Below are positions 1-64,000 of a DNA stretch of 64,000 nucleotides, piece after piece (the first letter of the stretch is position 1; every line of letters begins with the position of its first letter). The notes below the pieces were generated by a model. The model was not told where the DNA came from, made no database searches, and was given only the letters and a program-made list of their open reading frames with translations. The DNA is taken from positions 124,001 through 188,000 of the forward strand of contig JAJFJQ010000066.1 in assembly GCA_021773835.1 (NCBI GenBank), read 5' to 3'. Made by a program: the position numbers and the translations under genes. The DNA is from Gammaproteobacteria bacterium (GTDB lineage Bacteria > Pseudomonadota > Gammaproteobacteria > Ga0077536).

Positions 1-305
1 TGCGAGACCGCCAAGCGGTCCGCGTCCTCCATGCCATTGACGAATTGCGCCATCACCCCGTACCAGAGCTCACGGTAAATATCTTCGGCACGCATGTTCG
101 CAAGTCCGGCGAGGTCCGCTCCATAGGTCGCACCGCTGTGGCAATCGGCACAAGATTCAGCAAATACCGCAGCACCCCGATTGTGAGTGCTAAGGTCAAG
201 CTCGGCCGCGCAAACGACCTGCGTGATTAAAAAGACCAGAACGATTGCATAGGATTCGACCCACAAGTGACGAATTATGCGTTGCGCCGCGAGGGATTCA
301 TGCAT
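1..305 (-). CDS. c-type cytochrome, N-terminal part (cut by window edge)
   Basis: The reading frame runs from an ATG at 305 off the left edge, giving about 101 residues. It has a hydrophobic export segment (about residues 20-33) and then a haem c site CADCH (Cys52, Cys55, His56), so the product should be a periplasmic or membrane-anchored cytochrome. The start is supported by an AAGGAG Shine-Dalgarno on the minus strand (314-319), 8 nt upstream. The stretch after the haem site (DIYRELWYGVM, then a DADRLAV segment) resembles the cytochrome domain fused to PQQ beta-propellers in polyvinyl-alcohol-dehydrogenase-like proteins. That would fit the quinoprotein-like gene divergent from it. The propeller itself would lie outside the window, so the full identity is inference. 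Confidence 0.75.
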   Translation of the reverse strand, partial: MHESLAAQRIIRHLWVESYAIVLVFLITQVVCAAELDLSTHNRGAAVFAESCADCHSGATYGADLAGLANMRAEDIYRELWYGVMAQFVNGMEDADRLAVS

Positions 306-673
306 GGATTCATCTCCTTATATGCGACTGGCTGGAGCCCAGTTGTGGATACTTTCTAATCCACAGCCGTTGGCCCAAGTAGTCGATGGTAGAACGTATC
401 GCAATATTATTCATGCACAGCATTCAAACGACCCCTCGACTGCGGCTGCACCGGTGCAGATCGATACCAAGCCCTACTGCAATCGACCGCCATTTCGACT
501 AACCAATGGCGAAGACGTCCGTAACCGACAGATTTTCGGTAACAGTTAACAGTTTGTGACATTACAGTCCCCGATCGGTTGTCTATCGTCGGGCCTTTCC
601 CTAGCGTGAAGGTCATCTTCGGAATGCCCGTGGACAGTATCCGGGCGCTAAGCCCGGGACAAAGGATAACGCT
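306..673. promoter_or_regulatory. Divergent intergenic region
   Basis: This stretch of 368 bases separates the divergent cytochrome and PQQ-dehydrogenase-like genes and should hold promoters for both. A GC-only hairpin (CCGGGC 641-646, loop GCTAA, GCCCGG 652-657) lies just upstream of the AAAGGA ribosome-binding site of the 674 gene and could affect its translation. The short open frames here look like chance; I recognise no gene and no confident promoter boxes. Confidence 0.4.
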
Positions 674-2149
674 ATGCTCAAATGGATTTTACTGCTGTCA
701 TCCATCTCGTCCGTTACCTGGGCAATGGACCCCTTTCCAGACCCGATCGTCCCCGGCGATATCACCGTGCGTGTGCAAGATTATGCAACGGTGCCTGACT
801 CATTCAGCGACGCGCCGGCGCGAATGAGTGTGCTCGCACCGGATCCAAGCGGCCGTTTGTTTGTCAACGATCAGCGCGGTGCGCTCTATCGGATCCCGGA
901 CGGCGGCGGTACGGCGCAATCGTATCTGGACTTGCGCGACTATAGCGCCAACCCAGTTGTAAGTACCTCGGAAGCTGGATTTCAAAGTTTCGCGTTTCAT
1001 CCCGAGTTCGCAACGGCTGGCGCTGTAGGCTATGGGTTGTTCTATACGATGCACAGCACTAGTAATACGTCGGTCACGCCGGATTTCGATCCTGGTGGCG
1101 CAACCAGCTTTCACAGCGTACTCCTGGAGTGGCGGATTGAAGATCACAGTGCCAACACCTATGTCGAACCGACTACCGGTTCACCGTTTCGTGAGGTTTT
1201 ACGTTTCGACCAGCCGTTCGGCAACCACAACACCGGGCTCATCGCGTTTAACCCAACTGCCGCATCAATAGATAGCGATTTCGGCAATTTATATGTCGCC
1301 GTAGGGGATGGTGGCTCCGGCAACGATCCACAAGAAAATGGACAAACACTTAGTAACCCCTACGGGGCGATCTTACGTATCGACCCGCTTGGGACCAACG
1401 GTATCAACGGTCAGTACGGTACCGTTGCCGATAACGTGTTCGCGCAAGACGCACCCGCGGCGAATACGCTCGCAGAAATTTATGCCGGGGGCCTACGAAA
1501 TCCACAGCGTTATGGTTGGGATCCGGTGACCGGCGAGATGTACATCGCCGATATCGGCCAAAATGTGATCGAGGAAATTGATCGTGGCGTCAACGGTGGC
1601 AACTACGGCTGGCGCGAACGCGAAGGTAGTCTACCGACGGCGAACGACGAAGGCACAAGCGGCTTTATCGATCCGGTGGCGGAGTATGACCATACGAACG
1701 TCGTTACCGATCCACCGACCACGATTGGCAACCGCGCCATCACCGTCGGAGAGGTCGCGCGCGGAACTGGCATCGATGGGCTAGACGGATTGCTTCTCCT
1801 CGGCGACTTCCCGACTGGCTTAATCTTTACCCTTGATGTCGACAGTGATCCCCTCGATGGCGGGCAAAGTGGCCTGTCGGAATTGCGTCTCGTCGATGAT
1901 GCATTCGACGACGTTCGGCTGCTCGATCTTATCAACGATGCGCGTGCCGCACGCGGCCTGTCGGCCTCAAGCCGCGCAGATCTGCGGTTCGGATTCAACA
2001 CCCCCGGTCAAGTGTTCATACTGAATAAGCGCGACGGCATTATCCGGCGGCTCTCCGCCGTACCATTGCCTGGGTCATTCGCTCTGCTGCTGGTGCCGTT
2101 GCTAGGTCTTGTTAGATCGGGAATCGCGCGCAACAACCCCCACCCTTAG
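674..2149 (+). CDS. PQQ-dependent sugar dehydrogenase-like beta-propeller protein (GSDH family) with PEP-CTERM-like tail
   Basis: This 491-residue exported protein resembles the glucose/sorbosone dehydrogenase (GSDH) family, a six-bladed propeller that in characterised members binds PQQ and oxidises sugars in the periplasm. Family-like motifs are visible: AFHPEF, a GDGGSGNDPQENGQ segment, YAGGLRNPQR, and DIGQNVIEEID followed by NYGWRE. A signal peptide spans about residues 1-17. The last 30 residues read VPLPGS, then a leucine-rich hydrophobic stretch, then arginines, like a PEP-CTERM (exosortase) sorting signal. This would anchor or sort the protein at the envelope. The start has an AAAGGA ribosome-binding site. 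Substrate is unknown, and some family members are not PQQ enzymes. Confidence 0.82.
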   Translation: MLKWILLLSSISSVTWAMDPFPDPIVPGDITVRVQDYATVPDSFSDAPARMSVLAPDPSGRLFVNDQRGALYRIPDGGGTAQSYLDLRDYSANPVVSTSEAGFQSFAFHPEFATAGAVGYGLFYTMHSTSNTSVTPDFDPGGATSFHSVLLEWRIEDHSANTYVEPTTGSPFREVLRFDQPFGNHNTGLIAFNPTAASIDSDFGNLYVAVGDGGSGNDPQENGQTLSNPYGAILRIDPLGTNGINGQYGTVADNVFAQDAPAANTLAEIYAGGLRNPQRYGWDPVTGEMYIADIGQNVIEEIDRGVNGGNYGWREREGSLPTANDEGTSGFIDPVAEYDHTNVVTDPPTTIGNRAITVGEVARGTGIDGLDGLLLLGDFPTGLIFTLDVDSDPLDGGQSGLSELRLVDDAFDDVRLLDLINDARAARGLSASSRADLRFGFNTPGQVFILNKRDGIIRRLSAVPLPGSFALLLVPLLGLVRSGIARNNPHP

Positions 2150-2181
2150 ACGCCGATACATCAGCGTTGAGAGCGCATCGT

Positions 2182-2883
2182 CTAAAGACTCAAGTCGATA
2201 GATAAAATAACGGTTGGATCGCAATGGCGTCGTGGTGGCGGACACTCGTTATCGTGGAGGTCCGATGCGACCGTCGCAGCGTCAAACGTGATACGGCCAA
2301 ACGCGTAGCTGATGCCAAATCGCAGATCGTTAGCCGATTCCACCCGGAGCTTGCCACCGAGATCGGAATGGCCGAAGTGCGCATACACTTCAACCCGATC
2401 GGAAATCGAGCGGCTGAGATTCAGCTCTAGATAGGTCAATGATATATCTTCTCCCGGTACCAGCTCTGGGGTGTGATTGATCCTGACATTCATCTTGCGC
2501 CACGTTAGGCCGAGGAAATACTCGGTGTAGTCCCAATCGAAGCGATCGCTACCAATGAAATCGTAACGTGCTACCCCCGCCTCCCATGACCAATCCGAAT
2601 CGAGTCGGTCGGCATAGCCAAAATAGTAATATGCGCGGTAGTCTGGCGTCGCCGGCGCATCGTAGTCGACCGTGGAAAAAAAACCCCCCGCAAATAAGCC
2701 TAGATAGTGGTCGTAAGAGAGATTACCTTGAAGTGCCGGGTCCCCCGCGGATTCTGAAAAGCCACGAAAGCGAAAATCCGAAACCGCCGTGATGTTTCCG
2801 GCAAATTCGCCAAAGCACACCGGCGCCATTGCGATCAGCAGTGCAATGGTTACGGCTCTAAGCAACGCATACTGCCGATTCAT
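2182..2883 (-). CDS. Outer-membrane-type beta-barrel protein, TIGR02001/Gcw_chp family
   Basis: The product is 233 residues from the ATG at 2883. A signal peptide (about 1-24, ending near CFGEFAG) is followed by alternating aromatic and polar strands typical of a small outer-membrane barrel. The opening SDFRFRGFSES and the LQGNLSYDHYLGLFAGG segment match the pattern I know from the TIGR02001 (Gcw_chp) family, whose function is not established. The open frame extends upstream to a TTG at 2907, but the ATG at 2883 gives a clean signal peptide and has a GGAA-like ribosome-binding site. The gene converges with the GSDH gene and could be the last gene of the sigma/anti-sigma/protease cluster, with a 147-base gap. 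Confidence 0.75.
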   Translation of the reverse strand: MNRQYALLRAVTIALLIAMAPVCFGEFAGNITAVSDFRFRGFSESAGDPALQGNLSYDHYLGLFAGGFFSTVDYDAPATPDYRAYYYFGYADRLDSDWSWEAGVARYDFIGSDRFDWDYTEYFLGLTWRKMNVRINHTPELVPGEDISLTYLELNLSRSISDRVEVYAHFGHSDLGGKLRVESANDLRFGISYAFGRITFDAATVASDLHDNECPPPRRHCDPTVILSIDLSL

Positions 2884-3030
2884 AAATTCCGGTACTTCAT
2901 CGGGCAAGAGGGCTCTTAGTTTATTTCAGTTACCGGACAACAACCCAATCATGTGTGCCGGTCGCCGCCAGCCCTACGATATATTCTCGCATTGCCGGAG
3001 GCTTGCGTTTAACGCATTCGATTTCAGCAG

Positions 3031-4188
3031 CTAACGCATAGACGACCTGGTAAGGATGCCTATAATTTCGCCCTGGGTAGAGCTTGGCTTGAGATCGAAT
3101 ATGAGCGCGACTAAACCAGACACATGCGCCGTGGCAATCGACGATCCGCTGACAAATCCCCACCGCCCTCCTGGCAATGTCGTCAACACGTTTTGCCCCG
3201 GGGCGCGAATAATTCGTTGCGGTAGGTCTACTTGCTGGGTGTGCGCGACTGTAATAACCCCGGGATGAGCAGCGGGGAAGCTTGCGCCAGGATTCTTTTC
3301 ATCGAACGCGCCGACCACGACAATGCCGCGCTCGAATGCCACGTCGATTAGACGCTGTAATAATCTATCTGACGGCCCCGCTAAGCTCAGGTTGATAATC
3401 TTAACGTCGTGTTTAAGGACAAATTGAAGCGCCTTTGCGATTGTAAAACTATTGCAAAGCCCGCCGCCGGCGCCTTGTTCGGATTCCCAGCAGGCGCGCA
3501 AGATCAACAAACGGGCCGCCGGCGCGACACCGATCGTTCCGACGCCGTTACCGGCGCGCGCAACCATTACGCCAGCGACCGCCGTCCCATGTCGCTCGTT
3601 CGGAATTGGCCGGTCGTCGACGAAATTTCGGGCGAGCTCTATTTGATCGATCAGATCCGGATGTTCGAGATCCACACCAGTGTCGATTTGTGCCACACGA
3701 ATGCCAGACCCAGTGGTAACCGAATGTAGCAATGCCAAGTCCAGCCCGGATCCGTCGCGCTGTAGTCCGGCAAAGGGATCTGATTTAATGCGATCGTTAT
3801 TTGCGATCGTGTGAAACTGTTGCATCGATTGAGCTGATTCAACCCGAGGGTCGGCTTCTATGCGTTCTAGTAGTTCACCGACGGAATTGGTTTGAGTAGC
3901 CATCACGAAGCAATGCACTGACAGCGCCGGCATGGGCCATCCTTCAACGACACTTAAACCAAATTTCTTTGCGACCGCCTTCGCCCTTCGAGTTGAACGA
4001 AGTGTCGCGGTACCGGACCCATAATTATTTGCAATCGGCGCACCTGGGCGGTAATGCGGTGCCGCTTGGTGCAGCATTACCAATAACTGCGCCTGTTCCG
4101 CAGTACCGCGTTCTACCGACGCAGCTGCGCCAGTAAATAACGCCAACATAACGACTACGATTAGCCCCAGCAATTGGCGTTTGTTCAT
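3031..4188 (-). CDS. S8 (subtilisin-like) serine protease, exported
   Basis: This 385-residue protease has a hydrophobic N-terminus (about 5-24), a propeptide-like region (about 30-130) and an S8 catalytic domain. The triad is visible: Asp169 in QIDTGVD, His200 in RHGTAVAGV and Ser350 in SGSSIATAHVSG. The segment that normally carries the oxyanion-hole asparagine (AAGN) reads GAFDEKNP, so the position is probably Asp296. Its ATG overlaps the TGA stop of the anti-sigma gene (ATGA), showing translational coupling. With the ECF sigma factor and anti-sigma factor upstream it forms one operon, so protease expression is probably tied to this sigma system. Its targets are unknown; processing of the anti-sigma factor is one speculative option. 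Confidence 0.88.
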   Translation of the reverse strand: MNKRQLLGLIVVVMLALFTGAAASVERGTAEQAQLLVMLHQAAPHYRPGAPIANNYGSGTATLRSTRRAKAVAKKFGLSVVEGWPMPALSVHCFVMATQTNSVGELLERIEADPRVESAQSMQQFHTIANNDRIKSDPFAGLQRDGSGLDLALLHSVTTGSGIRVAQIDTGVDLEHPDLIDQIELARNFVDDRPIPNERHGTAVAGVMVARAGNGVGTIGVAPAARLLILRACWESEQGAGGGLCNSFTIAKALQFVLKHDVKIINLSLAGPSDRLLQRLIDVAFERGIVVVGAFDEKNPGASFPAAHPGVITVAHTQQVDLPQRIIRAPGQNVLTTLPGGRWGFVSGSSIATAHVSGLVALIFDLKPSSTQGEIIGILTRSSMR

Positions 4189-4859
4189 CGCGACGGTATA
4201 CGCTCGGGCACCGCAAAGGAGCTGACAATTGGAGAATCTGCGAGAAATGCTATGACTTTGTCGGCGTCCGACCGCGGCACCGCAACGACTAATCCGCCTT
4301 CGTCACTGGGGCCGTGAACAATCTCCGCCTGAATATCGATCAGCAATTCACGGACGCTTTCATGCGTTGCCTGTGCCTCAAATATTATCGTAAGTTCGTA
4401 GGCCGGGGACTTAGACGTAGCGTTGGCGAGTGTCGTGAAATCGGCATTCGACGACCCATCGAACTTTAGTAGTAACAAAGCCACTACCACTACGCTCGCA
4501 AGCGACATGGCCAAGACCGCGCTTGTACGCGTCGGTCGGCGCCACAGGGACCGAAAAATTCCCCAACGCTGGTTCGACCCGTGGTCACGCTCATACGCAT
4601 CGATAAGACCATGGGCACGCATCATAGTCGGCTCGAGCGTCAATGCTCCGTCATCGGCGCCGATAACGTCATTGAGAATAGATAGTTGAGCAAGTTCGTG
4701 CTGACAGCGCAGACAGACTTTCAAATGCTCGGCAACGCTTGCGGTCTCCGCAGCCGACAAGGTACCGTTTACATACCACGGCAGCAATTCGAAGGCGTTA
4801 CGATGTGCCGTATCTGCAATATGAAAAATTTGCGGCCCGTCGTTCAATGTTGTCCCCAA
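4185..4859 (-). CDS. Transmembrane anti-sigma factor with zinc-binding N-terminus and I9-inhibitor-like C-terminus
   Basis: The 224-residue protein has the zinc anti-sigma (ZAS) motif His45-x3-Cys49-x2-Cys52 within AEHLKVCLRCQHEL, one membrane helix (about 113-131) and an extracytoplasmic C-terminal domain. By family knowledge the N-terminus sequesters the partner ECF sigma factor at the membrane. The C-terminal part (about 152-220: YELTIIFEAQATHESVRELL, later IVHGPSDEGGLVVAVP) looks like the ferredoxin-like fold of peptidase inhibitor I9 / subtilisin propeptides. It overlaps the sigma gene by 16 bases and the S8 protease by 4. The arrangement suggests that the outer domain contacts the co-encoded protease; this is inference. 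Confidence 0.83.
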   Translation of the reverse strand: MGTTLNDGPQIFHIADTAHRNAFELLPWYVNGTLSAAETASVAEHLKVCLRCQHELAQLSILNDVIGADDGALTLEPTMMRAHGLIDAYERDHGSNQRWGIFRSLWRRPTRTSAVLAMSLASVVVVALLLLKFDGSSNADFTTLANATSKSPAYELTIIFEAQATHESVRELLIDIQAEIVHGPSDEGGLVVAVPRSDADKVIAFLADSPIVSSFAVPERIPSR

Positions 4860-5428
4860 TCCGATCCGAGATAGCGTTGTAGTTTGCGACGCGCGTGGAG
4901 CATGCGTGTTTTAACGGTGCCGGTTGGGCAGTCCAGTATCTCGGATATTTCTGAATAGCTGTAATCGCAGAAATAAGTCAACTCGATTACCGCACGTTGT
5001 TCCGGGGACAAACGCAGCATCACTTGTTCCAAACGATTGCTGAGGTTTATATGCGTGACCGCTCTCTCGGTCGCATCCGATTCGCTAACGACTGTGTCAT
5101 CTGTGATGGGCTCAAAAATCCCGCGAGAACGCCGCAATGATCGCAATGCTTGCCGATAAGCGATCCCAAATATCCACGTGGACACTTTCCCCGTTGCCTT
5201 GAATTTTCCAGATTTCGACCAAACAACAAGCATGGTCTCGTTGAGCACTTCTTCGGCATCGTGGGAGCGGCTCAACATTCTGCTTAGGAACCGCACCAAG
5301 CGTCGATAGTAAAGGCGATAAAGTTTCTCGAATGCGGCACGATCACCACCTGCAATGCAACGCACGAGAAATTTCTCGTCGTCTATCAGCGCCTGTAACT
5401 CGCCAGAGTTGCGTGCATTGTCCGGCAC
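4844..5428 (-). CDS. ECF RNA polymerase sigma factor (sigma-70 family)
   Basis: The product is 194 residues. Region 2 is seen in FEKLYRLYYRRLVRFLSRML followed by DAEEVLNETMLVVW, and region 4 in LSPEQRAVIELTYFCDYSYS followed by EIL-CPTGTVKTRMLHARRKL. This is the RpoE-like ECF layout that directs RNA polymerase to a small set of promoters. The start is a GTG at 5428 with AAGGA about 10 nt upstream. It is the first gene of a three-gene unit with the anti-sigma factor and the S8 protease. Such operons are usually autoregulated, but I could not identify the promoter motif in the 164 bases upstream. Confidence 0.92.
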   Translation of the reverse strand: MPDNARNSGELQALIDDEKFLVRCIAGGDRAAFEKLYRLYYRRLVRFLSRMLSRSHDAEEVLNETMLVVWSKSGKFKATGKVSTWIFGIAYRQALRSLRRSRGIFEPITDDTVVSESDATERAVTHINLSNRLEQVMLRLSPEQRAVIELTYFCDYSYSEISEILDCPTGTVKTRMLHARRKLQRYLGSDWGQH

Positions 5429-5592
5429 TAGTGTCAGATCCTTAATCTCGAGACGGATGTCCCCTATGGGGTAGATACCGCTGGGTCCGCTTTGGGTTCA
5501 TTAAATATTGTTGCCCATAGTCGCCTGCGACCAAGAATATATGACTAAGTTTTTGTTTTTTATAGCTATTGCTATGATCGGCCGGTGCAAGC

Positions 5593-6864
5593 TTATTCAA
5601 GTTCATCAATCGTTAGCACGGCCTGTAGCAGCACATTACACCCCGCTGCTAGATCATCCGCGGTCGCACTTTCCGCCTCGTTGTGACTCAACCCACCCGC
5701 ACAAGGCACAAAAATCATCGCCGTTGGCGCGACTTGCGAAACGTAGACCGAGTCATGCCCGGCGCCACTAACGATATCGAGAAATCGATAATTTAGCCGC
5801 TTGGCGGCGGCGCGAACCGACTCCACACAGTTATCGTCAAATGTAATGGCCGGCGAATCCCAAATGCAGTCCAGCGTAGCGATGGTTCCACGTTGCTTAC
5901 ATTCGTCGTTGATGAGATCACGCAATAGTGACTCCATGTGGTCGAGCGTCGCTAGATTTGGGTGGCGTAAATCGACACTTGCACGTACACGTTGCGGCAC
6001 TGTGTTGCGTGACATCGGCTCAGAGTGTAGAACCCCGAATGTTATCCGAGCGTCACTATCTATCGCCTCCAGCTGATCTGAGATCTTGGAAATGATTTGG
6101 GCGACACTTTGCATTGGATCGCGTCGCATTGTCATCGGCGTCGTCCCGGCGTGGGCCGGCACGCCATCGACCGTGAGGTCGTACCAACGCATACCTTGCA
6201 CGCCAGTGACCACACCAATTTGCTTACCCTCCGATTCAAGCACTGGTCCTTGCTCGATATGGACTTCGAAGGCCGCGCGGATCGGGAACGGAGATGCCGA
6301 ATGAGAACCTAGGTACCCGATCCGATTGAGCTCCTCGCGGAAGCTTGGTCCGTCAACACAGCGCTGCGCATACGCCTCAGCCTGGTCAATCACTCCAGCC
6401 CATACACCCGATCCGTTCATCGCGGGGGTGAAGCGGGCGCCCTCTTCGTTTGTCCAAACGACCACTTCAACAGGACTGTTTGTTTCAGCATCGCACGCGT
6501 TTAAGGTACGTAGCACCTCAAGTCCGGATAGCACACCGTACACGCCGTCGAATTTTCCACCGGTCGGTTGTGTATCGAGGTGTGACCCAATCAAAATGAC
6601 TGCCCGCGAAGGGTCTCGCCCGGGTCGACGGGCAAAAATATTACCCATCTCGTCAACCCGGATCTCGCAACCGGCTTCTGTAGCCCAGGTACAAAATAAA
6701 TCACGACCAATGCGATCTTCGTCCGATAAGGCCTGTCGGTTACAACCGCCACTCGCGGTTGCTCCGACTTCTGCCATATCCATTAACGAACGCCACAAGC
6801 GTTCGCCATCAATGCGGATACTCAATCCGCCCAACGGGGCGTTCAACTCTAAGTCACTCCTCAA
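5593..6864 (-). CDS. Zn-dependent M20-family amidohydrolase (N-carbamoyl-amino-acid hydrolase / allantoate amidohydrolase type)
   Basis: This roughly 420-residue cytosolic hydrolase is of the hydantoinase/carbamoylase family. Metal-ligand segments are clear: GSHLDTQPTGGKFDGVYGVL and WTNEEGARFTPAM, then FEVHIEQGPVLE, and near the end SGAGHDSVYVSQVAPTAMIF. Family members hydrolyse N-carbamoyl-L-amino acids, ureidoglycolate-type compounds or allantoate; the sequence alone does not separate these. The frame opens with a TTG at 6864; a second TTG at 6846 has GAGGAG about 10 nt upstream, so the exact start is uncertain. No hydantoinase or purine-degradation gene is next to it. Confidence 0.87.
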   Translation of the reverse strand: MRSDLELNAPLGGLSIRIDGERLWRSLMDMAEVGATASGGCNRQALSDEDRIGRDLFCTWATEAGCEIRVDEMGNIFARRPGRDPSRAVILIGSHLDTQPTGGKFDGVYGVLSGLEVLRTLNACDAETNSPVEVVVWTNEEGARFTPAMNGSGVWAGVIDQAEAYAQRCVDGPSFREELNRIGYLGSHSASPFPIRAAFEVHIEQGPVLESEGKQIGVVTGVQGMRWYDLTVDGVPAHAGTTPMTMRRDPMQSVAQIISKISDQLEAIDSDARITFGVLHSEPMSRNTVPQRVRASVDLRHPNLATLDHMESLLRDLINDECKQRGTIATLDCIWDSPAITFDDNCVESVRAAAKRLNYRFLDIVSGAGHDSVYVSQVAPTAMIFVPCAGGLSHNEAESATADDLAAGCNVLLQAVLTIDELE

Positions 6865-7019
6865 CAGACAACGCTATCGCGCGTAAAATGCAGAATTTCA
6901 CCTAAACGTCATCGTAGCCCTGCCAAGGCTTAATGTCTCGCCGCAGCTGAAAATTCCGTAACTGCGATATGATAGCGGTCTCAAGCACGCGCTCGGTTTT
7001 GCTAACGAAGGAGTTTTAA

Positions 7020-7766
7020 ATGACCCGATTGATGCCACTTTGGATGATTATCGGCAACCTGTTTCTGTTCGGCTGTAACAGCGATTCAACCGCGCCACGG
7101 TCAACCGTGACGTCGAACACTACTGCTATCGATGCCGGAGCCCCTGAAGAGCAGGGGGGCACCTTAGCAATATTGTCGGATCCAAGCCATAAACGCATGA
7201 ACCGAACCGCGCCCGCGGAATTTGATGTCCAGTTTCACACCTCAGTCGGCGACTTCGTCGTGCGAGTAACACGGCAGTGGGCTCCGCTCGGCGCGGACCG
7301 TTTCTACAATTTAATCGTTAATGGGTATTACGACGAAACCCGATTTTTTCGTGTCGCGCCCGGTCGCGATGGAAAGCGATTTGTTGTGCAGTGGGGGATC
7401 CACGGTGACCCGTCGGTGAACGCTGCATGGCAAAAAAGTCCAGCCGCGCGAATCAAAGACGACCCGGTTATCCAATCAAATACGAGAGGACGCGTTACCT
7501 TCGCCATGTCTGGCCCAAACTCCCGCACCACTCAACTGTTTATCAGCTACGCCGACTATAGCTTTCTCGATGGGATGGGGTTCTCAGTATTTGGCGAGGT
7601 CATCGACGACGGTATGACGATTGTCGATCAAATAAACGGCGAGTATGAGGAACGTCCAGACCAGCACCGGATCCAGTCCGACGGAAACGCATATCTGCAG
7701 GAGAAATTTCCGAACCTGGACTACATCATTAATACGACTATCGTAAAAAGTAGCAACAACGAATAG
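7020..7766 (+). CDS. Cyclophilin-type peptidyl-prolyl isomerase, lipoprotein
   Basis: The 248-residue protein starts at an ATG with AAGGAG upstream and has a lipoprotein signal with lipobox LFGC (Cys19), so it should be membrane-anchored on the periplasmic side. The cyclophilin domain fills most of the rest (about 60-240): FDVQFHTSVGDFVVRVTRQW, RFYNLIVNGYYDETRFFRV, then VQWG, GRVTFAMSGPNSRTTQLFIS and LDGMGFSVFGEVIDDGM. It probably speeds prolyl isomerisation in exported proteins. The Q-F-x-x-x-G segment of classical enzymes is replaced by VVQWGIHGDP, so activity may be reduced. The gene stands alone, divergent from the M20 hydrolase. Confidence 0.87.
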   Translation: MTRLMPLWMIIGNLFLFGCNSDSTAPRSTVTSNTTAIDAGAPEEQGGTLAILSDPSHKRMNRTAPAEFDVQFHTSVGDFVVRVTRQWAPLGADRFYNLIVNGYYDETRFFRVAPGRDGKRFVVQWGIHGDPSVNAAWQKSPAARIKDDPVIQSNTRGRVTFAMSGPNSRTTQLFISYADYSFLDGMGFSVFGEVIDDGMTIVDQINGEYEERPDQHRIQSDGNAYLQEKFPNLDYIINTTIVKSSNNE

Positions 7767-7814
7767 CCGCGGCGGCACGTTGATTCATCGGCAGACGTCA
7801 AATTCCGGCCACGG

Positions 7815-9170
7815 CTATGAGTCCTGTAGCGCCACCTCAAGCTTAGCTTTGAAGTGACCGGTTAGCGGACTAAACGGTTTGTGGACCGCGCGCTCGTGCA
7901 CAAGGCTCGAACCCAAGGTGATCTGCCGGTCGCGAATTGCCGCTTCAATCAGGGTTTGGTTCAAGATGTCACGCTGGGCATTGCTGCCACCGAATCGGTG
8001 AGCGACTGAACGGATCGGATACAGCAGGTCAACGGCATCAGCATATCGCTCTTCGGCGAATGCAAGAATTGCCGAACAGGTTGGCACGCCTATTTCGCTT
8101 GCCATGCGACCAGTTATACCCGGACTTGTCTGTGCCGCCGATTTTAATCCTTGTAATACGTCGCGCGCGGCATCCAGGCGACCCGCGCCAACAAAAGCAA
8201 TTACTGCGTGCAAATCGTTAAACGCGTAATACCCATTTTCAACCGGCGTTTTGTGTGCCCAAAAATCCGCGACTTGTGACCAACGCTGACCGACATCTCG
8301 ACCTTGCAAGGTGATCCGCCACAACAAAGCGGTGGCATCGAGGACCTCCAATGAGATTGACGACTCCTGCGGCGTAAGTCTCTCGTCATACAGCGCCAGC
8401 GCCGCGGCGTGATCCTGCTGCTCTAAATAAAACAGACCCAAATGCCACCAGTTATGAAACGCGAATCCGTTATCCGGTGCCCAATCGTGCTCTCGCGAGG
8501 TCAAAAATACTTGACCCTCGGTGAAACGATTCTGCATCTCGAAAACGTGTGTGAGCGCATGTATGCTCCAGGGATCGCGTGCCTCTAGCTCCAATGCTGC
8601 GTGGGCGGTTTCCTCGGCAAGTGAGAATTCATTACACTCCTCTAGGCCGAACGCCTGCATGCCAAGGATGTATGAGTACCCCGGTGTCCCTTTATCCCAG
8701 TGAGCTAATACGCGACTGATACGGTCGCGCAAGTTCAAGGCATCGCCGAGATAAAAGTCGGTTAAATGTGCGCTCTGAATTGCCAGTGCATCGCGCGGAT
8801 GCACACTCAAGAGTTTGTCCCACGTCGCTGCTGCTTTATCCCAGTGCCCGGCCAGCATGTATTCCGCTGCAGCTATCAGCGCCTTTTCACGGTCATTTGA
8901 TTTGGCTGACAACGCACGTGCTTTATCAAGGCTTTCGCCAATCGCGTCGAGATATTGCCGCTCGCTCATCATAAGCATGGCATTCGCATTGAAGATATGC
9001 CCCAACACGAACTCCGGGTCTCGCTCTAATGTCGGCCCCAGGGTTTCTGTTGGATCACCGAAATAGCTTTGGAATTGATAAAGCGCCGTTTCAAAGTCGT
9101 CGAGCGATTGCGGATCGCAACCGGAGACTGGGACACCTCGCGCATCCGTCTGTTCGCCTTTTATGCTCAT
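7815..9170 (-). CDS. Tetratricopeptide repeat protein, TTC38-like
   Basis: This soluble protein of about 451 residues consists of TPR-like helical pairs and resembles the TTC38 family found in bacteria and eukaryotes. Characteristic stretches include FVLGHIFNANAML, RDALAIQSAHLTDFYLGD, PGYSYILGMQAFGLEECNEF, ARDPWSIHALTHVFEMQNRF and FHNWWHLGLFYLE. The family's biochemical role is unknown to me. The open frame extends to 9215, but the methionine at 9170 (MSIKGEQTDARG) seems the better start because the N-terminal extension lacks family character. There is no signal peptide, and no neighbour gives a functional hint. Confidence 0.8.
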   Translation of the reverse strand: MSIKGEQTDARGVPVSGCDPQSLDDFETALYQFQSYFGDPTETLGPTLERDPEFVLGHIFNANAMLMMSERQYLDAIGESLDKARALSAKSNDREKALIAAAEYMLAGHWDKAAATWDKLLSVHPRDALAIQSAHLTDFYLGDALNLRDRISRVLAHWDKGTPGYSYILGMQAFGLEECNEFSLAEETAHAALELEARDPWSIHALTHVFEMQNRFTEGQVFLTSREHDWAPDNGFAFHNWWHLGLFYLEQQDHAAALALYDERLTPQESSISLEVLDATALLWRITLQGRDVGQRWSQVADFWAHKTPVENGYYAFNDLHAVIAFVGAGRLDAARDVLQGLKSAAQTSPGITGRMASEIGVPTCSAILAFAEERYADAVDLLYPIRSVAHRFGGSNAQRDILNQTLIEAAIRDRQITLGSSLVHERAVHKPFSPLTGHFKAKLEVALQDS

Positions 9171-9510
9171 TCCCCTAAGGCTTCGTTGGTGGTTAAGTGC
9201 ATTGTATGTCTCCAATCATTTCGAGGCCAACCGCACGTAGAGTAACTTGCTAATGAACGGTTTGGACCGCATCGAACGCGAAATGCGGCACCTCTTACGT
9301 TCGCCTAGCAAGCAGTCGCCATTGTTGTAACTTCAACGATAAAATAGACTTTGCCAAGAGATCAACGACAGGGATCGTATTTCGAGCAGCACTTTGTTTG
9401 CTGTACGAAATTGGTACAGACTAGGTTCAGCGTTTATCTACTGCAGGAGCCCTCGTCAGCAAGAAAATCAGCTACTGTGGATGCAGAAAACGAACACGGG
9501 ATCAGAGCAA

Positions 9511-10293
9511 ATGAAATGTCATGAAGTAGACTTTGAAATATTCGGCGACGACATGCAGATAGTCGAGGTCGAGCTCGACCCTGGCGAAGTCGTGATCGCC
9601 GAGGCCGGCGCGATGAATTACATGGAGGAAGGGATTTCATTCGAGACGAAGATGGGCGATGGGTCAAACCCCTCTGGCGGGTTCTTAGATGCCGTGATAA
9701 ACGTCGGGAAGCGGGCGTTGACCGGGGAGTCGATTTTTATGACGCACTTCTCCAACGGCGGAAGCGGAAAACGACGGGTCGCATTTGCCGCACCCTACCC
9801 CGGCAAAATTATTCCCATTGATATGGCGGAGGTTGGGCAGGAGCTAATTTGTCAAAAAGATGCGTTTTTATGCGCCGCATTTGGCACGAACCTCGACATC
9901 GCTTTTCAAAAGAAGCTCGGTGCCGGTTTTTTCGGTGGCGAGGGATTTATCCTGCAGCGTCTGCGCGGCGACGGTAAGGCATTCGTACATATCGGCGGCA
10001 CCGTAATCAAGCGCGAACTCAAAAACGAAACATTGCGGGTCGACACAGGATGTATCGCGGCATTTACCTCCGGCATCGACTACGATATCGAACGGTCCGG
10101 CAATTTGAAATCAATGGTCTTTGGCGGAGAGGGATTGTTTCTCGCCACCTTGAAGGGGTCCGGCACGGTGTACCTCCAAAGTCTACCGTTCTCGCGACTG
10201 GCAAACCGCGTGATGCGTGCAGCTAGCTTTGGCCAATCAAAAGGTGAAGGTTCGGTGCTTGGTGGCCTTGGTGATCTGCTTGGAGATCGGTAG
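9511..10293 (+). CDS. AIM24/TIGR00266 family protein
   Basis: The product is 260 residues from the ATG at 9511, where family similarity starts ([16 protein letters not shown]). The open frame runs back to 9394 but the extension looks non-coding; another ATG lies at 9481. Conserved features are the [15 protein letters not shown] segment, glycine-rich loops ([35 protein letters not shown]) and a short C-terminal LGGLGDLLG tail. The family folds as a double-stranded beta-helix; a mitochondrial member, Aim24, affects cristae, but the bacterial role is unknown. It lies 18 bases upstream of the probable selenoprotein and could be co-transcribed with it. Confidence 0.85.
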
Positions 10294-10311
10294 TCGATAG
10301 CCAGTCAAAGT

Positions 10312-10905
10312 ATGAATACTGAAATTCGAAAAGCCGTTTGTAGATTTTGGGCAGTCGCAAATCTAGCCGTATTGCTGAACCTGGTGGTTGGGGTCAACGT
10401 CATTGCTGAACCCTATGCGGAGCAATGGGGGCCGCCGCTAGGAAAGCCATTGCCGCTGCTTGAGGCCTATGACCATAGTGGCCAACTGCGGGGCCTCGAA
10501 AACCTAGCCGGCAAACGGGGTTTATTACTGTTCCTCAACCGTTCTGCGGATTGGTGACCATTTTGTCGTCGCCAGTTGGTCCAACTGGCTAAATGGCGGG
10601 GACGATTCGAATCTCTGGGCGTTGCCGTCGCGGCAATGACCTACGACAGGCGCGAAGTTCTAGCGGCATTTCATTCTGAAAATGAACTCGGCTATCCGTT
10701 GTTGCAAGACGAAAACGTCCGGCATTTCGAGGCCTACGGTATCAAAAATGAACAGTACCAACCGGGGGAATCCGGCTATGGGATCCCTCATCCAGGTATT
10801 GTGTTTGTAAACGCCGACGGACTTGTTGAGTTTAAGTTCGCCGATCGCGGATATCGTGATCGACCATCTTTCGAAGCAATATTTTCTGCGCTCGGCGGTG
10901 AGTAA
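10312..10905 (+). CDS. Probable selenoprotein: exported AhpC/TSA-like redoxin with U-x-x-C active site (in-frame TGA at 10555)
   Basis: One continuous thioredoxin-fold protein of about 197 residues is read if the TGA at 10555-10557 (codon 82) is decoded. Upstream is an export segment (about 13-32) and GKPLPLLEAYDHSGQL, then LLLFLNRSADW. After the TGA comes PFCRRQLVQLAKW and the rest of the redoxin domain (VAAMTYDRREVLAAF, GYPLLQD, YGIPHPGIVFV). In cysteine-containing relatives that I recall, this place reads SADWCPFC, so the TGA replaces the first active-site cysteine exactly. The frame is intact on both sides, unlike a decayed gene, and a SECIS-like hairpin follows. It is probably a periplasmic thiol/peroxide oxidoreductase. 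Reading it as two genes or a pseudogene is less likely. Confidence 0.85.
10571..10589 (+). promoter_or_regulatory. Candidate bacterial SECIS hairpin
   Basis: A perfect inverted repeat, GCCAGTTGG-T-CCAACTGGC, begins 13 nt after the in-frame TGA (10555-10557). A realistic fold is a 7-bp stem (10571-10577 with 10583-10589) and a GGTCC loop starting with guanines. Bacterial SECIS elements recognised by SelB are small hairpins just after the UGA with a G among the first loop bases, which fits. The element lies inside the coding sequence, as usual in bacteria. Confidence 0.7.
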
Positions 10906-10974
10906 TTAAAAATTATTCGCTGTTGGCGAACGTGGACTCGTTGTCACAACAAAATTAAATCGACGACTCCAAAG

Positions 10975-11763
10975 TCATCGCCCATTAAACAAAGGCGCGC
11001 GCTTCTCCATGAAAGCGCGTCGACCCTCTTCGATATCCTCACTTTTAGAACAGTCTTCAACGAGGCGATCACAGATTGTCAAATCGCGCTCGGCTTCGTC
11101 CTTGAGCAGTTCGTTTACGATGAGATTGGTTGCGCGCAATGATAAGGGTGCATTGCCAGTCATTGTCTCGATATAGTTTTGCACATAGCTATCAAGCTCG
11201 GCTCGCGGCACTACCCGGTTCACCAATCTCATTATCCGCGCCTCGTCGGCGTCAAAGCGACGTGCTGTATAGAAGATCTCCTTGGCAAACGATGGACCGA
11301 CTAAGTCAATGAGCACTTGCGTATTTTCAAATCCATATCCAACACCGAGCTTTGCCGCGGGAATACAGAAACTTGAATCGTCCGAACATATTCGCAAATC
11401 GCAACATATGGCGATCCCCATTCCACCGCCGTAGCAATATCCGCGGATCTTAGCGATGGTTGGTTTCAACGCGTGCTGGACCGCCTGATATCCACGGTTC
11501 ACGGAAATCCCGTATTGCTTGATCCGCTCGACATTCGCCCGCTCGCTATCGAACTTTGAAATATCAGCGCCGGAAACGAAAGCCCGCTCTCCCGCACCTT
11601 CAAGCACAATGACCCGCACCTCATCATCGGCATCAAAGCGGGCCATAACTTCCGCCAGTGCGTCCCACATTGCCTGCGACATCGCATTGTGTCGATTGGG
11701 ATTATTAAATATTACCCGGCCGAGATGACCTTCTTTCTGGGCAATGATCTTGTCTTCGGACAT
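10975..11763 (-). CDS. Enoyl-CoA hydratase/isomerase (crotonase family)
   Basis: This 262-residue crotonase-fold enzyme has the oxyanion-hole segments GAGERAFVSGADISKF and KIRGYCYGGGMGIAICCDLR, then IPAAKLGVGYG, and a C-terminal FMEKRAPLFNGR typical of the family. Family members hydrate or isomerise acyl-CoA thioesters, mostly in fatty-acid or amino-acid breakdown. The usual glutamates of true hydratases are not obvious, so the exact reaction is open. The ATG at 11763 has AAGGAAA upstream. It converges with the selenoprotein gene and no other beta-oxidation gene is nearby. Confidence 0.9.
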   Translation of the reverse strand: MSEDKIIAQKEGHLGRVIFNNPNRHNAMSQAMWDALAEVMARFDADDEVRVIVLEGAGERAFVSGADISKFDSERANVERIKQYGISVNRGYQAVQHALKPTIAKIRGYCYGGGMGIAICCDLRICSDDSSFCIPAAKLGVGYGFENTQVLIDLVGPSFAKEIFYTARRFDADEARIMRLVNRVVPRAELDSYVQNYIETMTGNAPLSLRATNLIVNELLKDEAERDLTICDRLVEDCSKSEDIEEGRRAFMEKRAPLFNGR

Positions 11764-11974
11764 GTTAATTTTCCTTGCAGTTAGCGCGGCCCGCCGGTGG
11801 TGCCAGCATCGAATTCTACGGCGCGGATATTATACTGCGGGTGAGACAACCGAATTGGGGCACGTCGGGCTAGAGACGATTTTTCGATCAACAAGCGTTT
11901 CGCTTTGAAAGCTTTAGTTTTCGTCTAGCCCCGGACCGTAGTAGACGGGCGAGGGTCACGGGACCTGACCGGGT

Positions 11975-13015
11975 TCAGGCTTGCGAAGTCTTTTTCCCGT
12001 CAACCCCCTTTAACAGCTTGCCATCGTCGGCGACCAAACCAACAATATTGCGATCGTCCAGAGTAACGGCGCCCGGTAATTCAGACGAGGAAATTCCCGT
12101 TGCGGCGGAATCGGCGTGGTGCACAAGTGATTTCTGACGCACCGGGGTGCCGGCGTCATTAGTCACCTGCAGGGATTGCATATCATACACTTCAGCACCG
12201 TACAGCCCTGTGTCTATGCGATCTCGTGCGATGTCGGCGATCAGTAATGCATCGATTTCCTTTTTACGATCTGCATATCCGTATACGAGTGCCAAATCAC
12301 ATAACGTGTTTATTACCCGGGGTATTCCACCGCTATTCCAATAGATCAGGCGCAGCGCGTTTTTGTGGAAGAGATCCGGATCGCCACCGACCGTAGTCAA
12401 CCGGTGACGAATGTAGTTCACAGTTTCTTTTTCATCTAGCGGTTGTAGATTCGCGGTCACGCTAATTCGTTGTGCGAGCTGGCGAAGCTCGTGTCGCTTA
12501 AGCAGCTGGTGTAGTTCGGGCTGACCCACTAACAGCAATTGAATTAACGTGTGTTCATCAGCATTGATATTCGTCAATAAACGAATCTCTTCGAGCATTT
12601 CGACACTGAGATTCTGCGCCTCGTCTACGATCAGCAATGTCCGGCGTCCGGCAGTGTATTGGCTGATTAGAAACTCGGTGAAGTCCTGATAAAGCTCAAT
12701 TTTCTCTTTACCTTTGAACGGCATGTCGTAGGCCAAGGCAACGAACTGCATGAGATTATCGGCCGCGCTGTGGGTATTGGAAATGAGACCGATTGTCGTC
12801 GTCTCCTCTAGCTGACCCATAAGCTGGCGGACCAACGTCGTTTTGCCTGATCCGACTTCGCCAGTGATGACCGACAAGGCTATATCGCCACCAGTCGCAT
12901 ACTCGAGGATCGACAATGCGACCTCGTGCTGGTGGCTCCTGAATAAATACTTCGGATCCGGCAGCAAGCTAAAGGGCTTGGCTGTCAGACCGTAGAATTG
13001 TTCATACACAGGCAT
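11975..13015 (-). CDS. ExeA/GspA-type AAA ATPase
   Basis: This 346-residue ATPase begins YEQFYGLTAKPFSLLPDPKY, the classic ExeA-family opening. Walker A is GEVGSGKTT (52-60), Walker B LLIVDEAQ (about 127-134), and a C-terminal AAA lid follows (SGGIPRVINTLCDLAL). ExeA drives assembly of type II secretion pores, and close relatives sit in PEP-CTERM/exosortase and polysaccharide loci (TIGR03015-like). No pilus, secretion or exosortase gene is adjacent here. The last 70 residues are low in complexity and have no peptidoglycan-binding domain. It is divergent from a membrane-anchored HTH protein. Confidence 0.85.
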   Translation of the reverse strand: MPVYEQFYGLTAKPFSLLPDPKYLFRSHQHEVALSILEYATGGDIALSVITGEVGSGKTTLVRQLMGQLEETTTIGLISNTHSAADNLMQFVALAYDMPFKGKEKIELYQDFTEFLISQYTAGRRTLLIVDEAQNLSVEMLEEIRLLTNINADEHTLIQLLLVGQPELHQLLKRHELRQLAQRISVTANLQPLDEKETVNYIRHRLTTVGGDPDLFHKNALRLIYWNSGGIPRVINTLCDLALVYGYADRKKEIDALLIADIARDRIDTGLYGAEVYDMQSLQVTNDAGTPVRQKSLVHHADSAATGISSSELPGAVTLDDRNIVGLVADDGKLLKGVDGKKTSQA

Positions 13016-13335
13016 ATTCTTTGAGGTATTGGCCGCCTGATCGTACTCTCAATCCGGCTGATGTATATCTCGCAGCGGTCACAAATCGGAAAAATAGCGG
13101 CACCTCGGCTGGAAATCGCGAATATTTAACCCAAACGGCCGTGCGCAGTACTGACTCGCAATGTGAAATCCCGTTGGAGGAACTTTGTATCGTTCCTTCT
13201 GGGAGCGTTTCGGTCTCAGAATTAGGCGGCAATCGTAGCCGTTATTGAACTTGCCCACCGATAAAACTATGCTCTTTGAGAAATTCGGCATCTGCTCAAA
13301 TTCGGCCGGAATTTTACACGGAGTCAGACGCAATA
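13016..13335. promoter_or_regulatory. Divergent intergenic region
   Basis: These bases separate the ExeA-type ATPase gene from the divergent HTH membrane protein gene. They should carry both promoters. The short frames on both strands overlap each other and look like chance; I see no repeat or hairpin of note. Confidence 0.3.
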
Positions 13336-13905
13336 GTGACAACGTACGACGACCCAAGCGAAGACGTAGGAACATCTGAAAGTCCCAACAATGAGACGCT
13401 TTTGACCATAGCCGAAGCTGCCCGGATGGCCGGCGTCTCCCGCTCTACACTGTACCGTAGTATCCGAGATAAAAAACTAGAAGCGGTCCTCTCCAACGAA
13501 GGCGGCAAACGTGTACGCCAAGCCGAGGTGCTCGCGAAATTCAAAGGTGGTGATTCCGAACCCGAAGGCGGTCGCGCCGCTAACGCAACATCCGCTCAGA
13601 TCGAGTCAGATCCGGAGCTTGTCGAGCAGCTGCAAAATGCATTGGATGCCGAGCACGCCAAAGTTCAACAATTGCAACGCCAACTGGCAACCGTCGACGC
13701 GGGTCAAGATGTAGCTGCATCGACCCCTGCACCGCGCCAGCATCAATCGCCACGGCGGCGATGGAAACTTGTTCGTAGTCTAGAACGCACTTTCGATGTG
13801 CTAGCTGGAGGGACACTCATAATCGTCGTTGCGCTAGCGATAATTATTGCGCTCGTCTTTTCCTTCGGGGGATTTACCGGCATCCCAACTATTTCGGAAT
13901 TCTAG
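13336..13905 (+). CDS. Membrane-anchored HTH protein (excisionase/MerR-like N-terminus, coiled coil, C-terminal TM helix)
   Basis: The N-terminal region carries a winged-helix of the excisionase/HTH_17 kind (LLTIAEAARMAGVSRSTLYR followed by RDKKLEAVLSNEGGKRV). A short coiled coil follows (LVEQLQNALDAEHAKVQQLQ), then a basic linker and a C-terminal hydrophobic helix (LIIVVALAIIIALVFSF). The design suggests a DNA-binding head held at the membrane. The start is uncertain: the GTG at 13336 has GGAG about 12 nt upstream, and a TTG at 13276 would add 20 residues. It is divergent from the ExeA-type ATPase. I do not recognise a named family for the whole protein. Confidence 0.72.
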   Translation: MTTYDDPSEDVGTSESPNNETLLTIAEAARMAGVSRSTLYRSIRDKKLEAVLSNEGGKRVRQAEVLAKFKGGDSEPEGGRAANATSAQIESDPELVEQLQNALDAEHAKVQQLQRQLATVDAGQDVAASTPAPRQHQSPRRRWKLVRSLERTFDVLAGGTLIIVVALAIIIALVFSFGGFTGIPTISEF

Positions 13906-13934
13906 GTGGCGTAGGCCCACTCCGATCGGTGGGT

Positions 13935-14837
13935 TCAGATCTTAGATTTTGCCGCCTCAAGCTCGTCGATTGTCTTTGGCCAGTCTTTTTTAAGCAATCG
14001 GGAAAGTGCACGATCAGCCAAAACGCGTCCTCCTGTTTGACACCTGGGACAGTAGTTGAGTTCGTTTTGAACGTAACGGATCCGTTGGATCTCCGTCCCG
14101 CATTCGCGGCACGGCTCACCGAAACGACCGTGAACCGCCATTTCAGGACGGAAGGCCGTGACCTTGCTCGGGAATTCGTCGCCGCATTGTTCGCGCAGTC
14201 GCTGGGACCATTCCAGCAAAACGGTTTGCACCGAATCATGCAAGGCGCGAATCTCATCGGCATTGAGTTTCTGCGTCTGCGCGATGGGTGAAAGCTTTGC
14301 GTGATGGAGAATTTCGTCGGAGTACGCGTTTCCGATCCCGCTAAACAGACGAGGGTCTGTTAGCGCCCGCTTTAAGGTATGGTTGCGCAAAGTAAGGCGC
14401 TCGGAGAATGCGGCCAGAGACGCTTCGAGCGTTTCAAGCCCGTTTGGATCAAGCACAGCAAGTCCCGCAGACCCTTGGACAATATGTAGCGAAGCACGCT
14501 TCTTTGACCCTGCCTCAGTCAAAATCAGATCGCCGGTGTCGAATCCGAACACGGCCAAGGTTTTGCGGCTGATCTTTTTCCTCGGTTTTGGCGCCCACTC
14601 GAATCGCCCTGCGATCATTAAATGGACCACCAACCAGAATTCATTTTCTAGTCCAATCGCAATTCGCTTGCCAATTCGCCGCAGATCGACCACTCGCAGA
14701 TTCACGACATCATCGGTGCTCGGTTCAACCGTGCGCAGAAGAAACGGGTTTTGAATCGTAAGCCGCAGCAACCGGTTTCCGCGAATACGCGGATCAAGTG
14801 CGGCAAGATAATGTTCAATATCCGGCAACTCAGGCAT
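13935..14837 (-). CDS. Formamidopyrimidine-DNA glycosylase (Fpg/Nei family)
   Basis: The 300-residue protein begins MPELPDIEHYL, with the catalytic proline (Pro2) and Glu3 of the Fpg/Nei family, so the ATG at 14837 is preferred over the upstream one at 14843. The helix-two-turn-helix segment is present (LTDPRLFSGIGNAYSDEIL), as is a four-cysteine zinc finger (CRECGTEIQ, then NYCPRCQ). Such enzymes excise oxidised purines and cut at abasic sites. In E. coli Fpg the zinc-finger loop carries an arginine that contacts DNA; here that stretch reads QNELNY. The body also diverges from MutM, so this may be a paralogue rather than the main housekeeping MutM. Confidence 0.88.
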   Translation of the reverse strand: MPELPDIEHYLAALDPRIRGNRLLRLTIQNPFLLRTVEPSTDDVVNLRVVDLRRIGKRIAIGLENEFWLVVHLMIAGRFEWAPKPRKKISRKTLAVFGFDTGDLILTEAGSKKRASLHIVQGSAGLAVLDPNGLETLEASLAAFSERLTLRNHTLKRALTDPRLFSGIGNAYSDEILHHAKLSPIAQTQKLNADEIRALHDSVQTVLLEWSQRLREQCGDEFPSKVTAFRPEMAVHGRFGEPCRECGTEIQRIRYVQNELNYCPRCQTGGRVLADRALSRLLKKDWPKTIDELEAAKSKI

Positions 14838-15021
14838 TCGCACATTATGCGATATATCTCGGTCTCTTGAAGAACCGAATAAGGTTCTACGACCTCGATA
14901 ATTGGCTCGGCAGCGTGAATTTCACGCAATCCTGCTTCATCTCAGATGCAGAAAAAACAAAGGCAATTTCGGCAATTGCGATTTTCCCTTGCCGGCACGC
15001 TCGGAACGGCCCAAAGGTGCC

Positions 15022-16605
15022 TTAGGCGCGCGTTCCCTCAAGGCAGATGACGGAGTTTTGCCCGACAACTTCACTGCTCGTAACGAGGCCCTTGGGAATG
15101 AACAAACAATCACCAGGATGCAAGATCCGTGATTCACCTTCGAGCGACACTTTCAGTTTTCCTTGGACAATCGCATCAATCGTGTCGATTTGGATCCGCT
15201 GGTCGGCCTGATATTCGCCTGGCCTCAAGGTTTTCGCCTTGGCCTCATAACCAAGAACGGCTAACTTCCGAACGAGGCCGTCCGGCGTTAGATCCCCTTC
15301 CTGTTCATGGTTCCAACGTTCTAGTTTAATACTGTTCATTGTGCGGTAACGGATGACTTTGTCACCGCCTTGGAATTGCGCTTCATAAAGTGCCGCATCT
15401 GCACGACCGGTAAAATCATCAATCGCCAGATCGCTGTTCGGAATTACCGTGCAGCAACCGAAACTAGCGGTAACCGACGAATGCATTGGCGAGCTTAAAT
15501 TTGGCATATTTAAACGGCGGATCTGCTCGCGTAGGACATCCGCGAGGTTTTCACCGTTTTTGTGATCGGCCTCGGGAAAAAGTAACGCAAACTTGTTGTC
15601 GTCTAATCGCGCCACAACATCGCCCGGCCGAGTTCCAGCCTTACGCATTAGCTCTGCAATCCGTCGGATCGCGGCCTCATAGGCGATATTCCCGTAAGAT
15701 TCCTTGTAGTCATCGAAGTTATCAATCTTCGCATGCACCACCGTTATCGGCTGCTCTTGGCGCAGCATCCGCGCCCATTCCCGCTCAATAACATTCGAAT
15801 ACTTCTTCGCATTCAGCAACCCGGTTTCGTTGTCGTAGGGCGTGACCCTATCCAACGCGCTTGCCAACGCCTCGGCTTTACCCTCGCTTATAACGAGATT
15901 TGAACTTGCCTCATCGAGCTCACTTTCGAGCGCTACACGTTTATCGGTATTCGTCTTAACACCAACTTTCAAGCGTTTAACTTCCAGCTCGGCGGATTGG
16001 AGCATTGATAACAATTTATCGCGCTGTGTGTCTGCAGCGTAAAATGAAACCGCCAATCTATCGATGTATTTCGCGGAAATGGAGATAACCGCCATAAACA
16101 ATAAGCTCGATACGCCAACGACGATGGTCGATTTATCGAGGATATATAGTCCAGCGAGTCCGATGGGCGCGAGTGCCGCGACGCTAAAGGGAAGTACAAG
16201 GGCACGCCGCCCAAGGTAGCAGCCGAGGACAAGTATCGACAATGCCACAGTCGTCGCCAGAACCATCCCGGTTAACCAATTCATACCCAGTGCAATTAGG
16301 CATGTAATCGAGGCTGTACCCCACAGCAAGCCCGTCGTGAACAAGCCTAATTGCAACGGCCATTGACTGATCTCAATGTCCGCCACAGATCTCGAATCCG
16401 AGCGAGGTTTTCGTGCAGACCACAAACGTGCACCGTAGACGGCTTGAGCAACAGCGACCCACACCAAGGCGAAAACGCTACCACTAACCGTCCATACGAC
16501 GGCAGCTACAGCGGCCGCAGCGACACTTCCGCTCAGCAGTTCAGCCTGGACGTGCACGGGCCAAGTCGGCCGTGCCTTCAATTCATCGTTAGTTTCAGTA
16601 TCCAC
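15022..16605 (-). CDS. Membrane protein with degenerate GGDEF domain and C-terminal cupin
   Basis: This 527-residue protein has about five or six membrane helices (25-180), a coiled coil (195-255), a GGDEF-type domain (about 255-425) and a cupin domain (about 445-527: RPGEYQ, then ILHPGDCLFIPKG). The domain keeps typical GGDEF surroundings (YDNETGLLNAKKYSNVIERE, RPGDVVARL, and the TASFGCC and ADAALYEAQ segments). The signature itself reads DDNKF at 335-339 instead of GG[D/E]EF. It should therefore lack diguanylate cyclase activity and may instead bind a ligand or act as a scaffold. The cupin could sense a small molecule. It is a single gene with no obvious operon partner. Confidence 0.85.
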   Translation of the reverse strand: MDTETNDELKARPTWPVHVQAELLSGSVAAAAVAAVVWTVSGSVFALVWVAVAQAVYGARLWSARKPRSDSRSVADIEISQWPLQLGLFTTGLLWGTASITCLIALGMNWLTGMVLATTVALSILVLGCYLGRRALVLPFSVAALAPIGLAGLYILDKSTIVVGVSSLLFMAVISISAKYIDRLAVSFYAADTQRDKLLSMLQSAELEVKRLKVGVKTNTDKRVALESELDEASSNLVISEGKAEALASALDRVTPYDNETGLLNAKKYSNVIEREWARMLRQEQPITVVHAKIDNFDDYKESYGNIAYEAAIRRIAELMRKAGTRPGDVVARLDDNKFALLFPEADHKNGENLADVLREQIRRLNMPNLSSPMHSSVTASFGCCTVIPNSDLAIDDFTGRADAALYEAQFQGGDKVIRYRTMNSIKLERWNHEQEGDLTPDGLVRKLAVLGYEAKAKTLRPGEYQADQRIQIDTIDAIVQGKLKVSLEGESRILHPGDCLFIPKGLVTSSEVVGQNSVICLEGTRA

Positions 16606-16895
16606 GTAAACCCACCCTATTTACATTCGAGAAAGCGCCGACGGGCGCAAGCGAAAAGCTACACTCAAGAAGTACGCCAATACCTACCGGTTTATCGGTT
16701 CACTGAAGACTTTTCTGAACTGCGTCACAATCAACCGTTGTGCGGCTGTGACGGAAGTCACGTTCGTGCCGTTTTAGGTTGGGGGCGCATACCATTGCCA
16801 CGAATGGCTTGAAGCGCCAGCGGTGGGTTATGTCTCTTGCTAGCGACACCCGGGTGACACGTCGAAATAAACCACCCTGCCCGAGATTAATCAGT

Positions 16896-17660
16896 TCAGT
16901 AGATTCCGATGATCCACCCTTCAATATCGGCAAATCGACGTTCTGGTAGGGTTAGCGGCGGATTGAGGTATTGACGCAGCGCGCCGCGCCCATCCATATG
17001 CTTTAGCCAGATTGATATCGCGTAAGCATCATGCTCATCGGTCGTACGTTCGTCTTGCGGGTAACGTCTGCGAAATAAGGCTGAATACGCTTCCGCGACA
17101 ACCGACTTATCCTCAGGGACGTCGAACCCGTCAAACGGCCAAAAATGCACCTTATCCAAGAGTCCCGGGTAGCGGCGCATTTCACGTAGCCAAACAATCC
17201 CAGCATGAGTCGAGTTTGCAAGTGCACCCGCAACGTCGAATTGAAATACGCTGGCAGAATTAGGTGTCCATTTTTCGCACAAGCGCAGTTCATTTGCGTT
17301 ACCACTCGGTGGGTTATTTTCTCTGACAAAGTCGACGTACATATGGTCACGGTCGGTCGGCCACAAACTATGGAAGTGCTCTAGAAACTGAGACCAGGAT
17401 TTGAGCCCGTTGCGTTGCATATAGGACAAGGGAAACGAAAATCCATGATCGATGCCGATAATGCATCGATCGTCACCCATCAACTCCCGAATGCACCACG
17501 CAGAAATGTCTTTGCGGCACCAGTTGCGAGCACCGGCGCTTGGCACCGGCACAGATAAAGGGGTGCTCGCAGGTGTGGCACTGAATACCTGCAAGGCAGG
17601 CAGGCGGGACACTGGCGCCTGTCGCCCGCAGTAATCGATGCCTATGTAACGGTCAAACAT
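16896..17660 (-). CDS. DUF429-like protein (RNase H-like fold)
   Basis: The product is 254 residues. YIGIDYCG at the start and IIGIDHGFSFPL further in look like the two nucleotide/metal-binding strands of an actin/RNase-H-like fold. Later VAEAYSALFRRRYPQ and DEHDAYAISIWL resemble the EAYPA and DAxDA motifs of DUF429 proteins. The function is unknown; nuclease or NTP-binding roles have been suggested for the fold. No signal peptide or membrane helix is visible. The neighbouring genes are unrelated. A 290-base gap on the upstream side of the preceding GGDEF-cupin gene (16606-16895) holds nothing I can identify. Confidence 0.7.
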   Translation of the reverse strand: MFDRYIGIDYCGRQAPVSRLPALQVFSATPASTPLSVPVPSAGARNWCRKDISAWCIRELMGDDRCIIGIDHGFSFPLSYMQRNGLKSWSQFLEHFHSLWPTDRDHMYVDFVRENNPPSGNANELRLCEKWTPNSASVFQFDVAGALANSTHAGIVWLREMRRYPGLLDKVHFWPFDGFDVPEDKSVVAEAYSALFRRRYPQDERTTDEHDAYAISIWLKHMDGRGALRQYLNPPLTLPERRFADIEGWIIGIY

Positions 17661-17843
17661 CCACGAAAATCATAATTGAGTTAACTTCGTATCTTATCGC
17701 TTTGTGGTGATCATCGGACCCGCTTGCTACGCCGTACAACGCGACGGCTAGCCGCCAGTCCGCGAAGTCCGAGCATAAACGAGGCGCACATCGCATTTTG
17801 TGGCACCCAAACCCGCGATCCCCCCAGATTTCTTGAGTAATTC

Positions 17844-19658
17844 GTGATCCCGGACGATTATCAAACAATGGGAACCGGGGACTCTGCGCACACGCAAGCG
17901 ATTCCGCCAGCATCTAAATTGCTGTGGTACGAGATCCAGTCCGTTCTTGGACAAGGTGGGTTCGGGATAACTTACCTTGCCCGAGACCCCAATCTCGACC
18001 AAGACGTCGCCATCAAAGAATACCTCCCTGCCGGTTTCGCCGCGCGAGACCGCGATGGCCTGGTCAAACCGCTAACCCCAAGCCATGAAGACGATTATCG
18101 ATGGGGATTAGAGAGATTTATAGCCGAGGGTCGCACGCTTGCGCGTTTTGATCACCCCGGCATCGTTCGTGTTTTATCGGTGTTCGAACAAAACGGAACC
18201 GCCTACCTCGTTATGCGTTACGAGAAGGGCGAGGCAATGTCGGCCATGCTGAAGCGCGAAAGGACCATCGACGAAGCTCGGCTAATGCAAATTCTGCATG
18301 AGGTAATGGACGGCTTAGCCCAGGTCCACGAAGCCGGATTTATTCACAGGGACATCAAACCAGCAAATATTTACATTCGAGAAAACGGATCAGCGGTGCT
18401 ACTCGATTTCGGTGCCGCGCGGCAGGCGCTAGGTATCCAAACGCAAACCTTAACGACCCTCGTCTCACCGGGCTATGCCCCATTCGAACAATACTATTCC
18501 AACGGTACCGCGCAAGGACCGTGGACGGATATCTACGCCTTGGGCGCAACTGCGTATCGCTCAATCACCGGGAAGGCACCGCTGCCGGCGGTCGACCGTA
18601 GCCAGCAGATCCTCAATGGCGACGCAGATAATTTTGTCACTACCAAAGACATTGGGATTTCCGGGTATTCGCCGGCACTCCTCAACGCCGTCGACTGCGC
18701 GCTCGCGTTTCGCGATTCCGAACGGCCCAGGTCGATCGCCGAATGGCGCGAAATGCTCGATGGTATTGCCGTCGCGGACGTCAAGCTTGTACCGATTGCA
18801 GACGAACATAACGGTACACATCAAACGCGCGATGCAGATACCGAAAGCGACTATCCACCGACGGTGGTGCTTTTGGATGACGACTCCGAAGCACCTACAG
18901 CGATTGCAGGTGCCGAATCGGACCCCAACACCCAAGGCTTCAGAAAGTGGGTCAACTGGAAGACCTTCGGCAGTGCCGCAGTTTTAGTCATAGCACTACT
19001 CGCCTTGCTGCCCAAAGAAGAGGTTGAGCGGACAACGAGAGTGACCGAAACTCCGAGGCACAACCCGGCATCGGTTCGGAGCGGTGTCGGTGAACATGCA
19101 ACGATGCCGGATAACAAAACTCAAGCTATTGAAGCTCCACAACAGCAGCCTAAGCTCTCGGTTACTACTGAAAGTTCACTCGACAACCCGGTTTCAGCAT
19201 CCAGTAGCGTCGATCGTCACCGGATCAAATCCCTGCTCGCGCAAGCCGACGCAGATATCGGTGCGCTCAGACTAACTACGCCGATGGGGAATAATGCATT
19301 GGAGAAATTCAACACCGTATTGTTTCTCGATCCGACGAATGAAACCGCAAAAAAAGGTATCGATCGGATTGTCGAAAAATACCTACAGCTGTCAAACAAT
19401 GCGGCCAAACAAAATGACGTTGCCGGCGCCCGATCGTATCTCGATCGAGCAAGCGCGATCCAAGCTGACCATCCGGCAGTGCTATCTGCGAGGACGCGAT
19501 TGGCAAACCAGGTGGCGCAAGCGCACAATTACACGCTCTCCGATCGCGCCGCACGAGCTACGGGTGATTCGACCCGCAGGTTACGGGCCAGTGCAAAAAA
19601 ACTGCGTAAGAAAACCTATCGCGAGGCGCGAAGGATCCTACGGGACATTCAACGTTAG
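17844..19658 (+). CDS. Ser/Thr protein kinase 1 with single TM helix and extracytoplasmic repeat module
   Basis: This is a 604-residue Hanks-type kinase. The glycine loop is GQGGFGITYLA (36-46), catalytic Lys58 lies in VAIKEYLP, HRDIKPAN begins at 168 and DFG is at 188-190; the APE region reads SPGYAPFEQYY. A membrane helix spans about 374-390, followed by an extracytoplasmic part with one TPR-like module (about 459-556) and a strongly basic C-terminus (RRLRASAKKLRKKTYREARR). The module is shared with the two other kinases in this window. The frame starts with GTG at 17844; an ATG at 17868 is an alternative. No phosphatase or obvious substrate gene is adjacent. Confidence 0.9.
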   Translation: MIPDDYQTMGTGDSAHTQAIPPASKLLWYEIQSVLGQGGFGITYLARDPNLDQDVAIKEYLPAGFAARDRDGLVKPLTPSHEDDYRWGLERFIAEGRTLARFDHPGIVRVLSVFEQNGTAYLVMRYEKGEAMSAMLKRERTIDEARLMQILHEVMDGLAQVHEAGFIHRDIKPANIYIRENGSAVLLDFGAARQALGIQTQTLTTLVSPGYAPFEQYYSNGTAQGPWTDIYALGATAYRSITGKAPLPAVDRSQQILNGDADNFVTTKDIGISGYSPALLNAVDCALAFRDSERPRSIAEWREMLDGIAVADVKLVPIADEHNGTHQTRDADTESDYPPTVVLLDDDSEAPTAIAGAESDPNTQGFRKWVNWKTFGSAAVLVIALLALLPKEEVERTTRVTETPRHNPASVRSGVGEHATMPDNKTQAIEAPQQQPKLSVTTESSLDNPVSASSSVDRHRIKSLLAQADADIGALRLTTPMGNNALEKFNTVLFLDPTNETAKKGIDRIVEKYLQLSNNAAKQNDVAGARSYLDRASAIQADHPAVLSARTRLANQVAQAHNYTLSDRAARATGDSTRRLRASAKKLRKKTYREARRILRDIQR

Positions 19659-19701
19659 CAACGATCTCGGCATTGCTGGTGGTCCGCGGTGTACTTCACC
19701 T

Positions 19702-21732
19702 CTAGTTGCCGAACAAACCTTTGAATACACCTTTCACCTTTGCGCCAGCACCTTTGATCGCATTTTTAGTTTTATCGGTAGTCGATTTGAGTACGGATTG
19801 ATCTGCCGCCGATTCACCATTGGCGCCGTCAACTGAAGCTTCACCACGCGCGATTGCACACACATCCGCATCTGCTGTAACGCGATCGAAAATGCCTTCT
19901 GCCAATATCGATAAACCCACCGTCGCGACCGCCGCACCAACCTTAATACCGGCCGTTGCCGCACCCTTAGCGTCGGTTTTTACCTGCGGATTAGACAGCG
20001 TTCCGCCGAGCCGCACGAAATCTGCGAGGCTTGTGAGGTTAAGCCCGAGTCCTTCCCGCGGTTTGGGTTTCGCACCGATGTCGATTTTTTCCGTCCGCAA
20101 ATCTACTGTTCCGCCGCCCAGGATCGCGAGCTTATTGGTCAACACCCCGATCCCAGTGTCATTACTGGCAACCCCATTCACAATGGGAAAGCGCACGGCA
20201 ACACATTCGACCTCGGTCGTATTATCTACCGAACTTAGCGGATTTAAATGATCAAGCAACGACATCACGAGGTCCGCACCCGCAAGTCCAGCCGCATCGT
20301 TATTGATGGAAGTTGCCCCCGTTTTCGCGAAAGCAATACCGTTGGCGCTTGCCATGATATCCGCCAGCGAGCTGCCCTTACCGTCCACGGTTAAGATGAC
20401 ATCGGTCATGCCACCTGTCACTCGACTACCCTCCGCAAGTGCAGGGAGTTTGGCGAGTGACATTCCTACGATCGACAAGTCCAATTTTGTGTGCAGCCTA
20501 TCGCCATCCACTTCCATTTCGACCTCGGCAGTAAGCTTTCCACCACCGATGTCCGCGCTTAATGGTTTTATTTCCATTACGCCGTCATCGATGGAAAAGT
20601 AAATGGCGATCTTCGACACTGCTAATTTATTGCTGATGAGCTGGTCAACCGCAAGATCTAGACCGACCTCGATTTGCTCAAGCCAGTCGAAGGATTGGGC
20701 TTGTTGGGAAAAGATCCGATCGCTGGGTGTAGCGTCTGTGTCACCCGCCGCAAAATCTCTGGTATCGATCTGCGGCGCGGTAACCTTGCCGTTGATCCGC
20801 CAACGATCTTTTACTGCTGCTACCGTAAGATCGCCGGTAATGACACTATCGGCTACCTGAAGTCGCATATTTTGTAGCGAATAGCCTTTCGTAGTATCGG
20901 TTACGGTCGTTTTGAAATCGACGGGGCCATGATCGGACAGTGGGACATCAAAAGGGGCCGACAACAAAGCGAGTTGCGGCGAGCGCATCGTAATATCCAA
21001 TTTTATTCCACGTCCTACAAGCGGCTCCTGTAATTCGCCCTTGGTCGTAAACCTCGCCTCGCCAGCGCTGCCATTCAAATCAATTGCATAAGGCTCGTTT
21101 GCTAGTAAACGTTTAATGGGAGAAATCGAACCGTTTATGCCCAATTGCAATTCATCGACGACCGCTTCTACTCCAACGTTCAATGGCTGACCGAAACCAT
21201 TTGGCCGCAACTGCAAATTTTTAATATCGATTTCTCTGGCGTCCCGCCCGTATCCGCGATACTCAATGACGGTTCGAGTGATTGTTACCTGATCCAAATC
21301 AAATCGCGGCATCGTTTCGGATGCTTGGCTGTCATCAGGCTCGTCATCGATCTCCAAGATCCAATTTCCACGCCCCTTAGAATCGGTCTCTATTGAGATG
21401 TGGGCGCCGATTATCGTGAGACGTTTCAAGGCTATGTCCGCGGACAGCAGCGGCAGCAGTGCCAACTGCGCTTCGGCGCGCTGCACTGTTACCATATTTT
21501 CGCGAGCAGCCGACTTTACGTTTCCGAACGCGATCCCATCAGCAGCAATGGTCGGAAGTAGTGAAATCTTCAGGCGAATATCGCCGTGAATCGAAAAATC
21601 TCTACCGGTCCTGCCTTCGACAAGTTCAACGAGTGCGTCTTTATATTGATTGACATCGAGCGATGCGAGGTAGGCTCCGGCGATGCCGATGAGAACTATC
21701 AGGCTTCCCGCAATTCGAATCACCCACTTCAT
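19702..21732 (-). CDS. AsmA family protein
   Basis: This 676-residue envelope protein has an N-terminal membrane anchor (about 5-24), followed by a long beta-rich periplasmic region. The AsmA signatures are visible: the N-terminal QYKDALVELVEGRTGRDFSI and near the C-terminus VSNPQVKTDAKGA preceded by LTSLADFVRLGGTL. AsmA-family proteins are thought to form hydrophobic bridges for phospholipid transport or to affect outer-membrane assembly. It runs convergently with kinase 1 and is followed at its upstream side by ChaC on the same strand (52-base gap), so the two could be co-transcribed. Confidence 0.88.
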   Translation of the reverse strand: MKWVIRIAGSLIVLIGIAGAYLASLDVNQYKDALVELVEGRTGRDFSIHGDIRLKISLLPTIAADGIAFGNVKSAARENMVTVQRAEAQLALLPLLSADIALKRLTIIGAHISIETDSKGRGNWILEIDDEPDDSQASETMPRFDLDQVTITRTVIEYRGYGRDAREIDIKNLQLRPNGFGQPLNVGVEAVVDELQLGINGSISPIKRLLANEPYAIDLNGSAGEARFTTKGELQEPLVGRGIKLDITMRSPQLALLSAPFDVPLSDHGPVDFKTTVTDTTKGYSLQNMRLQVADSVITGDLTVAAVKDRWRINGKVTAPQIDTRDFAAGDTDATPSDRIFSQQAQSFDWLEQIEVGLDLAVDQLISNKLAVSKIAIYFSIDDGVMEIKPLSADIGGGKLTAEVEMEVDGDRLHTKLDLSIVGMSLAKLPALAEGSRVTGGMTDVILTVDGKGSSLADIMASANGIAFAKTGATSINNDAAGLAGADLVMSLLDHLNPLSSVDNTTEVECVAVRFPIVNGVASNDTGIGVLTNKLAILGGGTVDLRTEKIDIGAKPKPREGLGLNLTSLADFVRLGGTLSNPQVKTDAKGAATAGIKVGAAVATVGLSILAEGIFDRVTADADVCAIARGEASVDGANGESAADQSVLKSTTDKTKNAIKGAGAKVKGVFKGLFGN

Positions 21733-21784
21733 TGATCCGTTTTACTCCAAGGTGAGGTTAAGTTAATCCGCGTCTATGATACTG

Positions 21785-22312
21785 CTATGGGTTATCGACG
21801 AAATGCTGCACGGCATGTGCTAGGGCCTCTACGTCGTCGTCGCGTATCCCGGCCCTTCCTAGCGCGTCCGCGAGCCTCAGCACGTATTCCACATTATCGC
21901 CGCTATCTCCAGAACTTTCTCGCACTTGCTTTGCAATCTTGCTGATCGGTGCAGGGCCGAGGAAATTGTCATTCTCCGGCGGCGCATAGTAGGTCAGCGC
22001 CACTGCGGAAGATGCGTCGGCAAACTCAATAGGTACCGTTAATCGTACATATCCGCCACTCTCTCTTAGGTCGAGTGCGTCGAAAATTTCTTGTGAGTCC
22101 TGGCCATCAATATCAAAGGCAACGCCCCAGCACTGTGCACTCTCGTCTTCAACTAATGTAACAACTCGGCCGGGCGCATGAGGGGTCCCGCGATGATCCG
22201 GTGAACCCTGCCAAAACCGGCGTCGCCATCCGCGAACTCGCGCTGACCGAGCGCTGGCGTACGCGAAGGAGGGCCGCCAAATTAGAGAGCCGTAGCCAAA
22301 TACCCAAGCCAT
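21785..22312 (-). CDS. chaC: ChaC-type gamma-glutamylcyclotransferase
   Basis: The 175-residue protein has the family opening WVFGYGSLIWRP, the basic stretch VRGWRRRFWQGSPDHRGTPH and the GRVVTLVEDE segment typical of ChaC, which cleaves glutathione to 5-oxoproline and Cys-Gly in the cytosol. The catalytic glutamate is probably in LDLRESGGYVR. Length matches the family (about 175-230). It sits upstream of the AsmA gene on the same strand. Confidence 0.88.
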   Translation of the reverse strand: MAWVFGYGSLIWRPSFAYASARSARVRGWRRRFWQGSPDHRGTPHAPGRVVTLVEDESAQCWGVAFDIDGQDSQEIFDALDLRESGGYVRLTVPIEFADASSAVALTYYAPPENDNFLGPAPISKIAKQVRESSGDSGDNVEYVLRLADALGRAGIRDDDVEALAHAVQHFVDNP

Positions 22313-22885
22313 GGACTAGTGGCCGTGCGGAACGAGGACGTGTGACATCGGTATCAGGGGGCGATAAAAAATGAGCTATTGGACAACCATTCAGTGGCAG
22401 TGCATATATTGCGGCCGCTACCGAAGTGAGGATAACCGAAGTCGAAGCAAGGAAAAAACTGCGCTCGGAATTCCGAGCGCAAAGGTCAGGCAGTATTAGG
22501 GGACGTGCTTGACGAAACGGAGTTCATCCAAATCGTCACGAACGTAGTGAGAACGGGCCAGATCTCCAAAATCACCCGCAGGGTAGTACGGTGTGGTTAC
22601 GGAGTTTAAAGTCCGGCAAAAACGATCGCTCGTATTATCGGCTTGTATCGAGACTCGCTCTCCCCTAGCGTTCGCATCATAAAGACGTCCAGCGGAACGC
22701 AAATCGCCCAAATGGGGTAGTGCAAAACGGCAAATTCACTCACGGTGTGCAACGATGGTCGTATGTGTGGACTAAATACCCGCGATTAACAGCAGCAGAC
22801 GTCAGTATTTTGACATTGTAGAAACGCTAGCGGTCCGCAACGCCGAAAAATTGACTACATACGGATCGATCCCGGGACGTCCGTT
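22313..22885. other. Intergenic region with a minus-strand terminator
   Basis: These 573 bases hold one clear element, the terminator at 22453-22480. Between it and the regulator gene that ends at 22886 are about 400 bases without a convincing gene. A minus-strand frame (22496-22711) can be read from a TTG into about 71 residues ending close to the terminator, but it lacks a ribosome-binding site and any recognisable motif. The stretch may be a long 3' untranslated region, a small RNA, or encode a small protein. Confidence 0.4.
22453..22480 (-). terminator. Rho-independent terminator
   Basis: A perfect 20-base palindrome, GCGCTCGGAATTCCGAGCGC (22461-22480), is followed on the minus strand by AG and six T residues (22458-22453). 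Stem, loop and T-run order fit an intrinsic terminator for minus-strand transcription, that is, for the regulator at 22886-23623 or a transcript between them. Confidence 0.8.
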
Positions 22886-23623
22886 CTACCTCGCTTGCTT
22901 AAGTTGGCTAAATAGGCCGTACTCCCATTGGCGTACGGCTAATACCATTGTGGTTCCACGTCGCTCGGTTAAAGGCAGGCGTTCGTCGTCGCGTTGCAAG
23001 TCGGTGAACTCTTCGGCCAGCCGTTCCATCTTTCGTTGAAACAACTCGTTCGACGCTAGGGAAATAAGGCCGCTTACGGATATTAATCGCTCGGTTTTTT
23101 TGTCGAAACGCGAAGCGAAGAACTCCTGCTCGACCTTGGCTTGAAAGAATCGCTGTATGGGTCCGTTTTCGCGCCAGCTAAAATTCGACGAAATGAGTAA
23201 CTTGATCCGATTTTTCGGCAGCAGCTCTATGATTTTTAAGCGATCGAGATGCGCTAATTTTTGAATTAGATCTGTTTCTGAGATCGCATATTCCGCAATA
23301 ATATCTTCGAAAGTAAATTTGTTAAGCACGCACACCGCAACCACCAAAAGAACTGTGTCATCGACGATTTGCTGCTCTTGCGCTTCGCTGAGTTCTTTCG
23401 TCTTCGACACCCGGCCGTTCATCATTTGCACCAGATCGGTTATCTCGATACTCATCAAATTGCATATCTGATCTAACCGTTGCAAGGACAAACTGTTCGA
23501 TGCGAACAAGCGTTTGACGCTCGCTTCGGAGAGTTCGAGCGCGTGCGCTACATCACGATAAGTTTTGCCATGGGCCTTTAGCGCTTGTTTAAGTGTCTCA
23601 ACGAGTGCGATTGTTTGTGCCAT
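22886..23623 (-). CDS. XRE-type HTH regulator
   Basis: The 245-residue protein has an N-terminal lambda-repressor-like HTH (KTYRDVAHALELSEASVKRL followed by NSLSLQRLDQICNLM). The C-terminal part of about 170 residues is mostly helical and includes a second wHTH-like segment (FTFEDIIAEYAISETDLIQK, then LDRLKIIELLPKNRIKLL). It is divergent from the Aas-type gene with a 264-base spacer, which suggests control of the lipid/glycerol cluster; this is inference. It is not a GlpR (DeoR-family) protein. A candidate operator lies in the spacer. Confidence 0.85.
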   Translation of the reverse strand: MAQTIALVETLKQALKAHGKTYRDVAHALELSEASVKRLFASNSLSLQRLDQICNLMSIEITDLVQMMNGRVSKTKELSEAQEQQIVDDTVLLVVAVCVLNKFTFEDIIAEYAISETDLIQKLAHLDRLKIIELLPKNRIKLLISSNFSWRENGPIQRFFQAKVEQEFFASRFDKKTERLISVSGLISLASNELFQRKMERLAEEFTDLQRDDERLPLTERRGTTMVLAVRQWEYGLFSQLKQAR

Positions 23624-23776
23624 CAGATTTATCCCACCTACAATTGACCTGCCGTTAAGCGAATGAGCATTTAGCCAAAATTCCCGTTCGAGGTACCGGC
23701 CTTAGTCATTTCTCGTTGTTGCTGTTGCAAAGCTGACCTTACCGTCATGGGTGATGCAAAGCCCGCAAATGGCCTA

Positions 23777-23795
23777 AGTATTGTAATACGATACT
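23777..23795. promoter_or_regulatory. Candidate operator (inverted repeat)
   Basis: AGTATTGTAATACGATACT contains nested inverted repeats: GTATT-GT-AATAC (23778-23789) and AGTAT (23777-23781) with ATACT (23791-23795). It lies in the spacer between the XRE-type regulator and the Aas-type gene, a plausible repressor site. No footprint or second copy was established. Confidence 0.35.
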
Positions 23796-23887
23796 ATCAG
23801 ATCATGTGCGCGCGTCCTCGCTCAATATCGTTGCGACAGATGAGCCCTTAGTTGAAGATAGCCATCAAATTCGACAGGAAAAAGTAG

Positions 23888-26800
23888 ATGCTCGATGTCA
23901 TCAAAATCCGTGGCTTTATCGCCTTCACTGCGATGGTTTTTCTCAACGCGTTTGTCGATCTCGGCCACAAAATCATCGTCCAAAACACGATCTTCAAGGC
24001 CTATGACGGCGATATACAAATAATATTGACCGCCATCGTCAACGGCCTGATCCTATTACCGTTCGTATTGTTGTTTTCGCCTGCGGGATTCATTTCCGAC
24101 CGCTTCGCGAAAACCGGCGTTATGCGCACCAGCGCGTGGCTAGCCGTCATCGTGACGCTACTCATCACCTACAGCTACTACCACGGGTATTTCCTCGCTG
24201 CCTTTGCACTCACGTTTATTCTCGCGATTCAGAGCGCCATTTACTCCCCGGCAAAGTACGGCTACATCAAAGACCTCGCTGGCACAAAGAAACTTGCTGA
24301 AGCAAACGCCTTGGTCCAAGTGGCGACAACAGTCGCGATACTTTTGGGTACTTTTGCCTTCTCAATCTTATTTGAAAATCGCTTGGCCGGATTCGCGATC
24401 ACAAACGAGAGTTCGATCCTTGAGACGATTGCCCCGATTGGGTGGTTCCTCGTTGCCGGATCGGTACTCGAATTGATCTTGGCCTACCGACTTCCGCGCT
24501 CGAAACCCGTAGCCGACGCACTCAGCTTCAAATGGCGACCGTATTTAAGCGGCGCGTACCTGCGGGATAACCTCAACCTGATTTGGCGACACGATGTGAT
24601 TTGGCTGTCCATTGTCGGGCTGTCGATTTTTTGGGCGATAGCGCAAGTAGTCCTCGCCAGTTTTCCAGCATTTACCAAAAGCGAAATGGGGATCACCAAC
24701 ACCATCGTGATCCAGGGACTCATGGCGTGCGCCGGTATCGGCATCGTGTTTGGGTCGTCGATGGCTTCGAGGGCCTCAAAGAACCATATCGAGACGGGAC
24801 TTATTCCTATCGGCGCAATGGGTGTCGCGATTTCAATTATTTTGCTGCCGACTTTACAAAGCCCCTATGCGCTCGGCTTGAATTTTATTGCACTCGGGTT
24901 TCTTGGCGGTTTGTTTATCGTTCCGCTGAATGCTTTGATTCAATTTCACGCGCAAGAGAGCGAACGAGGCCGCGTACTAGCCGGAAATAACCTCATACAA
25001 AACATAACGATGCTGGCCTTCCTCGGGCTGACGATCGGGTTGGCATACGTTGAAATCGATGTACGTTTCCTATTTATGATCCTCGCCGTCACAGCGGTCG
25101 GTGGTGCCATCTACACGGTCTATAAAGTTCCAGAGTCGCTCGTTAGATTTATCGTTGACCAAGTTTTCTCCAGCAAATACCGCTTGCAGATCGTTGGCTT
25201 TGAAAACTTTCCTGAATCAGGTGGAGTATTGTTGTTGGGTAACCATATAAGTTTTATCGACTGGGCCATTGTACAAATGTCGAGCCCGCGCCCCGTTCGC
25301 TTCATTATGGAACGGAGTATTTACGAGCGCTGGTATCTCAAGTGGTTTTTAGATTTCTTTGGTTGTATCCCTATCTCCGCAGGCCAATATCAACAGGCGC
25401 TCGACCAAGTAACGAACTTACTTAACCAGGGCGAGGTTGTGTGCCTATTCCCAGAGGGCACGGTCAGCCGCAATGGACAACTAACTGAATTTAAGCACGG
25501 CTACGAAAAGGCGGCGGCAAACGCAAGTGGCGTCATCCTGCCATTTTATTTGAGAGGCCTTTGGGGGAGCAGCTTTTCCCGTTCAAATGCCGGCCTACGC
25601 GAGCATCGTAAAAGCGGCCGCAAGCGTGAAATCGTAATGGCCTTCGGCGCGGCGCTACCTATGCACACCGAAGCGGATGAGTTGAAGCAAAAGATCTTCG
25701 ATTTATCGGTAAGTGCTTGGCACCAGTACACGGAATCGCTACCAGACGTCGCGGCCGCCTGGCTCGCCACTGCAAAACGATTAGGTTCGAATATCGCGAT
25801 CACTGATAGCAACGGCCAGGAGTTTACCCATCGACGGGTTGCGACCGGTGTACTGTTACTAGCGCGAGTTATTAATAAGCAGTGTCGTGGTCAGAACGTC
25901 GGGGTGTTGTTGCCGACCTCAAGCGCTGGCGCCATAACGAATCTGGCTGTGCTGAATTGCGGTAAAACGACTGTCAATTTGAACTACACGGCGAGTACGG
26001 ACAGTCTACTAAACGCGATCGGCAACGCCGAAATCGATACTATTATCACCTCGAGAAAATTCGTCGAACGTTTAGAGAAACGCGGCATTGACCTCGCGCC
26101 GCTCGCATCAACCGTATCGTTGATGTACCTGGAAGATGAGCTGGGGGCGCCCTCCAAACTCAACAAGCTCCTTACGCTTGCACTCTTTACACTCACGCCG
26201 ACCGCAATCCTTCTGCGCTTATTTCACCGTCGGGTGGCCATAGATGCGCCGGCTGCCATTTTGTTTTCGAGCGGCAGTGAGGGGGTGCCTAAGGGCGTGG
26301 TGCTTTCACACAAGAACATCATGTCCAACATACGTCAGGTGTCGGATGTACTGAACACCGAGTCAGACGACATCGTCATGGCGACATTACCGCTGTTCCA
26401 CGCATTCGGTCTTACGGTGACGACTTTCATGCCCTTGATAGAAGGGATCCCGATGGTTACTCACCCAGATCCCACGGATGCACCTAATATCGGTAAAGCG
26501 GTGGCGAAATATAGGGCGACAATTCTACTCGGCACCTCGACCTTCTTTCGCTTGTATACAAAAAATAAGCGCGTATTACCGTTAATGTTTAATTCGTTGA
26601 GAATTGTCGTTGCGGGGGCCGAGAAGCTTTCACCAAACGTACGTGACGAATTTAAACTAAAATTCAATAAGGATATTCTTGAGGGCTATGGCGCCACCGA
26701 GACGACTCCTGTCGCAAGCGTAAACATTCCGGACGAGCTCGATATTCGTAGCTGGAAGGTACAGCGCGGTGTCAAGGCCGGGACGGTTGGAATGCCGTTA

Positions 26801-27352
26801 CCGGGAACAAGCTTTCGCGTTGTCGATCCCGATACGATGCAGAACTTACCGCCAAACGAAGACGGTCTGATCCTCATCGGTGGGAATCAGGTCATGCTCG
26901 GTTATCTCAACGATCCGCAAAAAACTGACGATTCCGTTGTCACGCTCGACGGAATGCGTTGGTACAAAACCGGTGATAAGGGGCATATCGATCAAGATGG
27001 ATTTCTAACGATCGTTGATCGTTACTCAAGATTCGCCAAGATCGGCGGCGAGATGGTTAGCCTAAGCGCCGTCGAAGAGTCGATCCGTACAGCACTTGAG
27101 GTACCGGATCTTGAATGTATAGCCGTTGCGGTCCCGGATGCGAAGAAAGGAGAATCGATCGTGTTGTTGTTAAACCCCAACCCGCTGGAGGTTACCGATA
27201 CTGACGAGGTACGGAAACGGATCGTAAGCCAAGGAGTCAATCCGCTAATGGCACCAGGACGCATCGAGTTCGTCGAAGAGATACCGACATTGGCCAGTGG
27301 AAAAACTGATTTTATGGCCGCACGACGACTTGCCCAGCAAACTACGGCCTGA
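23888..27352 (+). CDS. aas: Aas-type fusion: LplT-like transporter + PlsC acyltransferase + acyl-ACP/acyl-CoA ligase
   Basis: This 1154-residue protein joins three functions. Residues 1-415 form an MFS-like domain with about 12 helices (LplT, lysophospholipid flippase). Residues 425-620 are a PlsC acyltransferase with the H-x4-D box at 453-458 (NHISFID) and FPEGT at 521-525. Residues 625-1154 are an AMP-forming ligase with the P-loop FSSGSEGVPKG (793-803), then GYGATETTP and WYKTGDKGHID. In E. coli, Aas plus LplT re-acylate lysophosphatidylethanolamine taken up from the periplasm; here all parts are in one chain. AGGAAAAA precedes the ATG. It begins a same-strand run with GDPD, glpK and glpD. 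Confidence 0.92.
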   Translation: MLDVIKIRGFIAFTAMVFLNAFVDLGHKIIVQNTIFKAYDGDIQIILTAIVNGLILLPFVLLFSPAGFISDRFAKTGVMRTSAWLAVIVTLLITYSYYHGYFLAAFALTFILAIQSAIYSPAKYGYIKDLAGTKKLAEANALVQVATTVAILLGTFAFSILFENRLAGFAITNESSILETIAPIGWFLVAGSVLELILAYRLPRSKPVADALSFKWRPYLSGAYLRDNLNLIWRHDVIWLSIVGLSIFWAIAQVVLASFPAFTKSEMGITNTIVIQGLMACAGIGIVFGSSMASRASKNHIETGLIPIGAMGVAISIILLPTLQSPYALGLNFIALGFLGGLFIVPLNALIQFHAQESERGRVLAGNNLIQNITMLAFLGLTIGLAYVEIDVRFLFMILAVTAVGGAIYTVYKVPESLVRFIVDQVFSSKYRLQIVGFENFPESGGVLLLGNHISFIDWAIVQMSSPRPVRFIMERSIYERWYLKWFLDFFGCIPISAGQYQQALDQVTNLLNQGEVVCLFPEGTVSRNGQLTEFKHGYEKAAANASGVILPFYLRGLWGSSFSRSNAGLREHRKSGRKREIVMAFGAALPMHTEADELKQKIFDLSVSAWHQYTESLPDVAAAWLATAKRLGSNIAITDSNGQEFTHRRVATGVLLLARVINKQCRGQNVGVLLPTSSAGAITNLAVLNCGKTTVNLNYTASTDSLLNAIGNAEIDTIITSRKFVERLEKRGIDLAPLASTVSLMYLEDELGAPSKLNKLLTLALFTLTPTAILLRLFHRRVAIDAPAAILFSSGSEGVPKGVVLSHKNIMSNIRQVSDVLNTESDDIVMATLPLFHAFGLTVTTFMPLIEGIPMVTHPDPTDAPNIGKAVAKYRATILLGTSTFFRLYTKNKRVLPLMFNSLRIVVAGAEKLSPNVRDEFKLKFNKDILEGYGATETTPVASVNIPDELDIRSWKVQRGVKAGTVGMPLPGTSFRVVDPDTMQNLPPNEDGLILIGGNQVMLGYLNDPQKTDDSVVTLDGMRWYKTGDKGHIDQDGFLTIVDRYSRFAKIGGEMVSLSAVEESIRTALEVPDLECIAVAVPDAKKGESIVLLLNPNPLEVTDTDEVRKRIVSQGVNPLMAPGRIEFVEEIPTLASGKTDFMAARRLAQQTTA

Positions 27353-27360
27353 CCGCTATT

Positions 27361-28080
27361 ATGTTGATCATTGGCCACCGCGGAGCAGCCGGAACCTCGC
27401 CAGAAAATACATTGATGTCGATCTCCATGGCGTTGGATTGCGGTGTTGATTGGGTTGAGATCGATATTCGAATGGTCGACGACACTATAATTGTCTTGCA
27501 TGACGAAACCCTCGATCGCACGACAAACGGATCCGGCTCGGTCTATCAACATTCCCTTGCGGACCTTCGTACGCTTGACGCCGGCGATGGAGCGCAGATC
27601 CCATTGCTGAGCGAAGTTTTGGAGTTGATCGATGCGCGAGCTGGTTTAAATATCGAATTCAAGCAACGCGGTCTTGTTGGCGCGGTCGTTGAAATGACCA
27701 CAGCATTCATTGAGCGCCAACCCCGTTGGCGAAATCGCATCATGTTCTCGTCATTTATTCCGGAGGTGATGAGCGAACTAAGCGTTCTGGACCCGAGCCA
27801 TTGTATGCTCGGTGCACTCAGTGAAAGTAACGCCGAGGACCCAATACGAACCGCTAATCATCTCAACGCTTACTCCGCCAACATATCGCTCGTGCAACTT
27901 TCGAAGTCACTGGTCGAGTCAGCGCATAAACAAGGCCTGATGGTGCTCGTCTACACGGTTAACGACAACGCCGACGTTCGCCGCTGCTTTGAATTGTCAG
28001 TCGATGGGATATTCACCGACTTTCCGGAGCGCGCAATTGCCTTTATTCAAAACTTACCTATGATTTCGCGAACGCAATAG
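27361..28080 (+). CDS. Glycerophosphodiester phosphodiesterase (GDPD)
   Basis: The 239-residue enzyme shows the GDPD hallmarks IGHRGAAGTSPENTL (catalytic His8 and metal site), VEIDIRMVDD, VLHDETLDRTTNGSG and, near the end, VYTVNDNADVRRCFELSVDG followed by FTDFPE. It cleaves glycerophosphodiesters to glycerol 3-phosphate and an alcohol. There is no signal peptide, so it is cytosolic (UgpQ-like). It starts 8 bases after the Aas-type gene and 18 bases before glpK, so these are one operon. Confidence 0.93.
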   Translation: MLIIGHRGAAGTSPENTLMSISMALDCGVDWVEIDIRMVDDTIIVLHDETLDRTTNGSGSVYQHSLADLRTLDAGDGAQIPLLSEVLELIDARAGLNIEFKQRGLVGAVVEMTTAFIERQPRWRNRIMFSSFIPEVMSELSVLDPSHCMLGALSESNAEDPIRTANHLNAYSANISLVQLSKSLVESAHKQGLMVLVYTVNDNADVRRCFELSVDGIFTDFPERAIAFIQNLPMISRTQ

Positions 28081-28098
28081 TAGTAAGCGGGAACCACT

Positions 28099-29598
28099 GT
28101 GGCCTATATCCTCGCACTGGACCAAGGTACAACGAGCTCACGGGCAATCGTATTTGATGAGCAACAACGTGTTTTAGGATCCGCGCAATCTAGTTTCCAA
28201 CAGTTTTTTCCGGAGCCAGGCTGGGTAGAGCACGACCCGCTGGAAATCTGGCGCTCACAGCTCGACGTCACACACCAAGCCCTTCGTAATGCTGAACTCG
28301 ATAGCACGCAAATCGGCGCGATAGGCATCACCAACCAGCGCGAAACTACTGTTGTTTGGGATCGCCGCACCGGACAGCCTATCTACAACGCGATTGTGTG
28401 GCAGGACCGCCGCACCGCAGAGCGGTGTCGTCGCATGCATGACGCTGGGCATGGATCCGCAATACACCAAGCCACGGGACTCCTGCTTGATCCCTATTTC
28501 TCGGCAAGTAAAGTCCAGTGGATTTTGGAACATTGCGATGGCGCCCAAGATGACGCACTTGCAGGGCGCCTGGCGTTCGGGACAATCGACACATGGTTGA
28601 TTTGGAATCTGACGCAAGGGCGATCGCATATCACGGACACGAGTAATGCGTCACGAACCTCGCTATTGAATCTTCATTCGAGACAATGGGATGTCGACAT
28701 GCTTGAGCTGTGGGGCATTCCACAAACAATGCTACCGGAAGTTGCCCAATCGAGCGGCCAACTCGCTGTCTGCACAACCGCCGGATTACACGACATTCCA
28801 ATAACCGGTATAGCGGGAGACCAGCAAGCGGCGCTATTTGGTCAAGCCTGTTTCTCTGCCGGCGAAGCAAAGTGCACCTATGGTACTGGGTGTTTCATTC
28901 TGCTGAATTCCGGCGATGAACCGGTTTTATCACGCAACCGATTACTGAGCACGATCGCGTGGACCATCGATGGTAAGACTGAATACGCGTTGGAAGGTAG
29001 CGTATTTATGGGTGGCGCACTCGTTCAGTGGCTGCGTGATGGCCTTGAGATTATCGACCGATCCGCAGACATCGAGGTACTTGCCGCTTCAGTTGAAGAC
29101 AGCGATGGCGTGATTTTCGTTCCGGCCTTTGCGGGTTTGGGTGCGCCTTACTGGGATCCGCAGGCACGAGGGGCAATATTAGGGCTTACCCGAGGCACGA
29201 CTAAAGCTCATCTCGCTCGGGCCGCACTCGAAGGGATTGCATTCCAAGTTGCGGATGTCCTCAACGCAATGCAAAGCGATGCTAAAGACGCAATCAGCAG
29301 CATCAAGGTCGATGGCGGCGCTAGCGCCAACGATCTGTTAATGCAGCTACAGTCGGATATATTACAGATTCCGCTGCTCAGGGCCGGCAACACGGAAAGT
29401 ACAGCACTCGGCGTTGCGGGTCTCGCCGGTTTAGCCATTGGCGTTTGGAAGAGTCGCGATGAGTTACGTGCAATCTGGCGCGAAAATGGCCGAATTGTGC
29501 CGATGGAAAAAAGCCAACAATTACGTCGGCAAACAGACCTGTGGCACAAAGGTGTACCGCGTGCACAAGATTGGGTTATTGACGGCGATAGCGAATGA
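28099..29598 (+). CDS. glpK: Glycerol kinase
   Basis: This 499-residue kinase matches the FGGY family and the usual GlpK length. It has LALDQGTTSSRAIVFD at the N-terminus, ITNQRETTVVWDRRTGQPIY, the substrate segment WQDRRT, ITGIAGDQQAALFGQACF, and the C-terminal phosphate-binding region IKVDGGASANDLLMQ. It phosphorylates glycerol to glycerol 3-phosphate with ATP. The start is GTG at 28099. Its stop overlaps the glpD start by 4 bases. No glycerol facilitator gene (glpF) is seen in the cluster. Confidence 0.96.
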   Translation: MAYILALDQGTTSSRAIVFDEQQRVLGSAQSSFQQFFPEPGWVEHDPLEIWRSQLDVTHQALRNAELDSTQIGAIGITNQRETTVVWDRRTGQPIYNAIVWQDRRTAERCRRMHDAGHGSAIHQATGLLLDPYFSASKVQWILEHCDGAQDDALAGRLAFGTIDTWLIWNLTQGRSHITDTSNASRTSLLNLHSRQWDVDMLELWGIPQTMLPEVAQSSGQLAVCTTAGLHDIPITGIAGDQQAALFGQACFSAGEAKCTYGTGCFILLNSGDEPVLSRNRLLSTIAWTIDGKTEYALEGSVFMGGALVQWLRDGLEIIDRSADIEVLAASVEDSDGVIFVPAFAGLGAPYWDPQARGAILGLTRGTTKAHLARAALEGIAFQVADVLNAMQSDAKDAISSIKVDGGASANDLLMQLQSDILQIPLLRAGNTESTALGVAGLAGLAIGVWKSRDELRAIWRENGRIVPMEKSQQLRRQTDLWHKGVPRAQDWVIDGDSE

Positions 29599-31157
29599 AC
29601 CGGATTAACTTTCTCGCGCGTGTCGCGGCACGCCACAAACCGTTCGACCTTGTAGTGATCGGCGGTGGCGCCACCGGCGCAGGCATCGCCTTGGACGCCG
29701 CCAGTCGTGATCTAGATGTATTGTTGCTTGAACGCGACGATTTTGGCTCCGGAACATCGAGCCGCAGCACCAAGATCATTCACGGCGGAGTTCGTTACCT
29801 TGCCCAGGGACGCATCGGGCTTGTGCGCGAAGCGCTGCGTGAACGCGCTTATTTGATCCAAAATGCACCACACCTAGTGTCACCACTCGCGTTCTTTGTG
29901 CCAATAGAAAATCTGTATGAACGCGCGAAATATTTCTCAGGACTCAAACTCTACGATGTCCTGTCCGGAATGCGACAGGTCGATCCAAGTTCGTGGTTTG
30001 GACGAACTGAGTTTCAGCACGCCGCAGCCGCCGTTCAAACGGAAAGGTTTTCCGGCGCTATGCGCTACTTCGACGGACAATTCGACGATACCCGACTACT
30101 AATCAATATCCTCGCGACGGCCGCCGAGGCCGGTGCCACCGTATTGAACTATGCAGCGGTAGTCAGCCTAAATAAAAACCGCGCCGGGCACCTGAGATCC
30201 GTAAGCTTTTGCGATCGCGAATCGGACCAGACGCACGAAGTAGAGGCAAAAGCCGTAGTCAACGCGACCGGCGCAGCTAGCGACACTGTACTAAGCCTGG
30301 ATCAGCCAGGCCAAACAAATACTATCCTGCCTAGCCAGGGAACCCACGTCGTGGTGGCGAAGGAATTTCTTCCCGGAGACGACGCGCTTTTGATGCCCCG
30401 AACACCCGACGGCCGAATTATGTTTGCCATTCCGTGGCTCGGCCACGTGCTATTGGGCACTACGGATATACCGCTACCGACTGCGGTCGACAATCCGGTA
30501 CCCAAGGATGAAGAAATTGAGATGATCTTGAAGGTCAGCGCAAACTACCTACGACAAGCCCCGACCAGAAAAGATGTCCTATCGTGCTTCGCTGGGATCC
30601 GGCCGCTGGTCCGCGCTCCATCGGAAACCAAGGCGTCGAAGGTATCGCGGGAACATCGCATCGATGTCTTGCCGTCAAAACTAATCAGTATATCTGGTGG
30701 GAAATGGACGACTTATCGCCATATGGCAGCCCAGTGCGTCGATACGATTGCGAGTACCCATAACTTTGAGATCCCGAAATCACAAACCCATACCCTGAGA
30801 TTTTCATCAACACCGGTAAACGGGGTCGCGCCGCGACGATTTTCAGACTACGGAACGTCCGCGGACGAACTCGACAAACTGATAACCAACGATCCGACAT
30901 TGGACGACCCGCTGTGCGACGGTTTACCCTACAAAAAAGTGCACTGCGTATGGGCGATCCGTAACGAAATGGCCCGCACCGTAGAAGACGTCCTAGCCCG
31001 TCGCACGCGCGCACTGTTTCTCAATGCGGAATCGGCCCTGGACGCGGCCCCAGCAGTGCTTGAAATTCTGACGCGGGAATTGGCAATTGAACCACTAACT
31101 GGACAACAACAACTCCAATCGTTCGCGGCGCGTGCAGCTGAATACCGCTGCCGTTGA
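29595..31157 (+). CDS. glpD: Aerobic glycerol-3-phosphate dehydrogenase
   Basis: The 520-residue flavoprotein starts with an FAD-binding GGGATGAGIALDAASRDLDV and has SSRSTKIIHGGVRYL, both typical of GlpD, plus LVRAPSETKASKVSREHRI and SGGKWTTYRHMA. It oxidises glycerol 3-phosphate to dihydroxyacetone phosphate at the inner membrane and passes electrons to quinone. It overlaps glpK by 4 bases (ATGA), so both are translationally coupled. Confidence 0.95.
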   Translation: MNRINFLARVAARHKPFDLVVIGGGATGAGIALDAASRDLDVLLLERDDFGSGTSSRSTKIIHGGVRYLAQGRIGLVREALRERAYLIQNAPHLVSPLAFFVPIENLYERAKYFSGLKLYDVLSGMRQVDPSSWFGRTEFQHAAAAVQTERFSGAMRYFDGQFDDTRLLINILATAAEAGATVLNYAAVVSLNKNRAGHLRSVSFCDRESDQTHEVEAKAVVNATGAASDTVLSLDQPGQTNTILPSQGTHVVVAKEFLPGDDALLMPRTPDGRIMFAIPWLGHVLLGTTDIPLPTAVDNPVPKDEEIEMILKVSANYLRQAPTRKDVLSCFAGIRPLVRAPSETKASKVSREHRIDVLPSKLISISGGKWTTYRHMAAQCVDTIASTHNFEIPKSQTHTLRFSSTPVNGVAPRRFSDYGTSADELDKLITNDPTLDDPLCDGLPYKKVHCVWAIRNEMARTVEDVLARRTRALFLNAESALDAAPAVLEILTRELAIEPLTGQQQLQSFAARAAEYRCR

Positions 31158-31171
31158 CATGAGAATCGAGC

Positions 31172-31891
31172 ATGAAAGGTAAATCCAAAGCACCAGTACA
31201 AACGCCGCCCTTCCGCGGGTTTCCGCCCGAAACCCTGGATTTCCTGTTTGACCTTGCGCTAAACAACAATCGCGAATGGTTTACGAACAACAAACCCAGA
31301 TATGAGGAATTTATTGTCGCACCGGCGCTCGATTTTATCGCTACCGTTGGTGAGAGAATGCCAAAGTTATCGGAACACATTACTTGTATTCCGAAACGTG
31401 TCGGCGGTTCGCTGTTTAGAATATATCGTGACGTTCGATTTGCACATGATAAGCGACCGTATAAAACGAATATCGGTATTCATTTCAGGCATACACAAGC
31501 GCTGAACGCACACGCTCCCGGCTATTACATGCATATCGGTGTAGACGAATGTTTTTTTGGAGGCGGCATGTGGCGCCCGGACTCAGCCGCCTTACAGCGA
31601 ATTAGAACAAGGATCGTGGAAAAGCCCGAAGAGTGGCGAAAAATTTTGCGCAGCCGAAAATTTAGCCGCGATTTCGAACTCGGTGGCGAAAAACTGAAAC
31701 GTCCGCCGAAAGGCTTCCCCCCTGAACATGAGTACGTCGAATACCTAAAGCAAAAAAGCTTTATCGGGATCGCAAATTTCGATCACGGTCTGATCCTTGA
31801 CCCGGATATTGTCGACTACGCACTCGAGATGTACACCACCGCCGAACCGCTAATGCGCTTTCTTTGCAGCAGCCAAGACCTACAGTACTAG
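31172..31891 (+). CDS. DUF2461 family protein
   Basis: The 239-residue protein matches the DUF2461 (TIGR02453) pattern: FPPETLDFLFDLALNNNREW followed by FTNNKPRYEEF, IYRDVRFAHDKRPYKTNIG, GYYMHIGVDECFFGGGMWRP, and a C-terminal AEPLMRFL. No catalytic role is established for this family. It starts 14 bases after glpD and is likely carried on the same transcript, but nothing links it to glycerol metabolism. Confidence 0.88.
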   Translation: MKGKSKAPVQTPPFRGFPPETLDFLFDLALNNNREWFTNNKPRYEEFIVAPALDFIATVGERMPKLSEHITCIPKRVGGSLFRIYRDVRFAHDKRPYKTNIGIHFRHTQALNAHAPGYYMHIGVDECFFGGGMWRPDSAALQRIRTRIVEKPEEWRKILRSRKFSRDFELGGEKLKRPPKGFPPEHEYVEYLKQKSFIGIANFDHGLILDPDIVDYALEMYTTAEPLMRFLCSSQDLQY

Positions 31892-31918
31892 CGTATCGGG
31901 GTCGCGAAACTCGGTCTA

Positions 31919-32848
31919 TTATTCCCATTCTAGTTCGCGGAAGGCCCGACTGACATTACGCGCATGGATATCATTTAGCCTCCAACCCGAGGCGGCATCT
32001 TTACCGATGGTTTCTATCGCATCTTCGAGATAAACACCGTCGGCAACCGCTTTACGCACATCCGCCAGTAGCGCAGTGAGATATTCGCGTTCGGCGTCGG
32101 CGGCAGACGGCCAATCGGCGCTGGTCGGGCCGTGACCAGGAATAATTCTGGTGAACGGTTTTGATTGATGTTCTGCAAGCCAAGCCAGCCAACCTCGGAG
32201 GCTTCCATCAAGGACGGGTAAGCGCCCCATGAACACGAGATCGCCGGTCCAAAGCGTATCGGTTTTCTCATCAAATACGGTCAGGTCGGTGTTCGTGTGC
32301 GCGCTACGATGTGCTTCAAGCAGGATATTCCGATCGCCAAGGTCGAGTGACGTGGACGTCAACACATTCTTAGTAGGCCCAGTAACTAGTTCTTGCTTGC
32401 CACCGTCGAGTTCTCTAGAAAACTGGTTAGCAAAATATCTACGGTTGTTCGCAACCGCAGCGGACAAGTTTCCGTGACCGATAAAATGGACACCATCTTC
32501 CTCAAACACTGCGTTGCCAAGCACATGATCGAAATGCACATGCGTATTGATCACGTAGCAAATTGGTACAGCTGTGTGAGCACGGATGGCAGCCAGCAAT
32601 GCGCGACCGGTTTCGATCGACCCTCCGCTGTCCACAACCGCTACACACTTGCGCCCCACGATGAAGCCAATATTGGCGCTGTCACCGCGATGTGTATGGT
32701 CTATACCGACCGTGCGACCGGCGTGGACATAGATGCCGTCAGCGACCTGAGTGATCCTGAACTGTGGTGCTGCCGGTTCAGACGCAACAGCAACTGATCC
32801 GAGCAAGACAGTGAGTAACACGTTTCGGAGCGCGCCGTGCGTTAACAT
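31919..32848 (-). CDS. Metallo-beta-lactamase-fold hydrolase, quinoprotein-relay (SoxH-related) type
   Basis: The 309-residue exported protein has a signal peptide (about 1-23) and the metal-binding box THVHFDH (an H-x-H-x-D-H motif), with further ligands in HRSAHTNTDL, WTGDLVFMGRLPV and IIPGHGP. The overall pattern resembles the 'quinoprotein relay system zinc metallohydrolase 2' group often found near PQQ-dependent dehydrogenases. Two possible quinoprotein genes lie about 30 kb away at the left end of the window, but none is adjacent. The substrate is unknown. Confidence 0.8.
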   Translation of the reverse strand: MLTHGALRNVLLTVLLGSVAVASEPAAPQFRITQVADGIYVHAGRTVGIDHTHRGDSANIGFIVGRKCVAVVDSGGSIETGRALLAAIRAHTAVPICYVINTHVHFDHVLGNAVFEEDGVHFIGHGNLSAAVANNRRYFANQFSRELDGGKQELVTGPTKNVLTSTSLDLGDRNILLEAHRSAHTNTDLTVFDEKTDTLWTGDLVFMGRLPVLDGSLRGWLAWLAEHQSKPFTRIIPGHGPTSADWPSAADAEREYLTALLADVRKAVADGVYLEDAIETIGKDAASGWRLNDIHARNVSRAFRELEWE

Positions 32849-32902
32849 GCGGCGCCTACAATGAGAAACGATAAGGGGATCGTATCGAGAGGATGTTGTT
32901 GA

Positions 32903-33757
32903 CTAAGCGCTACCTGCAATCGCGGTAAACAGCCCGGGCTGACGAGCATCATCGAGGTTCGTATATAAATTATCGATGATTTCGCGACCATCAACGGTGC
33001 ACTCAAGATAGTGGATCGAATCGATAATATAAGGGTCAACGCTTTTCTCAAAAAACAGCGGGTAGGCTTCCAGCAAATCACCAGGCATCCCATAACCCAT
33101 GCCTTCGTTAAAGCCGATCTCTTCAAATTCGTAAAATATCGCTGAAAGTTTTCGCAGATAGCGCAGATCGCTCAATTGACCGATCAAGTCCGCACCACGT
33201 ACAAGTCCCGGATAGTCCGCGGTCTGCGCATACCATTTATCCGGCGGCACCGGAAAGCGGGTGCGCTCGATTGCCGCTTGGATCGCTGGCACGTCGACAA
33301 TATCCAAATTGCTAAAATTTTCTTCGACGAATCGCTTGCCGCGGTCAACATGGATCGGCATCAGTGCCGCGTCACTACGTCTAACGGCGATACGGGTAGA
33401 TTGCTTACCGATACCACTCGCCAGACGTTCACCGTCGTCATCACTGCAGATCCCCCGCACATAACCGATGTCGTGACATAGCAAGGCGATAACCGTATTG
33501 AGCCAATCGCCTTTGGCGACATTGGCGTCTTGCAACTGCTTGGCCTTAAGGATCTCCAGACCTACAATCGTTACGTGGACGGTATGCTCAACGTTGTGAT
33601 ATAGGGCGTCGCTATTCGCGATATGACCGAGCGCAGTGGCGGCAGCGTCTTTAGCATGTTGGATATAGTCGCGGTCGGATGTACCGAACATCGTCTCAAA
33701 AGCGCCATCCATGCGCGTAGCAACTTCTGCGGTCAGTAGTTGCGTAACATTGAGCAT
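32903..33757 (-). CDS. HD-domain metal-dependent phosphohydrolase
   Basis: The 284-residue protein has HD ligands in YHNVEHTVHV and LLCHDIGYV (the H...HD pattern), within a fold like that of cyclic-nucleotide phosphodiesterases. Later parts (PDYPGLVRGADLIGQLSDLR) hold the typical final aspartate. The substrate may be a nucleotide or signalling phosphate, which the sequence does not tell. No partner domain such as GAF or REC is present. It lies 54 bases upstream of the metallohydrolase on the same strand. Confidence 0.82.
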   Translation of the reverse strand: MLNVTQLLTAEVATRMDGAFETMFGTSDRDYIQHAKDAAATALGHIANSDALYHNVEHTVHVTIVGLEILKAKQLQDANVAKGDWLNTVIALLCHDIGYVRGICSDDDGERLASGIGKQSTRIAVRRSDAALMPIHVDRGKRFVEENFSNLDIVDVPAIQAAIERTRFPVPPDKWYAQTADYPGLVRGADLIGQLSDLRYLRKLSAIFYEFEEIGFNEGMGYGMPGDLLEAYPLFFEKSVDPYIIDSIHYLECTVDGREIIDNLYTNLDDARQPGLFTAIAGSA

Positions 33758-34135
33758 CTTAGGCTCGACCGGGCGCCGCTACGGCGCGCCGACTAGTGCG
33801 TAAATGTCTGATTATTATTCCCTTGGTCCATGGTTACTTTTCGACCGATTGAAACAAAGTATAGAGATCGACCCAGCCGATTACTCAAGGAATTAGTCCG
33901 TTTTGTGACAAGGTTGCGATCGTTTTTCGGTGCCCCGCCCATGGGCCTAATCAACGCCCCACTAAATCGGCGACCGGTCGCCTCTCATCGATTGTCAAAT
34001 TTATTGCTGCAGTGCACTAATTTAGCCCCATTGACGGCCTAGGCGGTTATTATTCTGCGTAATCCCACGCGCGACGTGGGCGAGGAGACGAAATGACAAT
34101 CAATCAGAAAACAGCGTTCACGAAAAGGTAATGAC
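33758..34135. promoter_or_regulatory. Divergent intergenic region with hairpin and leader ORF
   Basis: These 378 bases separate the HD-domain gene and the dienelactone hydrolase gene. Near the right end are a hairpin, CCCACG-CGCGA-CGTGGG (34064-34080), and directly after it a short leader ORF (34093-34131). A longer open frame at 33830-34042 has no ribosome-binding site and no family character. The left part shows nothing identifiable. Confidence 0.45.
34093..34131 (+). CDS. Candidate 12-residue leader peptide
   Basis: An ATG with a strong GAGGAG Shine-Dalgarno 6-7 nt upstream opens a 12-codon frame, MTINQKTAFTKR. Its stop lies only 4 bases before the ATG of the dienelactone hydrolase gene, and its AAAAGG end would serve as that gene's ribosome-binding site. 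A GC-rich hairpin (34064-34080) is just upstream. The layout fits translational coupling or a leader peptide, but a frame this short could also arise by chance. Confidence 0.45.
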   Translation: MTINQKTAFTKR

Positions 34136-34876
34136 ATGATCGAAAAGTATGTTGACTATGAGCACGATGGCGTCGTTTTGGAAGGCTATTTGGCCTTCGA
34201 CGGTGAACGCGGCGCCCCGCGACCGCGACCTGCTGTGTTGATTGCCCACACATGGGAGGGTCGTGGCGAATTTGTTTGCGATAAGGCCAGGGTCTTAGCC
34301 GGACAGGGCTACATCGCCTTCGCACTAGACCTGTACGGCAAAGGCGTTATCGGCAGCGGACCCGAAGAAAACGGAAAGCTGATGCAACCGTTCCTCGACG
34401 ATCGCGCCTTGCTGCAAAAACGAATGCTCAAGGCACTCGAAACCGTGTCAAAGCTCGATGAGGTAGATGATAAAAGAATCGTTGCGATTGGATACTGTTT
34501 TGGCGGTCTCGCCGTGTTGGACTTGGCGCGCATCGGTGCGGACGTCCAGGGTGTGGTCAGCTTCCATGGCCTACTGGGCAAACCGGGGAATACGGATGGC
34601 AAGCCCATCACGGCGAAGACACTAATACTACACGGCCACGACGACCCGATGGCCCCCGTTGAAGATGTCGTCGCTATTGAAAATGAGCTCACCGCGGCGG
34701 GTGCAGATTGGCAGATATATGTGTACGGCAATACGATGCATTCATTCACGAATCCTAATGCGAATGATCCTGACATGGGAACGGTTTATAGCGATCTCGC
34801 TGACCATCGATCATGGAATAGTTTGATGAATTTCTTGCGCGAGGTATTCGCGTCTAATCCAAGTGGTCGTTGGTAG
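34136..34876 (+). CDS. Dienelactone hydrolase family protein
   Basis: The 246-residue alpha/beta hydrolase has the nucleophile elbow GYCFGG (catalytic cysteine as in dienelactone hydrolase), the acid segment LHGHDDPMAPVEDV and the histidine in GNTMHSFTNPNAND. The start has AAAAGG upstream. Bacterial family members act on lactones or other esters in the cytosol; the real substrate is not inferable. It converges with the amidohydrolase gene, 6 bases away. Confidence 0.9.
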   Translation: MIEKYVDYEHDGVVLEGYLAFDGERGAPRPRPAVLIAHTWEGRGEFVCDKARVLAGQGYIAFALDLYGKGVIGSGPEENGKLMQPFLDDRALLQKRMLKALETVSKLDEVDDKRIVAIGYCFGGLAVLDLARIGADVQGVVSFHGLLGKPGNTDGKPITAKTLILHGHDDPMAPVEDVVAIENELTAAGADWQIYVYGNTMHSFTNPNANDPDMGTVYSDLADHRSWNSLMNFLREVFASNPSGRW

Positions 34877-34882
34877 ACGGTG

Positions 34883-35977
34883 CTAATCCGGTGATGTGAT
34901 CCTGAGAACCGCGCGAGCACGGGTAAACACGTCGTCTGGAACCCCGATCGCCCGCTTTAGAGCAACGTCCCGATCCCACTGATTTTTAAACTTGCCGGCG
35001 GCGCGGATCTCGCCAATACCAACCCGACCAAGCTGATACCACGGCGACACAAGCGGAAAAAACTGCAGCGGCCAATCGCTGCCAAATAGCATCCGCTCGG
35101 GCAAGCCCGGGACTTTTAGTGCTTGCTGGAGATAACCCAGTTTGTTTATCTGAGTAAGGCTCGAAATATCGGTATAAAGGTTTTCATATTGTTCGAATAG
35201 CGGAAGTAACCGTTCGAAGTTTCCTTCACCGTGATTTTTTCCAGTGGTCCCAATATGCGCTGCGATAACTGTTACACCGATGTCGAGGGCAAGTTTCAAG
35301 CGCACAGGATCACCTAACTGATCGTCAGCACCGCTAAATGATCGCTCTTGGCCGACGTGCACGAGGAGCGGTAGACCGAGCTCCAGCAGCTTCTCGTAGA
35401 ACGGAATAATGACGCGATCCGCTGGATCGATCGCCATGATCGCCGGGATCCACTTAACCAATACGGCGCCCGCCGCGGCCACTTCTTCCAGGATCACTAG
35501 CGAGTCTTGGCGATGCGGATTGACGCTTGCACCGAACAATAGACCTTGGTGACGAGCTGTCTCGGATCTGACGAAATCATTTGGTACATAAACCTGCGTC
35601 CGCTGCCGATCGAGTTCACCATCGGCATTTATCACACCGTCCATGGCGAGTACGACGGCTTGATGCACCGTTGCCGAATCGTTGATGTGATCCGCGATGC
35701 GTTGAAAAACGATCGCATCGCCACCCACTTCCAATTCCTCGCGGCTAACGCCGAATGCCCGGAGATACCAGGCAAACTTATAACTATCTCGAAGTGCGGG
35801 AGCGACAAAACATCCACTACCACCAGCCCCTATGCCGGCCGTGTGGACGTGCATATCGATTATCGACGCTGGCGCCGCTGCATTGTCTTGTCTTGAAAAC
35901 GCGTTGCTGTAATACCCACATGACAAACATGCACTAAGTAGGTAGACCCGAAGATCGGCAATTCGATTTCGCTTCAT
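34883..35977 (-). CDS. Amidohydrolase-2-type metal-dependent hydrolase, probable lipoprotein
   Basis: The 364-residue protein has a short hydrophobic N-terminus with a possible lipobox LSAC (Cys18). It has metal-binding IIDMHVHTAG, then LPLLVHVGQE, TVIAAHIGTTG and the late aspartate in MLFGSDWPLQFF, the signature of TIM-barrel amidohydrolases of the ACMSD/TatD-like group. It is probably anchored in the envelope. The substrate is unknown. Confidence 0.82.
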   Translation of the reverse strand: MKRNRIADLRVYLLSACLSCGYYSNAFSRQDNAAAPASIIDMHVHTAGIGAGGSGCFVAPALRDSYKFAWYLRAFGVSREELEVGGDAIVFQRIADHINDSATVHQAVVLAMDGVINADGELDRQRTQVYVPNDFVRSETARHQGLLFGASVNPHRQDSLVILEEVAAAGAVLVKWIPAIMAIDPADRVIIPFYEKLLELGLPLLVHVGQERSFSGADDQLGDPVRLKLALDIGVTVIAAHIGTTGKNHGEGNFERLLPLFEQYENLYTDISSLTQINKLGYLQQALKVPGLPERMLFGSDWPLQFFPLVSPWYQLGRVGIGEIRAAGKFKNQWDRDVALKRAIGVPDDVFTRARAVLRITSPD

Positions 35978-36177
35978 GCGTGATTTTATCTCAGGTGCTT
36001 AAGGTAAGAACGAGACGCCCTCAACATTAGCGCAAATTCGCTCGCCTGCGGTCAAGCGCAGGCAACAGCGAATGCGCTTTGCACTCCCGCTTTGCGAAAC
36101 AATCAAGGCCAATCCGCTCCTGGCGTAGGGATATAACATCAGCTACTGTTAAGGCGACGATTTCAAGCTTCGAGCCT

Positions 36178-37269
36178 ATGAGATTTTTTCTTTTACGAGC
36201 AATGGCTGTATCTGCTTTTCTGAGCCACGGACTTGCGTTCGCCGAGAACGCCATGCCTGTTAGTGTTGTGCGTTCAGTGCGCGCAAGTATCGCCGAGGAG
36301 GTTAATTTAACCGCCAATTTGCAAGCGCGTCGAGTATCGCTGCTATCAGCTGAAGTTGACGGCGTCGTCGAAGTACTCGCCGTTGACGACGGCGATCGGA
36401 TCGCCCAACACGACGTCATACTCAGATTGAATAGTGAACTTTCGACAATCGCCCAAGCTCGGGCCACAGCGGAAGTGGATGGCGCGAAAGCCCGACACAC
36501 CGAAGCCAAACGGCGCTACGCTGAGTTAACCGAACTCGCAAAGCAACAGCACGTTCCGAAAACCAATGTTGAGGCCGCGCGTGCCGAGATTCAGATCACC
36601 TATGCGGAACTCGAACGTGCCGAAGCCGACTCCCTACGTGCCGCAGCGCTGCTAAAACGGCACACAGTTCGTGCGCCATTTGATGGCGTCGTGAATCGCA
36701 AGCTCGTCGAAATTGGCCAGTGGGTGGAAACGAGTAGTCCATTGATAGAGCTCGTCGAAACGGGTTTCCTTCGTCTTGAAGCGCCGGTCCCGCAGTTTTA
36801 TTTCAGCCGGGTAAAACCCGGCACTCGAGTTGCCATTCGTTTTGACGCGATGCCGGAGGAGGTGTTCGAGGCCGCCATCACTACAACTATTCCGGTAAGC
36901 GACAGTGCAGCGAGAACTTTTCCGGTACGTATCGATCTAGCAAATGATCGGGGATTGCTCGCACCGGGGATGTCTGCTCGCGTCGTATTACAGATCGAAA
37001 GCGATAACGGCGACACCGCACTTATCGTACCGCAAGACGCCATAGTACGACGCCCAGACGGCAGCGAGACAATCTGGACGGTTGAGGTGGAAGACGGCAT
37101 TACCAAAGCTGCACCGCAAAAAGTCCGCACTGGTCGCGTCTACCACAATAATGTCGAGGTTTTGAGCGGCAACCTCAAGGCCGGAACACAAGTTGTTGTA
37201 CGGGGGAATGAGATACTCCGTCCGGGCCAACCGATCACCGTGGCGGAAGAAACGGCAATGGACATTTAA
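36178..37269 (+). CDS. RND efflux periplasmic adaptor (membrane fusion protein), system 1
   Basis: The product is 363 residues from the ATG at 36178, where a signal peptide starts (MRFFLLRAMAVSAFLSHGLA); the frame extends back to 36079 without support. Lipoyl-like halves (LQARRVSLLSAEVDGVVEVL and RHTVRAPFDGVVNRKLVEIG) flank an alpha-helical hairpin, followed by beta-barrel and membrane-proximal domains. It should link the co-encoded RND pump to an outer-membrane channel. The pump gene begins 12 bases downstream. Confidence 0.9.
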   Translation: MRFFLLRAMAVSAFLSHGLAFAENAMPVSVVRSVRASIAEEVNLTANLQARRVSLLSAEVDGVVEVLAVDDGDRIAQHDVILRLNSELSTIAQARATAEVDGAKARHTEAKRRYAELTELAKQQHVPKTNVEAARAEIQITYAELERAEADSLRAAALLKRHTVRAPFDGVVNRKLVEIGQWVETSSPLIELVETGFLRLEAPVPQFYFSRVKPGTRVAIRFDAMPEEVFEAAITTTIPVSDSAARTFPVRIDLANDRGLLAPGMSARVVLQIESDNGDTALIVPQDAIVRRPDGSETIWTVEVEDGITKAAPQKVRTGRVYHNNVEVLSGNLKAGTQVVVRGNEILRPGQPITVAEETAMDI

Positions 37270-37281
37270 GCTTCGGGATTG

Positions 37282-40200
37282 ATGTTCGTGTTTGAATTTG
37301 CGGTCAATAAACCCGTCATCTTGACCGTCGCGATCTTGATCGTGTGCGTGTTCGGGGTCAACGCGGTCTACCGAGTACCGAAGCAAATGATCCCCGATCT
37401 CGACGCTCGCGTCGTTTCGGTTCGCACGACCTGGCCAGGCGCCACACCGCAAGATATTGAAAAAAAAATAGTCATCGAGCAGGAGGACTACCTGCGCAAT
37501 ATCCCTGGACTCGATCGGATGGTATCGAACGCTAGCACCGGTTCGGGACGGATTGAGCTGGAGTTTCCACACGGCGTCGATCTCAATGACGTTTTGATCA
37601 GAGTGAATAACGCGCTCGCGCAAGTGCCTGAGTATCCGGAAAACGTTGATGAACCGAGGATCGTGACGACCTCGACCTCGAATAACCCTTTCATGTTCTT
37701 CCGTGTGAACCCGCTACCGGGTAACCCGAAAAATATTGACGTACAGATTATGCGGGATTTCATTCTGGATCACGTGAGCACCAAAATCGAGCGTGTGTCA
37801 GGCGTTGCCGAAGTCGAAGTGTGGGGTGGCGCAGAGCGTCAAATCAAAATTTACGTAGACCCCGCATTGCTAGCCGAACGTCAGATCACCTTGCTTGAAC
37901 TTCGCAACGCAATCCGCGGGCGAAATCGCGATGTCTCCGGCGGCGACCTGGATTCTGGTAAACGTCGCTACATTGTTAGAACTTTGGGTCGCTTCCAAGA
38001 CGTCGAAGAGATCGAAGACCTAATCGTCGCACGTCGAAACGGCGTCCCGGTTCGCCTGAGAGATCTAGGTTACGCCGAACTCGATAGCTTCGAGATCCGG
38101 AACGTGTCGTATGCAAACGGCCTACCAAATATCACCATTGGTGTGCGTCGCATGATTGGAGCAAATGTCGTCACCGTTATGGATGACGTGATGCTTGCGG
38201 TAAACGACCTCAATCAGGGCATGCTCGCCGCTCGCGGATTGCACATGACGCTCACAAGCGAGGATGTCCAGTATGTTAGGGACGCCGTACTGGTTGTCGC
38301 TCGCAACCTTTGTATTGGCGCGGTCCTCGCAATTATTGTGCTGTATCTTTTCCTATCTTCCGGCTGGGCAACACTGATCGGCGCTATCGGTATTCCAATC
38401 TGTACGGTGGTCGCCTTTTTCGGCTTGATGATCGCCGGTCGCACCATCAACGTGATATCACTCGCAGGGGTTGCATTCGCCATCGGTATGACACTCGACA
38501 ACAGCATTGTTGTATTGGAAAACATCTACCGCCACATCAGCGAAGGCGAAGATCGCATCCGAGCTGCAATTGAAGGCGTGCGCGAAGTGTGGCCGGCGAT
38601 TCTCGCCTCAACGCTGACAACGGTCTTCGTGTTCTTACCAGTTGTGTTCGTGAACGAAGAAGCGGGTCAGTTGTATTCCGATATTGCCATCGCCATCGCG
38701 GCGTCAATCCTAATGTCGATGGTCGTGGCGATTACGCTCGTACCGGCAGCAGCGAGTCGCTATCTACGGCCAGCGAACACCACTAGCGCCAAGCCAGGTT
38801 TCCAAGCTGCAGGAAAGGCGATCGCGCGCGGAATTCTTCGATGCATCGAATGGATCATCGATAGCACCGCCCGCCGCATCATATTGATCGTGATGGTACT
38901 TGGACTTTCGGCATCGATTATCCTTGTTTTAACACCGAAAGCTGAATATCTACCAGAGGGTGAAGAACAGAAAATTTTCGCCTTCATGTTTTCGCCTCCG
39001 GGTTACAACATCCAAACCATGGACAAGATAATCCAAGATCTTAACGCGTATTTCGTGCCCTTCGTCGGCGACGATCCGGCTACGTTCGAAAACGGTGAGT
39101 CCGAAGTACCCGCGTTGAACTACATGATCGGTTATGCACGTGCTGGAAGCATATTGCTGATACCCGAGGCAAGCTCACGCCAACAAGTCGACGCTTTAGT
39201 AACCGCGGTTTCGAACCGCTTTAAGCAAGTACCGGGCGTCATTGCATTCGCTTCACGCGGTTCCATCTTCGCCAGTAATACGGGTGGTAGCCGAAGCATT
39301 AATCTCGATATATCGGGGACGGAATTAACGCCGTTATTCGATACAGGTTTTCGCGCATTCATCAAAGCCAACGAAATATTTGAAAATCCGCAAGTGCGGC
39401 CGCAACCGCCAAGTTTGACCATGGGGCAACCGTTGCTTGAGGTACGCCCAGACTGGGAACGAGCAACAGAGCTGGGCCTCGATACATCCAACCTTGGATA
39501 TATGATTTGGGCGTTTACCGACGGTGCCTTCGTCGACGAATTTTTTCTCGGCGACGATAAAATCGATATGTTTCTGTATTCGACTGCAGGTGCGGTCGAG
39601 CGACCGAGCGACGTCGGAAAGGTCTTGTTCTACACTCAAAATGGCGGTGTCGTTCCACTGGAAGCCATCGCCACTGTTCAAGAAACCGTCAACACAGAAA
39701 CTATCCGTCGTGTGGACGGGGAACGGACGATCACCCTGTCGATTATCCCACCGCGCGACGTTCCACTCGAAGTAGGAGTGGAGAAGGTTCAAAGCGAAAT
39801 CATCGATAATCCGCAGATGGCAGCTGGCGACCACGGCATATCGATGCGTATCAGTGGCGCAAGCGACAACTTAACGGCAACCCGCAACGCACTCAGCGAC
39901 AATTTTCTGATCGCAATTTTGGTTTCCTACTTACTCTTAGTCGCGATTTTTTCCCATTGGGGATACCCACTCTTTATTATGCTCACGGTACCGATTGGGA
40001 TCAGCGGCGGGATCGTGGGTCTCTGGTTAATGAATTTCGTTGGTGCTCGACTAGATCAGTTCGGTCTATTGAACATCCACCAACCGTTTGATGTCATCAC
40101 GATGCTTGGGTTTCTGGTGTTGATTGGGACCGTTGTCAATAATCCGATCCTACTGGTCGAAAAGTCTTTGGCCAATCTGCGCCAAGGCATGTCCGCAAAA

Positions 40201-40485
40201 TTGGCCGTGCTCGAAAGTGCGCGTGCGCGATTGCGACCGATTGTCATGTCGACCGTAACGACCGTTTTCGGCTTATCACCGCTCGTGTTCAATCCAGGGG
40301 CGGGTACCGAACTTTATCGTGGCCTGGGGGCGATTGTGCTATTTGGATTATTGTTTTCCTCAATCGTTACGCTAACGTTTATGCCGGCTTTACTGTCGTT
40401 GGTATTTGAATCCAATTCGAGGATGTTCGGATCCGGCGATACGATCCAGCGTCCCGCCCCAGCGACAACCATCGCCGAACGCTAA
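37282..40485 (+). CDS. RND efflux pump (HAE1-type permease), system 1
   Basis: The 1067-residue inner-membrane transporter has the RND layout: first helix, large periplasmic loop, helices 2-6, a second large loop and helices 8-12. Typical segments are VSVRTTWPGATPQDIEKKIV, VSGVAEVEVWGGAERQIKIY, the helix-4 motif AFAIGMTLDNSIVVLENIYR and helix-10/11 segments such as LVLIGTVVNNPILLVEKSLA. It exports hydrophobic compounds using the proton gradient; the substrate is unknown. A TTG directly precedes the ATG at 37282. Confidence 0.93.
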   Translation: MFVFEFAVNKPVILTVAILIVCVFGVNAVYRVPKQMIPDLDARVVSVRTTWPGATPQDIEKKIVIEQEDYLRNIPGLDRMVSNASTGSGRIELEFPHGVDLNDVLIRVNNALAQVPEYPENVDEPRIVTTSTSNNPFMFFRVNPLPGNPKNIDVQIMRDFILDHVSTKIERVSGVAEVEVWGGAERQIKIYVDPALLAERQITLLELRNAIRGRNRDVSGGDLDSGKRRYIVRTLGRFQDVEEIEDLIVARRNGVPVRLRDLGYAELDSFEIRNVSYANGLPNITIGVRRMIGANVVTVMDDVMLAVNDLNQGMLAARGLHMTLTSEDVQYVRDAVLVVARNLCIGAVLAIIVLYLFLSSGWATLIGAIGIPICTVVAFFGLMIAGRTINVISLAGVAFAIGMTLDNSIVVLENIYRHISEGEDRIRAAIEGVREVWPAILASTLTTVFVFLPVVFVNEEAGQLYSDIAIAIAASILMSMVVAITLVPAAASRYLRPANTTSAKPGFQAAGKAIARGILRCIEWIIDSTARRIILIVMVLGLSASIILVLTPKAEYLPEGEEQKIFAFMFSPPGYNIQTMDKIIQDLNAYFVPFVGDDPATFENGESEVPALNYMIGYARAGSILLIPEASSRQQVDALVTAVSNRFKQVPGVIAFASRGSIFASNTGGSRSINLDISGTELTPLFDTGFRAFIKANEIFENPQVRPQPPSLTMGQPLLEVRPDWERATELGLDTSNLGYMIWAFTDGAFVDEFFLGDDKIDMFLYSTAGAVERPSDVGKVLFYTQNGGVVPLEAIATVQETVNTETIRRVDGERTITLSIIPPRDVPLEVGVEKVQSEIIDNPQMAAGDHGISMRISGASDNLTATRNALSDNFLIAILVSYLLLVAIFSHWGYPLFIMLTVPIGISGGIVGLWLMNFVGARLDQFGLLNIHQPFDVITMLGFLVLIGTVVNNPILLVEKSLANLRQGMSAKLAVLESARARLRPIVMSTVTTVFGLSPLVFNPGAGTELYRGLGAIVLFGLLFSSIVTLTFMPALLSLVFESNSRMFGSGDTIQRPAPATTIAER

Positions 40486-40511
40486 CGATCGTCGGGAGCG
40501 GAAAATTCCTC

Positions 40512-40530
40512 GCAGGCCTGCAATGCCTGC
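40512..40530. terminator. Hairpin between convergent RND operons
   Basis: GCAGGC (40512-40517), loop CTGCAAT, GCCTGC (40525-40530) sits between the stops of the two convergent pump genes, which are only 46 bases apart. It may act as a bidirectional terminator, although no clear T-run follows on either strand. Confidence 0.35.
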
Positions 40531-40531
40531 C

Positions 40532-43500
40532 TTAGTTCGCAGCGACAGCGGAGCGACCACTTATCTTCGTTGCAAAGTATCTGCCGAAATCACCCTGTAA
40601 GACAATCAGTGCAGGTACGAGCAGCAAGACAACGAACGTCGTCACAACTAAACCGAAAACAATAGTGATTGCCATTGGAATCAGAAATTGTGCTTGCACG
40701 CTGGTTTCAAATAGCAGTGGTGTTAAACCACCTATCGTGGTCGCTGAAGTCAGGGCGACCGCCCGTAGGCGATCACAGGCACCGTGTATTGCTGCTGCTT
40801 CAAGCGTTTCGTTTTTATGACGTTCATCGATGGTGGTGACTAATACAATCGAATCGTTGATAACGATCCCAGCCAGACCAAGAATGGCGAACACGCTCAA
40901 GATTGTAAGATCCGCTCCCCATAAAAAATGGCCCAATACAGCGCCGACGAAACCTAAGGGGATAATCGACATCACGACTAATGGTCGCATGTAGCTAGAA
41001 AACACCCAGGCCAAGATGATGTAGATCAACGCCAAACCCAAAAGGCCTCCGAATTGCATATCCGACGAGGTGTCGGCCTGCTCCTCTGCGCGCCCGGAGA
41101 ATTCATAGGCAACTCCAAAATTGTCGACAAGCTCATCGAGACCCGCTTCACGCAACCCACGGATCACGGCTCCTGTACTAGTAACAGCTGAATCGACTTC
41201 CGCTGTAACTGAAACCTCGCGACGCCCGTCCTCGCGCCGAATTCGGGCAAACCCAACCTCCTTGCGCATTGTTACTATCGCACCCAGCGGTACTTCACTG
41301 CCGCTGGGCGAGCGAAGGTATAGGCGGTCCAGCATCGATGTATCTACCGCCCGGCGATCGAGTTGGACCCGGATCCATACCTCCTCATCATCGCGTGGAA
41401 ATCGTTTTGCTATGGCACCATCGATTGCATTGCGCACTTGGCGCCCAATCTCTGCGGTAGTAAATCCCATTGCCTGCCCTGCCGGAGTGACTTCTAGTAT
41501 CACTTCGGGTTTACCGACTGGCAGATCGTCATCAACATCGGAAACGCCAGGGTAGCGCTCAACGAGTTGCTTAACCGCAGCGGCCGCAGATTTCAATTCA
41601 GCTATCGAACCACCACGTAATCTGATATCGATGTCACGGCCTGGCGGGCCGGTTTGTTGTGCCTTAACCGTGAAGGTTTCCAATCCGGGTAGTGGCTGTA
41701 CTTCCCGCCGCCAGGCGTCCATCATCGTAGCCGCACTAACCGAGCGTTGATCAGATGTTTTCAATTCGACGATCAAACCGCCAACGGTGTCACTAGAACT
41801 CACTGCTGCCCCGCCTTGTTGGTCGCCGACGGGAAGTCCAAGCTTGCCCAGACTCATTTGCACAAGATCGCTGTTTTCACCCTCGAGTCCCTCAACAGCG
41901 CGGTACAAGGCCTGCTCGACCGCTAACAACATTTCTCGCGTCCGAGTCCGCGACGTTCCGGAGACCATTTCAATATTGGCGTAAATTTTGTCGGCCTCGG
42001 GCGATGGGAAAAACGTATAGCCAACACGACCACCGACAACGCTGGCTACCGCAATTAGCAACAGTGCAATCGCCACTGCAACAGTAACGTAGCGAAATCG
42101 AACGGACTGCGTAACCAATCGTTTAAATGTCCCTTCTCGGAAGTTTTCAAAAGCAACATCGAATCGGAGCTTGAAACGGCCAAGCGCGCTTGGTTCGGCA
42201 ACATCCTCGCTAAGTGCGTGACGTAGATGGCCCGGTAAGACGAAAAAGCACTCCAGCAGGCTCGCCAGCAAGACCGCGACCACGACAAACGGAATCGCCG
42301 AGATAATTTGACCCATGATCCCGGAGATCAAAAACAGCGGCATAAACGCCGCAATCGTCGTCAAAGTCGCACTCGTTACGGGCGCTGCCATGCGATGCGC
42401 GCCGGCAACGGCGGCGCCTAAGGGATCGAGTCCCTGGCGGAAACGGGCTTCCGCATGCTCACCGACGACGATAGCGTCGTCGACAACGATTCCAATCGCC
42501 ATGATCATGCCAAATAGGCTGATCATGTTTATCGTTTGTCCACTAAGCCACATGATGCCGACCGCCGCGAGCATCGCCGCTGGGATCCCGGCTGCCACCC
42601 AAAATGCTACCCGCGCATTTAGAAACAAGAACAGCACTGCGAGCACTAATAGCAGCCCACCAAGACCGTTGTTCACTAGCAACTGGATCCGTTGCTGAAT
42701 GGATTTTGCCCGAATATCGTATTGTTCAAGATTTAGACTTGGCGGTAACCGTGGTTTTAGGTCCTTAATATAGTGATCAACGGTTTCGGCGATATCTAAG
42801 GCATCGGTATTTATTGCGCGCCGAATGTGTAATTCGATCGCCGGTTCACCGTGACGAAACGCGATTCGATTTGTGTCCTTGAAAGCTTCGCGCACAGTCG
42901 CTATTTCGTCTAAGCGCACTTTTCTACCATCAGGTAAAGCACGCACCTCAATCTTTGCGACCTCCGCCGCGGTCCGTTTCAGACCCAGGCTGCGTACCTG
43001 CTGCTCACCACCGGCGATCTCTCCCGACGGCAGGTCTTGGGATGACACGCCGATCCGATCTGCAATTTCAGACAACTTTAGGTCGAATCGACGCAAGACC
43101 GTCGGATCCACATCGACCCAAATTTCTTCGTCGCGAGCGCCGAAGAGGTCAATTTTATCGATCCCTAGATCGAGTAAATCATCACGTATTGACTTCGCAA
43201 TACGCTTCAACGAGCTTTCCGGGAACGGACCGGAAATTACTAATTTCGATATTGTCTCGTACCGAATTATCCGGCGGATCTCAGGTTCTTCGGCGTCTTC
43301 AGGCAAGGTGCGTAACTGGGTAATCGCGGATTCAACGTCGGCTAATGCTTCTTGCATATTGTGCCCAGCCTCGAACTCGATCGAGACGCTCGCAACGCCT
43401 TCATAGGACGACGAAATGACGGTCTCGACGCCATTTAGAAATCGCACCGACGGTTCTATCGCTTGCACTATGTTGCTATCGACGTCCTCAGCAGACGCTC

Positions 43501-43681
43501 CGGGCCAGCTCACGGTGACTGTGACGAAGTCAATGCCGAAGTCTGGAAAAAACTGCCGATTGATTTGTCCGACGGCAAATAAACCGCAGACGATCATTAG
43601 GGCGAAAAGTAGATTAGCCGCGGTGGGGTGGCGGGCGAATAAGGCAATAAGCCCTGGCTGCTGTGTCGACTCGCCGATCAA
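40532..43681 (-). CDS. RND efflux pump (HAE1-type permease), system 2
   Basis: This 1049-residue inner-membrane RND transporter shows VTVTVSWPGASAEDVDSNIV, the helix-4 motif MAIGIVVDDAIVVGEHAEAR with paired aspartates for proton relay, and helix-10/11 segments (GLAGIVINDSIVLVTTIDER). Periplasmic segments such as PGRDIDIRLRGGSIAELKSA fit the family. Its ATG overlaps the stop of its adaptor by 4 bases. It is a different subfamily from system 1, with low similarity by eye, so it is not a recent duplicate. Confidence 0.93.
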   Translation of the reverse strand: MIGESTQQPGLIALFARHPTAANLLFALMIVCGLFAVGQINRQFFPDFGIDFVTVTVSWPGASAEDVDSNIVQAIEPSVRFLNGVETVISSSYEGVASVSIEFEAGHNMQEALADVESAITQLRTLPEDAEEPEIRRIIRYETISKLVISGPFPESSLKRIAKSIRDDLLDLGIDKIDLFGARDEEIWVDVDPTVLRRFDLKLSEIADRIGVSSQDLPSGEIAGGEQQVRSLGLKRTAAEVAKIEVRALPDGRKVRLDEIATVREAFKDTNRIAFRHGEPAIELHIRRAINTDALDIAETVDHYIKDLKPRLPPSLNLEQYDIRAKSIQQRIQLLVNNGLGGLLLVLAVLFLFLNARVAFWVAAGIPAAMLAAVGIMWLSGQTINMISLFGMIMAIGIVVDDAIVVGEHAEARFRQGLDPLGAAVAGAHRMAAPVTSATLTTIAAFMPLFLISGIMGQIISAIPFVVVAVLLASLLECFFVLPGHLRHALSEDVAEPSALGRFKLRFDVAFENFREGTFKRLVTQSVRFRYVTVAVAIALLLIAVASVVGGRVGYTFFPSPEADKIYANIEMVSGTSRTRTREMLLAVEQALYRAVEGLEGENSDLVQMSLGKLGLPVGDQQGGAAVSSSDTVGGLIVELKTSDQRSVSAATMMDAWRREVQPLPGLETFTVKAQQTGPPGRDIDIRLRGGSIAELKSAAAAVKQLVERYPGVSDVDDDLPVGKPEVILEVTPAGQAMGFTTAEIGRQVRNAIDGAIAKRFPRDDEEVWIRVQLDRRAVDTSMLDRLYLRSPSGSEVPLGAIVTMRKEVGFARIRREDGRREVSVTAEVDSAVTSTGAVIRGLREAGLDELVDNFGVAYEFSGRAEEQADTSSDMQFGGLLGLALIYIILAWVFSSYMRPLVVMSIIPLGFVGAVLGHFLWGADLTILSVFAILGLAGIVINDSIVLVTTIDERHKNETLEAAAIHGACDRLRAVALTSATTIGGLTPLLFETSVQAQFLIPMAITIVFGLVVTTFVVLLLVPALIVLQGDFGRYFATKISGRSAVAAN

Positions 43682-44961
43682 TCTACTGGGTGCGCACTTA
43701 CGCTGATCCCGGGTCCGATCTCGGGAAACTGCTCAGCGACAATCGAAGCCGAGGCATTAAGATCGCTCCGAATCAACACCTTGTCGCCGAATTCGCGCAC
43801 AACATCGACTTCGAGTTCTACGAGTCTCGAATCCTCTACGACATAAACGAACCGATCGGCAGAAACTGCTAATGCGGGCAATACAATGACATCGTCGTAA
43901 TTAACGTCGGGAATCGACACCTCGACGAACGCGCCGGGCCGGAGAATTTCGGTCGGCCCACCAGTGATACGAGCATGCAAAATAACGCCACCGGTGGTCG
44001 AGTCGATCTCGGCGCCAACGCGCTCGATGGTACCGGTATAATTGTACGTCGTCTTGCCAAGACGCCACGACACTTCAATCTTCGTGTCGCTCAAGGGATG
44101 ACTATCGACCCCTAATCTTCTAGGCGCGGCCCCCATTATTCTTGCATAGTCGGCGTTTGGTAATTCAAATCGCGCTTCCAATCCGTCCGCCTCGATCAAA
44201 CGACCGATGCTCTCTCCAATGGCGACGCGTTTACCCGTCGCTACTATGATGTCTTGAAGGAACCCGCTGAAGGGCGCGACGACCTTCGTGTCTGCCAGGT
44301 CGCGTTCGGCGCGATCTAGATTCGCGCTGGCACGTTCAATCGATGCGCGCTGCTGCTCGATTTGTGCCGCGAGTCCATCGATCGTTTGTTTACCTTGTAA
44401 TCTCAACTGTCGCGCGGAATTCACCGCCAGCTCTGCGTCATCAAACGCCTTTTCGCTGGCCTGGCTTTTCTTGACGAGATTTGACACGCGATCACGGTCA
44501 CGTTTGCGCAGTTCAATTTGTTCGTCCAGTAGCGTCAACAAGCGACGATCGATCTCGATTTCCGATTCCAATTCACGCAATTTTGACTGCGCTTCGACTA
44601 GGTCGGCACGTCGTTCCCTTACCGCGATATCGTATTCGAACGGATCGATCTCTGCCAAGCGGTTACCCGCCACGACGTAAGCGCCACTTCTATATGAAGG
44701 GTCGAGATAAACCAATCGGCCCGCGACCATTGAGCGTAGTTCCGCTTCTCTTCCGGAGACGATTTCACCATAGACGAGTAACTCAGGCCGAATATTTTTC
44801 CGTTCAGCCGAGATAACCTTTACCGGTCTAACCCGCTCCGCCGGTGGGTTGGGGTGAGCATTTGGACGGGTACCCACAAGGTAGGCACCGACGAGCAAAC
44901 CGACGGTTATGACTGCCGATGGGATCACAATGCGCGACGAAAAACCACTCATAAGTTCCAT
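43678..44961 (-). CDS. RND efflux periplasmic adaptor, system 2
   Basis: The 427-residue adaptor has an N-terminal membrane anchor (about 11-29: VITVGLLVGAYLVG), a lipoyl-like split domain (YGEIVSGREAELRSMVAGRL; TKVVAPFSGFLQDIIVATGK), a long coiled-coil hairpin (about 120-210) and a C-terminal barrel. The lack of a cleavable signal or lipobox suggests a membrane-anchored form. It is the first gene of the two-gene operon with pump 2 and is divergent from the DegP-type protease with 260 bases between. Confidence 0.92.
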   Translation of the reverse strand: MELMSGFSSRIVIPSAVITVGLLVGAYLVGTRPNAHPNPPAERVRPVKVISAERKNIRPELLVYGEIVSGREAELRSMVAGRLVYLDPSYRSGAYVVAGNRLAEIDPFEYDIAVRERRADLVEAQSKLRELESEIEIDRRLLTLLDEQIELRKRDRDRVSNLVKKSQASEKAFDDAELAVNSARQLRLQGKQTIDGLAAQIEQQRASIERASANLDRAERDLADTKVVAPFSGFLQDIIVATGKRVAIGESIGRLIEADGLEARFELPNADYARIMGAAPRRLGVDSHPLSDTKIEVSWRLGKTTYNYTGTIERVGAEIDSTTGGVILHARITGGPTEILRPGAFVEVSIPDVNYDDVIVLPALAVSADRFVYVVEDSRLVELEVDVVREFGDKVLIRSDLNASASIVAEQFPEIGPGISVSAHPVD

Positions 44962-45221
44962 GGTATACGAACAATCATAAACTTTGGTTTGATTCAGGCT
45001 GCATTGAATCGTTCAAGGCAAATCTAACGATACAGGCACATGGCCACCCCAAGACAGTCTATCGACGTCACTTCGAGCGTCGTTGGCGGGCCATCGCCAA
45101 CATAACCGATTTAGTGAGATCTGGAGGGTTCCTTTGAACATTACCGAATTGTAATGTAACGAAACGTGATCGATACGGTCGAAATGCCTGCATCAAATAA
45201 TCTTGAACGAGGAGAATTAGC

Positions 45222-46643
45222 ATGGCCATACACGTACTATCGCGTAGAAGCGTAAACGCTACGGCGATACTTTCTGTATTGTCGATTGGGTTCCTAATGC
45301 TCGCATCCGCGCGATTGTCCGCAGCACCTGCGCAATTGCCCGATTTCGAGCAGCTCGTGGAGACTCAGAGTTCCGCGGTCGTGAGTATCCAAACCCGTCG
45401 CGCGGTCTCCGCGCAACCTACAGGCAGTGGTCAGCTACCCCCGGAATTACTCCGACGCTTCCACAATTTTCAAGACCCACGGGGACGGTCTCCGCGCCCG
45501 ACACCACAGGGTCAGGGCTCGGGTGTCATTGCATCTGCTGATGGTTACATTATGACAAATGCGCATGTCGTCGATGGTGCGACTGAAATCATCGTTCACC
45601 TTGATGACCAGCGCGAGTTGCCGGCAACGCTTGTCGGTGCAGACAAACACACCGATATCGCAATTCTGAAAGTTGAAGCCAGCGAATTGCCTGCGGCGAA
45701 GTTTGGGAATTCAGACGCGTTACGAGTCGGCCAATGGGTACTTGCAATCGGTGCGCCGTTCGGTTTGGAGCAAACCGCAACTCAAGGGATCGTTAGTGCG
45801 GTCTCAAGAAGCCTACCGAATGATAACTACGTGCCATTTATCCAGACCGACGTGGCGGTCAATCCTGGTAACTCAGGCGGTCCGCTGTTCAATCTAAAAG
45901 GTGAGGTGATTGGGATCAATTCGCAGATCTTTAGCGGTACCGGGGGTTACATGGGACTTTCGTTCGCAGTGCCGATTAATCTGGCGTCGAACATTGCCGA
46001 GCAGTTAAAAACTGGCAAAGGGATCGAGCGCGGTTGGTTGGGGATTTCCATTCAAGATATGGACCAAACCTTAGCCGAATCGTTTGGACTCGACTCTCCC
46101 GCGGGTGCACTTGTCAGTGCGGTAACGCCAGACAGCCCCGCCGCGCGGGCCAAACTCCAAGCGGGTGACGTCATCGTCGAATTCGGCGGGCAGCCGATTG
46201 CACGGGCAGCGGAGCTGCCCCCGGTAGTCGCTTCGACGGCGGTGAATTCTAACGCCAATATAAAAATCCTCCGGGCCGGTAAGGCACGGACGATCAAGAT
46301 CACCGTTGGATTGCTGGAGACAGAAAAGCTGGCTGTTAGTGCGCCACAGTCCGGACCCTTTGGAGTCGTCGTATCGGATATGACGCGTGAAGATCGCACC
46401 AAGATGGGGGTCGAAAACGGAGTCCGGGTCGACCAAGTCGAACCTGGAAAGTCAGCTGCCGCCGCTGGTCTGCAACCACAAGACATCATCGTCGCATTCA
46501 ATCATCATCCGATCGACAACGTCGCAGAGCTCGCGAAGATGTCGCGCGAATCGAAACCTGGATCGACGGTCCCCATCCTCGTCCAACGCCGTCAGCAGAT
46601 CCAGTTCCTCGCGCTCAAGGTCCCCGAAAAACAAGCCGGTTGA
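45222..46643 (+). CDS. Do-family serine protease (DegP/DegQ/MucD type)
   Basis: The 473-residue periplasmic protease has a signal peptide (about 1-33), a trypsin-like domain with the triad His (TNAHVVDG), Asp (KHTDIAILKV) and Ser (NPGNSGGPLFN), and two PDZ domains (ERGWLGISIQDM..., and a second with GVRVDQVEPGKSAAAAGLQP). It degrades or refolds damaged envelope proteins. The ATG at 45222 has AGGAG 8 nt upstream. It is a single gene; the 260-base region upstream is shared with the divergent RND operon. Confidence 0.95.
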   Translation: MAIHVLSRRSVNATAILSVLSIGFLMLASARLSAAPAQLPDFEQLVETQSSAVVSIQTRRAVSAQPTGSGQLPPELLRRFHNFQDPRGRSPRPTPQGQGSGVIASADGYIMTNAHVVDGATEIIVHLDDQRELPATLVGADKHTDIAILKVEASELPAAKFGNSDALRVGQWVLAIGAPFGLEQTATQGIVSAVSRSLPNDNYVPFIQTDVAVNPGNSGGPLFNLKGEVIGINSQIFSGTGGYMGLSFAVPINLASNIAEQLKTGKGIERGWLGISIQDMDQTLAESFGLDSPAGALVSAVTPDSPAARAKLQAGDVIVEFGGQPIARAAELPPVVASTAVNSNANIKILRAGKARTIKITVGLLETEKLAVSAPQSGPFGVVVSDMTREDRTKMGVENGVRVDQVEPGKSAAAAGLQPQDIIVAFNHHPIDNVAELAKMSRESKPGSTVPILVQRRQQIQFLALKVPEKQAG

Positions 46644-47054
46644 TCTTTATTCTGGCTGTCGGCGGCGGTTCATACCCGCTCGTCGGCAGCCCGATTCGAT
46701 TCGATTCGGTTGTAGTCACCGACAAAATTGCGCTTGGTCGTTTTTCTCCGAGAACACAAGGATTTATGCTTAGTGCCATGGTTCCGATCGGAACGCACCC
46801 GCGCCCGCTTCAGTACAAATATGGTCCCTTGGTCGCCTGCCAGTAATCGAAGTTTCAAACCATGCGCGTCGTTTTGTATCGGTATTGCAGATTGCGGCCG
46901 GATCCCGACACTCCATATAGCGAATTTCTAAACGCCTTAAGCATTGCGTTCACTATCGAAAATGATTAATGTGCGCGTTTCTTTTCGGGGAGTGCTTACC
47001 TAATTTTCGCAAAGGGTTAGGATAGCACCGAGATTAGAACAGACCCGGCAAAAG
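46644..47054. other. Intergenic region with short repeats
   Basis: These 411 bases lie between the Do-family protease and dksA. Visible are about 3.5 tandem copies of CGATT (46692-46709) and a perfect 14-base palindrome, GTTCCGATCGGAAC (46781-46794). Short frames on both strands overlap one another and look like chance. The dksA promoter must lie in the right part. Confidence 0.4.
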
Positions 47055-47900
47055 GTGAAAACCGTGGCAAAAGCAAAAACTAAAGTGTCGAAGAAAAAAG
47101 CGACAAAAAAAGCGCCTACCAAAAAGAAGGTCGCTAAAAAAACGTCATCGAAGAAAGTGACTAAGAAAAAAACTGCCGCCAAAAAGAACCTGAGCAAAAA
47201 GAAACCCGCTGCAAAAAAGCCTGCTAAAAAGAAAGCTGTAAAGAAGAAAGTCGCAAAGAAAAAACCCGTAGCAAAGAAAAAAGTAGCGGCGAAAAAGCCT
47301 GCCCCGAAAAAGGCGCCGGCAAAGCAAGCACAAGCTAATAAGAAAAAGACAAGCAAGTCCACCAAAATAACCGCGAAACCAGCATCGAAAAACAGACCTA
47401 AGCTGCGGACCGGTGGCGCGAGCCGCCCTAAAGCTTCCCCTACCCCGCGGCCAAGGGTCATTCGCAAAGTTGTCAATTTGGAGGACGTTAAAATTTCGGC
47501 AGACTATAGACCTTCCGAAAAGGAAGAGTACATGAACCCGAAGCATCTGGCCTATTTCAAAAGAAAGCTGGATACCTGGCGCGACGATTTGATCATTGAA
47601 TCACAAGAGACTCTTGAGCACCTGAGAACGGAGACGCGGGACGTCGGTGATGAGGCTGAAAGAGCTAGCCGAGAAAGCGATAATATTCTCGAGTTGAGAA
47701 CACGAGACCGCTATCGCAAATTACTACGCAAAATTGAAGAAGCACTTAAACGGGTTGAGGAAGGCGTCTACGGCTACTGCGAAGAAACAGGCGAAGAAAT
47801 TGGGCTCGGTCGACTTGAAGCAAGACCGATCGCGACGCTGACAGTTGATGCGCAGGAACGCCGCGAAATGTTCCAAAAGCAGTTCCGAGATGACCGCTAG
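47055..47900 (+). CDS. dksA: DksA-family RNA polymerase-binding protein with lysine-rich histone-like N-terminal tail
   Basis: The 281-residue protein has an N-terminal tail of about 115 residues made of K/A/P repeats, like histone H1 tails. The C-terminal DksA domain (about 155-281) has NPKHLAYFKRKLDTWRDDL, a coiled-coil with DVGDEAERASRESDN carrying the tip acidic residues, and the segment YGYCEETGEEIGLGRLEARP. DksA binds the RNA polymerase secondary channel and with ppGpp tunes stringent transcription. Only the first zinc-site cysteine remains, so this looks zinc-independent. The start is GTG at 47055, or GTG at 47064 with a better AAGG site. Confidence 0.92.
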   Translation: MKTVAKAKTKVSKKKATKKAPTKKKVAKKTSSKKVTKKKTAAKKNLSKKKPAAKKPAKKKAVKKKVAKKKPVAKKKVAAKKPAPKKAPAKQAQANKKKTSKSTKITAKPASKNRPKLRTGGASRPKASPTPRPRVIRKVVNLEDVKISADYRPSEKEEYMNPKHLAYFKRKLDTWRDDLIIESQETLEHLRTETRDVGDEAERASRESDNILELRTRDRYRKLLRKIEEALKRVEEGVYGYCEETGEEIGLGRLEARPIATLTVDAQERREMFQKQFRDDR

Positions 47901-48101
47901 GCTATTGTGTTGTTAGACAAATAGCGGGCGCAAAGCCACTGGCTTTTAACTCAATTAACCGGCGCATCGCGGCAAATTCGAATCTGTTGTACTCCGGTCT
48001 ACCGCTTCTAGTACCATAGCGACCCATCAGCGGTATCTCAACCTCGTCACACGAGCACAATACCGCTTCAATTTCCTCCATTCGATGGGATAAGGGAGAA
48101 A

Positions 48102-49478
48102 ATGGCAGGCGAGCAGATACTTGTCGTCGAAGACCAGCGTGCAGTGGCCGGTGCCCTGCAGATGCGGTTGCGCGGACTTGGTTACGCCGTGTTGGCGATC
48201 GCGAAGGACGGCGCCGAAGCGATCGAGAAAGCGACCGAACTCCACCCAGACCTCATCTTGATGGATATTAAGTTAGGCGAGGGCATGGACGGTATTGAGG
48301 CGGCTCACCAAATTCGTCTGCACCTCGATATTCCGGTGGTTTACGTCTCGGCCTACGTCGACCAGAAACTACTCGAACGCGCCCGCCTCACGCATCCGGC
48401 GGGATTCATCAATAAGCCCTTTACTACTAAAGATTTACTCACGACGATTGATCTCGCGCTGTTTCAGCGTAGTGAAAGGGGACTTGCCACCGGTCCGAGC
48501 GGTGCTATCGCGATCGATGAGCAGCTCGAAAACAAGGATTCAGTAATCACGGCGGATGTCGAAGGCCGCATCAACTTCGTCAGCAAATCCGCAGAGCAGC
48601 AGCTCGGGTGGCGGCGTAAGCAAATCGTAGGTCGACTCCTGTCGGACGTGCTTAGTGACATCTACGACATGGATGAGGTAAGCGCCATTGCAAGCGTCGA
48701 AAAAGTGATTACGCTGGGTAACGAAGAACAATTGCTACGTAGAAAAGACACCCCAGGAGTGGGTGACGTCGACTTACTTACCCCTTTGCGCGATATGCAA
48801 GGCCAATGTTTTGGCGCGGCACTCAAACTTTCGACAGTGCTTGGTTCGATCCCCGGTGGGCAGGGCAAGGCCTTGGCAAAAGCCATTGATGCGCTTCCAG
48901 TTGGAATTGCAATCGTTGCCGAGGACATGACCGTGGAACACATGAACGCCTATGCGCAAGAAATACTCAAACACAATCGTGGCCTTGATTACACCAATAA
49001 CCGACTATCGGCCCGAGATCTGCAACTTGATGAAAAATTACGGCAATTAGTCGCCTCGGCAGCAGCAAAAGCGCGTGAAGGAATCGAAGACGGCAGCGAT
49101 GCGATGTTCATTAAGGCGCCGATGATCCGCGATCAGGTAGAGGTTATCGCAACGCCTGTGTCTTCCGGCAGACGCTTCGAGGAAGAGTCATGCGTCATTT
49201 TGTATTTATTCGATGCGAGTCTTGATCGGCAAGTTTCACATGACGTACTAACGCGGTTGTACGGCCTGACACAGACCGAGGGCAAGCTCGTGCAGCTCCT
49301 AGTCGGCGGTTCTACGCTTGACGACGCAGCGAAACGCCTCGAAATATCGGTTAATACCGCGCGCACACATCTAAAGCATGTATTCCACAAAACTGGAATC
49401 AATCGCCAAGCAGAACTCGTTCATCGCATCGAGACCGGCCCGGCAGGATTACTGATCAATTTCAACGAAGGTCACTGA
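48102..49478 (+). CDS. Orphan response regulator: REC + PAS-like + LuxR-type HTH
   Basis: The 458-residue protein begins with a receiver domain (phospho-acceptor Asp55 in LILMDIKLG, acidic Glu10/Asp11, Lys105 in INKPF). A PAS-like middle follows (DSVITADVEGRINFVSKSAE, then QQLGWRRKQIVGRLLSDVL), then a second sensor-like region (about 270-380). The C-terminus carries a LuxR-type HTH (LTQTEGKLVQLLVGGSTLDD, then SVNTARTHLKHVFHKTGINR). AAGGGAG precedes the ATG. No sensor kinase gene is adjacent, so the partner is unknown. Confidence 0.9.
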   Translation: MAGEQILVVEDQRAVAGALQMRLRGLGYAVLAIAKDGAEAIEKATELHPDLILMDIKLGEGMDGIEAAHQIRLHLDIPVVYVSAYVDQKLLERARLTHPAGFINKPFTTKDLLTTIDLALFQRSERGLATGPSGAIAIDEQLENKDSVITADVEGRINFVSKSAEQQLGWRRKQIVGRLLSDVLSDIYDMDEVSAIASVEKVITLGNEEQLLRRKDTPGVGDVDLLTPLRDMQGQCFGAALKLSTVLGSIPGGQGKALAKAIDALPVGIAIVAEDMTVEHMNAYAQEILKHNRGLDYTNNRLSARDLQLDEKLRQLVASAAAKAREGIEDGSDAMFIKAPMIRDQVEVIATPVSSGRRFEEESCVILYLFDASLDRQVSHDVLTRLYGLTQTEGKLVQLLVGGSTLDDAAKRLEISVNTARTHLKHVFHKTGINRQAELVHRIETGPAGLLINFNEGH

Positions 49479-49515
49479 GCTATTGAAGACGGTCCCGAAA
49501 TTAGGCCGCGATTGA

Positions 49516-52383
49516 CTATAGGCGACCGGGAGCGTTCCCAACCTCTTTAGCAAACATATTCATCGTTCTCTTATACTCATCACGAACGCGCCGGAGCTGT
49601 GTCTCCACAGCAACCCCGGTTGTACCCTTATCCCATATTGGACGTAGGCTCGAGCCACCGACGCTATTCGGAGTCGCCGGTACGCGGTCATAGAGAGACA
49701 GCGAGGCGGCATATGAAAAGACACCAGACGCCGAATTTAGGTTTGCGCGAAAGCGAACGACGAACAACCGTGCAATCGATGACCCGCCGGCCACATGATG
49801 GGGCACAACCGTGTAGCCCAGTCCTTGCAAGCGCCGTTCAATATCCGACCGCACCTGGCTAGCATTCAATCCGAATTTCAGTAGCCGAGGGTCAAAGCCG
49901 TCAATCTCAACAACAAAAGTAGACCGATTCATCGTCTCTGTGACGACAGCGGCCTCTGGTTCAATTCCCCGATGTTTATTTTGTTCCAGCTCAAATAGAC
50001 GTTTTGCTTCCAGTTCCTGGCGCTTGCGTTTTTCGATAATCGCCGCTTCACGCGCCCGCTCGAGCTCGATTCTCAATCGCTCTTGCTCTTCGCGCTGTCG
50101 CGCTTCCGCCGCCAAACGTTGCCTTTCTTGTGCCAGTACGATTGCGGCGTTTTCATCTGCAGCCTTAGCCTCAGCTGCTTTTAGCTGGTCGGATAATCGC
50201 TGCACTGTCGCGCTCGACGCGTCGAGAGACCGCGCCCGAGCAATATAATCTCTTGCGTCATCGAAATTACGCTTGTCGATTGCACCACGCGCCAAACCGA
50301 CGTAGCGCGTGGCAATCTTAGCGATGCCTTGAATCGCTTGTTCATTAGCAGGAGCTATTGCGAGTACCTCTTTGTAACGCGATAAGGCGTTGCCCCGAGC
50401 TGGCGTCGCCAGTCGGTTAGCCTTGAGGTCGACCGCCGCGGCCTTCAGCAGTTGGGAAATCTTGGTGTTGCGCGCGGTCGCCGCCGCATTATTGTTAACC
50501 GCGCGCTCAAACGCGCTTTTCAAGGCGTCGAACCGCACTTCATCGGTGTGGAGTGGTTCTATTTGTCGTAGGCGTTGGCCGGCCAATGCAAAGTCGCCGG
50601 TTGCCACAGCCGCTTCGTGCTCTTCGGTGAGTCTCGCCACTATAGCCTCGAGACCCCGTTTCGCGTCCGCGTTCTCGGGGTCGAGTACCTGAATAGCCCG
50701 ATACCGAACCAACGCGTTATTTCCGCTCGGTGAGAGGATCCTCCCCTCGGCGATATCCGTCGCCGCTTCATTTAGAAATTCTTGAATGCGTTCGTGCTGC
50801 ACAGCGTTTGCCGCAGACGCCGCTTTTGCGGTGGCCAACTCGACTTCGAGTTCCGCGACCCCCGGTGGCGGCTCGGGCAAATTAGCGAGGGTTTGGATGT
50901 AATCCTCCGCGAGTGCCACCTCTCCGCTTGCAAGCGCCTCTTCGGTGGCGGTCACCATGCGCCCGGAGATTAATGCAATCCCCTGGCTTGCGCCCTCGTG
51001 CTCTGGTGCTAACTTAATCGCTTGTTGGTAAAAATCTATGGCGCTGCCTTTGAGCGGCTCAAAGGCCCGACCGGCCGAAAGAGCGCGATCGCCCTTTGCA
51101 ACTAAGCGATCAACGCGACCGCCAACGTCTCCGGAGATAAAGCCTCTTAACGTCGCCGCCACATCCCCAATGGCAGACGATTGGGGTAGTCCCGACTGGC
51201 TCCACAGACCAACCCCGACCAGTAACGCGATCGTCGTCACTCCACCTGCCCACCACGCAAACTTGCGTCGCCTGCGCGCGGCGTATTCGACTTCCGCCGA
51301 AACGCTACCGACCCTTGGTGCCGATGGCGCCGGGGCACCAGAAACATCGGTGTTACGCACACTCGGGATCACAGGCTCGGCGACTTGGGTTGCGATCTCT
51401 TCCGGCATCGTTGAGTTGACGTCGAACCGAGTTTTACTATGCAACGCCCTGCTAGCAGGGCGCGATACCGATCCAGACGGGCTGGATTCAATACCAAGCT
51501 CGGCTCGCCATTCGGCAATCGACTGTGGTCGCTTTTTCTCACTGAAGCTGAGCGCGTGATCAAGCGCTCGCATAAAATCCGGAGAGTAACGGCCGTGACC
51601 AATTTCACCCACCGAGACAAAGACATCGCGCTCCGCCTTCAATATAGCCTCGCTGCGATCGATCGCATCCATCGGCATGACCCCAGATATTGCCCGGTAC
51701 ATGGTCGCCGCCAACGAGTAGATATCGGTCCAAGGACCTTGCCGATCACCCTTTGAATAGTATTGTTCAAAGGGCGCATATCCGGGCGAAACGATACTGG
51801 TCAGTGACTTGGTCTGGCCGCCGAGGGCTTGCCTGGCCGATCCGAAATCGAGTAGTACGGGACTGCCATCATCTCGAATATAAATGTTGGCCGGTTTTAT
51901 ATCGCGATGGATGAAGCCGGTCGAATGGATCATCTCTAGACCATCGAGCAGTGGCGCTAAGATCGGAATGAGATCCTGCTCGCTTAGCGTCTTACGGCCT
52001 TCTAGTAGCTGTTGCAGGCTTTTACCTTGCTCATACTCCATTACCATGTAGGCGGTATTATTGTCTTCGAACACGCTGAGGACCCGCACTATCGCCGGAT
52101 GCTTAAATTTCGCCAGCGTACGGGCTTCAGAAATAAAGCGATCCAAACCCCATTGGTAACGATCACCATTTGCTGCAGATGCTGGGTAAACGGAGTTATC
52201 GCCGTCGCGAACGGCAAGTTCCATCGGCAGATATTCCTTGATCGCAACGTGCTGATCGAGATTCGGATCGTGCGCTAGATAGGTGATCCCGAAACCGCCC
52301 TGTCCCAGCACCTTGTCAATGCGGTACCAGTGCAGTTCGTGACCAGCTTTAAGCGAATTGCGCAGCTCTTGTTGGGTCATCAA
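49516..52383 (-). CDS. Ser/Thr protein kinase 2 with three extracytoplasmic repeat modules and coiled coil
   Basis: This 955-residue Hanks-type kinase has GQGGFGITYLA (27-37), Lys49, HRD at 159-161, DFG at 179-181 and SPGYAPFEQYYS. A TM helix (about 376-394) leads to an extracytoplasmic part. There, three copies of a TPR-like module of about 95 residues (423-515, 531-625, 641-735) precede a coiled coil (about 735-815) rich in R/E and a C-terminal beta-rich domain (about 825-955) that I do not recognise. The kinase domain is closely similar to that of kinase 1. It lies between the response regulator and the PEP-CTERM-like gene. Confidence 0.92.
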   Translation of the reverse strand: MMTQQELRNSLKAGHELHWYRIDKVLGQGGFGITYLAHDPNLDQHVAIKEYLPMELAVRDGDNSVYPASAANGDRYQWGLDRFISEARTLAKFKHPAIVRVLSVFEDNNTAYMVMEYEQGKSLQQLLEGRKTLSEQDLIPILAPLLDGLEMIHSTGFIHRDIKPANIYIRDDGSPVLLDFGSARQALGGQTKSLTSIVSPGYAPFEQYYSKGDRQGPWTDIYSLAATMYRAISGVMPMDAIDRSEAILKAERDVFVSVGEIGHGRYSPDFMRALDHALSFSEKKRPQSIAEWRAELGIESSPSGSVSRPASRALHSKTRFDVNSTMPEEIATQVAEPVIPSVRNTDVSGAPAPSAPRVGSVSAEVEYAARRRRKFAWWAGGVTTIALLVGVGLWSQSGLPQSSAIGDVAATLRGFISGDVGGRVDRLVAKGDRALSAGRAFEPLKGSAIDFYQQAIKLAPEHEGASQGIALISGRMVTATEEALASGEVALAEDYIQTLANLPEPPPGVAELEVELATAKAASAANAVQHERIQEFLNEAATDIAEGRILSPSGNNALVRYRAIQVLDPENADAKRGLEAIVARLTEEHEAAVATGDFALAGQRLRQIEPLHTDEVRFDALKSAFERAVNNNAAATARNTKISQLLKAAAVDLKANRLATPARGNALSRYKEVLAIAPANEQAIQGIAKIATRYVGLARGAIDKRNFDDARDYIARARSLDASSATVQRLSDQLKAAEAKAADENAAIVLAQERQRLAAEARQREEQERLRIELERAREAAIIEKRKRQELEAKRLFELEQNKHRGIEPEAAVVTETMNRSTFVVEIDGFDPRLLKFGLNASQVRSDIERRLQGLGYTVVPHHVAGGSSIARLFVVRFRANLNSASGVFSYAASLSLYDRVPATPNSVGGSSLRPIWDKGTTGVAVETQLRRVRDEYKRTMNMFAKEVGNAPGRL

Positions 52384-52534
52384 TATTCAGGCGATGGTCA
52401 CTTCGTGCCATCTGCTTTCAATCTCCAAGTTCAGACGTGTCCAAGTGACACAATCACCACCGGGGCGTCAACCGCCTAGTCTAATCGGTTATTGTAATAA
52501 TTGCCGCGATGGCGTAGAAATAGGTGGCCGGACA

Positions 52535-52549
52535 GTCGAATGATTCGAC
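52535..52549. promoter_or_regulatory. Inverted repeat upstream of the PEP-CTERM-like gene
   Basis: GTCGAAT-G-ATTCGAC is a perfect inverted repeat 46 bases before the start codon of the secreted-protein gene. It may be an operator or a hairpin in the leader; no promoter boxes were identified. Confidence 0.35.
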
Positions 52550-52594
52550 CTTACCGGTACATCAATCTCACTCATGGAAGAGGAGGTACATGGA

Positions 52595-53215
52595 ATGTAC
52601 ACCAGCTATATCAATTCCCGTTTCACCCGATCGGCAATTTTCCTTGCCATAACCACCTACTGCAACATCACCGCCGCCAGTACCACCATTGTCAGCTACG
52701 ACTTTGAAGATGCTACGGGCTTGTTTGAGAACGCCGCCGAAACTTTAACCAGCGAAGTCGACCCATTGCCCTGGTTCGATATGCAGGGCTCGTTAACCAG
52801 CTTCAGCGGTAACCCGGGCAGAGCGATCGCCGCCCGGACCTTCCTGGACAGCAATGCCCTGATACTCATTGTGAATGTTCTCCCAGGCTTCTCCATCGAC
52901 CTCGATGGTTATTCATTCGATCATCAAGCGTCGGCCAGCGGTCCAATGAGTTGGGACCTCAGAATCGACGGGGTCGCAGTAAACAGCGGCACAACGCCGA
53001 CATCGTTTACCGGCGTCAGTGGTGTCCTATCATTGGATGACCTTACGGATCCGATCATCGTCGAGTTATTCGGATTCGCCGCGTCGTCCAACAGTGGCAC
53101 CTACCGGCTCGATAACTTTGCCTTAACCGGTAGCGTGACACCGATACCGCTCGTCCCGACGGTAGTCTTTTTCGGATCAGGGTTAGCATTTCTATCGACA
53201 CGCCTAAAACGGTAA
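52595..53215 (+). CDS. Secreted PEP-CTERM-like protein
   Basis: The 206-residue protein starts at the ATG at 52595, which has AGGAGG 8 nt upstream (52581-52586); an in-frame ATG at 52574 lies before that ribosome-binding site. A signal peptide (about 1-30) leads into a beta-rich body (VSYDFEDATGLFENAAETLT, LDGYSFDH, GTYRLDNFAL). The C-terminus reads IPLVPTVVFFGSGLAFLSTR followed by LKR, the layout of PEP-CTERM tails of the VPLP...FGSGL type. Such proteins are processed by exosortases and often accompany exopolysaccharide. No exosortase gene is in this window. The function of the body is unknown. Confidence 0.8.
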   Translation: MYTSYINSRFTRSAIFLAITTYCNITAASTTIVSYDFEDATGLFENAAETLTSEVDPLPWFDMQGSLTSFSGNPGRAIAARTFLDSNALILIVNVLPGFSIDLDGYSFDHQASASGPMSWDLRIDGVAVNSGTTPTSFTGVSGVLSLDDLTDPIIVELFGFAASSNSGTYRLDNFALTGSVTPIPLVPTVVFFGSGLAFLSTRLKR

Positions 53216-53231
53216 TCACGGTAGGTATCGC

Positions 53232-53264
53232 GGTACGGTGCACGAATAATAAATGCACCGTGCC
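53232..53264. terminator. Hairpin between convergent genes
   Basis: GGTACGGTGCA (53232-53242) pairs with TGCACCGTGCC (53254-53264) with one mismatch and an 11-base loop, between the stop of the PEP-CTERM-like gene and that of the AddA-like gene. Only a weak T-run follows (GTCGATTT), so the terminator call is moderate. Confidence 0.45.
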
Positions 53265-53287
53265 GTCGATTTAATCGCCGGGCGAGT

Positions 53288-56200
53288 TCATCCCGTCGAA
53301 ATTACATGCCGCCATTCCCGCCATTCGTCCAACAACGGAAAGAACAACCCTAGCGCGATCGGATTATCCTCCCGAGCCTGAATCAACCGTGCATACCCGT
53401 CCAACTGCGGGCGATAGCGCTCGACCTCTGAATCAATAAAAGCTTCTTTATTCCCGCCACTGTGCGCGCCCGTCTTAAAGTCGATGATCCAACGCACACC
53501 GTCCAAATCAACAAACGTTCGATCGATGATGGCATTTGTCGCCATATAATCAACCACGGAGCTCAGCGCATATTCGCTTTTAGCATCGATATGTTGCTCA
53601 TCCATGATCCAGCGCCCACGCGGCGACTGTAAGGCGCTCGCTACTGCCGCGATAATGCGCTCACGCGCTTCGGCAAGGTTGGCTTGCCCAACCCCGAAGC
53701 CGCGCAAGCGCGCGTCAATATACGGGGTCGCGTTTTGAATCTTCGCGACGTCCCATTGCGAAAGTCCGTCCGTGCAAATGCGCTGCAGTAAACTATGCGT
53801 CACCGTTCCAATATGCTTTGCAAGCGGGCTGGCCCATTCAAACTCGACCGTATGAGTTTGCGTAGGAAGACCTGGTGCGACAACAACGGCGTCCGCGTTA
53901 TTGTCCCAGCCGTGCACCCGCCTGGGCCGCTTAATCTTTTGTCGGATGTCGGCCGCTTTTTCACTTTCGCACGAGCCCGCGCGGTGCTGATCGGTCGAGA
54001 ACTCCCAACCACCGCTCAAGCTATGCGCCAGCATTTTCAAAAATGAACGGGCCGGGGGTGAGCCGGGCGCCCCATGATTGTCAGGCTTCACACTAGCGAT
54101 CAGATGCAAGGCTTCGCGCGCGCGCGTCATTCCGACATATAGTAGCCGATACGCTTCCTCCGCCAATGCCTTGCGCTCGGCACCGTGAAGGTAGGCATGG
54201 ATGCTATCGGCATCACCACCAACACGTGGGATCGGCGCAAAAAGTAGACCTGGCCCGGTTGTTTGAAGGTGCTGTTTCCAAGCAAGCAGGCGTGGTCGAT
54301 CGGACGGAGGAACTCGCCCTAAACCGGGTAGAATTACGACGTCGAACTCAAGCCCTTTCGCACGATGTATGGTCATGATCTCCACCGTAGACTGTGCGTT
54401 TGACGGCGGCGCGACATACTGGCGTTCGAGTAGATCGTCGAGACGGTGAGCCGTTATCAAGGTGCCGGACCGGGTGTACTCGACCAGCAATTCAAAATAT
54501 CTCTCAGCGTGGTTCAAGCTATTTTCGGCATATGCGTTGGGGCCCCCCAACGCAATCCAGGTGCGTTCGAGCAGAGGAACAAATGGTTCACGACCAACGG
54601 ACCGCTGCGGACCTGCAATGATGCGGCAGAAGTTTTCTAGTAAATCACGCTCAACCGGTAATATTTCTGCCGCCTTGAAACCATCACTCAAGCATTGCCA
54701 CACGGTAGTGTTCGTGCGCTCCTCAAACAACGCCGATAGCGACTTTAGAGACAGGCCACACCAAGGGGCGCGTAATATCCCGAGCCACGCGGTCCGATCG
54801 GCCGGATGCAATAATGCACGTGTCAACGCAACGAGATCCTGGACGATTGGTTGATCGCCTAAACGCTCGATATCACTCGCTCGGATACTGACGCCCGCGG
54901 CCACAAGTGCCGCAGAAATGGAACCCAAATGCCGACGACCGCGAACCAAGATGCCAATCGTTTGTTCGGGATTGTCATTTTGTGTTTGCTGAACGATTTC
55001 TACCACCTGCGCCGCTTCCGCATGGTCGTCAGCGGCAACAAACCCGTAGCTTTTGACGCCACCAATGGCGGTTGCGGGGCGCGCGGCAATCAAGTTCGAT
55101 ACCTGCTTAAACGGACACGCCGGGTCAGCGCAAAGTTGCTTTAATACCCCGTTTGTCCAATCGATCACGGTCGCTTGCGTACGGAAATTGGTGGTTAGCT
55201 GTAGCACCTCAAGCGGCATCGACGCCAAGCGACCAACACGGCAAGTATCGATAAATAGGTTTACGTCTGCCTGACGAAATCGATAGATCGATTGCATTGG
55301 ATCACCAACTAGAAACACTGAGCGATCGTCTCCGGCGCTCCAGCCATCGAGCAACCGCTCAATCAACTCGAACTGGGTGATCGACGTGTCCTGAAACTCA
55401 TCTATGAGCAAATGTTGGATCTGATAATCGAGGATCAACCCGAGATCGCTTGGGTCCTGCGCTTCGCCGAGGGCTGCTAATGCAGCATGTGAGATCTCGA
55501 CGAAATCGACGGCTCCAGATCGCTCGAACACAATCCGAAGTTCGGCAGCAGCTAATTTTAGAACCAGGAACAATGCCTCAATGCTTTGCCATTGCTGGTC
55601 GGTGTAAATCGTTTGTGGCATCTCGCGGGTACTATCTAGTGCTATGACGAATTCCGGAATTTCTGCTAACGCACTGACCACATCGGCAAACGCAGCTTTA
55701 TGCGCTTTAGCGCCATCGCCTTTTGGCGGAAATCCGTTCTTGATTGTCAACCGCGTACGTAGCTCACCGGTTCGCGTGAGCAACATTTCGGCCAATCCTT
55801 GCCAATAGATTAGGTCTGCACAGTCCGTCCCCGGCATGCTTGTGCGACTGGCGAGAGCAGCGCCAATCGAATCTGGATAGTCTCGCGCGAGATTTTCCCC
55901 GGCAAACGCGGCCAGGCGAATAATCTCCTCGTGAAGATGTCGAGGCAGTGTAGCGTGAAGCCGTCGTAACTCGGCGCCAACGGCCTCGGTTAGCGCGCCT
56001 TCGAATATTTCGCGATTCGGCTGGTGCACGACGAACCGCAACCACTGGTCACGGCGCGACAGCATCTCGCCCAACAGTGCCTCTAAACGCTCCCAATCAT
56101 TGTCGAGATGTTGTAGCAAAATACGGATCGCGTCTGACCAAAGACCCTCTCCCGCAAGCGCTGTGATGGCTGCATGCGCCGCGCGCCGGTACAGATGAGT

Positions 56201-56641
56201 AGCATCTTCAAGCACTTCCGGATTGCCGGCGTACCCCGACATCAACGGTCCCCGCTTCGCCAGTGTGGCCGACAATGAATCGATCGTTTGCATGCGCAGT
56301 CGTTTGGGGTTATCGAGCAAGCGCCAACCTCGCATATCGCTCTGCGCGAGCGCTTGTCTGGCCCAAGCGGCGGTTACGGGGTCGAGCGTGGCGGGCGCTT
56401 CGCGCGCAGCTTGTAGCGCTTGCAACACACGGCCACGCATTTCCTCTGCTGCCTTGCGCGTAAAAGTTATCGCAACGATCGCTTCCGGTTGCTCGACAAT
56501 CGACAATAGTCGAAGAAAGCGTTGCGTTAATAGCGTTGTCTTACCAGAGCCTGCGGGCGCCTCCACAATGAATGATCGCTCGGGATCGAGCGCGCGCTCA
56601 CGTACTGCCTGATCCGCAAGCACGTTAGTTTTCATCACCAC
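53288..56641 (-). CDS. AddA-like UvrD-type helicase/nuclease
   Basis: The 1117-residue protein has a full set of UvrD/Rep helicase motifs: EAPAGSGKTTLLTQRFLRLL, AITFTRKAAEEMRGRV, LLIDEFQDTSITQFELIERL, FLVGDPMQSIYRFRQADVNL, LTTNFRTQATVIDW, IMTIHRAKGLEFDVVILPGL and YRLLYVGMTRAREALHLIAS. A RecB-type nuclease domain at the C-terminus includes RWIIDFKTG. With the AddB-like gene overlapping it by 17 bases, it forms a likely double-strand-break resection complex comparable to AddAB or RecBCD. It lies downstream of the nuclease gene in the same operon. Confidence 0.92.
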   Translation of the reverse strand: MVMKTNVLADQAVRERALDPERSFIVEAPAGSGKTTLLTQRFLRLLSIVEQPEAIVAITFTRKAAEEMRGRVLQALQAAREAPATLDPVTAAWARQALAQSDMRGWRLLDNPKRLRMQTIDSLSATLAKRGPLMSGYAGNPEVLEDATHLYRRAAHAAITALAGEGLWSDAIRILLQHLDNDWERLEALLGEMLSRRDQWLRFVVHQPNREIFEGALTEAVGAELRRLHATLPRHLHEEIIRLAAFAGENLARDYPDSIGAALASRTSMPGTDCADLIYWQGLAEMLLTRTGELRTRLTIKNGFPPKGDGAKAHKAAFADVVSALAEIPEFVIALDSTREMPQTIYTDQQWQSIEALFLVLKLAAAELRIVFERSGAVDFVEISHAALAALGEAQDPSDLGLILDYQIQHLLIDEFQDTSITQFELIERLLDGWSAGDDRSVFLVGDPMQSIYRFRQADVNLFIDTCRVGRLASMPLEVLQLTTNFRTQATVIDWTNGVLKQLCADPACPFKQVSNLIAARPATAIGGVKSYGFVAADDHAEAAQVVEIVQQTQNDNPEQTIGILVRGRRHLGSISAALVAAGVSIRASDIERLGDQPIVQDLVALTRALLHPADRTAWLGILRAPWCGLSLKSLSALFEERTNTTVWQCLSDGFKAAEILPVERDLLENFCRIIAGPQRSVGREPFVPLLERTWIALGGPNAYAENSLNHAERYFELLVEYTRSGTLITAHRLDDLLERQYVAPPSNAQSTVEIMTIHRAKGLEFDVVILPGLGRVPPSDRPRLLAWKQHLQTTGPGLLFAPIPRVGGDADSIHAYLHGAERKALAEEAYRLLYVGMTRAREALHLIASVKPDNHGAPGSPPARSFLKMLAHSLSGGWEFSTDQHRAGSCESEKAADIRQKIKRPRRVHGWDNNADAVVVAPGLPTQTHTVEFEWASPLAKHIGTVTHSLLQRICTDGLSQWDVAKIQNATPYIDARLRGFGVGQANLAEARERIIAAVASALQSPRGRWIMDEQHIDAKSEYALSSVVDYMATNAIIDRTFVDLDGVRWIIDFKTGAHSGGNKEAFIDSEVERYRPQLDGYARLIQAREDNPIALGLFFPLLDEWREWRHVISTG

Positions 56642-59258
56642 GCTCGAGCATATGTCGAGGTTGCACGTCGTGGATCCGACAGAGGCATTGAAGATCGCAG
56701 TGTCGACACGTCGTCGCGCCGCGTTTGGGATCGGCTACGGCTAAGCCCGACTCAATTTCGCCGGCTAAGCATTCCAGCGTTTTGCGCCACTGTACCAACT
56801 GCAGGCGCCAATCGGCGTTCGCTTCCTCGTCGATCGTGCTATCCGCGGCGATCCCGTCCGGTTCATCGACAATTCTGCACGCACCCTTTTTTACCCTCGC
56901 GTAGGCGATCCCAGCGGTCTCCTCCGTACCCGATGTAACGGCGTAAAGCGGCAATTGCGGTTGGTCCGGACGCGGTACCGCCCAGGTCGCGCGCGAAACT
57001 TCGCCCGTTTTGTAATCGACAATTAGGATCTGACCGTTTGCCAGTCGATCAATTCTGTCGACCCGCGTATTAATGGTGTAGCCCCCGATCGTTGCCGGTC
57101 GCGACTGTTCACATGCAACGACCTCAAAGGGGCCACGCTCCAACTCCAACGACAACCATTCGCCACTCAGTTCTTGTAACCGTTCATGCTCCAATTCCCA
57201 ATACTGATCGAGCAAGTGATAGCGCGACCGGAACTCCTCTACCACCGCCGAAGTGCACGTTTTAAGGACCCGCTGCAAATCTTGTTCCCCAATTCGTTGG
57301 AGCTCTGAGGACGATCCTATCTGCGTCCAAAGCCTTGCCATTACAGCGTGAATGAGGCTACCCCGCTGCATCGCGTTGAGGCCCGGGCTCGGATCTTCTG
57401 GGGACTTCGCCTGAAGACGATGACGGGCAAATGCACGCATTGGGCAAGCCGCCTGATCAGTGAATATGCCGACCCCGCCGGTTATGGTCGCGCCACCCGC
57501 CAACGTTGCAGCGTAACTATCATCAATAACGTCGTAGCCCTGCCCCGGATTTACCCACGACCACGGCGTGAACGGGGTTGCATCGGTGCGGATGCAACTG
57601 AACTTTGGAAACCTTCTACGTTGCGTTTCACCATCAAGCCTCGCGTAACTCCAAATCGCGGAGGGATGCTGTGAATGGAGCCGTTCGAGTACGCCGTGTG
57701 CATGCTGCAACTCAAGATCGGGATCCGCGCCAGGAAGGCCATAGCTGCGCTGTAGCGCGAACGGGATCAGCGGGCTAACCGTGGTTACGTCTGGCCATGC
57801 GCCGTCGTGCAATTCCGCGATCCAGAGCGCGTCTAGGTCCAAGAACGCTGCCTCCTCCAAGGTGAGCACTTGTACAGCGTTCACCTCGGCGGGCGGTAAC
57901 AAGCGCCGTGATCGAAGGATCGCACGCCATCGACTGGCAGCGTCCGGCCAGGTGCAAGTGGGTAACACCGCATCGAGCTCCGCAGCGGCATCCATGACGC
58001 GCTGCCATTCGCGCATCGCGACGGTTTCTGCCGGACTCAGCTCACGCGTACCCGGCCAACCCGCGGCGGACAATTGCTTCTCAGCAAATGCCATCCACTC
58101 GTGCATGCGCGCTCGCCGCGGCGTTTCCCGCGTACCGCGTGCCAGCGCTTCAAGGCGCTCAACCAAATCAGGACATGCAACCGGGCTACTACGAGCCGCG
58201 TCAATCACTGAGGTAATTCCGACCTCAACATTGGACCGCTGACGTAAGCGCGCATCCAATAGTGCTCGCGCTTCGCGTTCGCGATCCGCCTCACCAAAAT
58301 AAGGCGACAGCAACAGACGACTGATGTCATCCCACGGGCGGGAACGTCGAGAATCGAGGATTAATAATGCAGCTTCAACGATTCCCACCTCGGCTAAAGG
58401 TTCAGCGACGGGGCAATACAGCTGCGCTCGCTGCACTTCGTCGGCTGCGATCGGGACCGACGAAAAGGCCCGTTGGAGTCGTTGCCCGAGGCCAAAGTCA
58501 ATATGCCGTACCCCAGCTAGGGCGATGCCAAGCGCAGCATGTGGTTGCTTTCGTTTGCACTCCCTTGCCCACCGCATTGCAGTGCCCAATTCAATTTCGC
58601 GATTCGCAAACTCACGATAATCTAAAGTGACGTCACCCAGACCAGCAGATTGAGCCGGCGCCGTGGTGCCACTGCCGACGATCTGTTCAATTCGTTGCAG
58701 CAGTGGCGGTAGGCGTGAGTATCCGAAGAAGCTAAGCTTTTCCGGCAATACACGATGCAATGTTTCACGGCCAGCCAACTGCGCTGCAAAGCTGTGGTGA
58801 TCGACTGCATTGAGATTGCGACACCGCTGTTGAAAACGATCCGCCCAGTGAACGAATGCCCGAACTTCCTGACGGCCACTGCTATTCGCAATCGCATCAA
58901 AAGGCAATTTCCAAAGCAGCACGGACGACCAGGCATTCATTGCGAGCACCGCGAGATCGGCGACTTGATCGGCCCCAACAATATTGCCCTCTCGCACGAC
59001 TTGTTCCCACACAACCCGCTCTTGTTCCAGCGAGAGCAGGATCGAGCCGGATACCTGCGAGTCTTCGATAACCGCCAGATATTGAAAGGTCTGCGTTAGC
59101 CACCCAGCGAACGGCAATACCGCCGGCGACTCCCACGTCAATTGGCCGGCATCGCGCATCGCCGAATGGTGCCGGTCCGCCACCAACGCGGCCATTCGTC
59201 GAGTTGGAGTGATCAAGGTAATGCCCTGACTCAGATATTTCAGATAGCTAGACTGCAT
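56625..59258 (-). CDS. AddB-like PD-(D/E)XK nuclease (probable DNA repair protein, TIGR03623 type)
   Basis: The 877-residue protein begins with a helicase-like region in which the start ITLITPTRRMAALVADRHHS replaces a strict Walker A, as in inactive AddB helicase domains. The C-terminus has a PD-(D/E)XK nuclease (RVDRIDRLANGQILIVDYKT). Cysteines in DQAACPMRAFARHRL and GATTCRHCDLQCLCRIHD could bind an Fe-S cluster as in AddB. It matches what I know of the 'probable DNA repair protein' family paired with AddA-like helicases in gammaproteobacteria. It is the first gene of the pair. Confidence 0.88.
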   Translation of the reverse strand: MQSSYLKYLSQGITLITPTRRMAALVADRHHSAMRDAGQLTWESPAVLPFAGWLTQTFQYLAVIEDSQVSGSILLSLEQERVVWEQVVREGNIVGADQVADLAVLAMNAWSSVLLWKLPFDAIANSSGRQEVRAFVHWADRFQQRCRNLNAVDHHSFAAQLAGRETLHRVLPEKLSFFGYSRLPPLLQRIEQIVGSGTTAPAQSAGLGDVTLDYREFANREIELGTAMRWARECKRKQPHAALGIALAGVRHIDFGLGQRLQRAFSSVPIAADEVQRAQLYCPVAEPLAEVGIVEAALLILDSRRSRPWDDISRLLLSPYFGEADREREARALLDARLRQRSNVEVGITSVIDAARSSPVACPDLVERLEALARGTRETPRRARMHEWMAFAEKQLSAAGWPGTRELSPAETVAMREWQRVMDAAAELDAVLPTCTWPDAASRWRAILRSRRLLPPAEVNAVQVLTLEEAAFLDLDALWIAELHDGAWPDVTTVSPLIPFALQRSYGLPGADPDLELQHAHGVLERLHSQHPSAIWSYARLDGETQRRRFPKFSCIRTDATPFTPWSWVNPGQGYDVIDDSYAATLAGGATITGGVGIFTDQAACPMRAFARHRLQAKSPEDPSPGLNAMQRGSLIHAVMARLWTQIGSSSELQRIGEQDLQRVLKTCTSAVVEEFRSRYHLLDQYWELEHERLQELSGEWLSLELERGPFEVVACEQSRPATIGGYTINTRVDRIDRLANGQILIVDYKTGEVSRATWAVPRPDQPQLPLYAVTSGTEETAGIAYARVKKGACRIVDEPDGIAADSTIDEEANADWRLQLVQWRKTLECLAGEIESGLAVADPKRGATTCRHCDLQCLCRIHDVQPRHMLERGDEN

Positions 59259-59466
59259 TTATTCACTACACACAGCGCGCGGGATTGTGTCGCGCAAAAT
59301 TGTCTTGAAACGGTCTCACAGCGCACGCTCACTACAGCAATCAACAATAGCGCCGATACTATTTATGCCACTGGTGACAGTAGACCGGTGCACGGGAATG
59401 CCACGGCGGCGCCCTGCTATAATAAAAACAGAATCGGATCGCTTGTTCACGGTACGAACTAGATAC

Positions 59467-60006
59467 ATGGCAACAACCGCAACTAAAATTTCTAGCCTAT
59501 GGATCCCGTTGATAGTCGCAGCGATTGTTTCGATATATCCGAATGCGACCGATGCCCGTATGTATCAGTGGGCAAATGCGCGATCCGGGACGGTGCAGCT
59601 ATCCGGCTCCCCTCCTGCATGGTATCGGAGCGGCGGATCCGGCCCAAGGGTCTTCGTATTCGATAACGGCGCACTGATTGACGACACTGAGGTAGAAGTC
59701 TCCGAAGAGCATCGTCAGCGCCTACGTAGCGACGCGTTCGGCCTATCAGAAATCGCCGACGCCGGTGATCCCGTAATCGCATCGGAGGACGAGCTACTTG
59801 GTGCGCTGGAAAATGCGTCCCGCGACGGCATTGATGTTAGCGCCGTGACCGAGGCCTTCGCCGCAGAGAAACGTGAGCCCGAGAACGATGAAGGGATGGT
59901 TGAGCAAACCGTCGCCGAACTAAAGGCGCTACTCGACGCATGGGATAACCGACGTCTCCTAGAAGCGCAAACGCTCTTACAGAACGCCACGGGCACACCA
60001 CAATAG
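59467..60006 (+). CDS. Small exported protein of unknown function
   Basis: The product is 179 residues from the ATG at 59467, with an N-terminal signal (about 8-31, ending near NATDARMYQW). The mature start MYQWANARSGTVQLSGSPPA is like the DUF4124-type opening seen in many small envelope proteins; the rest is acidic and helical (EVEVSEEHRQRLRSDAF). The frame extends back to 59287 without support. Its function is unknown. It is divergent from the AddA/AddB-like pair and converges with kinase 3. Confidence 0.65.
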   Translation: MATTATKISSLWIPLIVAAIVSIYPNATDARMYQWANARSGTVQLSGSPPAWYRSGGSGPRVFVFDNGALIDDTEVEVSEEHRQRLRSDAFGLSEIADAGDPVIASEDELLGALENASRDGIDVSAVTEAFAAEKREPENDEGMVEQTVAELKALLDAWDNRRLLEAQTLLQNATGTPQ

Positions 60007-60035
60007 GTTCGGGCAGATGCGCGCGCGGCATCTTT

Positions 60036-61466
60036 TCAATTAAAGAAATGTAATAACGCGGTGAAAAAGCCCCGCTTGGCTGGCGCCGCCAGTTCGTGCA
60101 ATGCCGGCAAGCTTTTGTTCTTTGGATCGACTTGTAGGCCAACGGCGATATAGCTACGCGCTTGTTCATGGTTTCCATCGGCGATCTCCCGCTCGGCCAA
60201 AATCGCGTAGCGCGCCGCAATTTGCATCAAGCCTTGGCTTGCGACAGCGTCATTCGGATCCATCTGCAGCAATCGCGAAAAATAATAATAGGCATTGTCC
60301 TTCGGCGGCGCGGTCAGGCGATACTCATTCAAGCTATGTGTACCTAACCACCGTAGTGCGGCAGCAACCTTTTCTGGTTGCACGTTTGCATCTAAGCCAA
60401 TTGCACTATCGGGAAATGTCTCATCAGAAATGTCGTCTATCGTCGTTGTAGTCGGCACCGCACGGGGCACGTCATCATCGGCCATTCGCCGCTCTATCAA
60501 TATCAGAACGCCATAGCCAGCCGCACAGAGCAAGGCAATCGCACTCAGCATGGCGCGTAGCTTTGGGCGTGGAGTCGTCCCGAGGCTTACCCGAGTCGCG
60601 GTAGGCGTAGCTTGTACACCCGTTACATCGAAATCCGGCGTCTCGGCCCGTTCTGCACCGGACTTGAACAATCCTTGTCTCATCGAGCGTTCGATATAGT
60701 GGAGTACGCTTTCGGCATCTCGGAATCTATCGTTACGATCTTTCGCCATCATCAAATTGAGCATTTCTTGGTAATCCTCGAGGCCGGCCGGCAGCGTTGG
60801 CACCGGATCTTTTTTATGCATCAAAATGACGTCTATCACTGAATCGGAGTAATAAGGCTTTTTGCCAACCAGCATTTCGTAGAAAATGACCCCCAGCGCG
60901 TAAATATCAGCGCGCCCATCAAGTGGCCCAGTGTCCGATTGTTCCGGCGCCATATAATTTGGGCTACCGACAAACATGCCGGTGCTTGTCAGGTCGGCAT
61001 CACCGGTCAGTCGTTTGGCGATACCAAAGTCACTCAGCAATGGCGTACCGTCGCCGCGGAAGAGGATATTTCCGGGTTTTACGTCGCGATGGATGATGCC
61101 TTTCGCGTGCGCCGTGGCAAGTGCCGAGGCGATTTTTGCTATCAAACTAACCGCTTCGCCCGGCGAGAAAATCTGGTCCCGCAATCGCTGCTTGAGGTCG
61201 CCGCCATCGACGAACTCCATTGAAATGAAGACGTCCGTTCCGGCCGTGCCGATATCATAGGTCGTAATAATATTCGGGTGTTGCAGCGACGCGACGATGC
61301 GGCCCTCGTTCAAGAAACGTTCGATCGTAACGGGTGAATCCGATACCGACGTATCGAGTACTTTCAAGACAATTTGTCGATCTAGGGAGGTTTGCCTCGC
61401 AAGATAGGCACTGGCCATGCCGCCCTGTCCAATGCAACGCTGTATCTCATATCCCGGGATCTCCAT
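60036..61466 (-). CDS. Ser/Thr protein kinase 3 with single TM helix and repeat module
   Basis: The 476-residue kinase starts at the ATG at 61466 (MEIPGYEIQRCIGQGGMAS). It has Lys35 in VLKVLD, HRD at 126-128 (HRDVKPGN), DFG at 146-148, a Thr-rich activation loop and NYMAPEQ, the standard bacterial PknB-type form, unlike kinases 1 and 2. A TM helix follows at about 305-325, and then one TPR-like module (about 383-460) shared with the others. No PASTA domain is present. It is divergent from the rsd gene. Confidence 0.9.
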   Translation of the reverse strand: MEIPGYEIQRCIGQGGMASAYLARQTSLDRQIVLKVLDTSVSDSPVTIERFLNEGRIVASLQHPNIITTYDIGTAGTDVFISMEFVDGGDLKQRLRDQIFSPGEAVSLIAKIASALATAHAKGIIHRDVKPGNILFRGDGTPLLSDFGIAKRLTGDADLTSTGMFVGSPNYMAPEQSDTGPLDGRADIYALGVIFYEMLVGKKPYYSDSVIDVILMHKKDPVPTLPAGLEDYQEMLNLMMAKDRNDRFRDAESVLHYIERSMRQGLFKSGAERAETPDFDVTGVQATPTATRVSLGTTPRPKLRAMLSAIALLCAAGYGVLILIERRMADDDVPRAVPTTTTIDDISDETFPDSAIGLDANVQPEKVAAALRWLGTHSLNEYRLTAPPKDNAYYYFSRLLQMDPNDAVASQGLMQIAARYAILAEREIADGNHEQARSYIAVGLQVDPKNKSLPALHELAAPAKRGFFTALLHFFN

Positions 61467-61574
61467 AGCGGCGATTATAGCGGCGCAGCACTGCAAAAGC
61501 GCCGAGACCGGCGAATTAGTTGTTTACGCTATTAGTGGCGCGACAGGATGATTTTCGTACCGTGAGAGGGTAGA

Positions 61575-62099
61575 GTGTCTTCGGTTAGAAAGCATGAAAA
61601 GGACCGTTTCTTGACCAGGCCTATGACTGAATCAACCGACCAAGACGACAATCCACGTCCTAGAACAAAAAAACAAATCGATGATTTACTGACGCAGCGC
61701 CAGCGTATGCTGGTGTTGCTATGGCAGTTATCGAAATTCGATGCGGACGAGATCGACGGCACCATGAAGGAAGCACTTGATGAGTTTCTCGAGATCCTCG
61801 TCGATTACATTGCGTCGGGCCACTTCGGGCTCTACCGCCGAATATCCGAAGGAAAGGAACGACGGTATCCCGTGGTCGCTACCGCGAAAGAAATCTATCC
61901 CCGCATTTCGCAAACCACCGATGTCGCAATGGATTTCAGCGATCGATACGAGTCAGCCGACGACAGCCGCCTGCGGACTCACTTGACGGAAGATCTGTCG
62001 ACTTTAGGAGAGGAAGTGACGACACGGATCGAGCTGGAAGATCAACTCATCATCGCCATGCTTGGTCCTGACTATACGATCCCGGCCGTCAGCCCGTAG
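61575..62099 (+). CDS. rsd: Rsd/AlgQ family anti-sigma-70 regulator
   Basis: The 174-residue protein matches Rsd/AlgQ: RQRMLVLLWQLSKFDADEID, LEILVDYIASGHFGLYRRIS, ATAKEIYPRISQTTDVAMDF followed by SDRYES, and the final TRIELEDQLIIAML. In E. coli, Rsd binds sigma-70 to favour alternative sigma factors; in Pseudomonas, AlgQ also affects alginate genes. The start is GTG at 61575 with a GAGAGGG site, or ATG at 61623. Its 3' end overlaps that of the TerB-like gene by 11 bases on the opposite strand. Confidence 0.88.
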   Translation: MSSVRKHEKDRFLTRPMTESTDQDDNPRPRTKKQIDDLLTQRQRMLVLLWQLSKFDADEIDGTMKEALDEFLEILVDYIASGHFGLYRRISEGKERRYPVVATAKEIYPRISQTTDVAMDFSDRYESADDSRLRTHLTEDLSTLGEEVTTRIELEDQLIIAMLGPDYTIPAVSP

Positions 62100-62541
62100 G
62101 TGCGGCTAGATGCTTGGTCCGAATGTAGTCGCTGTGCGAAATATGCAGTAGGTCCGCAATTTTCCGGACGTAGTACTCTTCGTAATGGTCAAGTTGGTCG
62201 TCTGCATAGGCAACCTGCCAGAGTAACTGAATGAGATCGATTTTCTGATCGCGGGTAAATCGCTCGTTCACGATAGACGTAAAATCGTATAACGAAATCG
62301 CAGAATCGACGACTTCTTCTGCAGTCGACACCAAATCATCGATCTCATCGCTGGTTAAATTAAAAACGCTTTTTATTGCCCTGCTGATGGCCTCGATTTC
62401 GACGGTCGAAACATCATGATCGGCTCGGCTGATTTCCATTAACAACGCCGCACTTGCCAATTCGAGCGAATGCCGCGTCTCGGGCTCATCAGCAAAGCTC
62501 GCGACTTGTTGCTCAAACAGTGTCTGCAGCGATTTAAACAT
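62089..62541 (-). CDS. TerB-family protein
   Basis: The 150-residue helical protein resembles TerB/DjlA-type domains: LASAALLMEISRADHDVSTV, then VDSAISLYDFTSIVNERF and LIQLLWQVAYADDQLDHYEE followed by YVRKIADLLHIS. The acidic D-x-x-V-x-x-x-E metal-binding pattern is visible in both halves. TerB relates to tellurite resistance in name, but stand-alone copies often have unknown roles. It lies downstream of hspQ with a 23-base gap, so the two are probably co-transcribed. Confidence 0.85.
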   Translation of the reverse strand: MFKSLQTLFEQQVASFADEPETRHSLELASAALLMEISRADHDVSTVEIEAISRAIKSVFNLTSDEIDDLVSTAEEVVDSAISLYDFTSIVNERFTRDQKIDLIQLLWQVAYADDQLDHYEEYYVRKIADLLHISHSDYIRTKHLAAPTG

Positions 62542-62564
62542 CCCAACAATGTCCTTAATTATCC

Positions 62565-62885
62565 TTAATTCAACTTTTCGCGAGGAACGTAGCCATCTTC
62601 CGTCGCCTCGCCGAAGAAGCTCGCCATTAGCGGATGGTCAATATCTTCGCGCGAATCGTCTGCCTCAAGATTGCGTTCCGCCACGTAGGTAGTGTGCTCC
62701 GCTCCACTGGGTAGAACGTGATACCACGGCGCGTCTTTTGGCGGCCGCGAACGAGCAATTTGCTCATACCACTCATCGTCATTGCTAAATACCGCGTCGA
62801 CATTAAACACAACACCACGGTATTCAAACAATTTGTGGCGTACGCGTTGGCCGACGTGGAATTGCGCGAATTTTTCTTTCGCCAT
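62565..62885 (-). CDS. hspQ: Heat shock protein HspQ
   Basis: The product is 106 residues from the ATG at 62885 (MAKEKFAQFHVGQRVRHKLF), the usual HspQ length. The motifs YRGVVFNVDAVF, SNDDEWYEQIARSRPPKDAP, WYHVL and TTYVAERNL match HspQ/YccV, a hemimethylated-DNA-binding protein that in E. coli modulates Lon protease. The upstream open frame to 62927 lacks support. Confidence 0.92.
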   Translation of the reverse strand: MAKEKFAQFHVGQRVRHKLFEYRGVVFNVDAVFSNDDEWYEQIARSRPPKDAPWYHVLPSGAEHTTYVAERNLEADDSREDIDHPLMASFFGEATEDGYVPREKLN

Positions 62886-62983
62886 GGTATTTATCCACAT
62901 CAATTCGGTAGATTTACTAAAGATCATTGTATCGGCGAAGGGCTACAATGGCGAATCAATCCGCCGCGCATAAAGAAAATGCG

Positions 62984-63709
62984 ATGACCCGTATTTATAT
63001 CGACGCAGAACTTTCTACTGACCAAGATGTGGTGTTACCGAGCGCGGCGCGGCGCCACGTTGTACAGGTGTTGCGTTTGAATGAAGGCGCCCCGATCACG
63101 CTATTTAATGGACGCGGTGGCGAGTTCGACGGCGTGATCAAGTCACGTGACCGGCACAGTGCGGTCGTCACAGTAAATCAATTTACCCCTATCGAGCGTG
63201 AATCGCCTTTGTCTATCACGCTAGTTCAAGGGATCTCGCGGGGCGAGCGAATGGATTATACGATTCAAAAGGCAGTTGAACTTGGGGTCGAATCGATTAT
63301 CCCGTTTCAGGCGCTTCGCACGGGCGTTCGCTTATCGGCGGACCGCGCACAGCGCCGCCTCAACCATTGGCGCGGCATCATACGCCACGCCTGTGAACAA
63401 TGCGGTCGAAACCGGCTTCCCAAACTGACAGAAATCCAAAGTCTCGACGAAGTTCTTAGCGCCGACGCTTTCGATGTTCGCATTGTACTTCACCCGAGCG
63501 GAAATCATCACCTAGCGGACCTGGATAATGATATCCAGTCGCTTTTACTTGTAGTCGGGCCGGAAGGGGGTCTCGACGCTACAGAAATCGAACGACTGCA
63601 CGCGGCAGGCTGGCAAAGTTTGGGTCTCGGTCCAAGAGTCCTGCGGACCGAGACGGCTGCGATTACTGCGTTGAGTATTTTGCAAGCCCGCTTTGGGGAC
63701 TTAGGTTAG
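62984..63709 (+). CDS. rsmE: 16S rRNA m3U1498 methyltransferase RsmE
   Basis: The product is 241 residues from the ATG at 62984 (MTRIYIDAELSTDQDVVLPS); an upstream ATG at 62948 is also in frame. The N-terminal PUA-like part has RRHVVQVLRLNEGAPITLFN. The C-terminal SPOUT domain has the SAM knot LLVVGPEGGLDATEIERLHA followed by GLGPRVLRTETAAI, the RsmE signature. It methylates U1498 in 16S rRNA. It is divergent from hspQ. Confidence 0.95.
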   Translation: MTRIYIDAELSTDQDVVLPSAARRHVVQVLRLNEGAPITLFNGRGGEFDGVIKSRDRHSAVVTVNQFTPIERESPLSITLVQGISRGERMDYTIQKAVELGVESIIPFQALRTGVRLSADRAQRRLNHWRGIIRHACEQCGRNRLPKLTEIQSLDEVLSADAFDVRIVLHPSGNHHLADLDNDIQSLLLVVGPEGGLDATEIERLHAAGWQSLGLGPRVLRTETAAITALSILQARFGDLG

Positions 63710-63715
63710 TTGGGG

Positions 63716-64000
63716 TCAGCGCAATCGCGCGCGCACTTGGCTGACCAAACGACGTGACACCGGCACGCTCGCATTGCATCCGTGTAGGTTAAGAAAATGA
63801 TTCCCGCTATCATCTTTACTAAGCCCCGCGACGTGTGCGACTGCGACCAGCGCCTTTCTATGGACGCGTACGAATCGTTCGCTAAATTCGCTTTCGAGCG
63901 ACCGTAAGGACTCTTCTATCAGCATCGACCCGTCCTCCCAAATTACGTCGACATAACCGTGGCCGGCTTGGAAATAGAGCACCCGCTCGATCGCGATGAT
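63716..64000 (-). CDS. LytTR-type DNA-binding response regulator, C-terminal part (cut by window edge)
   Basis: The frame runs off the right edge. The visible 94 residues form a LytTR DNA-binding domain: ERVLYFQAGHGYVDVIWEDG, the ESLRSLESEFSERFVRVHRK segment and, near the end, VSRRLVSQVRARLR. Proteins of this type often have an N-terminal receiver domain, which would lie beyond the window. It converges with rsmE, with 6 bases between them. Confidence 0.85.
   Translation of the reverse strand: MIAIERVLYFQAGHGYVDVIWEDGSMLIEESLRSLESEFSERFVRVHRKALVAVAHVAGLSKDDSGNHFLNLHGCNASVPVSRRLVSQVRARLR

Follow-up and report, generated by a model that had tools for sequence, protein, structure and literature searches.

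Peroxiredoxin-like selenoproteins with a U-x-x-C active site (U, selenocysteine) are known from Sargasso Sea and GOS data (PMC1088965, PMC2398784), and a 2026 selenoprotein catalogue includes a UxxC 'Redoxin family protein' assigned to PF08534 (PMC13188914). The described members comprise a Prx-like thiol:disulfide oxidoreductase (PF00578), GOS Prx-like 1 and 3, and the PF08534 family (PMC1088965, PMC2398784, PMC13188914). The redoxin analysed here has in common with them an AhpC-TSA/Redoxin domain, the U-x-x-C motif, cysteine homologues that are far commoner than the selenocysteine form, and a bacterial SECIS after the UGA; compared by description only, it differs in belonging to a subfamily that combines SADW[C/U]PFC with an export segment. 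At the level of whole selenoproteomes, each of those known in 2006 included formate dehydrogenase alpha (FdhA) or SelD, and these proteins are thought to maintain the selenocysteine (Sec) trait (PMC1794560).

The gene lies in a 64,000-nucleotide stretch of DNA (the window) from a gammaproteobacterial genome, a 6.1 Mb draft of 74 contigs that is 98% complete; the window is on contig C63. We find it very likely that this gene encodes an exported redoxin with the active site Sec82-Pro-Phe-Cys85, its UGA being decoded by the genome's Sec machinery through a downstream hairpin and its catalysis, as we infer, being of the disulfide type.

The redoxin frame and its relatives

With TGA read as selenocysteine, the frame at 10312..10905 on the forward strand runs uninterrupted for 197 codons, from the ATG at 10312 to the TAA stop at 10903-10905, and would yield a protein of 197 aa. 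The in-frame TGA is codon 82 (10555..10557, forward strand), and the TGT codon for Cys85 (10564..10566, same strand) supplies the second residue of a U82-P-F-C85 motif at the CxxC position. The only other cysteine, C10, falls within the signal segment, leaving U82 and C85 alone in the mature part. A Pfam AhpC-TSA match (residues 44-173, E=1.8e-20, 73.6 bits against a cut-off of 26) spans the TGA, which together with the open 197-codon frame confirms the continuous redoxin sequence around codon 82 that the earlier note had reported; the Pfam Redoxin model also matches (1.1e-9, 38.6 bits, cut-off 26.6). Under table 11, the standard code, the gene splits into a pair of ORFs, 81 and 109 aa long, just as had been anticipated. 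Because the protein passes no NCBIfam model, automatic annotation would probably split it or call it broken.

A scan of bacterial and archaeal genomes kept 80 homologues, all of which carry cysteine at the position of codon 82, a count to be read with the fact that a cysteine peptide, SADWCPFC, served for part of the scan and favoured cysteine there. In a 54-sequence alignment the segment R77-S-A-D-W-C-P-F-C85 is invariant, Cys85 included, and the context SADW-TGA-PFC matches it at every other residue, in agreement with the U-x-x-C site first proposed. Where the homologues have Cys, a second genome of the genus shares the TGA of codon 82, its protein being 64-65% identical to that of the window. 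This congener orthologue is non-syntenic, the genes around it differing from those around the window redoxin. Comparison of the two Sec genes gives pN/pS values of 0.33 for the mature sequence that precedes the TGA and 0.26 for what follows, and conservation at third codon positions is much lower than at the other two; the part downstream of the TGA is thus selected as protein.

In the tree, the Sec proteins of the window and the congener fall into a single clade (support 100/99) among cysteine proteins, and the nearest cysteine homologues of the redoxin include Gammaproteobacteria. One change from Cys to Sec within the genus would fit this clade, with the direction inferred, as the tree has no outgroup root. 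A class-wide search of 369 genomes (E<=1e-15) returned no further member of the subfamily, which leaves two genomes, both of one genus, as the only source of its Sec form here. When 398 genomes of the phylum were searched for DNA that encodes DW-UGA-PFC, 4 contained it besides that of the window, in frames that are short or unrelated and with no comparable hairpin after the pattern in any of the four. A plasmid search for the redoxin gave nothing beyond one 26% match.

Decoding of the in-frame TGA

Decoding UGA as selenocysteine calls on selA, selB, selC and selD, which the earlier note had named as a check, and all four are found in the genome. On contig C47 they stand in the order selA-selB-selC (SelA, 535 bits; SelB, 421 bits; tRNA-Sec with a UCA anticodon, 63.4 bits), and selD (295 bits) is on contig C55. 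UGA 82 would be decoded by SelB with Sec-tRNA-Sec, itself made by SelA from selenophosphate supplied by SelD. Elsewhere in the genome TGA is a normal stop, closing for example the selD frame.

Published bacterial SECIS elements are modelled with a loop of 3-9 nt, a stem of 4-16 bp and a spacing of 16-37 nt from the UGA, with a G at one of the two leading loop positions and, in most cases, G or U after it (PMC13188914). The search for such an element after codon 82 was successful: a hairpin at 10571..10589 on the forward strand (GCCAGTTG / GTC loop / CAACTGGC) fits this model with 8 bp, the loop GUC (or GGUCC) and a loop start 21 nt after the TGA. As RNA it reads GCCAGUUG-GUC-CAACUGGC, on a longer lower stem that extends over about 10563-10605, and it is predicted to direct Sec insertion at UGA 82. 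The congener keeps a hairpin of 7 bp with the loop GGUCG at 20 nt.

We then scanned related frames with the same model. Hairpins of -6.6 to -13.2 kcal/mol are present in 23/23 Sec redoxin frames, whereas the 80 Cys homologues average -0.4 kcal/mol and include a single comparable case at -8.9; the 23 frames are mutually related, and the Fisher value for this enrichment is not relied on. Among the 1,879 TGA triplets of the window, 0.5% score as well as the redoxin hairpin. Synonymous shuffles reach the score in 3.4% of cases for the window gene and 9.5% for the congener, so one hairpin alone is moderate evidence, while the whole set is strong. The scan allows no bulges and missed its positive control, the bulged stem of E. 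coli fdhF, and is therefore selective but incomplete. The exception among the Cys homologues, at -8.9 kcal/mol, is from Opitutaceae, where a SECIS-like hairpin sits just after the Cys codon of SADWCPFC; it may have arisen by chance or be left over from an ancestor that had Sec.

A TGC or TGT codon becomes TGA by one base change, and a frame split under the standard code is also what an ordinary nonsense mutation in a former cysteine redoxin would leave. Such a pseudogene is nonetheless very unlikely, since the same TGA is present in a second genome of the genus, selection downstream of it is as strong as upstream, the TGA falls exactly on the redox cysteine with a SECIS-type hairpin after it, and the genome has the Sec machinery. 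The draft state of the assembly, with its 74 contigs, leaves some room for a sequencing or assembly error at a codon 82 that is truly TGC or TGT, but the independent congener genome also has TGA, three more TGA redoxins occur in this genome, with many others across the family, and cysteine homologues largely lack the hairpin seen here; we regard an error as exceedingly improbable. Readthrough of TGA by tRNA-Trp is a general phenomenon, and the codon could in principle be read as another amino acid, by near-cognate readthrough with Trp or through a genome-wide code change. Against this stand the tRNA-Sec with its UCA anticodon and selA, selB and selD, the use of TGA as a normal stop for selD, and an aligned residue that is the redox cysteine and not Trp, which together reduce this reading to a negligible chance. 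We rejected all three explanations.

From these sequence comparisons we conclude with high confidence that the gene makes a selenoprotein in which selenocysteine replaces the active-site cysteine. The earlier note had called it a probable selenoprotein, and each check that could be run (sel genes, homologue alignment, SECIS) favours that call. Its identification of a redoxin with TGA at the first active-site cysteine is likewise supported as to selenoprotein nature, but the kind is not new, as UxxC Prx-like and redoxin selenoproteins were already established (PMC1088965, PMC2398784).

Probable export, fold and probable chemistry

Residues 1-32 of the redoxin (MNTEIRKAVCRFWAVANLAVLLNLVVGVNVIA; 10312..10407, forward strand) resemble a signal peptide, with a charged start, a hydrophobic core and a plausible site between VIA and E, features read from the sequence; any cleavage would likely follow A32. 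The congener protein has a signal-peptide-like site of its own (VFA before DE), and the N terminus is hydrophobic in 60 of 63 near full-length homologues. The redoxin is likely exported, and it would be periplasmic or anchored via an uncleaved signal. The earlier note had placed it in the periplasm and held this to be unusual for a selenoprotein; the signal-peptide-like N terminus is in keeping with the placement, but the unusualness was overstated, since exported-type families are catalogued, among them DsbA-like, DsbG-like, TlpA, MtrB/PioB and TonB-dependent receptor proteins (PMC13188914). The redoxin adds to a known kind: UxxC Prx-like selenoproteins are long known, and exported ones are not rare.

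Upstream, an AIM24-family gene (9394..10293, forward strand; Pfam AIM24 2.6e-73) ends 18 nt before the redoxin on the same strand, and the two are possibly co-transcribed. It is not found beside the congener's redoxin copy, and the neighbourhood gives no functional hint.

The structure predicted for the cysteine version (pLDDT 93.8) has peroxiredoxins as its closest solved folds, namely Bcp4 (Z 21.8), BcpB (21.3) and AhpE (21.2); among solved structures, ResA is the best match in sequence. ResA/TlpA-type oxidoreductases are exported, carry a CxxC active site and are reduced by DsbD/CcdA-type proteins. The redoxin differs from them in that its first Cys is Sec and its fold is nearer to Bcp/AhpE, and it scores 31.8 bits against the NCBIfam ResA model, where the cut-off is 170. 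Its best NCBIfam match is the SelL-related redox protein NF040769 (2.5e-13, residues 48-146), which is Prx-like as well; the 50.1 bits reached are under the cut-off of 120, and the redoxin has U-x-x-C, with Cys second. With Bcp/PrxQ and AhpE peroxiredoxins it shares the fold (Z 21-22 over about 150 residues) at 16-24% identity, but it has UxxC and not T/SxxC, Pro at the Arg position in the one alignment made, and an N-terminal export segment.

That alignment, a pairwise one with the PrxQ/Bcp chain 2cx3, pairs the peroxidatic Cys with C85, the Thr/Ser position with U82 and the Arg with P161. A selenoprotein that is mainly a peroxidase, with C85 or U82 reducing periplasmic peroxides and the other residue resolving, would agree with the position of C85 and with the peroxiredoxins Bcp4, BcpB and AhpE as closest solved folds (Z 21-22). 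A shared fold is no proof of activity, however, and in this single alignment U82 and P161 take the places of the catalytic Thr/Ser and Arg of a classical peroxiredoxin, so that we consider a peroxidase possible but somewhat doubtful.

The function that we favour is that of a U-x-x-C thiol(selenol)-disulfide oxidoreductase on a peroxiredoxin-type thioredoxin fold, which the mature protein is predicted to adopt. Its substrates would most likely be disulfides or other oxidised thiols, attacked by the U82 selenolate, and C85 would then resolve the intermediate as a U82-C85 selenenylsulfide. Because no Cys/Sec residues other than U82 and C85 lie outside the signal segment, such a cycle, as proposed for other UxxC oxidoreductases, would be the simplest mechanism. 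The genome encodes a DsbD-type reductase, which would probably supply the electrons, if they flow in that direction.

Selenoproteins elsewhere in the genome and its family

Three further redoxin frames in the genome have one in-frame TGA at a redox Cys and a SECIS-type hairpin after it: RGHW[U]PYC at C47:358461-358901 (L146), RGHW[U]PFC at C71:124604-124972 (L149) and SSW[U]GC at C47:368005-368343 (L150), the last of which resembles a UGC-containing TlpA-type family. Many of the family's genomes (G001-G035) carry single-TGA Prx-like proteins with RAHW[U]PYC or RGHW[U]PYC (for example L103, L104, L109, L118, L121, L127-L129 and L133-L145).

A long frame on contig C55 (L132:4454-6865) encodes SelD in its C-terminal part, with Cys, not Sec, in the SelD active site, CGGCGSK. 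The N-terminal part looks like an NADH dehydrogenase, a name given by eye and from the Ndh-SelD fusions that have been described (PMC2398784). No match above the cut-off was obtained for formate dehydrogenase alpha, and none of the matches listed contains TGA; neither Sec-FdhA nor Sec-SelD was found in this non-exhaustive search of the genome. A SelD fusion with Cys, combined with no Sec formate dehydrogenase found, is unusual for a Sec-using bacterium.

Of the genomes sampled, 31 of 36 from the same family have selA, against 0 of 22 from elsewhere in the class, a distribution that suggests a Sec trait belonging to this bacterium's family. Sec is retained in the host lineage although neither of the two selenoproteins usually considered responsible for its maintenance turned up as a Sec protein. 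It may be, and we propose it tentatively, that the family keeps Sec without a Sec formate dehydrogenase or Sec-SelD by means of several redoxin-type selenoproteins, and that one genus converted a widespread exported Cys redoxin subfamily to Sec. If so, Sec would serve routine thiol chemistry in the periplasm. The locus offers a Sec redoxin that is well supported and probably exported, from a bacterium whose Sec system is complete, and with about 80 matched Cys homologues it makes the value of Sec versus Cys in one active site directly testable. On contig C47, a gene that by eye looks like a transposase (L130:10523-11728) lies a few hundred bases past selC, in the interval that separates the selABC cluster from the end of the contig.
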